Shown here: piece by piece, positions 1 through 38,209 of the stretch
Position numbering within the stretch: the first letter of the stretch is position 1
How the letters are laid out: the number at the start of each line of letters is the position of its first letter
Source of the DNA: Novacetimonas hansenii JCM 7643
Lineage (GTDB): Bacteria; Pseudomonadota; Alphaproteobacteria; Acetobacterales; Acetobacteraceae
Direction: 5' to 3'
DNA length: 38,209 bases
NCBI RefSeq assembly: GCF_000964405.1
Contig: NZ_BANE01000301.1
Coordinates: 1-38,209 of the forward strand
Translations under genes and position numbers: made by a program
The notes under the pieces: generated by a model
Database searches by the model: none
What the model was told of the DNA's origin: nothing
The model's input: the letters and a program-made list of their open reading frames with translations, nothing else

Positions 1-549
1 TTTTCAAAAAGGCGGCGTCTTCTGAAGCTTTTTGGAAAAAGCTTTACCAAAAACCTTTATGATTTCAGGATGTTATCAAGTCTGACGCAAAAAGCGGTTT
101 GAGTAGTTTTGGCAGAAAATAAAGATTCGTTGGGATTAAATCTCATGAGGCTGGAGGCAAATATCCCCAACCTCATGACCATAAATTGCGAGTGAGAAAC
201 CAAAACAACCTATCCGGCCTTCACCGTGAATGGCGGTATATATTAATAATGTTGAGTAAATAAATTTATTTACAGCCACATCATAAGATTTTTTTCAAAA
301 ATAACCCGTTTTCAAGAAATAAAAAACTTTCCATTTGTTGTATTGTTGTTTGAATGTACGGTGTTTTTGTAAATATTTAATGGTTTCGATTGCCCGTTGG
401 GCCGGGTCTATCAATGCTTTTCTTATCAATGTCTGCTTTCAGGCCATCTGTGCAATGCGCAGGAAGTGGGGCGTCGCCTTTTTCATGTTGGTGACGCCCT
501 TTGAAACATTGCTGGGGCCGTTAGGTCAGCCCGGAGCCGTGATTACGGC
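1..549. other. AT-rich gene-free edge
   Basis: About the first 420 bases are visibly richer in A and T than the rest of the window, with runs of A or T and short palindromes such as the one around 258-272. I find no credible coding frame: the plus-strand open frame that begins at 335 runs antisense through the lipoprotein gene and has no family signature. The left end carries a palindromic repeat (separate entry). A short perfect dyad (GAGCCGT/ACGGCTC) at about 535-552 covers the stop codon of the lipoprotein gene but has no following T-run, so it is not a convincing terminator. Confidence 0.6.
23..68. repeat. Dispersed palindromic repeat copy
   Basis: Two 9-base arms, AAGCTTTTT and AAAAAGCTT, separated by GG, form a near-perfect palindrome at 26-45. 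The unit begins with TGAAG and ends with ATGATTTCAG at 59-68. The same opening and closing bases flank the hairpin at 23755-23803, which suggests two members of one repeat family. I recall similar elements in Komagataeibacter intergenic DNA, but that is memory, not a search result. Confidence 0.5.
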
Positions 550-1428
550 TCAATTACCGCTGCTGCCCGCGGGCAGGGTCAGGTACCCGGGTTTCGGGGA
601 AAGCTGGCGCGCAGGTTTCGTGGTGGTGGCTGTGTCGGATGAATATCCGTCGGGGAAGATCGCATCCGGCCCTTCGCTTGCGGCGGCCGGGGGGGCGGAT
701 GTGGTGGCCGCCGGTGTCGTGGTGGCGGGTGTCGTGGTCACGGTTGGGACGGATGTGTTTGATGTCGTGTTGGGCATCGGCATGGTGACGGTCTGTGTTG
801 CGACGGGGGCGGATGTACCATCCAGCGACTGTTCCGACACCGCGCCCGTGACCGGGGCAGTTGTCAGCCAGTTGCCAAGGTTATTGCGGATCTGCGTTTC
901 CAGTTCCCGGTTCATGTCCTGCATCATCTGGTTGACCAGATCATACAGGTTCGACGCCGTATCGGTATTGCCGTCCTTGCGCGTTCCCGGGTCAAAGGAA
1001 CGTGTGACCTGCGCCACGGCATATCCCCTGCGCTGACCATCGGCGGATACGACGTCAAGGTGGACGTTCATCTGTCCGTCAAGGATGCCACCCGGTTCAT
1101 GCAGGATGGAGGCACGGTCGATGGTGAACACGCCATGTCCGCCGGTGCCCGATGCGATCAGGCGGTCATGCGCCATCTGCTTGAGCGCCTGATCCGGCGG
1201 TGTGGGCGCGCGACCCGACAGGTCGCCGGGCACCATTCCGGGCTGTCCCCGGTCCACCACGGAAATGCTGGCGACATTCAGCGGCAGCGGCGCAAGGCTG
1301 CTGTAGCTGAGTGGCGTGAAGGTCATGGTGGGCTGCTGCTGGTCGCTATGGCATGCGCCAAGCATGACAAGCGGCAGGCCCAGCGCCATCAGGCGCAGCA
1401 TGCGCGCGGGCCGGGTGATGCGGGACAT
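550..1428 (-). CDS. Predicted lipoprotein, unknown function
   Basis: I do not recognise a named family. The N-terminus is basic (SRITRPAR), then hydrophobic (LMALGLPLVML), ending in the lipobox LGAC, so it should be exported and acylated, probably at the outer membrane. The middle third looks like a folded domain, with segments such as ILDGQMNVHLDVVSADG and DLVNQMMQDMNRELETQIRNN. The last third is low-complexity Thr/Ala/Pro, probably a disordered tail. The start at 1428 is chosen because it puts a short basic segment before the hydrophobic core; 1401 and 1497 are also in frame and none has a good ribosome binding site. It lies downstream of hslO with a gap of about 160 bases. Confidence 0.65.
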   Translation of the reverse strand: MSRITRPARMLRLMALGLPLVMLGACHSDQQQPTMTFTPLSYSSLAPLPLNVASISVVDRGQPGMVPGDLSGRAPTPPDQALKQMAHDRLIASGTGGHGVFTIDRASILHEPGGILDGQMNVHLDVVSADGQRRGYAVAQVTRSFDPGTRKDGNTDTASNLYDLVNQMMQDMNRELETQIRNNLGNWLTTAPVTGAVSEQSLDGTSAPVATQTVTMPMPNTTSNTSVPTVTTTPATTTPAATTSAPPAAASEGPDAIFPDGYSSDTATTTKPARQLSPKPGYLTLPAGSSGN

Positions 1429-1587
1429 GCGGGGGAGGGACAGGCAGTGCGGATGCATGAACGGATTTCCCGGAAAAGCTCTGGCGCCCCGGTCCATGTC
1501 CGGATGCGCGACTGGTCATGTTGAAACGTCATCTACCATGCCACATTCCGCCATCCGCGCGACAGCGAAGTGCGGCGCGACCCGTGC

Positions 1588-2541
1588 CTATGCGGCGTCG
1601 CGCCCGACTTCTTCGCGCTGGAAGTGGAAGGCATGGTTGCAAAAGGAGCAGTTCATGGTGATCGTCCCGTCTTCGGCCATGTGATCAAGGTCGTCGGTCG
1701 GGAAGGTTTCGAGGATACCCGCAAGCCGTGCGCGGCTGCACCGGCAACCGAACGCCAGGGCGCGGGGGTGGCCGATGCACGGGTCTTCGCTGTGGAACAG
1801 GCGATAAAGCAGCGTCTCCGACGACAGGCTGTCGTTCAGGATTTCCGCCTCCGTCAGGGTGGAGGCCAGCGTCGTCGCTGTCTCCCACGCATCGTCGCCA
1901 TCTTCGGGGGCATCGTCGGAGGTATGCCCCCCTTCCGTCGCGATGCGTTCAAGGATCAGTGCGCCCGCACGCCATCCCGCATCCCCCTTGTGACAGTAAA
2001 GGCGCACCCAGCAGGCATGCTGTTCGCTGGTGGTGAAGTAGTGCGCTGCCATGTCCGACAGGCTCTCTCCCCTGATTTCCACGATGCCCTGATGGATGTC
2101 GGTATCCGGCCCCTGATCCACGCTGAAGGCAAGATAGCCGCCCCCCAGCAGTTGCGCCGCCGTGGGATGGGGATGATCGCGCAGCAGGGCCGCGACTTTT
2201 TCATCATCGGACCGGACATGGAAACGCAATGCACCCGCATCGGTGCAGTCCGCCACCAGCAGCGAGATCGGTCCGTCACCTTTCGCCTGAAGTGAAAACG
2301 ATCCCCTGAATTTCAGTGCGGAGGCCAGACCCGCCACCAGGGCCAGTGCCTCGCCCGCCAGACGCAGAACCACGTCGGGGTTGTCATGGCGCGTCAGCAG
2401 CGTGTCCGTCAGCACGCCCGGCCGCACAAGGCGGCCACGTACCGGACGGCTGGCAAGGTAGAAGGGCACAACCCCCTGTTCCACCACCAGGTTGGGGGTG
2501 TCGGGACGGTTGGTGTCAAGGAAGGCAGGTGTATCAATCAT
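1588..2541 (-). CDS. hslO: Hsp33 redox-regulated chaperone
   Basis: Hsp33 is a cytoplasmic holdase that is switched on when oxidants displace the zinc ion held by four C-terminal cysteines. Those cysteines are visible: C-x-C at about residues 266 and 268 (FGCRCSRARL) and C-x-x-C at about 298 and 301 (MNCSFCNHAF). The N-terminal part matches the family fold, with the segments LKFRGSFSLQAKGDGP and LLGGGYLAFSVDQG. At 317 residues it is slightly longer than the E. coli protein because of a short N-terminal extension and an acidic insert near residues 205-220 (SDDAPEDGDDAWE). The order argD-argF-hslO is common in alphaproteobacteria. About 250 bases separate it from the gene upstream, so it may have its own promoter. 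Confidence 0.95.
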   Translation of the reverse strand: MIDTPAFLDTNRPDTPNLVVEQGVVPFYLASRPVRGRLVRPGVLTDTLLTRHDNPDVVLRLAGEALALVAGLASALKFRGSFSLQAKGDGPISLLVADCTDAGALRFHVRSDDEKVAALLRDHPHPTAAQLLGGGYLAFSVDQGPDTDIHQGIVEIRGESLSDMAAHYFTTSEQHACWVRLYCHKGDAGWRAGALILERIATEGGHTSDDAPEDGDDAWETATTLASTLTEAEILNDSLSSETLLYRLFHSEDPCIGHPRALAFGCRCSRARLAGILETFPTDDLDHMAEDGTITMNCSFCNHAFHFQREEVGRDAA

Positions 2542-2794
2542 ATGACGTCAGATCTCGGCAGGCATGACAGGAAGGGCGCATGGCGGGAAAGCGCACGATC
2601 GGAAAGCATGAAGGCAGGAATATATGACCCGAGGCATATGACCAGAGGCATGGCGATCACGACGCAATGTGACCGTCATGCACACAGCCCCGGCAGGCCC
2701 GGCGTCAGGGGTGCCGGGTGCTGATGGGGACACGGGATGGTGCCCCCCCACCCCTGCATATACCCCCTGCATACATCCTTGTGCGCGCCGTGCA

Positions 2795-3115
2795 TCACAG
2801 GTTGGCGGTAATGTCCGCCTCCAGCGCCTCAAGGCGCTGGGTCAGGACCTGGGTTGTCGCGGTATCAAGCAGCTTGCCCTGCGTCACCTGATCAAGCAGC
2901 GCCAGACGGCAGGTGTCATGTTCCGCATCGATATCCTGCCCGCGTCCCGCCCCGGCAAGGCAGTCGAGGTAGGAATCGCGCAGGGCGTCAAGTTGCGGCC
3001 CCGCGCCCGGCAGGGCCGCGAAAATGTCATTGACACTTTTTTCCACCCAGCCGGGAACGCTGGCGGTATCTTCGGTCGTGCTGGGCAGGGTGGGCTGTTG
3101 CGCGGGGCCGGTCAT
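2795..3115 (-). CDS. Small unknown protein coupled to argF
   Basis: This 106-residue protein matches no family I recognise. It begins MTGPAQQPTLPST and is then largely alpha-helical in character, with heptad-like leucines near the C-terminus (LDTATTQVLTQRLEALEAD). Two cysteines (LDCLAG and HDTCRL) lie in the middle. There is no signal peptide or membrane segment, so it is probably cytoplasmic. The start at 3115 is chosen because the argF stop TGA and this ATG are separated by one base (TGACATG), a typical translational-coupling junction. In many alphaproteobacteria hslO follows argF directly, so this gene appears inserted into a conserved order. A role linked to arginine synthesis or to Hsp33 would be guesswork. 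Confidence 0.7.
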   Translation of the reverse strand: MTGPAQQPTLPSTTEDTASVPGWVEKSVNDIFAALPGAGPQLDALRDSYLDCLAGAGRGQDIDAEHDTCRLALLDQVTQGKLLDTATTQVLTQRLEALEADITANL

Positions 3116-3116
3116 G

Positions 3117-4106
3117 TCAGGGCGTTTCCTTTCCAAAGCTCTGCCAGTCATCGCCACACAGGGCCCAGACCAGCAGGCCTTTTTGTGCGTGCAGGCGGTT
3201 TTCCGCTTCGTCGAAGACCACGGAATTGGGGCCGTCGAAGACGTCAGCGGTAACTTCCTCGCCTATATGGGCAGGCAGGCAGTGCAGGAAAAGGGCATCG
3301 GGGGCCGCGCGTGCCATCAGTGCGGCATCCACGCGATAGGGTTCGAACGCATGCGCCCGCTGTTCCGATGCATTGTCGGACATGCTGACCCATGTATCGG
3401 TAATGACCGCATCCGCCCCGGCCACCGCCGTCATGGCATCCGTGCCCACCGTGATGTCCGCACCCTGCGCACGTGCCCATTCCACCGCGCGTGTGCAGGG
3501 CAGGTGCGTCGGCGGCGTGGCAAGGCGCAGGCGAAAGCCGAACAGGGCTGCGGCCTCGATGAAGGAAGTGGCGACATTGTTGCCATCCCCCACCCATGCC
3601 AGCGTCCGTCCCGTGATCGGACCGCGATGTTCCTCGAACGTCATGATGTCGGCCAGGATCTGCACCGGATGGGAATCCGGTGTCAGGCCGTTGATGACGG
3701 GCACGCTGCTCCATTTCGCAAGTTCACGCAGGTTTTGCGTCCGGCCCGTACGCAGGACCAGCGCATCGACAAAACGTGACAGCACGCGCGCCGTGTCGGC
3801 GATGCTTTCCCCGCGGCCAAGTTGCATGTCACCGGGCGACAGCAGGATCACATCACCGCCAAGCTGGCGCATCCCGACTTCGAACGAGACACGCGTGCGG
3901 GTGGAGGGCTTGGACAGCATAAGCCCCAGCATCCGCCCATGCAGCGGCAGGCGCGGGTGCAGCGGGCGCGCGCGCCCATGCTGCATGCGCTTGATACCCG
4001 CCGCCACGTCAAGGATCGCGCGAAGGGTGGCCGCATCGAGGTCACGCAGGTCAAGGAAATGGCGCGGCTGTGCCCGGTTCGGTGCGTTGGTGGACAGCGC
4101 GTTCAT
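3117..4106 (-). CDS. argF: Ornithine carbamoyltransferase
   Basis: The enzyme makes citrulline from ornithine and carbamoyl phosphate, the sixth step of arginine synthesis. The 329-residue protein carries the carbamoyl-phosphate signature KPSTRTRVSFEVGMRQLGGD, the HPVQILAD motif and the HCLPAH motif holding the ornithine-side catalytic cysteine. The start at 4106 overlaps the argD stop as ATGA, the normal coupled arrangement, and gives the usual family length; an in-frame start further upstream would only add an Arg/Gly-rich stretch read from inside argD. It forms a transcription unit with argD upstream and the small unknown gene downstream. Confidence 0.96.
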   Translation of the reverse strand: MNALSTNAPNRAQPRHFLDLRDLDAATLRAILDVAAGIKRMQHGRARPLHPRLPLHGRMLGLMLSKPSTRTRVSFEVGMRQLGGDVILLSPGDMQLGRGESIADTARVLSRFVDALVLRTGRTQNLRELAKWSSVPVINGLTPDSHPVQILADIMTFEEHRGPITGRTLAWVGDGNNVATSFIEAAALFGFRLRLATPPTHLPCTRAVEWARAQGADITVGTDAMTAVAGADAVITDTWVSMSDNASEQRAHAFEPYRVDAALMARAAPDALFLHCLPAHIGEEVTADVFDGPNSVVFDEAENRLHAQKGLLVWALCGDDWQSFGKETP

Positions 4107-5305
4107 GCCACGTCCTCCGTCTGGGCGGCCATGTGGGCGCGTGCGCGCACCGCCGCGCGGGCCAGCATGTCGCCTGCCATGCGGCATTCCTCCCCGGTAA
4201 TCGTAAGGGGCGGAACAAGGCGCAGGACATTGCCCCCCGCCGTGACGCTGAGCAGACCTTCATGCATCGCCGCGTCCTGTACCACGTCCACCGGGGCCAC
4301 GCAGTGCAGGCCGATCATCAGGCCAAGGCCGCGATGGCTGGCGAAAATGTCGGGATATTGCGCGACAAGGGTGTCGAATTCCTTCGACAGCATTTTCCCA
4401 CGCGCATTCACCTGATCAAGGAAACCAGGGGCGAGGATGACATCAAGGACCGCGTTCGCTGCGGCACATGCCAACGGATTGCCGCCGAATGTCGTGCCAT
4501 GGCTGCCGGCTGTCAGGTGGCGGGCGACGTCTTCCACCGCCAGGATCGCCCCCATGGGGAAGCCGCCGGCAATCCCCTTGGCCGTGGACATGACGTCTGG
4601 CGTGATGCCCGACCATTCATGCGCGAACAGCTTGCCCGTCCGGCCCATGCCGCACTGCACCTCATCCATGCCAAGGAACAGGCCGTATTCGTCACATGCG
4701 GTGCGCAGTTCCCGCAAAAAGCGTGGATCGGCGGGGTTGACGCCGCTTTCGCCCTGTATGGGTTCGATCATGATGCCTGCCGTTTCGGCCGTGATGGCGG
4801 CGCGTACGGCGTTCATGTTGTTCATCGGCACATGGTCGAAACCGTCCACCACTGGCCCGAACCCGTCGAGGTATTTCGCATTGCCCGTCGCCGCCAGCGT
4901 CGCAAGCGTGCGGCCGTGGAACGCGCCGTTAAAACAGATGATGCGCACGCGCTCGGGATGGCCGCTCTTGGCCTGTGCGCGGCGGATCATCTTGATCATG
5001 CCTTCGTTTGCTTCGGCGCCGGAATTGCAGAAAAAGGCGCTGTCGGCAAAGCTGGCCGCGACGAGTCGCTCGGCCAGCCTTTCGGCCTGCGGGATGCGGT
5101 ACAGGTTGGAGACGTGCATCACCCGTGACGCCTGCTGTGCGATGGCGGCGACAAGGTGGGGGTTGTTATGCCCCAGCGAGGAGGTTGCGATCCCCGCCCC
5201 GAAATCCAAGAATCGTCGTCCGTCCGCCGCGTACAGCCAGGCGCCTTCGCCCCGCTCGAAAGCGAGGTCGGCGCGATTGTATGTCGGCATCAGGGCGGGA
5301 ATCAT
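4103..5305 (-). CDS. argD: Acetylornithine aminotransferase
   Basis: ArgD is a class III pyridoxal-phosphate aminotransferase that converts N-acetylglutamate semialdehyde to acetylornithine; many family members also act in lysine synthesis. Visible motifs are FCNSGAEANEGMIKM (cofactor phosphate site), FHGRTLATLAATG, the aspartate in GMDEVQCGMGRTG, and STAKGIAGGFPMGA with the lysine that forms the Schiff base, followed by HGTTFGGNPLACAAA. The start at 5305 (MIPALMPTYNRADLAF) gives about 400 residues, the usual size, and has an AAGG ribosome-binding site. The frame stays open upstream through the leader hairpin, so a longer product cannot be excluded by sequence alone. It is the first gene of the argD-argF unit. 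Confidence 0.95.
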   Translation of the reverse strand: MIPALMPTYNRADLAFERGEGAWLYAADGRRFLDFGAGIATSSLGHNNPHLVAAIAQQASRVMHVSNLYRIPQAERLAERLVAASFADSAFFCNSGAEANEGMIKMIRRAQAKSGHPERVRIICFNGAFHGRTLATLAATGNAKYLDGFGPVVDGFDHVPMNNMNAVRAAITAETAGIMIEPIQGESGVNPADPRFLRELRTACDEYGLFLGMDEVQCGMGRTGKLFAHEWSGITPDVMSTAKGIAGGFPMGAILAVEDVARHLTAGSHGTTFGGNPLACAAANAVLDVILAPGFLDQVNARGKMLSKEFDTLVAQYPDIFASHRGLGLMIGLHCVAPVDVVQDAAMHEGLLSVTAGGNVLRLVPPLTITGEECRMAGDMLARAAVRARAHMAAQTEDVA

Positions 5306-5362
5306 GGAATTGCCTTGTGGTTTTCTGTTGCTTGGATTGAAAAAATCATTTGCGAAAAACGT

Positions 5363-5389
5363 GAAAAGCCCACGCCGCCAGGGGTGGGC
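5363..5389 (-). terminator. Terminator-like hairpin in argD leader
   Basis: Arms at 5368-5376 and 5381-5389 can pair over nine positions with one G-G mismatch around a four-base loop. On the minus strand the stem is followed by TTTTCAC and then GTTTTT, as in an intrinsic terminator. It lies 58 bases before the argD start, so it would interrupt transcription into argD-argF; an attenuator is one reading. A second GCCCAC copy (complement of 5412-5417) could compete for the same 3' arm. The alternative reading is an isolated stable hairpin with no regulatory role. Confidence 0.4.
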
Positions 5390-5464
5390 CTTTGCCGCGT
5401 GCATGCTTTCCGTGGGCATGGGGCCTGCCGGATGCAGGTCGCGCCACGCCGCGCGGAATAGGAA

Positions 5465-5493
5465 AGAATATTGCCCAAATGACATGAATGCAA
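5465..5493 (-). promoter_or_regulatory. Candidate argD promoter
   Basis: On the minus strand TTGCAT (5493-5488) and TATTCT (5470-5465) are separated by 17 bases, each matching four of six positions of the sigma70 consensus. It would give a leader of roughly 150 bases that includes the hairpin at 5363-5389. This is pattern matching only. Confidence 0.35.
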
Positions 5494-5748
5494 CCACGGA
5501 GTCCGGCACGGCCTGCCATATCCCTGGGGCCTCAAGTCATGTCCACAGGCCAATGACCCACGGGCACGTGTTATCGGGCATGTGTTATGTGGTGCGGGAG
5601 TGGGGGCAGGTTATGGTCCACGGCTGCGTATCGCGTGTGGGTGACAGATTGCCCCACGCTTGTATGTCAGGATGTGTATCGCGCCGCGGGACGGCGGATT
5701 GCCGTGGCATATCGCCTTGGGCGGGGAAGGTATGGCACAGTGCAGGTC

Positions 5749-6438
5749 ATGACAGACCCCGACACGCCCCCCCGGCGCAAGTCCCCACGTCACGCCCGGC
5801 GCGTGGCGCGCGAGCCGCGTCGTCCCACCCCGGCAGGTCCCGCGCCCGACCGTGCGGCGTTGCGTGCGGCGGCGCTGGCCCATGTCGCGCGCTTTGCCAC
5901 CACCATTGCGGGCATGGAACGTATGCTGGGCCGTGTGCTGCAACGCTGGGGCCGCCGTGCGGAGGCGGAAGGCATGGAACCGTCGCTGGTGACGCAGCAC
6001 ATCGCCGCCGCCGCACCCGACATTGCCGCCGTCATTGCGGATATGCAGGCGCTTGGGGCGGTCGATGATGCGCGCTTCAGCGAATCGCGCGCCCGTTCCC
6101 TGACGCGGGCGGGGCGGTCGCGTCGCGCGGTGGGCGCGCACCTGCAGGCGCGTGGCGTGGCGGCATCGGTGGTGGCGCAGGCGATGGAAGAGACGCTGGG
6201 CACCCGTGGTGAGGGCGCGCATGAAACCGAACTGGCCGCGGCGCTGGTATTCGTGCGCAAGCGCCGGGCCGGTCCCTTCATCAGCCCCGACTGCACCGAT
6301 GACGAAGCCACCATGCGTGACCGCCGCGCGATGGAGGCGATGGCGCGATCAGGATTTTCGCGCGATATTGCCTGTCGCGCGCTGGGCATGGACGCGCAGG
6401 AGGCGGAGGAACGCATATGGCGCATGAAATCCGCATGA
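5749..6438 (+). CDS. recX: RecX family regulatory protein
   Basis: RecX proteins bind RecA filaments and restrain recombination. This 229-residue product has the repeated three-helix architecture of the family: RMLGRVLQRWGRRAEAEG, then DMQALGAVDDARFSESRARS with the typical acidic-aromatic pattern, then RSRRAVGAHLQARGVAASVV, and a C-terminal repeat MARSGFSRDIACRALGMD. An N-terminal extension rich in Arg and Pro (about 35 residues) makes it longer than E. coli RecX. The start at 5749 (MTDPDTPPRRK) is the first ATG that gives a sensible N-terminus, with AGG a few bases upstream; an earlier in-frame start would add about 54 unlikely residues. recA is not nearby. Its 3' end overlaps the next gene. 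Confidence 0.85.
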   Translation: MTDPDTPPRRKSPRHARRVAREPRRPTPAGPAPDRAALRAAALAHVARFATTIAGMERMLGRVLQRWGRRAEAEGMEPSLVTQHIAAAAPDIAAVIADMQALGAVDDARFSESRARSLTRAGRSRRAVGAHLQARGVAASVVAQAMEETLGTRGEGAHETELAAALVFVRKRRAGPFISPDCTDDEATMRDRRAMEAMARSGFSRDIACRALGMDAQEAEERIWRMKSA

Positions 6439-6932
6439 CGTGTGATGGCGGGCGTGGGACGCGAATGTTGCTGCGTTTGGGGCGTGTCCTTGCGGTGGCT
6501 GTGCTGCCGGTGGTTGGCGGATGCGCAGGTGGCGGCAGTGGCAGCGGAAGCTGGCATGGCGCGTTGCAGTGCGCGCCCTATGCCCGGCAGGTGACGGGCG
6601 TGAACCTGCGTGGCGCGGCCGCAAGCTGGTGGGCGCAGGCGTCGGGGCAGTATCCACGCACCCATGCCCCACGCGCGGGCGCGGTGCTGGTGCTGCGCGC
6701 GACGGGGCGGCTGCCTGACGGGCATGTCGCGGTCGTGCGGTCCGTCCGTGGCCCGCGGGAGGTCGTTGTGGAGCAGGCGAACTGGGTGCCCGGCCGCATC
6801 GGGCGGGCGGACCCGGTCATTGATGTTTCGACTCGCAACGACTGGTCGCGGGTGCAGGTCTGGTGGAGCCCCATTCACGGCATGGGGAAAAGTGTCTATC
6901 CTGCATATGGTTTCATTCTGCCGCTCAGGTAA
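6417..6932 (+). CDS. CHAP-domain lipoprotein, putative peptidoglycan hydrolase
   Basis: A basic N-region, a hydrophobic core (LGRVLAVAVLPVV) and the lipobox VGGC predict export and acylation. The rest looks like a CHAP amidase/peptidase domain: a cysteine in LQCAPYARQ fits the nucleophile, the histidine in DGHVAVVRSV fits the base, and EQANWVPG fits the third polar position. Such domains cut amide bonds in peptidoglycan. At about 170 residues it is a single-domain protein. The start at 6417 has the best ribosome-binding site (GGAGG seven bases upstream) and overlaps recX by 22 bases; starts at 6435 (ATGA overlap) or 6465 would also retain the signal sequence. The family call comes from motif order; no binding module is visible. 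Confidence 0.75.
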   Translation: MAHEIRMTCDGGRGTRMLLRLGRVLAVAVLPVVGGCAGGGSGSGSWHGALQCAPYARQVTGVNLRGAAASWWAQASGQYPRTHAPRAGAVLVLRATGRLPDGHVAVVRSVRGPREVVVEQANWVPGRIGRADPVIDVSTRNDWSRVQVWWSPIHGMGKSVYPAYGFILPLR

Positions 6933-7105
6933 TGCGCGGGGGCGGGGCCGATATGGTATCGCGCGGCGCAAAAGCGGCGAGGCAATGCTTGCATGGACGG
7001 GTTCGTGCCCTCATGTGATGGGGGGACGTGCCTGGCGCATGCCATGGCGGCATGGGTCACGGGAAAAACAGCTTTTGCGTCGGTGACGCGGGAATCGAGG
7101 ATGTT

Positions 7106-7363
7106 ATGGGTAGCTTGAGCTGGGGACATTGGCTGATCGTTCTTGCGGTCGTGCTCGTGCTGTTCGGGGGCGGGGGCAAGATCAGCTCGCTGATGGGCGA
7201 CATGGCGCGCGGTATCAAGTCGTTCAAGAAGAACATGGCTGACGATGAACCCGTCACCCCGCCGCAGCAGGGCGCGGGCGGCCATATTTCAGGTCCGGCC
7301 ACGCCACAGCGCGACGCAAGCTTCAGCGAAAGCGGGCAGCCGTCGGGCCAGAACGTGAAATGA
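7106..7363 (+). CDS. tatA: Twin-arginine translocase subunit TatA
   Basis: TatA oligomers form the path through which the Tat system moves folded proteins across the inner membrane. The 85-residue protein has the family layout: a short N-terminus, one membrane helix ([16 protein letters not shown]), a glycine-containing hinge, an amphipathic helix ([18 protein letters not shown]) and a polar tail. The start at 7106 has GAGG upstream and gives the standard [10 protein letters not shown]-terminus. tatB and tatC, often adjacent, are not in this window. The gap upstream (6933-7105) shows nothing else. The overall pattern with K-S-F-K-K points to TatA/TatE and not TatB. Confidence 0.92.
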
Positions 7364-7436
7364 AAACGCGCGACGCCATCCCGCAGGGCGGGGGCATCGC
7401 GTGACGTGGTGAGTCGCGAAATTGCGTGAAGGTTCG

Positions 7437-8060
7437 ATGGACAAGGTTATTTCTTCCGACCCGCGCGCGGTCGCTGTCAGTGAGATCATCGCAGCCGGCC
7501 GTCGCATGGACCGCTTTGGCTGGGTGCCGGCAACGGCGGGGAACATCAGCCGCCGCCTGCCTGACGGGCTGATCGCGATCACGCGTTCGGGCGGGCACAA
7601 GGGCATGTTGACCCCCCATGGTGTGATCGAGGTCACGGCCGATGGCGCGCCCGTGCATGCAGGTGACCGGCCCAGCGCCGAAACCCTGCTGCATTGCCAG
7701 ATCTATGCAGCCTCGCCCCGTACCGGGGCTGTCCTGCACGGGCATTCCGTGGCCTCCACCGTGTTGTCGATGCTGGCGGGGGATTCGATCACCCTTGCGG
7801 GTTACGAAGTGCTCAAGGTGTTCGAGGGGCAGAAGACCCATGAGGCCAGCCTGCGCCTGCCGGTGTTCGACAATGATCAGGATATCGCACGCCTTGCCCG
7901 CGTCATTGCGCCGTACATGCCCGACATGCCGCTTGGCTATGTGATCCGTGGGCATGGTGTCTATGTCTGGGGGGATGACATGGACATGGCCCTTGCCCGG
8001 CTGGAGGGGCTCGAATTCCTTCTGGCGTGCGAGCTGGAGAAACGAAAGATCCGTCCATGA
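7437..8060 (+). CDS. mtnB: Methylthioribulose-1-phosphate dehydratase
   Basis: MtnB is a zinc-dependent class II aldolase-fold enzyme that removes water from 5-methylthioribulose-1-phosphate in the methionine salvage pathway. The 207-residue protein has the metal-binding H-x-H in VLHGHSVAST and a later histidine in VIRGHGVYVWGDD, plus the family start GRRMDRFGWVPATAGNIS. The start at 7437 has GAAGG eight bases upstream; an in-frame TTG at 7422 would add five residues. It opens a coupled set mtnB-mtnD-mtnC-ribF. The enzymes that make its substrate (MtnA with MtnK or MtnP/MtnN) are not nearby. Confidence 0.93.
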   Translation: MDKVISSDPRAVAVSEIIAAGRRMDRFGWVPATAGNISRRLPDGLIAITRSGGHKGMLTPHGVIEVTADGAPVHAGDRPSAETLLHCQIYAASPRTGAVLHGHSVASTVLSMLAGDSITLAGYEVLKVFEGQKTHEASLRLPVFDNDQDIARLARVIAPYMPDMPLGYVIRGHGVYVWGDDMDMALARLEGLEFLLACELEKRKIRP

Positions 8061-8626
8061 GCAGCCTTGCGCTTTATCGTGACGATGCGCCTGGCGCCCC
8101 GGTCGAACGCACGACAGATCCCGCGCGCATCGCGCAGGTGCTGCGTGCGATCGGTGTGCGTTTCGAACGGTGGGACAGCCCCGTCACCCCCGCACGCACC
8201 GCCCCGGCGGCGGAGGTGCTGGCGGCATATCGCCCCTATCTCGATCAGTTGATGGGGGAAACGGGTGCGGGGTCCGCCGATGTCATCAGCATGCATGGCG
8301 CGGGCGAGGGGTGGGACGCCACCCGGCGCAAATTCCTGTGCGAACATATCCATGACGAGGACGAGATCCGGTTTTTCGTGCATGGACAGGGTGATTTCGT
8401 CCTGCATACCGACGGGCGGGTGTTCAATGTGCGCTGCACGGCGGGGGACCTGATTTCGGTGCCTGCGGGCATCCCCCACTGGTTCGATGGCGGGGCTGTT
8501 CCCGATTTTGTGGCGTTGCGGGTCTTTACCAACCCCGATGGCTGGATCGCACGGTATACCGGCGATGATATCGCCACCCGTTTTGCCGCCGCCGATGATG
8601 ATAAAGGGTGTGAAATTGCCGTCTGA
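8057..8626 (+). CDS. mtnD: Acireductone dioxygenase
   Basis: MtnD is a cupin enzyme that splits acireductone with O2 to the 2-keto precursor of methionine plus formate when iron is bound; a nickel form gives an off-pathway product. The 189-residue protein carries the metal site H-x-H-x4-E in FLCEHIHDEDEIRFFV and the distal histidine in VPAGIPHWFD, both typical. The start at 8057 overlaps the mtnB stop as ATGA. The oxygen requirement fits a strictly aerobic organism. It is the second gene of the salvage set. Confidence 0.95.
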   Translation: MSSLALYRDDAPGAPVERTTDPARIAQVLRAIGVRFERWDSPVTPARTAPAAEVLAAYRPYLDQLMGETGAGSADVISMHGAGEGWDATRRKFLCEHIHDEDEIRFFVHGQGDFVLHTDGRVFNVRCTAGDLISVPAGIPHWFDGGAVPDFVALRVFTNPDGWIARYTGDDIATRFAAADDDKGCEIAV

Positions 8627-9347
8627 TCCCGTATCGCCCAATATCGCGCCCCTCATGCCACCGCGTGTCGCCCTGCTGGATATCGAGGGGACGACCATTC
8701 CTGTCTCCTTCGTTCATGACGTGCTGTTCCCCTATGCCCGGCAGGCGTTGCCGGGATTGCTGCGCGATCACGCGGACGACCCGCAGGTCCGCGCGCAGGT
8801 GGCGGAGATTGCCCGCCTTGCCCCCGGTGTGCCGCCGCTGGCGCAGCTTGAGGCCTGGATGGACCGTGACGAGAAGGTCGCCCCGCTCAAGGCGTTGCAG
8901 GGAATGGCATGGGCGCAGGGCTATCGCACGGGGCACCTCAGTGCGCGTCTTTATCCCGATGTGCTGCCCGTGCTGCGTCTGTGGGCGGCGGCCGGGGTTG
9001 TGCTTGCGGTCTATTCGTCCGGTTCGGTTGCGGCGCAGGAACTGATTTATGGCCATACGGATGACGGCGACGTCACCGACCTGTTTTCCGGCTTCTACGA
9101 TCTTGCCATGGGGGGGAAGCGCGTGGCGTCGAGCTATGCCAACATCGTGGCACGGGCCGGATGGGTGGCGGGCGACGTGCTGTTCCTGTCCGATGTGGTG
9201 GCCGAACTGGATGCGGCGGCGCAGGCGGGGCTGCGCACCTGCCAGATCGTGCGGCCCGAGGATGCGACATGTGCGGGCACCACGCACCCGGTGGCCGCAA
9301 CCCTGATCGCGGCAGGGCGGATGTTCGGACTGCCGGTGCCGGCATGA
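8616..9347 (+). CDS. mtnC: Enolase-phosphatase E1
   Basis: MtnC is a bifunctional haloacid-dehalogenase-fold enzyme that enolises and then dephosphorylates the diketo product of MtnB, giving acireductone for MtnD. Motif I is ALLDIEGTTIPVSFVHDVLF with the nucleophilic aspartate, motif II is VYSSGSVAAQ, and the closing acidic motif is LFLSDVVAELDAA. The start is uncertain: TTG at 8616 has AAGGG seven bases upstream and overlaps mtnD by 11 bases; ATG at 8595, 8598 or 8655 are alternatives, and 8655 (MPPRVALLDIEG) gives the most family-like N-terminus but lacks a ribosome-binding site. The stop overlaps the ribF start. Confidence 0.92.
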   Translation: MPSDPVSPNIAPLMPPRVALLDIEGTTIPVSFVHDVLFPYARQALPGLLRDHADDPQVRAQVAEIARLAPGVPPLAQLEAWMDRDEKVAPLKALQGMAWAQGYRTGHLSARLYPDVLPVLRLWAAAGVVLAVYSSGSVAAQELIYGHTDDGDVTDLFSGFYDLAMGGKRVASSYANIVARAGWVAGDVLFLSDVVAELDAAAQAGLRTCQIVRPEDATCAGTTHPVAATLIAAGRMFGLPVPA

Positions 9348-10285
9348 AGGCGCACCTTCACACCGACTGGCGGGACATTCCCGCCGCCGCGCGCGGTACG
9401 GTCGCCGCGCTGGGTAATTTCGACGGGGTGCATCTGGGCCATGCCCACCTGCTGCGCACGTTGCGGGCCGCGCGGCCCGAAGGGGAACTGGCGGTCGTGA
9501 CGTTCGAGCCACATCCGCGCGAACTGTTCCGCCCGCAGGATCCGCCCTTTCGCCTGACCCTGCCTGATGAACGGTTCTCAGCGCTTGTCGCGCTGGGTGT
9601 GCGGCACGTGTTCCAGATTCCCTTCACCCCTGAATTCAGTGCCATGAGTGCCGAGGAATTCGTAACCGGTGTCCTGCATGCGGGCCTTGGGGTGCGGCAT
9701 GTCGCCTGTGGCGCGGATTTCGCGTTCGGCCATCGCAGGCGCGGTGATGTTGCCTTCCTTGCGCAGGAGGCGCATGACCTTGGCATCGGGCTGACGGTCG
9801 TGCCTGCATTGTGCGATGCGGCGGGGCCATATTCCTCCACCCGTATCCGCCGCCTGCTGCAAGAAGGGTATCCCGAACGCGCGGCGGACGAACTCGGCCG
9901 TGCATGGTCAATCCGCGGGCAGGTCGAACATGGGGACAAGCGCGGGCGCCTGCTGGGTTTTCCCACTGCGAATATCGCGTTGGGCCGTCATCTGGAACCG
10001 GCGCGCGGGGTTTATGCCGTCAGTGTGCGCATGGGCGACGGGCGCGTCTGTCCCGGTGTTGCCAATATCGGCCGACGTCCCACCATCAATGACGGGCAGG
10101 TCAGCCGGCTGGAGGTCCACCTGCTGGATTTCGACGGGGACCTGTACGGGCAGACCCTGTCGGTTGCGCTGCATACTCTGCTGCGGGAGGAGCGTCGTTT
10201 CGACGGGCTTGACGCCCTGCGTGCGCAGATCGCGCGCGATACGCAGGCCGCACGTGATTACCTGCTGGCGACAGGCGGGGCATGA
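9344..10285 (+). CDS. ribF: Riboflavin kinase / FAD synthetase
   Basis: RibF converts riboflavin to FMN and then FAD. The N-terminal nucleotidyltransferase domain shows GNFDGVHLGHAHLLRTLR (the H-x-G-H class motif), VTFEPHPRELF and SSTRIRRLLQEG; the C-terminal kinase domain shows RGRLLGFPTANI and then VANIGRRPTIND, with a late glutamate-containing segment VHLLDFDGDLYG. Length (313) is normal. The start at 9344 overlaps the mtnC stop as ATGA, tying it to the salvage genes, while ileS follows 133 bases later; ribF-ileS-lspA is a widespread bacterial order. Confidence 0.96.
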   Translation: MKAHLHTDWRDIPAAARGTVAALGNFDGVHLGHAHLLRTLRAARPEGELAVVTFEPHPRELFRPQDPPFRLTLPDERFSALVALGVRHVFQIPFTPEFSAMSAEEFVTGVLHAGLGVRHVACGADFAFGHRRRGDVAFLAQEAHDLGIGLTVVPALCDAAGPYSSTRIRRLLQEGYPERAADELGRAWSIRGQVEHGDKRGRLLGFPTANIALGRHLEPARGVYAVSVRMGDGRVCPGVANIGRRPTINDGQVSRLEVHLLDFDGDLYGQTLSVALHTLLREERRFDGLDALRAQIARDTQAARDYLLATGGA

Positions 10286-10418
10286 CGGGTGGGGCGTGTC
10301 GGTGTCGCGAAAGCTTGACCGCAGGCCCGCACCCTCCCCATAAGGTTGCGTTGCGGTTGTACGGGGCGTGTCCCGTCCCTCCATGTTTCTTTGGATCAAG
10401 CAGTCAGAAAACAGGGTC

Positions 10419-13292
10419 ATGACCGAGTCAAAACCACAGGATCTCTATCGGGAGACGGTGTTCCTGCCCACCACCTCCTTTCCCATGCGCGGCAGCCTGC
10501 CGAAGCGGGAGCCCGAGATGCTGGCGCGCTGGGCCGAACAAAAGCTTGACGACAGCCTGCTTGAACAGGCGCAGGGGCGTCAGGTCTTCATGCTGCATGA
10601 CGGGCCGCCCTATGCCAATGGCCATCTCCATATCGGCCATGCCCTGAACAAGATCCTCAAGGACGTCATCAACCGCGCACACCGCATGTCGGGCTATGGC
10701 ATCCATTACGTGCCGGGCTGGGACTGTCACGGCCTGCCGATCGAATGGAAGATCGAGGAAGAATACCGCAAGCGCGGACAGGACAAGGACAGCGTGCCCG
10801 TCCTGCAGTTCCGTGCCGAATGCCGTGCCTATGCCCAGAAATGGCTGGATATCCAGGCGGCCGAGTTCCGCCGCCTTGGCGTGCAGGCGGAATGGGCGCG
10901 CCGTTACGCCACGATGGATTTCTCGTCCGAGGCGGCAATCGCGGGGGAGATCGGCAGGTTCCTGCTCAATGGCCTGCTGTATCGCGGCCTGCGTCCGGTG
11001 ATGTGGAGCCCGGTGGAGAAAACCGCCCTGGCCGAGGCGGAGATCGAATATCGCGACCATGAATCCACCGCGATCCATGTCGCCTTTCCCGTCATCCATG
11101 ATCCCACCCCGGCCCATGCGCTTGAAGATGTGTCGGCGGTCATCTGGACTACGACGCCGTGGACCATTCCCGCCAATCGCGCCATCGCCTATGGCCCGGA
11201 CATCACCTATGCCGTGGTGCGGATGGATGACGTGGCCGATGGCGCCCTGCTGGAACCGGAATCGAAGGTGCTGGTGGCGGAAGACCTGATCGAGCCGTTC
11301 TGCAAGGCGGCAGGGGTCAATGCGCATCATGTGCTCTATACCCTGCCCGGTCATGCGCTGAAGGGGGCGGTATGCGCCCATCCCCTGCGTGGTCAGGGGT
11401 ATGATTTCGACGTGCCGGTCCTGCCGGGCGAGCATGTCACGACCGAGGCGGGCACGGGCCTGGTCCATACCGCCCCCGCGCATGGCGAGGACGATTTCAA
11501 CCTTGGCCGCCAGCACGGGCTGGAGATCACCGAACTGGTGATGGATGACGGTCGTTATGCCGACTGGGTGCCCCTGTTCGCGGGGCAGCACGTCTTTAAG
11601 GCGGCGGAGCCGGTCTGCACCGCGCTGGAGGACGTCATGCGTCATGCCGCGCAGGAGGGACAGGCCCCGGCCGGGCTGGTGGCGCGTGCGACGCTGGTTC
11701 ATTCCTATCCGCATTCATGGCGTTCGCGCGCGCCGATCATCTATCGCGCGACACCGCAATGGTTCATCCGCATGGATGGCGAAGGGGCGCTGCGCAAGCG
11801 TGCGCTCGCGGCGCTTGATGACGTGACGTTCGTCCCGGCGCAGTCGCGTAATCGCCTGACCTCCATGGTGGAAGGGCGTCCCGACTGGTGCATCAGCCGC
11901 CAGCGCGCCTGGGGGGTGCCGATCGCCGTGTTTGTGGAGAAGCGCACGGGCGAGGTCCTGCGTGATGCCGCCGTGATGAAGCGCGTGGTCGATGCATTCG
12001 CGGCCGAGGGCGCGGACGCGTGGTATGCCTCGCCCGCGTCGCGCTTCCTTGGCGAAGGGCGCAACCCCGATGATTACGAACAGGTGTTCGATATCGTCGA
12101 TGTGTGGTTCGAAAGCGGATCGACCCATGCCTTTGTGCTGGGCCATGGCGACATGCCGTTTCCTGCGGATGTCTACCTCGAAGGGTCGGACCAGCATCGT
12201 GGCTGGTTCCAGTCCTCTCTGCTCGAAAGCGTGGGGACGAAGGGCATCGCGCCCTTCCGCACGCTGGTGACGAATGGCTTTGTCCTTGATGAGCAGGGCC
12301 GCAAGATGTCCAAGTCGCTGGGCAATGTCATTGCGCCGCAGGACGTCAATGATTCGCTTGGCGCGGATATTCTGCGCCTGTGGGTCATGAATTCCGACAC
12401 CAACGAAGACCTGCGCATCGGCAAGGATATCCTCAAACAGCAGGGCGAGCTTTATCGCCGCCTGCGCAATACGCTGCGCTGGCTGCTTGGTGCGCTGGAT
12501 GGCTTTGCCGAGGACGAGCGCGTCGCTTATGACGACCTGCCCGAACTCGAACGCTGGGTGCTGCACCGTCTGGGCGAACTGGGCGGGCTGGTGGCGCGCG
12601 CGGTGGAGACGCATGAATGGGTGGGGGTCTATCCCGCGCTGCATGGTTTCTGCGCCGCCGACCTTTCGGCGTTCTATTTCGACGTGCGCAAGGATACGAT
12701 CTATTGCGATGCGGCCAGCAGCCTGAAGCGCCGCGCCGCGCGCACGGTTCTGGATCACCTGCATCGCTGTCTGTGCGCGTGGCTGGCCCCGGTGCTGGTC
12801 TTTACGGCAGAGGAAGCATGGCTGGCGCGGCCGGGCACGACGCAGAGTATCCATCTCCAGCCCTTTCCCGACATTCCGGCGCAATGGCACCAGCCCGCGC
12901 TGGAGGATCGCTGGGCCACGCTGCGCGGGGTGCGGCGCATCATCACGACCGAGATCGAGGCCGCGCGTCGTGACGGGGTTGTCGGATCTTCCCTGCAGGC
13001 CGCAGTGACGCTGCCCCTGTCAGAGGATGAGGCCACGGCCTTTGGCGATGTGGACTGGTGCGAACTCGCGATCGTGTCACAGGTTGACATAAGTATCGAG
13101 GCGGGCAGCGCGTCGATCTATCTCGACACATCCGGCGATGCGCAGGGCGCGCCGCATGGCGGCCCGGTCATCCGTGCGGCGACGGGGCATAAATGCGCGC
13201 GCTGCTGGAAGGTGCTGGAGGAGGTGGGCACCGTGCCCGCCCATCCGCAACTGTGCCTGCGATGTGCCGATGTGGTGCAGGGCCGGGCGTGA
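10419..13292 (+). CDS. ileS: Isoleucyl-tRNA synthetase
   Basis: This class I synthetase charges tRNA-Ile and edits misactivated valine. The 957-residue protein has the HIGH motif in PPYANGHLHIGHALNK, the editing domain (WTTTPWTIPANRAIAYG and GTGLVHTAPAHGEDD), the KMSKSLGN motif, and a C-terminal zinc finger (CARCW and CLRCAD). The start at 10419 (MTESKPQDLYRETVFLP) matches the family N-terminus; an in-frame ATG at 10383 would add 12 unlikely residues. The zinc-finger C-terminus is typical of the bacterial housekeeping type. Its stop overlaps a GTG that could serve as an alternative lspA start. Confidence 0.98.
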   Translation: MTESKPQDLYRETVFLPTTSFPMRGSLPKREPEMLARWAEQKLDDSLLEQAQGRQVFMLHDGPPYANGHLHIGHALNKILKDVINRAHRMSGYGIHYVPGWDCHGLPIEWKIEEEYRKRGQDKDSVPVLQFRAECRAYAQKWLDIQAAEFRRLGVQAEWARRYATMDFSSEAAIAGEIGRFLLNGLLYRGLRPVMWSPVEKTALAEAEIEYRDHESTAIHVAFPVIHDPTPAHALEDVSAVIWTTTPWTIPANRAIAYGPDITYAVVRMDDVADGALLEPESKVLVAEDLIEPFCKAAGVNAHHVLYTLPGHALKGAVCAHPLRGQGYDFDVPVLPGEHVTTEAGTGLVHTAPAHGEDDFNLGRQHGLEITELVMDDGRYADWVPLFAGQHVFKAAEPVCTALEDVMRHAAQEGQAPAGLVARATLVHSYPHSWRSRAPIIYRATPQWFIRMDGEGALRKRALAALDDVTFVPAQSRNRLTSMVEGRPDWCISRQRAWGVPIAVFVEKRTGEVLRDAAVMKRVVDAFAAEGADAWYASPASRFLGEGRNPDDYEQVFDIVDVWFESGSTHAFVLGHGDMPFPADVYLEGSDQHRGWFQSSLLESVGTKGIAPFRTLVTNGFVLDEQGRKMSKSLGNVIAPQDVNDSLGADILRLWVMNSDTNEDLRIGKDILKQQGELYRRLRNTLRWLLGALDGFAEDERVAYDDLPELERWVLHRLGELGGLVARAVETHEWVGVYPALHGFCAADLSAFYFDVRKDTIYCDAASSLKRRAARTVLDHLHRCLCAWLAPVLVFTAEEAWLARPGTTQSIHLQPFPDIPAQWHQPALEDRWATLRGVRRIITTEIEAARRDGVVGSSLQAAVTLPLSEDEATAFGDVDWCELAIVSQVDISIEAGSASIYLDTSGDAQGAPHGGPVIRAATGHKCARCWKVLEEVGTVPAHPQLCLRCADVVQGRA

Positions 13293-13303
13293 GTTCGTCC
13301 GTC

Positions 13304-13825
13304 ATGTCAGGATCTGGCATGTTGGAACCCACGCCGCGACGTCGGCGCAGGGCCAGCAAAATGGGCTGGACGGTCCTGTTCTTCTGTCTGGTCCTTGCCC
13401 TGGACCAGGCCACGAAGCACTGGATGCTGCACGGTTATGATCTGCCGGGACGGCAGAGTGTCGCCCTGTTGCCGGGGCTGAATTTCACCATGGTCTGGAA
13501 CCATGCCATCACCTTCGGGATGTTGGGCGGTGCAGGCAGTGCCGGTCGGGTCATCTTTTCGGTCGTGGCGCTGTTTATTGTCGTGCTCCTGGGGCTGTGG
13601 GCGTCGCGTACGCCGCGCCCGTGGGTGGCGGGCGCGCTGGGTGCGATCATGGGCGGGGCCGTGGGCAATGTCATAGACCGGCTGCAGTTCGGGGCCGTGG
13701 TGGATTTTGTACACCTGCATGCGTACGGGTGGTCATGGCCGGTGTTCAACCTTGCCGATGCGGCGATAGATTGTGGCGTGGCCATCCTGATTATTGATAA
13801 TCTTCTCGATCGCGACAGGGGATAG
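13304..13825 (+). CDS. lspA: Lipoprotein signal peptidase II
   Basis: LspA is an inner-membrane aspartic protease that cuts signal peptides from acylated prolipoproteins. Four membrane segments are visible. Conserved sites include MVWNHAITFGML, GNVIDRLQFGAVVDFV with the first catalytic aspartate, and FNLADAAIDCGV with the second. The start is uncertain: GTG at 13289 overlaps the ileS stop, ATG at 13304 follows it closely, and ATG at 13361 sits right before the first membrane helix. It follows ileS as in many bacteria. Substrates nearby include the lipoproteins at 550, 6417, 13883 and 21468. Confidence 0.95.
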   Translation: MSGSGMLEPTPRRRRRASKMGWTVLFFCLVLALDQATKHWMLHGYDLPGRQSVALLPGLNFTMVWNHAITFGMLGGAGSAGRVIFSVVALFIVVLLGLWASRTPRPWVAGALGAIMGGAVGNVIDRLQFGAVVDFVHLHAYGWSWPVFNLADAAIDCGVAILIIDNLLDRDRG

Positions 13826-13882
13826 GACAGAATGTCAAAGCGGTGCTTGTCTAACTGTTGCATGGGCGGTAATAGGCGAATC

Positions 13883-14410
13883 ATGGCATCCACGGCTTTT
13901 CGAACCCTCACTCTTGCGCTGGTCACGACAGGTGGTCTTTCCCTGACCGGCTGTTCGGGTGGGGACGTCTCACGCGCGTTTGGCCTCGAACGCAGCATGC
14001 CCGACGAATATACCGTAACCACGCGCACGCCGCTGTCGATGCCGCCCTCGGACGAGCTTGGCGCGCCAAGCAGTGCCGCGGTCCAGCGCGCGCAGGAATC
14101 CAACCCGCGCATGCAGGCGCTGGAAACCCTGTCGCCCAACGTCGCCCTGCAGGGCACGTATGGTGATAACAGCCCCGGACAGACCGCGCTGGTGGGGGAG
14201 GCGAACGAGGCCTCCAACGCCCCGGACAAGGGGGAACTGGGCAAGGCGGGCACGAGCTTTGTCGATCACCTGATGTTCTGGCATGGGGGTGGCGCAGGGA
14301 ACGTTGTCAACGCCAAGGCCGAAAATGCCCGCCTGCGCGAGGATTCGGCTCTGGGCCGCAACCTGACGCAGGGTGCGACCCCGACGGTATCCGCCGCGCC
14401 CAAGAAGTAA
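13883..14410 (+). CDS. DUF3035 lipoprotein (BamF-like)
   Basis: The signal sequence ends in the lipobox LTGC about 24 residues after the chosen ATG at 13883, so this should be an outer-membrane lipoprotein. The segment SMPDEYTVTTRTPLSMPPS is the hallmark of the alphaproteobacterial DUF3035 group, which has been linked to the BAM outer-membrane assembly complex as BamF; that link is from memory of the literature and not shown by the sequence. The rest is polar and probably extended. Gene order lspA-DUF3035 is common in this class, normally followed by M16 peptidases; here mutL follows instead. Upstream in-frame ATGs at 13832 and 13862 would give an unusually long pre-signal region. Confidence 0.8.
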   Translation: MASTAFRTLTLALVTTGGLSLTGCSGGDVSRAFGLERSMPDEYTVTTRTPLSMPPSDELGAPSSAAVQRAQESNPRMQALETLSPNVALQGTYGDNSPGQTALVGEANEASNAPDKGELGKAGTSFVDHLMFWHGGGAGNVVNAKAENARLREDSALGRNLTQGATPTVSAAPKK

Positions 14411-14430
14411 CCTGCCGTCATGATGGCAGG
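14411..14430 (+). terminator. Short hairpin after BamF-like gene
   Basis: Directly after the TAA stop, CCTGCC and GGCAGG arms (plus a G-T and a T-A pair) form an eight-base-pair stem with the loop CATG. It is followed by TCCTGATTTTCC, a weak T-run, so termination is possible but not secure. Confidence 0.3.
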
Positions 14431-14524
14431 TCCTGATTTTCCCTGATACGAAGGTGCGTCCGCGCCCCTGCACCCTTGCTGCGCATGCTGGCGGTGTGGG
14501 GGTGGGGCGTCCATGATGCCACCT

Positions 14525-16426
14525 ATGACAGAACATCCCCCCATCGCGGACCGTCCCGTGATCCGTCGCCTGTCCGAACAGGTCGTCAACCGCATTGCGG
14601 CGGGCGAGGTCATTGAACGACCGGCGGCGGCACTCAAGGAACTGGTGGAAAATGCGCTCGATTCCGGGGCGCAGCGGATTTCGGTCGCATTGCTGCATGG
14701 TGGCATTGAACGTATCGAGGTGATCGACGATGGCTGCGGCATGACGCCCGATGACCTGCGCCTTGCGGTGGAGCGTCATTGCACGTCAAAGCTGTCGGAC
14801 GAGACGCTGGTGCGGATCGCGACCCTTGGTTTCCGTGGGGAGGCGCTGCCGTCGATCGGGGCTGCGGCACGTCTTAACGTGACCTCACGCACGCGGGGGG
14901 CGCCCACCGCATGGTCCATCCGCGTCGAAGGGGGCCGGGTCGACGAACCGCGTCCCTGTGCCGGGGTGGTGGGCACCTGTGTCGTGGTGGAAGACCTGTT
15001 TTTTGCAACCCCCGCGCGACGCAAGTTCCTCAAGAGTGCGCGGGTGGAGTCGGGCCATGCGGAAAACACCGTCCGCCGCCTTGCCCTGTCGGCCCCGCAT
15101 GTGGCCTTCCGCCTGCAGTTCGATCAACGTGTCGTCCTTGACCTTCCGGCGCAGGACATGGCGGCGCGGGCTGCGGCCATCCTGGATGCCGGGCAGGCCG
15201 ATGGCCTGATCCCGGTGGAGGCGGAGCGCGGGGATCTGCGCCTGTCGGGCTATATCTGTGCGCCTTCGGTGCATCGTGCGACGGCCAATGGGCAACTGCT
15301 GCTGGTGAACGGGCGTCCGGTGGTGGACCCGGTGCTGCGTACGGCGGTGCGTGTGGCGTATCGCAACGTCATGGAACATGGCCGCCACGCGGTCGTGGCC
15401 CTGTCATTGCAGATCCCGCCAGAGCAGGTGGACGTCAATGTCCATCCCGCCAAGACCGAACTGCGTTACGCCGATGCGGCGGCCGTGCGTGCGCTGGTGA
15501 TTGGTGCGCTGGGCCGGGCATTGGGAATCGGTGCGGGCGTCGCTGGCGTGCGGCCCGGCCTGTTACAGTCGCGGCCCGCAGGTGGGGCGCGCATCTGGTA
15601 TCCACCTGAACCAGCATCAGCCCCGCCGGTATCGCCGGTGCAGATGTCGCCATTTCCGCCGGATGGGGATGATGGACCGCCGATGGCCGAAGGCGTCGCC
15701 GAACGCCGCCTGCCGCTGATGGATATCGCACCGGGCGCGCGCCAGGTGGTCAGATGGTCAGAGGCGGATATCCCCGCGGTGCAAGGGGCTGTGTCCTCCC
15801 CTGCGCCTAATCCCGAACCCGCGGCTGATTTCCCCCTTGGCGCTGCCGTGGCGCAGGTTCTGGGCACCTATATCCTTGCGGAAACCGCGCGGGGGGAACT
15901 TGTTCTGGTGGATCAGCATGCGGCCCATGAACGCCTGACGCACGAACGCTTGCGTGCGCAGTATCTGGGCGGTGAGATCCGTGCGCAGCGCCTGCTACTG
16001 CCCGAGGTGGTGAACATGCCCAGGGGGCAGGCCGACCTGCTGATGTCCTTTGCCGATACGCTGTCAGCCCTCGGACTCGAAATTGATGCCTTTGGTGGCG
16101 ATGCGGTCATGGTGCGCACCGTGCCAGCCCTGCTGGGTGGGGGGGATGCGGCCGCGATGCTGCGTGACCTGGCAGAAGAACTGGCGGAGGATGAACTTCT
16201 GGCCCCGGCGCAGGCCCAGGCGGTCGATGGGCGGCTGGATGCGATCATCGCACGCATGGCCTGTCATGGCAGTGTGCGGGCGGGCCGACGCCTTACACAC
16301 GAGGAAATGAACGCCCTGCTGCGTGACATGGAACGAACCCCGCGCGCCGGGACCTGTTCACATGGTCGGCCCACGTGGCTGAAGCTGGAAAAAGGCGATC
16401 TGGAGCGGATGTTCGGCCGTCGCTGA
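14525..16426 (+). CDS. mutL: DNA mismatch repair protein MutL (endonuclease type)
   Basis: MutL links mismatch recognition by MutS to strand removal. The N-terminal GHKL ATPase shows ELVENALDSGAQRI, DDGCGMTPDDL, HCTSKLSDE and GFRGEALPSIGA. After a Pro-rich linker (about residues 340-440) the C-terminal domain carries DQHAAHERLTHERL, MACHGSVRAG, TCSHGRPTW and a final FGRR. This set matches the metal-binding nicking site of endonuclease MutL proteins, as expected where MutH is absent. The start at 14525 (MTEHPPIADR) is one of two close ATGs (14513 is four codons upstream). mutS is not in the window. Confidence 0.95.
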   Translation: MTEHPPIADRPVIRRLSEQVVNRIAAGEVIERPAAALKELVENALDSGAQRISVALLHGGIERIEVIDDGCGMTPDDLRLAVERHCTSKLSDETLVRIATLGFRGEALPSIGAAARLNVTSRTRGAPTAWSIRVEGGRVDEPRPCAGVVGTCVVVEDLFFATPARRKFLKSARVESGHAENTVRRLALSAPHVAFRLQFDQRVVLDLPAQDMAARAAAILDAGQADGLIPVEAERGDLRLSGYICAPSVHRATANGQLLLVNGRPVVDPVLRTAVRVAYRNVMEHGRHAVVALSLQIPPEQVDVNVHPAKTELRYADAAAVRALVIGALGRALGIGAGVAGVRPGLLQSRPAGGARIWYPPEPASAPPVSPVQMSPFPPDGDDGPPMAEGVAERRLPLMDIAPGARQVVRWSEADIPAVQGAVSSPAPNPEPAADFPLGAAVAQVLGTYILAETARGELVLVDQHAAHERLTHERLRAQYLGGEIRAQRLLLPEVVNMPRGQADLLMSFADTLSALGLEIDAFGGDAVMVRTVPALLGGGDAAAMLRDLAEELAEDELLAPAQAQAVDGRLDAIIARMACHGSVRAGRRLTHEEMNALLRDMERTPRAGTCSHGRPTWLKLEKGDLERMFGRR

Positions 16427-16578
16427 GGTTGCTGCGCATGCTGTCATCATGATGCGTAAGAAGGGGGTGCAGGGGGGCTGGGGCCACCTGCTCGGCAGAA
16501 CGTGAGCGGCAGGCGGCTGGATTTCATTTCCGTAATGTCCCTAAGTTCGGTCCATCTTTCCATGGCGATGAGACTGAC

Positions 16579-18096
16579 GTGCACCCGATCCTGCTTTCCC
16601 TCGTCACATATCTGCCCCTAGGGGGCGTTCTGGCCATCATGCTGACGCGAGGTACGACCGAAGCGGTCGAGACCTCTGCGCGGTGGGTGGCGCTGTGGAC
16701 CAGTGCGATCGTGTTCGTCCTGTCCGTGGTCATGTGGGTGCAGTTCGATCCCACCCATATCGGGTTGCAGTTCGAGCAGCGTGCGACATGGGCGTCCGCC
16801 TTTGGCGTGTCGTACCATGCTGGTGTGGACGGCATCAGCCTGATGTTCGTGCTGCTTTCTACCTTCCTGACCCCGCTTGCGATTATTGGCGGATGGAAAT
16901 TGGTGAATACGCGGGTGCGTGATTACATGGTGGCGATGCTGCTGCTGGAAACCACGCTGATTGGCCTGTTTTCCGCGCAGGACCTCGTGCTGTTCTATGT
17001 TTTCTATGAAGCGACGCTCCTGCCCGGCAGCCTGATGATCGGGATCTGGGGTGGGCCGAAACGTGTCTGGGCTTCGTTGCAGTTCTTCCTGTTCACGTTC
17101 GGTGGGTCGCTGTTCATGCTGATCGCGCTGCTGGTGATGTGGAACGTGGCGGGCACCACCGATATCCCGGCCTTGCAGCATGCCTCCTTCTCCCACGCGA
17201 TGCAGGGCTGGTTGCTGGCGGGGTTCATCCTGGCATTTGGGGTGAAGCTGCCGCTGTTTCCGCTGCATGCATGGCTGCCCGATGCCTATACCGAGGCCCC
17301 GACCCCTGCCTCGGTCATGTTGTCGGGCGTACTGTCAAAGGCCGGGGCCTATGGCCTGCTGCGCTTTGGCGTGCTGATGTTCCCGGATGCGGCGCGGGTG
17401 TTTGCGCCCTATATCCTGACGCTGGGCGTTGTGGCCGTTATTTATGCCGCGATCATCGCGCTGGCGCAGACGGACATGAAACGGGTGATCGCCTATTCCT
17501 CCTTTTCCCATATGGGGGTGATCGCGATCGGGCTGTTCACCCTGACGCCAGAGGGAATCGACGGCGCGATCTTCCAGATGCTGTCCCATGGTATCGTGAT
17601 CGCGGCACTGTTCTTTTGTGTCTCTGCCGTGTCATGGCGTGCGGAAACACGTGAGATTTCGGCCTTTGCCGGGGTCGCGCACAAAATGCCTGTGCTGGCG
17701 ACGCTGACGATGTTGTTCGTGATGGCCAATATCGGCCTGCCGGGTACAGGGGCGTTCGTGGGCGAACTGCTGGTGATGGTCGGTGCGATCCATGTGTCCT
17801 TCTGGCTGGCGTTCCTTGGCGGGTCGAGCATGATCCTCGGGGCGGTCTATATGCTGGTTCTGTATCGCCGCGTGATGTTCGGGCAGGGGGCAGGGGGCAT
17901 GGTCGCCCTCCTGCGGGACCTGACTGGCCCCGAACTTGCGGTGCTGGTGCCCCTGGCGGTGGTGACGTTATGGATGGGTATCCATCCGGGTACTTTCCTG
18001 CGGGTGTTCAACCCCACGGTCAGCAGCCTTGTGCAACCCGCCCCGGTCGTTGCATCCGACAGTATGGCCCCCGTGGCGCAGACTGCGGCCGGCTAG
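16579..18096 (+). CDS. nuoM: NADH-quinone oxidoreductase subunit M (solitary)
   Basis: NuoM is one of the three antiporter-like, proton-pumping membrane subunits of respiratory complex I. The 505-residue protein is full length with about 14 membrane helices. Key polar positions are present: the glutamate in LFYVFYEATLLPG and the lysine in FGVKLPLFPLHAWLPDAYTE, followed by APTPASVMLSGVLSKAGAYG and DMKRVIAYSSFSHMGV. The start is a GTG at 16579 (residues HPILLSLVTYLPLG), since nearby ATGs are out of frame; the ribosome-binding site is weak. No other nuo gene lies in the window: mutL is upstream and parE converges downstream. A related antiporter family (Mrp or Hyf-like) is less likely given the NuoM-like motifs. 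Confidence 0.9.
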   Translation: MHPILLSLVTYLPLGGVLAIMLTRGTTEAVETSARWVALWTSAIVFVLSVVMWVQFDPTHIGLQFEQRATWASAFGVSYHAGVDGISLMFVLLSTFLTPLAIIGGWKLVNTRVRDYMVAMLLLETTLIGLFSAQDLVLFYVFYEATLLPGSLMIGIWGGPKRVWASLQFFLFTFGGSLFMLIALLVMWNVAGTTDIPALQHASFSHAMQGWLLAGFILAFGVKLPLFPLHAWLPDAYTEAPTPASVMLSGVLSKAGAYGLLRFGVLMFPDAARVFAPYILTLGVVAVIYAAIIALAQTDMKRVIAYSSFSHMGVIAIGLFTLTPEGIDGAIFQMLSHGIVIAALFFCVSAVSWRAETREISAFAGVAHKMPVLATLTMLFVMANIGLPGTGAFVGELLVMVGAIHVSFWLAFLGGSSMILGAVYMLVLYRRVMFGQGAGGMVALLRDLTGPELAVLVPLAVVTLWMGIHPGTFLRVFNPTVSSLVQPAPVVASDSMAPVAQTAAG

Positions 18097-18413
18097 GGCT
18101 GGGCGGGATTGCCCCGCCTTTCCCTGAGCACAGGTGGGAGCGGCCCGGAAAAGAGATGTCGGTAACGCAATAAAAACAAAGAATGTTTTTGAAAAATCTG
18201 GTCTTGGAAAGTGTCCAGAGGCGTTGCTTTTTTGGGGATGGCCGCGCGTAAGGACTTTCGCCCTGTCCTCCCAATGGGGCGTTTTCAAACAGTCCAGAAA
18301 GAAAAAGGACGCCACCACCATAGTATCGGTGGGGCGTCCTTTTCAGTTTTCGTGCAAACAGTTTCCCCAGACTGCCTTCCATTTGGCATGGGAATAGAAG
18401 GTGGGCTGTTCCC
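18097..18413. other. nuoM-parE convergent spacer
   Basis: This 317-base gap between convergent genes contains no credible gene. Its central part (about 18160-18235) is rich in A and T runs, with a short TCTGG/CCAGA dyad and a CTTTTTT run that vaguely recalls the dispersed repeat at the window's left end, but the match is too weak to call. A strong bidirectional terminator occupies 18303-18343. Confidence 0.6.
18303..18343. terminator. Bidirectional terminator, nuoM/parE
   Basis: Eleven-base arms AAAAGGACGCC (18303-18313) and GGCGTCCTTTT (18333-18343) pair perfectly, and five more inner pairs (CCACC/GGTGG) extend the stem. A-run on one side and T-run on the other let it work for both convergent genes. 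Confidence 0.8.
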
Positions 18414-20444
18414 TCAGATATCGAGGTTTTCCACCTGTCGGGCATGTTCCTGAATGAACTGGAAACGCAGCTCAGGCTTGCGTCCCATCAGGTGTTCGAC
18501 CCGTTCGCGTGTCAGGTTGCTGTCTTCGATCGGGGTGACGACCTTCAGCAGCGTCCTGTGCTTCGGGTCCATGGTTGTCTGCTTCAGGTCCGATGGTGGC
18601 ATTTCGCCAAGCCCCTTGAAGCGTGAGACCTCGACCTTTGCATTGGGCTTGAACTCGCGCTTCAGCCTGCGTTCACGATCACCATCGTTCATCGCATAGA
18701 CGGTCTTGCCCCCCTGCGTCAGGCGATAGAGCGGCGGTTGTGCAAGGTAGAGATGCCCGCCACGGATCAGCGCCGGCAGTTCACGATAGAAGAACGTCAT
18801 CAGCAGTGACGCGATATGCGCGCCATCCACGTCGGCGTCGGTCATGATGATGATACGGCCATAGCGCAGGCGGCTGGCGTCGAAATGTTCGCCAATGCCA
18901 CAGCCAAGTGCCTCCACAAGGTCGCGCAGTTCCTGGTTCGCGCGCAATTTCTCTGCCGAGGCGCTGGCGACGTTCAGGATCTTGCCACGCAGGGGCAGGA
19001 CGGCCTGTGTCTCGCGATTACGGGCCTGTTTGGCCGACCCACCGGCCGAGTCCCCCTCCACAAGGAAGATTTCCGTCTCGGCGGCATTTTCACGGGTGCA
19101 GTCCGTAAGCTTCCCCGGCAGGCGCAGGCGGCGTGTCGCACTCTTGCGCGGGGTGTCCTTCATTTCCTTGCGGCGCAGGCGTTCTTCGGCGCGTTCGATC
19201 ACGACCGCAAGCAGGTTATCCGCCTGTGGCGGGTTGCCCGCCAGCCAGTGGTCGAACCGGTCGCGCAGCGCCGTTTCCACCAGGCGGCTTGCTTCCCCGC
19301 TGGTCAGCTTTTCCTTGGTCTGGCCCTGGAATTGCGGGTCGCGGATAAAGACCGACAGCTTGGCAGAGATAAGGCCCATGATGTCATCGGCATTGATCGT
19401 GGCCGCGCGCTTGTTGGATCGCTGTTCGCCCCAGTTGCGCAGCCCCTTGGTCAATGCGGTGCGAAAGCCGGTTTCATGTGTGCCGCCATTGGGGGTCGGG
19501 ATGGTGTTGCAGTATGACGAAAGCCCTGTCGTCCCGCGTTCGACAAACGCGATGGCCCATTCCATGCGTCCGGTGCTTTCGCCATCCACGGCCGTCGGCA
19601 GGTCCGCATCCCCGGCCCAGATGTCGGTCAGCAGCGCGGTATTGCCCAGTTCGTCACGCAGGCTGTCGGCCAGGCCCCCGGGAAAATGCAGGACGGATTC
19701 CGCCGGGACGTCCGTGCCCTTTATCAGGGCCGGATCGCATGACCAGCGGATGGTGACGCCCCGGAACAGGAATGCCTTGGACCGGCACAGGCGGTACAGG
19801 CGCAGGGGCGAGAAATGGAGCTTTCCGAAAATCTGCGGGTCGGGGACAAAGCGGATCTGCGTGCCGCGCCTGTTCTGCGTCGGGCCGACCTCTTCGATCG
19901 GGGCAAGAGGGATGCCGCGTTCATAAACCTGCTGCCACACTGTCCGGTCGCGCGCGATCTCCACCTCCATCCGGGCGGACAGGGCGTTGACCACCGACGA
20001 TCCCACGCCATGCAGGCCACCGGATGTGGCATAGGCCTTGCCCGAGAACTTGCCCCCCGCATGCAGCGTCGTCAGGATGACCTCCAGCGCTGAACGCTGC
20101 GGGAACTTGGGGTGCGGGTCAACCGGGATGCCACGCCCGTTATCACGGATCGTCAGCCAGTTCCCTGCCTCCAGCGACACGTCGATGACAGAGGCATGGC
20201 CCGCCACGGCTTCGTCCATCGCGTTATCAAGGATTTCGGACGCCAGGTGATGATAGGCGGTTTCATCCGTGCCGCCGATATACATGCCAGGACGCCGACG
20301 CACGGGTTCAAGCCCCTCCAGCACCTCGATCGCACTGGCGTCGTAATCTTCGCTCCCGGCCCGTGGGGCGTCAGCAGGGGCGCGGGATTTGCGTGCCTGT
20401 GTCCGGCGTTGGGCGGCGGGCTTGGAGAAAAGATCGTCGTTCAT
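18414..20444 (-). CDS. parE: DNA topoisomerase IV subunit B
   Basis: ParE is the ATPase subunit of topoisomerase IV, which unlinks daughter chromosomes. The GHKL ATPase motifs are SEILDNAMDEAVAG, IRDNGRGIPVD and GGLHGVGSSVVNALSAR; the TOPRIM domain shows LVEGDSAGGSAKQARNR, PLRGKILN and MTDADVDGAHIA. At 676 residues and without the large C-terminal insert of many GyrB proteins, ParE is the better call; the KAYATSGGLHGVGSSVVNAL region also favours it. parC is not in the window. On the minus strand a perfect TTGACA lies at 20481-20476, but no good -10 follows before the start codon, so the promoter is unresolved. Confidence 0.95.
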   Translation of the reverse strand: MNDDLFSKPAAQRRTQARKSRAPADAPRAGSEDYDASAIEVLEGLEPVRRRPGMYIGGTDETAYHHLASEILDNAMDEAVAGHASVIDVSLEAGNWLTIRDNGRGIPVDPHPKFPQRSALEVILTTLHAGGKFSGKAYATSGGLHGVGSSVVNALSARMEVEIARDRTVWQQVYERGIPLAPIEEVGPTQNRRGTQIRFVPDPQIFGKLHFSPLRLYRLCRSKAFLFRGVTIRWSCDPALIKGTDVPAESVLHFPGGLADSLRDELGNTALLTDIWAGDADLPTAVDGESTGRMEWAIAFVERGTTGLSSYCNTIPTPNGGTHETGFRTALTKGLRNWGEQRSNKRAATINADDIMGLISAKLSVFIRDPQFQGQTKEKLTSGEASRLVETALRDRFDHWLAGNPPQADNLLAVVIERAEERLRRKEMKDTPRKSATRRLRLPGKLTDCTRENAAETEIFLVEGDSAGGSAKQARNRETQAVLPLRGKILNVASASAEKLRANQELRDLVEALGCGIGEHFDASRLRYGRIIIMTDADVDGAHIASLLMTFFYRELPALIRGGHLYLAQPPLYRLTQGGKTVYAMNDGDRERRLKREFKPNAKVEVSRFKGLGEMPPSDLKQTTMDPKHRTLLKVVTPIEDSNLTRERVEHLMGRKPELRFQFIQEHARQVENLDI

Positions 20445-20535
20445 GAACTGTTCTTTGTGCTTTCAGACCGTGTGATGTCAAGACATAGACACCTGCACGC
20501 GGCCATAATGCCCGATGCGTGGGGGGATGCACGCA

Positions 20536-20566
20536 AAAAAGGCCGGACACATGGACCGGCCTTTTT
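20536..20566. terminator. Bidirectional terminator after secreted protein gene
   Basis: Arms AAAAAGGCCGG (20536-20546) and CCGGCCTTTTT (20556-20566) pair perfectly around a nine-base loop. On the minus strand the stem ends in a run of six T, so it can stop transcription of the gene ending at 20602 before parE. Confidence 0.8.
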
Positions 20567-20601
20567 CCTTGTTTACACCATGGCTGCCGGGCGTGCCCGT
20601 A

Positions 20602-21141
20602 TCAGCTTCGGACCGTGCGGCGTGTGGAACGTGTGCTGGAGCGCGTGGCTGCGGGCGCGGGATGGTTGGGCGCCGTGCAGGTCAGGTAGGACGCGGGCTG
20701 CAAGATGTCCTTGGCCTGTGCATAGTTCGACAGGTCGGCAGCACTTTCGAGGACCTGCACCTCGTCAAACATCGACATGCGCTGCTGGCAGAAGGCGGTG
20801 CCGGATTTCAGACCGCGCTCGGACTGCACGTTTGCAAGCTGCGTGATGTAATCGTCATGCTGGCGCTGTGCGCTGCGGCCATAGGTGGTGCGGAAATAGG
20901 CCGTCAGGACCTTTTCCTCGCCCGCCAGCTTGGGGCGGAATTTGGTGACGAAGCTGTTGTACTTGTCCTGTGCGCCACATGACAGGGCAGTGACCATCAG
21001 TTCACTCTTGAGCCCCTGCACATCGAATGCCTCGTGCGCGGGGGAAGGGGAGCACGGACCGGCGGCCAGCGCATGGCCAGAGTTGACAAGGCCGGCAAGA
21101 GCGAGGCCAGCGGCCGCGGCGCGCCAAAAGGACAAAGACAT
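20602..21141 (-). CDS. Secreted four-cysteine protein, unknown
   Basis: I do not recognise the family. A standard signal peptide is clear (FWRAAAAGLALAGLVNSGHA, cleavage probably after ALA), so the mature protein of about 155 residues should be periplasmic or secreted. Four cysteines (AGPCSPS, ALSCGAQ, AFCQQR, YLTCTAP) could form two disulfides. The body looks helical (AYFRTTYGRSAQRQHDDYITQ), and the C-terminus is a basic Arg/Ser/Thr tail (TRSSTRSTRRTVRS) that may be disordered. The start at 21141 has GGAGAA upstream; an in-frame start at 21255 would put 38 odd residues before the signal. It is divergent from the lipoprotein gene at 21468. Confidence 0.75.
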   Translation of the reverse strand: MSLSFWRAAAAGLALAGLVNSGHALAAGPCSPSPAHEAFDVQGLKSELMVTALSCGAQDKYNSFVTKFRPKLAGEEKVLTAYFRTTYGRSAQRQHDDYITQLANVQSERGLKSGTAFCQQRMSMFDEVQVLESAADLSNYAQAKDILQPASYLTCTAPNHPAPAATRSSTRSTRRTVRS

Positions 21142-21467
21142 CAGGACGGTTCTCCAGATCTTGCGGCGTGAGTGTCGCCGGATCCGTGGACCCCCACATG
21201 AACCGGCAAAAATGAAATGCTGACAGGCTCTATACCCTAATCGGATATCGGCCAAAAGGGAGGGGAGATGCCCCCGGACAAAAAAAGTGCATACCCTGCC
21301 GTCATAGTCACCGACTCGTGTGGATCAAGGATAGGTCTTTCACCTGCGGCCATGTTGCTCTAGAGCGGGGCGGTGGCAGTCTGTCCTCCATGTGTCCCGC
21401 GCCGGGTGCGTTCGGGCCGGACGGGCATGCCGGATGGATGCGATTACTAGAGAGCGGAGCTGATCGA
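21142..21467. other. Divergent intergenic region between two exported-protein genes
   Basis: This 326-base spacer must hold the promoters for both flanking genes. On the minus strand TTGGCC and TATAGA (around 21224-21251) are a weak promoter candidate for the secreted protein. A small palindrome CTCTAGAG lies at about 21358-21365. I see no gene, tRNA or strong repeat. Confidence 0.5.
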
Positions 21468-21923
21468 GTGCGACTGCGACTGTCTGCAATGATGATGACG
21501 ACGGGCGTTCTGCTCGCCGGATGTATGAACAAACCGGCTGTGAATCTCGGCGGCCCCCCCAACCCCTACAATTACATGAAGGTGTCGGGCCTGTGCCATA
21601 CGGACCCGCTGGCATCGACCGGCAAGGATACGCAGGCCACCACGATGCAGGTGCGCAGCGACGACGGATATTGCGCGGTTGAGGTGCGCAAGCCTGACGG
21701 CCATGCCTATGCATCCTTTGGGGTGTCGCCCGCGCCGGAACATGGCAAGGCCTTCATCTACAACTATAACGATCACACTTATGTGACATATACGGCGAAC
21801 ACTGCCTATGCCGGCAATGACACGTTCCGTGTGCAACTGATCCGTGGGGAAAAGGAACCGCGCGATACGCTGAACATCACGGCCCATGTCGAAGCGCCGG
21901 GTGTCGGCACCGCGGCAAAATAA
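21468..21923 (+). CDS. Predicted lipoprotein, unknown function
   Basis: A GTG start at 21468, with GGAG eight bases upstream, gives a compact 19-residue lipoprotein signal (VRLRLSAMMMTTGVLLAGC) with the lipobox LAGC. An ATG at 21438 would add ten residues. The mature protein is about 130 residues. Its second half, including FIYNYNDHTYVTYTAN and AYAGNDTFRVQLIRG, resembles the closing strands of bacterial Ig-like or cadherin-like repeats, where a G-x-D-x-F-x-V pattern is frequent; this is a weak structural guess. Two cysteines besides the lipobox one (GLCHTD, GYCAVE) could pair. It is divergent from the secreted four-cysteine protein gene. Confidence 0.75.
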   Translation: MRLRLSAMMMTTGVLLAGCMNKPAVNLGGPPNPYNYMKVSGLCHTDPLASTGKDTQATTMQVRSDDGYCAVEVRKPDGHAYASFGVSPAPEHGKAFIYNYNDHTYVTYTANTAYAGNDTFRVQLIRGEKEPRDTLNITAHVEAPGVGTAAK

Positions 21924-22122
21924 CCGGGGTCATGGTCCCTGCATGATCCCATGCATCCGTGGCGGCCTGCTGCGGATGCGTGCCCCTGTCGTGGGGAAAA
22001 TTATTCGGATACGCGTCCGAAACCCGTCAGAAGCCGCTGATGTCGTCCATATTTACAAAGGCGACGGGACATGTGCCATCGTAATGGCGCGATCGCGTCG
22101 GGCCTGCCTGTAAGGTGGCCCC

Positions 22123-22569
22123 TCAGATGGAAAATGTAATGGGTTCGGGCAGGGGGCGGCGCATGCCGCTATGTTCAGCCCGTTTCACAAGGTCATCGAG
22201 CGTCAGCTTGCGACATCGTTTTTCGACCGTGTCGTCCAGCTCTTTCCAGCACGGTTCGATCACTTTTTCAAAAAGCTGGCCTGTCGGGCCGCCATCGGTG
22301 GATTCGTCCGCCGTCACAACCTCCAGAATATCGGACAGCAGGATGTCGCGGCGCGGACGGCCAAGGCGATAGCCCCCACGCGGGCCACGGATGCTTTCCA
22401 ACAGTCCGGAGCGTGACAGCGTCTGCAGCAGGGGTTCGATCCCACGGCGCGCCAGATTCGCGCGATCGGCAATGTCCGCCGCACTGACGGTTCCATTGCG
22501 CCCCGCATGAAATGCCACGTCAAGCATGATCAGTATCGCGATCATGGTCCTGTCACACCGAAGAAGCAT
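22123..22569 (-). CDS. Rrf2-family transcriptional regulator
   Basis: The 148-residue protein has the Rrf2 winged helix-turn-helix: IADRANLARRGIEPLLQTLS is the recognition region and GLLESIRGPRGGYRLGRP the wing. IscR-type proteins bind an Fe-S cluster through three closely spaced cysteines; here only isolated cysteines are seen (LLRCDR, IEPCWKE, EKRCRK), so an Fe-S role is not supported. The gene is divergent from cysK across about 150 bases, and CymR, a cysteine-metabolism regulator, belongs to the same family, so control of cysK and its own expression is plausible but inferred. Confidence 0.9.
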   Translation of the reverse strand: MLLRCDRTMIAILIMLDVAFHAGRNGTVSAADIADRANLARRGIEPLLQTLSRSGLLESIRGPRGGYRLGRPRRDILLSDILEVVTADESTDGGPTGQLFEKVIEPCWKELDDTVEKRCRKLTLDDLVKRAEHSGMRRPLPEPITFSI

Positions 22570-22717
22570 ATCGTACGGTCCTGTTTGTGAAACAAAGTTG
22601 CCTGTCGTGAATTTATCAGCAATTGCCCGGATGATCCACGCTTCTGTTCATCGTGACAGTGGATTATGTGAGGGAACACGATCTGTATGATGATCCGACC
22701 AACAGGAGTCCCGACAT
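22570..22717. promoter_or_regulatory. Divergent control region, Rrf2 regulator/cysK
   Basis: The 148 bases between the two divergent starts must hold both promoters and probably the regulator's operator. A TATGAT hexamer at 22686-22691 could be a cysK -10 box, but I see no matching -35. A small dyad GGATGATCC (22629-22637) and a second ATGATCC copy near 22690 are candidate half-sites only. Confidence 0.35.
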
Positions 22718-23707
22718 ATGAATGATTCGACCGAGCAGGATATGACATTCGGCTTTGCCCAGCCGCGTGGCAGGGTTTACGGGTCGATTACCGAGACGGT
22801 CGGCGGGACGCCGCTGGTGGAACTGCCCCATCTGATGCGGGAGGACGAATTGAAAAGCCGCCTTCTGATGAAGCTGGAGTTTTTCAATCCCCTTGGTTCG
22901 GTCAAGGACAGGATTGGCGCGGCGATGGTGATGGATGCCGAACGGCGTGGTGAAATCACACCGGGCAAGACCATCCTGGTGGAACCGACATCGGGCAATA
23001 CCGGCATTTCGTTGGCGTTTGTCGCGGCGGCGCGGGGATATCGCCTGATTGTCACCATGCCCGAAGGGGCCTCGGTCGAACGGCGCAAGATGCTGCGTCT
23101 TTTGGATGCGCAACTGGAACTGACCCCTGCGCGCCTTGGCATGGCGGGTGCGATTGCCCGGGCTGAGGCGATCTTGAAGAACACGCCGGGCGCATGGATG
23201 CCGCGTCAGTTCGACAATCCGGCCAATCCCGCCATCCACGCGGCCACCACGGCAGAGGAAATCTGGGTTGATACGCGCGGTGAGGTGGATATCGTCGTAG
23301 CCGGCGTCGGCACGGGCGGCACCGCAAGCGGCATTGCCCATGGGCTGAAATCCCGCAAGAAGGGATTGCAGGTCTTTGGCGTCGAACCGGTCGAAAGCGC
23401 CGTCCTGAATGGTGATGAACCCGGCCCGCATGGCATTCAGGGAATTGGGCCCGGCTTTTGTCCCCATACGCTCGATCTTCACAGCCTTGATGGTATCCTG
23501 ACGGTATCAGAACGGGAATCGATCGCCGCTGCCCGGCGTTGTGCGCGCCTTGATGGTGTCCCGGTGGGGATTTCTTCGGGGGCGGCGCTGCATGCGGCCA
23601 TGCAGCTTGCGCGGTTGCCAGAAAACGAAGGCAAGACAATCGTCACCATCGCCCCATCTTTTGCAGAGCGTTACCTTTCGACCTCGCTGTTCAATGGCCT
23701 GGTCTGA
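22718..23707 (+). CDS. cysK: Cysteine synthase A
   Basis: This fold-type II pyridoxal-phosphate enzyme makes cysteine from O-acetylserine and sulfide. FFNPLGSVKDRIG holds the Schiff-base lysine, PTSGNTGISLAF binds the substrate carboxylate, and GVGTGGTASGIAHGLK binds the cofactor phosphate; VGISSGAALHAA is the C-terminal serine motif. At 329 residues it matches the family without a cystathionine-beta-synthase CBS domain. The start has AGGAG ten bases upstream. Two hairpins follow the stop. Confidence 0.95.
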   Translation: MNDSTEQDMTFGFAQPRGRVYGSITETVGGTPLVELPHLMREDELKSRLLMKLEFFNPLGSVKDRIGAAMVMDAERRGEITPGKTILVEPTSGNTGISLAFVAAARGYRLIVTMPEGASVERRKMLRLLDAQLELTPARLGMAGAIARAEAILKNTPGAWMPRQFDNPANPAIHAATTAEEIWVDTRGEVDIVVAGVGTGGTASGIAHGLKSRKKGLQVFGVEPVESAVLNGDEPGPHGIQGIGPGFCPHTLDLHSLDGILTVSERESIAAARRCARLDGVPVGISSGAALHAAMQLARLPENEGKTIVTIAPSFAERYLSTSLFNGLV

Positions 23708-23754
23708 AGGGGGCTTTGAAAAAACATAACATGCCGGGATCATGAATTTTCCTG

Positions 23755-23803
23755 TGAAGATTTTTTCAGGGGGGCGCTCCTGAAAAGATCTTCATGATTT
23801 CAG
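23755..23803. repeat. Hairpin repeat copy after cysK
   Basis: Sixteen-base arms (23755-23770 and 23779-23794), TGAAGATTTTTTCAGG and its near complement with one wobble pair, form a stem around an eight-base loop. It starts with TGAAG and ends with ATGATTTCAG, as does the element at 23-68. No T-run follows the 3' arm, so it looks more like a dispersed repeat than the main terminator. Confidence 0.5.
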
Positions 23804-23807
23804 ATAC

Positions 23808-23857
23808 GGACATGAAAAAAGGCGGCTCCCGTAATGGGGCCGCCTTTTTTCATGTCC
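23808..23857. terminator. Bidirectional terminator, cysK/ompA-like
   Basis: Perfect 19-base arms (23808-23826 and 23839-23857) include GGCGGC/GCCGCC cores, each flanked by six A or six T. It sits between the convergent cysK and OmpA-family genes and can serve both. Confidence 0.85.
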
Positions 23858-23899
23858 GGTTGTCCTGTCGGTGGAAATCGGGCCGTAACCGGGCAGGCC

Positions 23900-25042
23900 T
23901 CAATGCAGGATGATTTCCACGCGGCGGTTCTGCGCCTCGCGCGTGTTCGGGCCGGTGGGGACAAGGGGATTGGCCTCTCCAAAGCCATGGATGTCGATGG
24001 ACGGGCCGGGCACGCCGTCACGTACCAGTTCCGCCTTGATGGTCTGGGCGCGCCGCAGGGAAAGTTCCTGATTGTAATGTTCGCCCTGCGGACCCGGATG
24101 GCTGGCGGAGGTATCGGTATAGCCGTTGACCTCGATCCGGGTGGTCTGGGTGCTGGTGGATGCCTGCGCCGCAACGGCGACGATGGCGCGCGCACGCTCG
24201 GTCAACGTGCTTTTGTCCCAGTCGAAGAAAATCAGATAGGTGCGGTTTTCCACCGGTGCGGGCGCGGCGGGTGCGCTGACGGGCGGTGGTGGCGGCGGGG
24301 CGGGATTGAACTCGTAACGCAGCCCCAGCATCAGGGAGTGGTTGAAGTCCGTGCGCGTATCGCGGTTGCCGTTGCGGAACCCGTAATCGGAATTCAGCGC
24401 CGCCGTAGCAGGGCCGGAAATGACGGAATGGTGCGATTGCGGCCCCAGCATGGTCCAGAACCGGTATTCCGCCGTCGCCGACAGCCCAACCGCCCATGGA
24501 ATCGGGAAGGCAAGGCCGAATATCCCCTGATAGGCAAAGTTGCCATAGGTGCCGCCGACATGCTGGCTATAGGCCTGCCCCTGGTAATTGCCGGTAATGA
24601 GCGCGTTCATGTTCTGCCAGCCATAGCCGATGCCCGCGCCAAAATAGGGGAACAGCCAGCTCTTGCCGATGTCGAGGTCGAACAGCGCATTGGCCATCAG
24701 GCCGGATTCTTCCTGGCGGCCATTTGTGTGGGCATTGTATTTCCCACCCGTCGAGCCGAGGGATTCAAGGTTGTTATGGCGGAAATGGCCCTCAAGCTCG
24801 ACACGAAAGCCATTGCCCAGACCATAGCCGATACTGCCAATTCCGACCGCGCCTGGGCTGTACTTGTCACGTGCGTCTGAATGACGCACGACCTGTCCCT
24901 GCGGCAGGCTGGCACCGCCTTCGCCCGCCATATACAGGCCCTGAACGGGCTGGGCGAATGCCGGAACCGATACAAGCACGGAGCCCAGGGTAACCGAGCC
25001 AGCCAATAAAGACCCTGCAAGCAGTCCGTACCGCAGATTCAT
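23900..25042 (-). CDS. OmpA-family outer-membrane protein
   Basis: The 380-residue protein has a signal peptide ending VPAFAQ, then a beta-barrel of about 240 residues with alternating strands (for example GLYMAGEGGAS, FRVELEGHFRHNN, WLFPYFGAGIGYGWQN, LMLGLRYEF), a Pro/Ala linker (FNPAPPPPPPVSAPAAPAPV), and a C-terminal OmpA domain. That domain has IFFDWDKSTLTERA, VNGYTDTSAS, ELSLRRAQTIKAEL and NRRVEIIL, the pattern of peptidoglycan-binding OmpA domains. It therefore probably anchors the outer membrane to the wall; any pore function is unknown. The start at 25042 has a strong GAAGGGAGAAG site; longer starts add a non-signal extension. Confidence 0.92.
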   Translation of the reverse strand: MNLRYGLLAGSLLAGSVTLGSVLVSVPAFAQPVQGLYMAGEGGASLPQGQVVRHSDARDKYSPGAVGIGSIGYGLGNGFRVELEGHFRHNNLESLGSTGGKYNAHTNGRQEESGLMANALFDLDIGKSWLFPYFGAGIGYGWQNMNALITGNYQGQAYSQHVGGTYGNFAYQGIFGLAFPIPWAVGLSATAEYRFWTMLGPQSHHSVISGPATAALNSDYGFRNGNRDTRTDFNHSLMLGLRYEFNPAPPPPPPVSAPAAPAPVENRTYLIFFDWDKSTLTERARAIVAVAAQASTSTQTTRIEVNGYTDTSASHPGPQGEHYNQELSLRRAQTIKAELVRDGVPGPSIDIHGFGEANPLVPTGPNTREAQNRRVEIILH

Positions 25043-25286
25043 ACTCTTCTTCTCCCTTCGACGGGCCATTTCCAACATGTTGCCCGGTCGGGTGAACGTG
25101 CCATGTTCCTCTGGGCGGTCAGTCTGTGCATTCTTTTGCGGAAAGATGCGCACCCTGACAATCCATAAGCGGTGACCATACTGCCGCTTTCGGCGGCATG
25201 ACCCACTGTCATTTTCAACTGTGTGCGAGATGTCACACATGACAGCGTGTCAAATGACGCTTTTTACCTTTGCAAGATCACGCGCT

Positions 25287-25631
25287 TCATATCAGCCTTG
25301 CTTCAAATGGTGGCGCCAGATCAGGCGTCTCGAATTCCACAACCCACAGATCGGGATCGCGTTTCATCTGCCGTTCAACATACGTATCCACGGCGGCCTG
25401 ATCCACGGCCGCCTTTCCTGTAGCCCGGAACCATGCCCGCCGTCCATCGGGGGCACGTGTCTGGGCCAGTACCGACATCGCGTCGTGACGGTCGCGCAAC
25501 ACCACCATCACGCCACCGGCATCCGCATCGCCACGATGAAGCACAACGGCGGGATTCCCCGCCAGATTGGCCTGCCGCAGGACCGCGCTGACCCATATCG
25601 AGGTCTTCAGCCGGGGTTCCTCATCCATCAT
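25287..25631 (-). CDS. DUF1491 family protein
   Basis: About 115 residues, beginning MMDEEPRLKTSIWVSAVLRQ. The segments RLKTSIWVSAVLRQANLAG, VVLHRGDADAGGVMVVLRD and RDPDLWVVEFE are characteristic of DUF1491, a small cytoplasmic family found in alphaproteobacteria with no assigned function. It is the last gene of the long minus-strand run, 65 bases after the ctp stop. The start at 25631 is one of two adjacent ATGs (25628 is the other); neither has a strong ribosome-binding site. I see no enzyme motif. Confidence 0.85.
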   Translation of the reverse strand: MMDEEPRLKTSIWVSAVLRQANLAGNPAVVLHRGDADAGGVMVVLRDRHDAMSVLAQTRAPDGRRAWFRATGKAAVDQAAVDTYVERQMKRDPDLWVVEFETPDLAPPFEARLI

Positions 25632-25696
25632 GACTGTTCCAGTTTTGCATAAATACAAAGGGAGGCATGCAGGAATAACACAATATATTGTGGCCC

Positions 25697-27454
25697 CTAC
25701 TCCGCGTGGGCAGGCGGCGCGGCAGGATCATCGGGAATGGTCGCCAGCGCCGCGCGATATTCCTCCGGGTTATCCAGAAGTGAATGCGCGGCATCAAGAT
25801 CATTATCCGTCCCGATCGCAGCCGGGCAGGATTTGCGGATCGCAAGCGTGCGTGACACTTCCAGCGGATAACGCGCAAGGCGCGAGGCACGCACCCATGT
25901 GGCACTTTCGGCATTGCCTGCGGCAAGGTCCTGAAGCTGGCGTTCAAGGTTGGCTTCACCGAGGCTGGAGCAGATCTGCGGCATGACGCCAAGCCCCTGT
26001 AGCGGCCAGCCCAGCGGGGCGAGGACGCGACTCCACGTCACGAACAGTTCCGCGCCATTGGGCATCTGCCCGATCGTCTGTACCAGCCCCTTGCCCAGTG
26101 TTGCACTGCCAACGACCACCGCGCGTTTCTGGTCCGCCAGCGCGGCGGCAAGGATTTCGGCCGCACTGGCGGTACGGCCATCAACCAGGATGACGATCGG
26201 CAGGCCATTGGTCATGTCGCCGCCCTGCACCGCCCAGACATGGTTTGCCTGTGGGTCGCGCCCCTGCGTGATCGCCGCCACCCCGTGATCGAGCATCAGC
26301 GCGGATGTCGTCACCGCCTGTTGCAGCACGCCGCCGCGATTGCCGCGCAGGTCGAGGATAAGGCCACTCAGATGCGCGATATTCATCGCCTCGTCGAGGT
26401 ACTGGCTCATCTCCTCGGCGGTGTTGGCGGAAAATGCTGTGATGTGCAGGACAACGTGATGACCGCTGGTATAGGCGAAGACGGTTTCCGGGGGGACGGA
26501 TTCCCGCCGCACCGAAACCGTGGTGCGGCGTCGTCCCGGCGCCCCCACCAGCAGGCGCACAAGGCTGCCCGGTGGTCCCTGCAGCCATGTTGAAACCGCC
26601 TCCACCGTGCGATCCTGTGTTGAACGGCCATTGACGGCATAGATGACCTGCCCCGCCGAAAGCGCGGTCGGCCATGACGGGCCGTTTGCATTGACCGCCG
26701 TGATGATGATGGCGTGATGGTCCAGACCCAGCGTCAGGCCCGCACTGGCGGTGCCGCCGGTGCGGATGCCACGGTCCGAAACCGCCGCGTCCGGCGCGAC
26801 ATAGCGTGAATAGGGGTCAAGATGGTTGAACAGTTCGTCAAAGAACCCCTGCAACATGCCATCCTGTCCGGTGGCGCGCATGTCGGCGGAACGTTCCCAC
26901 GCGGTTTCCATCATCCGGGTGATCGCGTCGGTCCAGCCCGCAAGGTCGTCCGCAGCGGGAGTCGCCAGCGCAAGGACCGTATGCTGCGCCACCGACAGGT
27001 GCAGCATGTCATGCTGTTCCTCCACCGTCAGCGACGGGTCGATCGCGCTCAGCCCATTCAGGCCCCACAGGCCAAAATCACGCACGGTATGGATGTCGAG
27101 CGTGCGGGGCAGCAGGAAGGACAGGCTGGCGCGCAGCACGGAAGAGGTCAGAGTCGGATCGAAATGGTCCTGCGTCGGGCTGGCGTCGCTGGCCTGCACG
27201 GGTGTGGGGTGGGGTGGGGGATCAGGCGCGGGGGAAACCAGAGCGTCATCGGCATAGGCCGCACCCGTCAGGCGGGCAACGACAAGGATCATCAGGAACG
27301 TATCGCGCGGCACCTGCAGGATCATGCGCAGCCCACGCGGCATTCCCTCCCGCGTGGGCGATGACGGTGATGATGGCGGCGTGCGCAGGATCGTGACGGA
27401 CACCATCGCGCATAGGGGCGGCAGGAGGGGGGGCAACAGCGAACGGCGTTTCAT
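25697..27454 (-). CDS. S41 C-terminal processing protease
   Basis: S41 proteases cut the C-terminal ends of periplasmic proteins, often envelope enzymes. The 585-residue protein has an export signal or anchor (TFLMILVVARLTGAAYADD, about residues 52-70), the family segment DELFNHLDPYSRYV, a PDZ domain (AGLTLGLDHHAIIITAVNAN to AGQVIYAVNG), and the protease core: LILDLRGNRGGVLQQAV, the catalytic serine in DGRTASAAEILAAAL, and the lysine in GSATLGKGLVQT. The start at 27454 overlaps the rnr stop as ATGA; a start at 27343 (MPRGLRMILQ), with GGGAGGGA just upstream, would give a more conventional signal peptide and is a real alternative. Substrates are unknown. Confidence 0.93.
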   Translation of the reverse strand: MKRRSLLPPLLPPLCAMVSVTILRTPPSSPSSPTREGMPRGLRMILQVPRDTFLMILVVARLTGAAYADDALVSPAPDPPPHPTPVQASDASPTQDHFDPTLTSSVLRASLSFLLPRTLDIHTVRDFGLWGLNGLSAIDPSLTVEEQHDMLHLSVAQHTVLALATPAADDLAGWTDAITRMMETAWERSADMRATGQDGMLQGFFDELFNHLDPYSRYVAPDAAVSDRGIRTGGTASAGLTLGLDHHAIIITAVNANGPSWPTALSAGQVIYAVNGRSTQDRTVEAVSTWLQGPPGSLVRLLVGAPGRRRTTVSVRRESVPPETVFAYTSGHHVVLHITAFSANTAEEMSQYLDEAMNIAHLSGLILDLRGNRGGVLQQAVTTSALMLDHGVAAITQGRDPQANHVWAVQGGDMTNGLPIVILVDGRTASAAEILAAALADQKRAVVVGSATLGKGLVQTIGQMPNGAELFVTWSRVLAPLGWPLQGLGVMPQICSSLGEANLERQLQDLAAGNAESATWVRASRLARYPLEVSRTLAIRKSCPAAIGTDNDLDAAHSLLDNPEEYRAALATIPDDPAAPPAHAE

Positions 27455-29757
27455 CCGCGTCGCCTGCGTGTGCGTGGCGGCGCCATGTCCTGTCCCGCGA
27501 CCGTATCAGGCATCGCGAACACCAGCGCCCCGGTCAGGGGCGACGCCTCATCCAGACGCAGCGCGATTTCCTGTCCCAGCCGGAAGGTGATCCCGCCATG
27601 GCGTCCTGAAAGTGTCTGCGTGATCTCATCATGGTGCCACTGGTCAACCGGCAGCGCCCCATGCGGCAGCAGGCCCGTCGTGCCGGTGGAATCCAGCGTC
27701 ACGAACACGCCAAAGCGCGACAGCCCGGTGACCCGTCCCGCCATGACCGTGCCCACCCGTCCCGACAGCCATGACGCGGCATAGCGTTCGATGGCGTCGC
27801 GTTCGGCGGCGGCGGCGCGGCGTTCGGTGGATGTGACCGCCTTCCCGATCTCCTCCAGTTGGCCCAGCGCCGTGCGCCCATGGTCGGGGCCGCCACGTTC
27901 CAGCCCGGTTGCATCAATCAGCGCACGATGCGTGACCAGGTCGGCATAGCGGCGGATCGGGCTGGTGAAATGGGCATACGACGTCAGCGTCAGGCCGAAA
28001 TGTCCGACCGGGTCGGGACTGTATTCCGCCTGGTTCTGCGCGCGCAGGATCAGTTCATTGACCAGTGGCGCATAAGGCTGTCCCTGCGCGGCACGCAACA
28101 CGCCCTCAAGGTCGGATGCCCCGATCATGCCAGCCGCAGGCAGACGTATGTCGAGCGTGGCGAGAGCCGCGCGCAGGGATTCGAGCTTTTCGGGCGTGGG
28201 AGGGGCATGAATGCGATAAAGGCATGGATAATGACGGTTTTCCAGTTCCCGCGCGGCGGCGACATTGGCCGCAATCATGAATTCTTCCACCACGCGATGA
28301 CTGTCGAGGCGTAGGCGCGGGCCAATCGTCTCCACCTGGCCCAGGGAATCCAGCACGACCCTGCGTTCGGCAAGGTCGAGGTCAAGCGTGCCGCGTCGTG
28401 CGCGGGCGGCGGCCAGAACCCGCCATGCCGCGAACAGGCAACCGACCATCCCTTCGGGCAGGGCTGCTGTCATGCTGTCGCCATGGCCTTCGGATTCGGC
28501 CTGGGCCTGTTCATAGGTCAGGCGCGCGGCACTGCGCATTAGGCCCCGGCCAAAGCGCTGCGCCGTGGTTGTGCCCCCGGCATCGACATGAAGCTCCACG
28601 AACAGGCAGCCCCGGTCCTCCCCCGGTCGCAGGGAGCACCAGCCATTCGACAGGGCTTCTGGCAACATGGGAATGACGCGGTCGGGGAAATAGACGGAAT
28701 TGCCGCGCCGCCGGGCCTCCTGATCCAGCGCGCTGCCGGGCCGGACATACCATGCCACATCGGCAATCGCGACGATCAGGCGGAATCCCGTACCCTCAGG
28801 CTCGGCATAGATCGCATCATCAAAATCGCGTGCATCCGCCCCGTCGATGGTGACAAGCGGCACATCGCGCAGGTCGGTACGCCCCGTGACCGGCACGGCG
28901 CGCGCGGCGTCGGCTTCGTGCGTGCATGTGGCGGGGAAGGTGTGGGGGATGTCGTGGGCGCAGGCACACATCAGGCTGATGGTGCGTGCGCTGTCGGCTG
29001 GGCCGATCCGTTCGATGATGCGGGCCGGATGCAGGCCGGGGCCGGATTGTGGCAGGGGGGTCGCCACGACGATCTCGTTATCGGGGGTGTCCATGGCCTC
29101 GCCGGCCGGGATGCTCCATTGCGCGCGGGCGCGGCGGTCGGCGGGGATCAGGCGGCCGGCCTCGCGGTACCGCAGGGGCGTGCGTGCGGTGTCGGGATCA
29201 TCGGGCGGCGTTGCCCGATACAGCCCCACAACCTGTGCCGGCGCATCATCCAGGCGGCGCAGTGTCCGCCCCTCATACTTTCCCGGCCCGATCTTCTTCA
29301 GCCGTGCGACCACGCGTTGTCCCGGCGCCAGCGCGGGACGGCCACGAAGTTCGGCATGCATGAAAATGACGGGCGCGGCCCCTTCATGTGCCCATGCCAC
29401 GGGACGGGCGATGGGGTCGCCATCGGGGTCCGTGCCCGTGACCTGCACCACCGCCGATTCCGGCAGGCGGTCGGACACACGGAAGCGTTTTGCCCCGGCC
29501 GGCACGACCGTCCCCTCAAGTGCCAGATCACGCAGCATGTCACGGATCGCGGCCTTATGCTCTGGCCCGAGGCCGAAGGCGCGTGCGATTTCACGCTTGC
29601 CCACGCGACCGGTCGCACCGGCGATGAACTGCCTCATGCTCTCGCGGTCGGGCATCCGTCCCTGACTATTCCGTCCCTGGCTGCCAGGCACCGGCTGGTC
29701 GGTCATGGGGGCGGCTGGCCCGTCCGGCGCCGTGTCGGACGGGCGCGGCTGACGCAT
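27451..29757 (-). CDS. rnr: Ribonuclease R
   Basis: RNase R is a 3'-5' exoribonuclease of the RNB family that degrades structured RNA. The 768-residue protein has an N-terminal winged-helix segment (VGKREIARAFGLGPEHKAAI), cold-shock-like OB folds, the RNB domain with catalytic aspartates in TIDGADARDFDDAIYAE and IPMLPEALSNGWCSLRPGED, SYAHFTSPIRRYADLVTHRA, and a C-terminal S1 domain (RVTGLSRFGVFVTLDSTGTT). A short basic tail (RTRRRRG) ends it. It lies two bases after topA and overlaps ctp, a typical coupled run. An in-frame ATG 17 codons downstream of the start (MTDQPVPG) is a possible alternative. Confidence 0.95.
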   Translation of the reverse strand: MRQPRPSDTAPDGPAAPMTDQPVPGSQGRNSQGRMPDRESMRQFIAGATGRVGKREIARAFGLGPEHKAAIRDMLRDLALEGTVVPAGAKRFRVSDRLPESAVVQVTGTDPDGDPIARPVAWAHEGAAPVIFMHAELRGRPALAPGQRVVARLKKIGPGKYEGRTLRRLDDAPAQVVGLYRATPPDDPDTARTPLRYREAGRLIPADRRARAQWSIPAGEAMDTPDNEIVVATPLPQSGPGLHPARIIERIGPADSARTISLMCACAHDIPHTFPATCTHEADAARAVPVTGRTDLRDVPLVTIDGADARDFDDAIYAEPEGTGFRLIVAIADVAWYVRPGSALDQEARRRGNSVYFPDRVIPMLPEALSNGWCSLRPGEDRGCLFVELHVDAGGTTTAQRFGRGLMRSAARLTYEQAQAESEGHGDSMTAALPEGMVGCLFAAWRVLAAARARRGTLDLDLAERRVVLDSLGQVETIGPRLRLDSHRVVEEFMIAANVAAARELENRHYPCLYRIHAPPTPEKLESLRAALATLDIRLPAAGMIGASDLEGVLRAAQGQPYAPLVNELILRAQNQAEYSPDPVGHFGLTLTSYAHFTSPIRRYADLVTHRALIDATGLERGGPDHGRTALGQLEEIGKAVTSTERRAAAAERDAIERYAASWLSGRVGTVMAGRVTGLSRFGVFVTLDSTGTTGLLPHGALPVDQWHHDEITQTLSGRHGGITFRLGQEIALRLDEASPLTGALVFAMPDTVAGQDMAPPRTRRRRG

Positions 29758-29759
29758 CG

Positions 29760-32510
29760 TCAGTCGGCCTTGTCCGGTGTGGCCTTGGCGGTCGTGGCCT
29801 TGCGGGTACGCGGGGTCGCCGCTTTCTTCGGGGCTGCCTTCTTCGTGGTTGTGGCCTTTTTCGCGGTGGTCTTGCGGGCGGGTTTCGCCGGGGCGTCCCC
29901 ATCGGCGGGGGCGTCGGCATCCGCCGCCTTTACCCTGGTCGTCCGGGCCTTGCGCGGGGCTGTCTTCGCCTTTGTGGCCTTGCCCTTGGGCTTCAGGGGC
30001 TTGCCCTTTTCCGCCAGCAGGGCCAGCGCCTCGTCCATGGTGACGTCATTCATGTCCTGCCCGCGCGGCAGGGTGGCGACGATCTGCCCGTGCTGGGCAT
30101 AGGGGCCAAAGCGGCCCTTGCGCACCATGACCGGTTCCCCGTCCTTGGGGTGCGGACCAATGGTGCGGATGGAGGCCAGCTTTTTCGCCAGCGCATCGAC
30201 CGCGCGGTTCAGCCCCACCGTCAGGACGTCGTCATCCTTGTCAAGCGAACCGTACACGGCGCCCATCTTCACATACGGGCCAAACCGGCCCAATCCTGCC
30301 TCGATCGGTTCGCCTGTTTCGGGGTGCATGCCCACGATACGCGGCAGCGACAGAAGACCAACCGCCTGTTCCAGCGTGATCTTGTCCCCCTCGATCCCAC
30401 GCGGGATGGTCGCGCGCTTGGGCTTGGCCTTCTTGTCCTCGGGATCAGGTTCGCCAAGCTGCACATAAAGACCCCACGGCCCGCGCCGCACGGTAACTTC
30501 GGGGCCACCGTCCGGCGCATTGCCCAGAACGCGCATCCCTTCCTTCAGCGAATCCGCGTCTTCCGCCTCCTTGGGGTCCACCACAAGGCGGCGGGTGTAC
30601 TGGCATGTGGGGTAATTGGAACAGCCGATGAACGCGCCATACCGTCCCAGTTTCAGCCCCAGCCGCCCGGTGCCGCATGCGGTGCAGACGCGCGGGTCGC
30701 CCCCATCGTCACGCGGGGGGAAGAAATAGGGCGCAAGATCCGCATCCAGCGCGCTGATGACGTCGGAGATCTTGAGGTCCTTGGTCTGGTCCACGGCGTG
30801 GGAGAAGTCGGTCCAGAATGCCGACATCACATCGCGCCAGTTCGCCCGCCCGCCGGAAATGTCGTCAAGCTGTTCCTCCAGCCCGGCCGTGAACTGCGTA
30901 TCGACATAACGTTCGAAAAACGAGGTCAGGAATGCCGTCACCAGTCGTCCGCGATCCTCGGGGATGAAGCGGCGGCTTTCCAGACGGACATAGTTGCGGT
31001 CGCGCAGCACCGTCAGGATGGAGGCATAGGTGGAGGGACGGCCAATGCCGATTTCCTCCATCTTCTTCACCAGCGAGGCCTCGGAATAGCGCGGCGGCGG
31101 CTGGGTGAAGTGCTGGTCCGCCGTGACCTCCCCACGCCTGAGGGCGTCGCCCTCGCTCATGGCCGGGAGCATGCGGTCCTGGTCCGAATCGTCCTCGGAC
31201 TTGGTCGCGCTGTCGTCGCGCCCTTCGCTATAGAGGCGCAGGAACCCGTCGAATGCGATCATCGACCCCGTGGCGCGCAGGGTGCAGCGTGCGTGCGCAT
31301 CGTGCAGGTCAACCGCCACCTGGTCGAGTTCCGCCGACTGCATCTGGCTGGCGACGGAGCGTTTCCAGATCAGGTCATACAGCCGCTTCTGGTCTGCGTT
31401 CAGGTAACGCGCCATGTCCGCGGGGCTGCGGCGCACGTCCGTGGGGCGGATGGCTTCATGCGCTTCCTGTGCGTTCTTGGCCTTGGTGGCATAAACGCGG
31501 GCTTTTTCGGGCACGTATTCGGCACCGAACGTCGTGCCGATATGCGAACGGATCGCGCCGATGGCCTCTCCCGCCATCTGCACGCCATCGGTTCGCATAT
31601 AGGTGATAAGGCCGACCGTCTCGCCGCCGATATCTATGCCTTCGTAAAGCTGCTGCGCCGTACGCATCGCGACCTGCGCGCCCATGCCCAGCTTGCGCGA
31701 TGCTTCCTGCTGCATGGTTGACGTGGTGAAGGGCGGGGGCGGGTTGCGTTTGACCTTGCGCCGTTCCACCGCACCGACGCTGAAGCTTCCAGCCTCGACC
31801 CTGGCCTTGGCGGCCATGGCGGAGGCTTCGTCATTCAGGTCGAACTGGTCAAGCTTCGCGCCATCAAGGTGCGTCAGCCGCGCGGTGAAGGCCGCCCCTT
31901 TCGGCGTGGAGAAAAGGGCGGCAATGGACCAGTATTCACGCGGGCGGAAGACCTCGATCTCGGCCTCGCGCTCACAGATCAGGCGCAGGGCGACGGATTG
32001 CACGCGCCCCGCGCTGCGTGAACCCGGCAGTTTGCGCCACAACACCGGCGACAGTGTGAAACCGACGAGGTAGTCGAGCGCACGGCGCGCCAGATAGGCC
32101 TCGATCAGCGGAAAATCGAGGTCGCGCGGATGCGCCATGGCGGTCTGGATGGCGCTTTTTGTGATTTCGTTAAAGGTCACGCGCTGCACGTCCACGCCCT
32201 TGAGGAGGTTCTTCTCCTCCAGCATGGAGCGGACATGCCACGAGATGGCTTCCCCCTCACGATCCGGGTCAGTCGCCAGATACAGGTGCCGCGCCCCGCG
32301 CAGCGCGCGTGCGATCGCCGCCATCTGCTTGGCGCCGCGTTCATCGGCTTCCCAGATCATGGCGAAACCTTCGTCGGGACGTACGCTGCCATCCTTTGGG
32401 GGAAGGTCGCGTACATGCCCGAAGGAGGCGAGAACGGTATAGTTGTCACCCAGATACTTATTGATCGTTTTCGCCTTGGCTGGCGATTCGACCACCACGA
32501 CGTCAGTCAT
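29760..32510 (-). CDS. topA: DNA topoisomerase I
   Basis: TopA relaxes negative supercoils by single-strand passage. The 916-residue protein has the N-terminal TOPRIM domain (VVESPAKAKTINKYLG and LATDPDREGEAISWHV), the catalytic tyrosine in GLITYMRTDGVQM, and RPSTYASILTVLRDRNYV. After the core come one C4 zinc finger (VCTACGTG and IGCSNYPTCQYTR) and three degenerate repeats each containing a G-R-F/W-G-P-Y-like motif. The last ~70 residues are Lys/Ala/Thr-rich, resembling a histone-like DNA-binding tail, which is common in alphaproteobacterial TopA. Confidence 0.97.
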   Translation of the reverse strand: MTDVVVVESPAKAKTINKYLGDNYTVLASFGHVRDLPPKDGSVRPDEGFAMIWEADERGAKQMAAIARALRGARHLYLATDPDREGEAISWHVRSMLEEKNLLKGVDVQRVTFNEITKSAIQTAMAHPRDLDFPLIEAYLARRALDYLVGFTLSPVLWRKLPGSRSAGRVQSVALRLICEREAEIEVFRPREYWSIAALFSTPKGAAFTARLTHLDGAKLDQFDLNDEASAMAAKARVEAGSFSVGAVERRKVKRNPPPPFTTSTMQQEASRKLGMGAQVAMRTAQQLYEGIDIGGETVGLITYMRTDGVQMAGEAIGAIRSHIGTTFGAEYVPEKARVYATKAKNAQEAHEAIRPTDVRRSPADMARYLNADQKRLYDLIWKRSVASQMQSAELDQVAVDLHDAHARCTLRATGSMIAFDGFLRLYSEGRDDSATKSEDDSDQDRMLPAMSEGDALRRGEVTADQHFTQPPPRYSEASLVKKMEEIGIGRPSTYASILTVLRDRNYVRLESRRFIPEDRGRLVTAFLTSFFERYVDTQFTAGLEEQLDDISGGRANWRDVMSAFWTDFSHAVDQTKDLKISDVISALDADLAPYFFPPRDDGGDPRVCTACGTGRLGLKLGRYGAFIGCSNYPTCQYTRRLVVDPKEAEDADSLKEGMRVLGNAPDGGPEVTVRRGPWGLYVQLGEPDPEDKKAKPKRATIPRGIEGDKITLEQAVGLLSLPRIVGMHPETGEPIEAGLGRFGPYVKMGAVYGSLDKDDDVLTVGLNRAVDALAKKLASIRTIGPHPKDGEPVMVRKGRFGPYAQHGQIVATLPRGQDMNDVTMDEALALLAEKGKPLKPKGKATKAKTAPRKARTTRVKAADADAPADGDAPAKPARKTTAKKATTTKKAAPKKAATPRTRKATTAKATPDKAD

Positions 32511-32553
32511 TGTGTCTCCGGATCACGCGTTTCAATCCATCGGTTGTCCGTGG

Positions 32554-33681
32554 TCATGCCGGGGGGGCGGAAGACAGGACGACCATATCCCCCGCAAGGA
32601 TGTCGATCAGGCCCGACATCTCCATTTCCGACAGTACCGTAAGGACGGTTGCCGTCGAGAACTGGCAGCGCCGTACAAGATCGTCAACACTCGATGGTGC
32701 AAAAGACAGTAGCTCCAGCACCGCCGCATGGGCTCCATGCCTATCCATACGGGGGGAAGAAGGCATGTTTTCCGCCATTTCCACCCCCCTTGGAACCGGG
32801 TCCGGCGCAGGTGTGAAAAGAGGCGGCGGCACAGGCCCCGATGGCAGTTCACGCAGGATGTCGCGTTCATTCTCCGTCAATATGGCGCCCTGGCGCAACA
32901 GGTCATTGCTGCCGTTGCAACGCGGGTCGAGCGGCGAGCCGGGCACCGCGAACACGATCCTGTCATAGTCGAGCGCCATGCGCGCGGTGATGAGGCTGCC
33001 TGAACGCATGGCCGCCTCGATCACCACGCAGCCAAGGCTGATTCCCGCGATCAGGCGGTTGCGACGCGGGAAATGCCGCGCCTGGGGCATGGTGCCGGGC
33101 GGGGCCTCGGTAATCAGTGCGCCCTGTTGGGCGATTTCATCGTGCAGGCGGCCATGTTCCGGGGGATAGGGGCAGTCGAGGCCACCTGCGATGGCCGCCA
33201 CCGTGCGCCGTGCGGGCAACGCGCCGCGATGCGCGGCGGCGTCGATCCCGCGTGCCAGGCCCGACATGACGGTCACACCCGCCGCCGCCAGCATGGTCGC
33301 AAGGCTCTGTGCGATGCGCATCCCCCCGGCGGAGGCATTGCGTGCGCCCACCACGCCGACGATACGCCCCCGCAGCAGCGTCACATCCCCCATGACCGAC
33401 AGGACGGGCGGTGCGTCGGCCACCATCGCAAGGGCGGGGGGATAGTCCGCGTCGCCATGAATGAGGATATGTCCGCCAATGGCCGCCGTGCGGTCCATTT
33501 CGCGCGCGATCTCGCCCAAGGGCGGTACGTGCCCCGCCTCCGGCCCGCGAAGCAGCATGTCGAGTGCTGCGCCCGCATCGCCATATTTGCGGATCAGGCG
33601 ATGGTAGGAAACCGGACCGATGCCCCGTGTCCGTGCAAGCCGCAGGCAGGCGGCCACGCGGGCATGGTCCGGCGTGGTCAT
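32554..33681 (-). CDS. dprA: DNA processing protein DprA
   Basis: DprA binds incoming single-stranded DNA and loads RecA during natural transformation; it is also widespread in bacteria not known to be competent. The 375-residue protein has an N-terminal helical domain (LRLARTRGIGPVSYHRLI), a Rossmann-like core (VGVVGARNASAGGMRIAQ, SGLARGIDAAAHRGAL, GGLDCPYPPEH, FPRRNRLIAGIS, EAAMRSGSLITARMAL, FAVPGSPLDPRCNGSN), and a C-terminal winged helix (VDDLVRRCQFSTATVLTVLS). The start at 33681 overlaps the plsY stop as ATGA; a much longer open frame upstream is read from inside plsY. Other competence genes are not in the window. Confidence 0.95.
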   Translation of the reverse strand: MTTPDHARVAACLRLARTRGIGPVSYHRLIRKYGDAGAALDMLLRGPEAGHVPPLGEIAREMDRTAAIGGHILIHGDADYPPALAMVADAPPVLSVMGDVTLLRGRIVGVVGARNASAGGMRIAQSLATMLAAAGVTVMSGLARGIDAAAHRGALPARRTVAAIAGGLDCPYPPEHGRLHDEIAQQGALITEAPPGTMPQARHFPRRNRLIAGISLGCVVIEAAMRSGSLITARMALDYDRIVFAVPGSPLDPRCNGSNDLLRQGAILTENERDILRELPSGPVPPPLFTPAPDPVPRGVEMAENMPSSPRMDRHGAHAAVLELLSFAPSSVDDLVRRCQFSTATVLTVLSEMEMSGLIDILAGDMVVLSSAPPA

Positions 33682-34334
33682 GTGCCGTCCCGGCCTGTCG
33701 TGCGGGCCTGCCCGATCCGGGGTTCGGTCCCGCGAAAGATGCGGGTGATGTTGGTATGGTGCCGTGCAATGATCAGTGCAGCGATCAGCACGCCCGCCAG
33801 ATAGAGCGGGGAAGAGAAAGGCACGTGCCCTGGCCAGATCATGACAAGCGGCAGGGTCGCGAATGCCACCAGCGCCCCGGCGGAGGAGATGCGCGTCGCC
33901 CGTGCGAAGATCAGCCACATGGCGCAGCAGCACAGACCGATGGCAGGTGACAGGGCGATCATCGCGCCCAGGCCCGTCGCAACCCCCTTGCCGCCACGGA
34001 ATTTCAGCCACACGGGGAAGCAGTGGCCCGCCACGGCGCATGCCGCCGCCAGCGCTTCGGCCGCTTCGGTATGGAACGGGCACAGCACGAATGCGCAAAA
34101 GACCGCGAATGCCCCCTTGGTCCCGTCAAGGGCAAGTGTCCCCGCCGCCAGTTTCTTGTTCCCGGTGCGCAGGACATTGGTTGCGCCGATATTGCCCGAC
34201 CCGATCTTGCGGATGTCGCCCCCGCCCGACAGCGCCGTCAGCACCAGACCGAAGGGAATGCTGCCGATCAGGTAGGACAGGAACCCCACCGCCGCCATGA
34301 GCGGGAGGTCATAGGATGGAATGCCGTAGATCAT
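33678..34334 (-). CDS. plsY: Acyl-phosphate glycerol-3-phosphate acyltransferase
   Basis: PlsY is an inner-membrane enzyme that moves an acyl group from acyl-phosphate to glycerol-3-phosphate, the first step of phospholipid synthesis in most bacteria. Of its 218 residues, conserved loop motifs include GSGNIGATNVLRTGNKKL, DGTKGAFAVF and GHCFPVWLKFRGGKGVAT; five or more hydrophobic helices surround them. The start at 34334 overlaps the pyrC-like stop (ATGA). Its place between pyrC' and dprA is common in alphaproteobacteria. Confidence 0.95.
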   Translation of the reverse strand: MIYGIPSYDLPLMAAVGFLSYLIGSIPFGLVLTALSGGGDIRKIGSGNIGATNVLRTGNKKLAAGTLALDGTKGAFAVFCAFVLCPFHTEAAEALAAACAVAGHCFPVWLKFRGGKGVATGLGAMIALSPAIGLCCCAMWLIFARATRISSAGALVAFATLPLVMIWPGHVPFSSPLYLAGVLIAALIIARHHTNITRIFRGTEPRIGQARTTGRDGT

Positions 34335-35626
34335 GACGCATCCAGGCCAAAGACCTGTCGCCCGGCCTTCCATGTCGCCAGCACCCGTCCCTCCAGCGCG
34401 CGACCGTCAAAGGGGGTGTTCTGTGCCTTGCCGGGCAGTTCCCCGGCCTCCACCTTCCATGCGCGTTCGGCATCGAACAGGCACAGGTCGGCAGGTGCGC
34501 CCGTCGCCAGCGTCCCCGCCTTGCTGCGCAGCAGGGCGGCAGGGCGATGCGTCAGCAGCCCCAGCGCATCAGACAGCGTCAGGTTGCCCGCATGCACCTG
34601 CGCCAGCGTTACCGACAGCAATGTGGCAAGGCCGGTTCCCCCTGCTGCGGCAACGGCAAAGGGCTGGCGCTTGTCGTCCGCATCGCATGGCGCGTGGTCC
34701 GATGCGATGGCGTCAATCGTGCCATCCGCCAGGGCCGCGCAGACCGCGCGTCGGTCGGCCTCCGCCCGCAGGGGGGGCGAAAGCTTGGCATAGGTACGGA
34801 AATCACCGATCACCGTTTCGTTCAGGTCGAAATAAGGGGGCGCTGTGTCACAGGTAACACGCAGCCCGTCCGCCTTTGCCTGCCGGATCAGGTCCAGTCC
34901 TTCCGCGGTGGAGACATGGCCGAAATGCAGTCGGCCACCCGTCATGCGTGCAAGGCGCAGGTCACGTGCGATCAGGATTGCCTCTGCCGCGGGGGGGATG
35001 CCCGGCAGGCCAAGGCGCGTGGCAAGTTCGCCATCGGTGGCGCACCCGCCCCGCGCCAGCGACGGGTCCTCCGGGTGTTGCACGACCATCGCGCCGAATG
35101 CGCGGGAATAGGTCAGCAACTGCCGCATCAGGCGCGTATCGCCAATCGCGCGGATACCATCGGTAAAGGCCACCGCACCGGCTTCGTTCAGCAGGCCGAT
35201 TTCCGCCATTTCGCTGCCAGCGCACCCGCGTGTCAGCGCACCATAGGGCAGGATACCGATCATGCCGGTTTCCTCGCCACGCGTGCGCAACAGACGCACC
35301 AGCGCCGGGTCGTCGATGGTGGGGAGGCAGTTGGGCAGCACCGCGATGGTCGTGATCCCGCCCGCGACCGCCGCGCGTGCCGCCGAGGCCACGGTTTCGC
35401 GATATTCGAATCCCGGTTCCCCGATGGTGACGCGCATGTCCACCAGCCCGGGGCACAGTACCATGCGTCCGTCGCCACGTACGATGGCCGCGCCCTCTGG
35501 CGTGCCCTCGGCCTGTGGCAGGTCCACGCCCGCGATCAGGCCATCGCGCACCAGCAGGCGTCCCGGGCGGTCCAGACCGCTCGCCGGGTCAATCAGGCGC
35601 ACATTTTCAAAGACGGTCGCGCTCAT
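34331..35626 (-). CDS. Dihydroorotase-like protein lacking HxH (PyrC'/PyrX)
   Basis: The 431-residue protein is a full-length amidohydrolase-fold homologue of dihydroorotase and is coupled to pyrB by an ATGA overlap. In active enzymes the first metal-binding motif reads VD-x-H-x-H-x-REPG. Here residues 62-72 read [11 protein letters not shown], so both histidines are replaced (Arg65 and Thr67). Later motifs are partly kept: [19 protein letters not shown] and ASDHAPCDA. Non-catalytic homologues that bind and stabilise aspartate carbamoyltransferase are known (for example PyrX in Pseudomonas), and the same replacement is common in alphaproteobacteria. I infer a structural role, with an active PyrC encoded elsewhere. 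Confidence 0.9.
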
Positions 35627-36609
35627 CGCGTGTCCTCCCCGCGGGAGAGGAGGTCGAGCACGGCCATGCGCACCGCCACCCCCATTTCCACCTGTTCGCG
35701 AATCACGCTCTGTTCGGAATCGGCGACGCGGCTGTCGATTTCCACGCCCCGGTTCATCGGGCCGGGATGCATTACCAGCGCGCCGGGCCGTGCCAGGGCC
35801 AGACGTTTGTTATCAAGCCCGAAATACCGGAAATATTCACGCGGGCTGGGCACCTGGCCACCCTTCATGCGTTCGCGCTGCACCCGCAGCATCATGACCA
35901 CATCCGCGTCGCGCAGGCCCTCTTCCATCGTGTAATGGATGCTGACGCCCAGTGCGGCGATCGCGCCGGGCACCAGTGTTGGCGGTCCGACCACGCGCAC
36001 CGTGCAGCCCATGGCCGTCAGCAGGTGAATGTTCGAGCGTGCCACGCGGCTATGGCTGATATCGCCGCAGATCGCGACCGTCAGGCCATGCAGGCCGCCA
36101 AAATGGCGACGGATCGTCAGCGCGTCGAGAAGGGCCTGCGTGGGATGTTCATGCGTGCCATCGCCCGCGTTGACGACACTGGCCTCCACCTTCTGCGCCA
36201 GCAGGGCAGGGGCGCCGGATTGCGAATGGCGCACCACCAGCAGGTCGGTATGCATCGCATTCAGCGTCGCGGCCGTGTCCAGCAGCGTTTCGCCCTTGTT
36301 CACCGACGAATTGGCCACCGACATGTTCACCACATCCGCGCCCAGCCGCTTGCCCGCCAGTTCAAAGGACGTGCGGGTGCGGGTGCTGTCCTCGAAAAAC
36401 AGGTTGATGACCGTGCGGCCACGCAGCAGGTCGCGCGGCGTCTTTCGCGAACGGTTCAGCAGCGTATAGCTGTCTGCAAGGTCGAGGATCGGGGTGATGC
36501 GTGTCGGGTGCATGCCCTGTACCCCCAGCAGGTGACGGGGGGAGGTGCGAAAGAACTGCCCCCCCGTCGCGCGCGGTGGGGCAGGGGGATGGGGCGCGCG
36601 TTCATTCAT
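35623..36609 (-). CDS. pyrB: Aspartate carbamoyltransferase catalytic chain
   Basis: PyrB joins aspartate and carbamoyl phosphate to carbamoyl-aspartate, the committed pyrimidine step. The 328-residue protein shows the carbamoyl-phosphate motif [20 protein letters not shown], then [28 protein letters not shown] and [13 protein letters not shown]. The start at 36609 ([12 protein letters not shown]) overlaps the end of gltX by eight bases and matches family length after a short Pro-rich lead; a longer frame is read from inside gltX. There is no adjacent regulatory chain pyrI, consistent with a partner such as the inactive PyrC' next to it. Confidence 0.96.
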
Positions 36610-38005
36610 CGGCAACAGCCTTGATGCGGGCAAGGACTTCGTCACGGCCCAGTGCGAGCAGCGTGTCGTCAATGCCGGGCGACATGCTCGACCCCGTGAC
36701 CGCCGCGCGCAGCGGTTGCGCCACCTTGCCGAGCTTGAGTTCGTTTTCCTCGGCGAACTGCCGCAGGGTTGCGTCGATCCCCGGCCCGTCGAACGGTGCA
36801 AGTGCGCCAAGGGCCGCGCCAAGCCGTGCAAGCATCGCGCGGTTTTCGGGGGTCAGCAGCTTCTGCGCCTTGGCATCGAACGACAGCGGGATGGAGCGGC
36901 CAAGGAACGCCGCACTGTCCGCGAGTTCAACCAGCGTCTTGGCCCGTTCCTTCAGGCCGGGCATCAGGCGCAGCACGCGCGCGCGCATCGCCTCGTCCGT
37001 GGACACGCCGTCCATCTGCGACAGGCGGTCCATCACGTCATCGGTCAGGCGTGCATCATCCGCCTGGCGCATCCATACGCCGTTGATATGCAGCAGCTTG
37101 GCGTAATCCATGCGCGAGGGGGAACGTCCCACCCCGTCGAGGTCGAACAGCCTGATCTGTTCCTCCCGCGACAGGATTTCCGCATCGCCATGCCCCCAGC
37201 CAAGGCGCAGGAGGTAGTTGTTCAGGGCTTCGGGCAGATATCCCATCTCCCGGAACTCCACCACCGACTGCGCGCCGTGGCGTTTCGACAGCTTGGCGCC
37301 GTCGGGGCCGTGGATAAGCGGCAGGTGCGCGAATTTCGGCAGGTCCCAGCCCATCGCGCGATAGATCATTGCCTGGCGGAAGGTATTGGTCAGGTGGTCA
37401 TCGCCACGGATGACATGTGTGATGTCCATGTCATGGTCATCGACCACCACCGCAAGCTGATAGACGGGGGTGCCGTCGGCGCGCAGGATGATCATGTCAT
37501 CCATTTCGGCGTTGGCGACGCGCACTTCGCCCTGCACAAGGTCGTGCAGGACCGTCTCCCCCTCACGCGGGGCCTTGATGCGCACGGTATGGGGGGTGTC
37601 TTTCGGCGCGTCGGCGGGGTCACGGTCGCGCCACATGCCGTTATAGCGGGGGGGGCGTCCCTCCGCCATCGCGGTTTCACGCATTTCCTTGAGCTCTTCG
37701 GCCGTGCAGTAACAGCGATAGGCCAACCCGCGTTCCAGCAGTTCATGCGCGACCTGCGCGTGGCGTTCCTGGCGCGTGGACTGGAACACCGGTTCCTCGT
37801 CCGACTGGATTCCCATCCATGCCAGACCGTCGAACAGCACATCCACCGCCTTCTGGGTGGAGCGTTCGCGGTCCGTATCCTCCACGCGAAGGAGGAATTT
37901 CCCGCCGTGGTGGCGGGCATAGAGGAAGTTGAACAGGGCGGCACGGGCATTGCCGATATGCAGCAGGCCGGTGGGGCTGGGGGCGAAGCGTGTACGGACA
38001 GTCAT
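36602..38005 (-). CDS. gltX: Glutamyl-tRNA synthetase
   Basis: This class I synthetase charges tRNA-Glu, and in bacteria lacking GlnRS also tRNA-Gln for later amidation. The 467-residue protein has the HIGH-class motif in [20 protein letters not shown] and the KMSKS-class motif as [11 protein letters not shown], plus [13 protein letters not shown] and [14 protein letters not shown]. The start at 38005 has a good AAGGAG site. Many alphaproteobacteria carry two gltX genes with different tRNA preferences, and I cannot tell which this is. It is the first gene of the minus-strand run ending with DUF1491. Confidence 0.96.
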
Positions 38006-38030
38006 GAAACGGCTCCTTAGCATGTGTTGG

Positions 38031-38046
38031 CCCCTGCCAACAGGGG
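38031..38046 (-). promoter_or_regulatory. Leader hairpin upstream of gltX
   Basis: CCCCTG and CAGGGG arms surround a CCAA loop, only about 25 bases upstream of the gltX start. In the transcript this would fold close to the ribosome-binding site. Whether it has any regulatory role is unknown. Confidence 0.25.
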
Positions 38047-38145
38047 GCAGGTGTGTCGGTGCATGCCAATATCGCCGTCAGGGGGTGCCGATGCTTCCTG
38101 TGGTGGTCATGGTATATACCCGAATCATCATCCTTCATTGCGCCA

Positions 38146-38183
38146 GAGCATTTCCACCGAAAACGGGTTCGGTGAAAATGCTC
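38146..38183. repeat. Long palindrome, dispersed-repeat type
   Basis: Sixteen-base arms (38146-38161 and 38168-38183), beginning GAGCATTT and ending AAATGCTC, pair with one mismatch around a six-base loop. I recall similar GAGCATTTTC palindromes scattered in Acetobacteraceae intergenic DNA. It lies about 140 bases upstream of gltX, and a partial GAGCATC copy touches the window edge at 38202. Confidence 0.6.
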
Positions 38184-38209
38184 CGGTTTATTGTTTTTAC
38201 GAGCATCTT

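Follow-up and report, generated by a model that had tools for sequence, protein, structure and literature searches.

The nuoM locus

The window is the whole stretch of 38,209 nucleotides that was analyzed and corresponds to an entire contig (C167) of the genome of Novacetimonas hansenii JCM 7643. It carries a nuoM gene (16579..18096, + strand) with a GTG start codon, encoding a protein of 505 amino acids, the antiporter-like subunit M of the membrane arm of complex I. The reading frame 16579-18096 is uninterrupted and full length, and its start context is kept across nine aligned loci. The upstream neighbor, at 152 bases, is mutL (14513..16426, + strand; NF000953, 715 bits for a cut-off of 693), and the downstream neighbor, convergent and 317 bases away, is parE (18414..20444, - strand; TIGR01055, 737.5 bits for a cut-off of 723.35). 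The other scanned neighbors are a class I tRNA synthetase, which we take to be ileS, a DUF3035 protein, an Rrf2 regulator, and a PALP enzyme, and some small ORFs nearby have no family match. Partner genes of the Mrp, Hyf, or DabB type were not found among these scanned neighbors.

The protein is recognized by the TIGR01972 model with 551.3 bits (cut-off 263.8). The top single model is NF004499 (subunit M), with 582.3 bits, marginally below its cut-off of 585. Among the best 25 of 73 rows, MrpD-type models do not exceed 174.7 bits, the hydrogenase 4 subunit B model does not exceed 124.7 bits, and no DabB model occurs. Judged by this protein, the closest named relatives among the matches listed belong to Gluconacetobacter entanii (96%) and Novacetimonas cocois (94%), which points to a Novacetimonas-like acetic acid bacterium as host.

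By role, the proton channel residues of NuoM are a glutamate, two lysines, and a second glutamate. All four are present in the window protein, with checked codons on the + strand, and their conservation was followed in 18 NuoM rows from genomes having nuoM apart from adjacent nuoL and nuoN (the split form, see below) and in 25 other NuoM rows. Glu144 (17008..17010) and Lys223 (17245..17247) are each found in 18/18 split rows and in all 25 others. Lys254 (17338..17340) is found in 18/18 split rows and in 23 of the 25 others (Asn in two), and Glu396 (17764..17766) in 18/18 split rows and in 24 of the 25 others (a gap in one). The solved NuoM chain 8qby_M resembles the window protein over residues 5-502 (452 bits), and its Glu/Lys/Lys/Glu residues align with Glu144, Lys223, Lys254, and Glu396. 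We take this chain to be that of Paracoccus denitrificans, the gene of which is presumably located in the nuo operon. A remnant or pseudogene is ruled out by the open frame together with the retained channel residues. The full-length nuoM between mutL and parE described in a preliminary description of this DNA is borne out by the ORF and by the TIGR01972, NF000953, and TIGR01055 scores, as is its view of an intact protein, channel Glu and Lys included, with no sign of decay.

Complex I genes in the rest of the genome

The preliminary description had remarked that no other complex I gene is nearby, and had weighed two possibilities: that the nuo operon is split, or that this is an additional NuoM-like antiporter subunit having a different partner. 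On C167, no PF00361 protein was found besides NuoM. Genome-wide, PF00361 has four matches: contig C341 has NuoL and NuoN, C167 has NuoM, and C426 has a weak match. C341 carries the other nuo genes, with NCBIfam matches to nuoA, B, C, D, E, F, G, H, I, J, K, L, and N; nuoA and nuoE are below the curated cut-offs and the remaining genes exceed at least one cut-off. On this contig, nuoL is directly followed by nuoN with 24 bases between the ORFs, so that there is no space for nuoM, and profile searches of the genome did not find nuoM in the C341 cluster.

The search of the genome for nuoL, nuoN, and a second nuoM, as recommended in the preliminary description, thus located the first two and found no second NuoM in the assembly, a draft of 467 contigs from which an unassembled copy could be missing, although its completeness is given as 100. 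No protein other than the window copy matches NuoM at an E-value of 1e-90, and among those listed the window copy alone exceeds the NuoM family cut-off; the option of a split operon is borne out. With no other NuoM found in the genome, this protein most likely serves as subunit M of the single complex I of the cell. A complex I carrying an additional NuoM is called a “2M” complex I; with one NuoM in the genome, the present case lies outside this class.

The other option, that the gene encodes an extra NuoM-like antiporter subunit having another partner, of the Mrp, hydrogenase-4, or DabB type, is very improbable. The PF00361 domain is shared with such subunits and a divergent hydrogenase-4-like cluster exists on C426. 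However, NuoM models score 551-582 bits against at most 175 bits for MrpD and 125 bits for hydrogenase 4 subunit B, the scanned neighbors are housekeeping genes, and the C426 cluster sits on a different contig and has its own antiporter-like gene. Moreover, the M subunit would then be missing here and in 12 other split genomes that have no second L-M stretch.

Distribution of the split arrangement

A separate search for each of NuoM, NuoN, and NuoL was run over 150 family genomes, and the positions of the matches were compared, using the best 150 matches for NuoM (the match of G124 lies outside them) and complete lists for NuoN and NuoL. Among the matches listed, the split form, with L and N adjacent and M elsewhere, occurs in 18/150 genomes, including this one. 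M adjoins L and/or N in 114/150, L, M, and N are all absent from 13/150, and five genomes were left unassigned from the lists (G108, G124, G146, G159, and G165). Five split genomes (G016, G067, G087, G148, and G161) have M and N on one contig, at a distance of 0.44-1.37 Mb.

The surroundings of the gene are also conserved. In the 27 named loci (L028-L054), which comprise the acetic acid bacterial entries among the 80 best loci listed and belong to Acetobacter, Komagataeibacter, Gluconacetobacter, and Novacetimonas, mutL is upstream of nuoM in all 27 and parE downstream in 24. The order mutL, nuoM, parE is found in 12/18 split genomes with no other mapped gene between, parE following at up to about 2 kb where coordinates were printed. 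As for the other six, mutL alone is visible at the nuoM loci of G069 and G112, parE alone at that of G158, several kilobases lie on one or both sides of nuoM in G083 and G098, and neither mutL nor parE was found in 18 kb around the G143 gene. An assembly artefact or a contamination, suggested by a draft in 467 contigs, is practically excluded by the same arrangement in 27/27 named loci of four genera and by the five genomes named above, where one long contig carries both M and N at a great distance from each other.

According to the preliminary description, an arrangement that is standard in the genus and has a known explanation would refute its observation. The arrangement is indeed common to the acetic acid bacteria examined, and nuoM is also listed separately for Acetobacter pasteurianus. 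It is ordinary for its clade, and the gene is real and intact and looks functional.

Phylogeny of NuoM, NuoL, NuoN, and MutL

First trees of NuoM, NuoL, and NuoN included G142, which has a very long branch; the final trees were calculated without it. In these, all 18 split genomes group as a single clade, with NuoM (96/89), with NuoL (100/100), and with NuoN (100/98). Because the clade is recovered in three trees, a single ancient relocation of nuoM would be the likeliest account of the split genomes. The sister group of the clade is G122/G166/G095 in the NuoM tree (99/96) and, weakly, in the NuoL tree (52/27). The NuoN tree disagrees with both and places G080/G156 in this position (97/93).

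The MutL tree comprises 46 rows, two of the 18 split genomes having no mutL in the stretch. In this tree, one group (SH-aLRT 99) unites the 16 rows of split genomes with 12 genomes that have a divergent complex I only and nine genomes without complex I. Within it, the 21 genomes devoid of the ancestral operon are a nested clade (98), the nesting fork itself reaching only 80. Among the matches listed, NuoM of these 21 genomes is absent (9) or lies in a divergent L-M stretch (12). In the fetched flanks of at most 1.5 kb, nuoM was beside mutL at none of 30 mutL loci (the 21 operon-less genomes and nine others). In this nested clade, where the ancestral operon is missing the solitary nuoM is missing too; as it is confined to one clade, this joint loss counts as one event.

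Rate of change of NuoM

Distances were compared in 42 genomes, leaving out G007, which has no NuoN, and three lone NuoM rows; two of the 861 pairs were too close and were dropped. Where both genomes have an operonic nuoM (276 pairs, counting the outgroups), the NuoM/NuoL distance ratio has a median of 0.83; the median is 1.56 when a split genome is paired with an operonic one (432 pairs) and 1.18 inside the split set (151 pairs). The stem of the split clade measures 0.64 (a part shared with the lone copy of G126, see below) plus 0.09 for NuoM, vs. 0.26 for NuoL and 0.14 for NuoN. The comparison of conserved columns supports a faster change of NuoM only in part. NuoM retains 90/133 of them and NuoL 169/197 (p 0.0001), whereas with NuoN, which retains 90/117, the difference is not significant (p 0.12).

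Positions conserved in the other rows and fixed otherwise in the split form number five in NuoM, one in NuoL, and three in NuoN. Those of NuoM are 143 (F to Y), 227 (W to F), 249 (A to S), 255 (M to A), and 291 (S to A), among which 143 and 255 adjoin the channel residues Glu144 and Lys254. By distances and stem lengths, the relocation branch appears to have brought more change to NuoM than to NuoL or NuoN, a point that we did not find in the available portions of the literature.

The region upstream of nuoM

A conserved element of 19 bases (16491..16509, + strand) sits 88 bases before the nuoM start and may be a promoter or regulatory site of this gene. Allowing at most four substitutions, 26/27 named loci have it at the corresponding position, as do 18/19 loci outside the set from which it was derived. 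It is found in 1/10 deeper-branching loci. Fifteen further matches occur elsewhere in the 27 loci, on both strands. The element was not found before nuoA with at most five substitutions, L108 having only about 300 bases in front of nuoA. A search of 16200-18500 for a consensus (sigma-70-like) promoter and a terminator found none, 0.8 and 2.8 being expected by shuffling. A promoter of its own for nuoM is plausible.

The non-coding block to which the element belongs (16491-16523) is conserved in Novacetimonas and Komagataeibacter; Acetobacter and Gluconacetobacter retain its first 19 bases in part.

Published records of a separate nuoM

The split is already on record, listed in passing in an Acetobacter genome paper, the consulted part of which gives nuoM of Acetobacter pasteurianus SKU1108 (APT_00690) separately from the 13 locus tags of a nuoA-nuoN operon (PMC5158111). 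For strain 386B, the corresponding part of another article assigns to complex I the genes APA386B_556-567 plus a separate APA386B_2247, the latter not named (PMC3751514); it is perhaps nuoM. In the parts seen of these two A. pasteurianus records, locus tags are only listed and the split is not discussed (PMC5158111, PMC3751514). Likewise, in the excerpts returned by literature searches, no publication discussing the split as such was found. The partly available text of a proteome study of A. pasteurianus shows NuoM (fig_HN.1610) falling and rising along with the other Nuo proteins (fig_HN.3342-3354). The printed ratios are 0.62, 0.33, 2.16, and 1.78 for NuoM and 0.93, 0.31, 2.22, and 2.12 for NuoN; the NuoM values track those of NuoN and of NuoB-NuoI (PMC10742644). 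In N. hansenii, the nuo operon is repressed on glycerol, and the sections seen of that study make no separate mention of nuoM (PMC12405394). The term “nuo” was not found in the accessible text of PMC4013037.

According to the portion seen of a comparative study, acetic acid bacteria have one common complex I operon, a further one having been gained in Asaia and in Gluconacetobacter diazotrophicus and none being present in G. oxydans. The complex I tree published there was built on nuoHIJKLN and leaves nuoM out (PMC4596401). Like the first, the second complex I of Asaia and of one G. diazotrophicus operon is a type I NADH dehydrogenase; unlike the window system, it was judged to be horizontally acquired (PMC4596401). 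In part of another text, nuoM of G. diazotrophicus is placed within an operon written with nuoCD (PMC9368920), which is taken here to be that of its second complex I. In our data set, the divergent clusters of G011, G025, G028, and G032 have nuoM beside nuoL, with 35-43% identity to NuoL and NuoM of the window genome (L116-L118, L121), and are taken to be second complexes I of the Asaia type.

Relocation of nuoM or replacement by a second copy

The gene content, the single copy in the assembly, the channel residues, and a split shared by one whole clade are established. Very probably, the window gene encodes the single NuoM of this cell's ancestral complex I, relocated, and assembling between NuoL and NuoN as a proton-pumping subunit. 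In an ancestor of acetic acid bacteria, nuoM would have left the nuoL-nuoM-nuoN stretch and landed after mutL, and the operon would have closed, with nuoL now abutting nuoN. NuoM would still be produced, presumably from its own promoter, would take the middle antiporter-like position, flanked by NuoL and NuoN, and would pump protons there. As a counterpoint, the greater divergence of NuoM compared with NuoL and NuoN also fits a changed role.

An alternative is that the solitary gene is a diverged second NuoM, a paralogue or a transferred copy, perhaps once an extra pump, that replaced a lost operonic copy. Its present function would overlap with that of a relocated gene and only the origin would differ. 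We consider this origin unlikely, even if two sets of data speak for it. First, the NuoM stem is long (0.64 plus 0.09, vs. 0.26 for NuoL and 0.14 for NuoN). Second, three genomes of genus g124 (G126, G182, and G224), outside the split clade, carry two NuoM each. In G126, one NuoM is inside an L-M-N stretch and the other is solitary (L136 9127-10656, + strand), with GST, TPR-repeat, and tRNA-synthetase-like genes as neighbors. The latter is sister to the solitary NuoM of acetic acid bacteria (100/100), and its origin by duplication within the genome is rejected, since a tree uniting both G126 copies has a p-AU of 2.5e-49. It is possible that this copy comes from transfer or is an older extra copy. 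Against a second NuoM, the solitary clade is nested in the operonic NuoM of the family, beside G122, G166, and G095 (99/96), and a tree uniting all 22 operonic and other lone rows of the family is rejected (p-AU 0.004, for a group chosen after the tree was seen). Relocation together with faster change and a transfer to g124 accounts for the same data.

If a second copy did take over, a doubtful proposition, the complex I of acetic acid bacteria would have a replacement middle pump, an extra solitary NuoM, a state still found in g124, having displaced the operonic gene. The changed residues beside the channel Glu and Lys might then alter the middle proton channel. An operonic NuoM together with a solitary sister copy in g124 was not found in the parts of the literature available. 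Both the faster evolution of NuoM and this sister copy merit a closer look.

These bacteria offer a natural case of a core complex I subunit supplied from a distant locus, stable across a whole clade. This agrees with a 2022 report by Oppermann in which nuo gene order is said not to be essential for assembly in Escherichia coli. The split also explains the 13-gene nuo clusters of acetic acid bacteria, which annotation might label incomplete. In addition, the split clade provides a natural setting in which to ask if a subunit evolves faster once its gene has left the operon, with NuoL and NuoN as internal controls.

Other lone copies and divergent clusters

Lone NuoM of another kind are found in G014 (L135 9053-10570, + strand) and G128 (L137 9065-10645, - strand), both genomes having an operonic NuoM as well. 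These two copies are sister to the operonic NuoM of G128 and have Asn in place of Lys254. Five of the 18 split genomes (G003, G069, G087, G112, and G149) possess an additional L-M-N stretch, of divergent type.

Finally, the stretch 8000-21614 of C426 (positions 6736-13557 therein, + strand) holds a divergent hydrogenase-4/complex I-like cluster. It encodes an antiporter-like protein (63 bits to hydrogenase 4 subunit B), a protein resembling NuoD or a hydrogenase large subunit (87 bits), a NuoB-like protein (101 bits), and two proteins of 321 and 420 amino acids without a family match. All score below the curated NCBIfam cut-offs, and two are above Pfam cut-offs.
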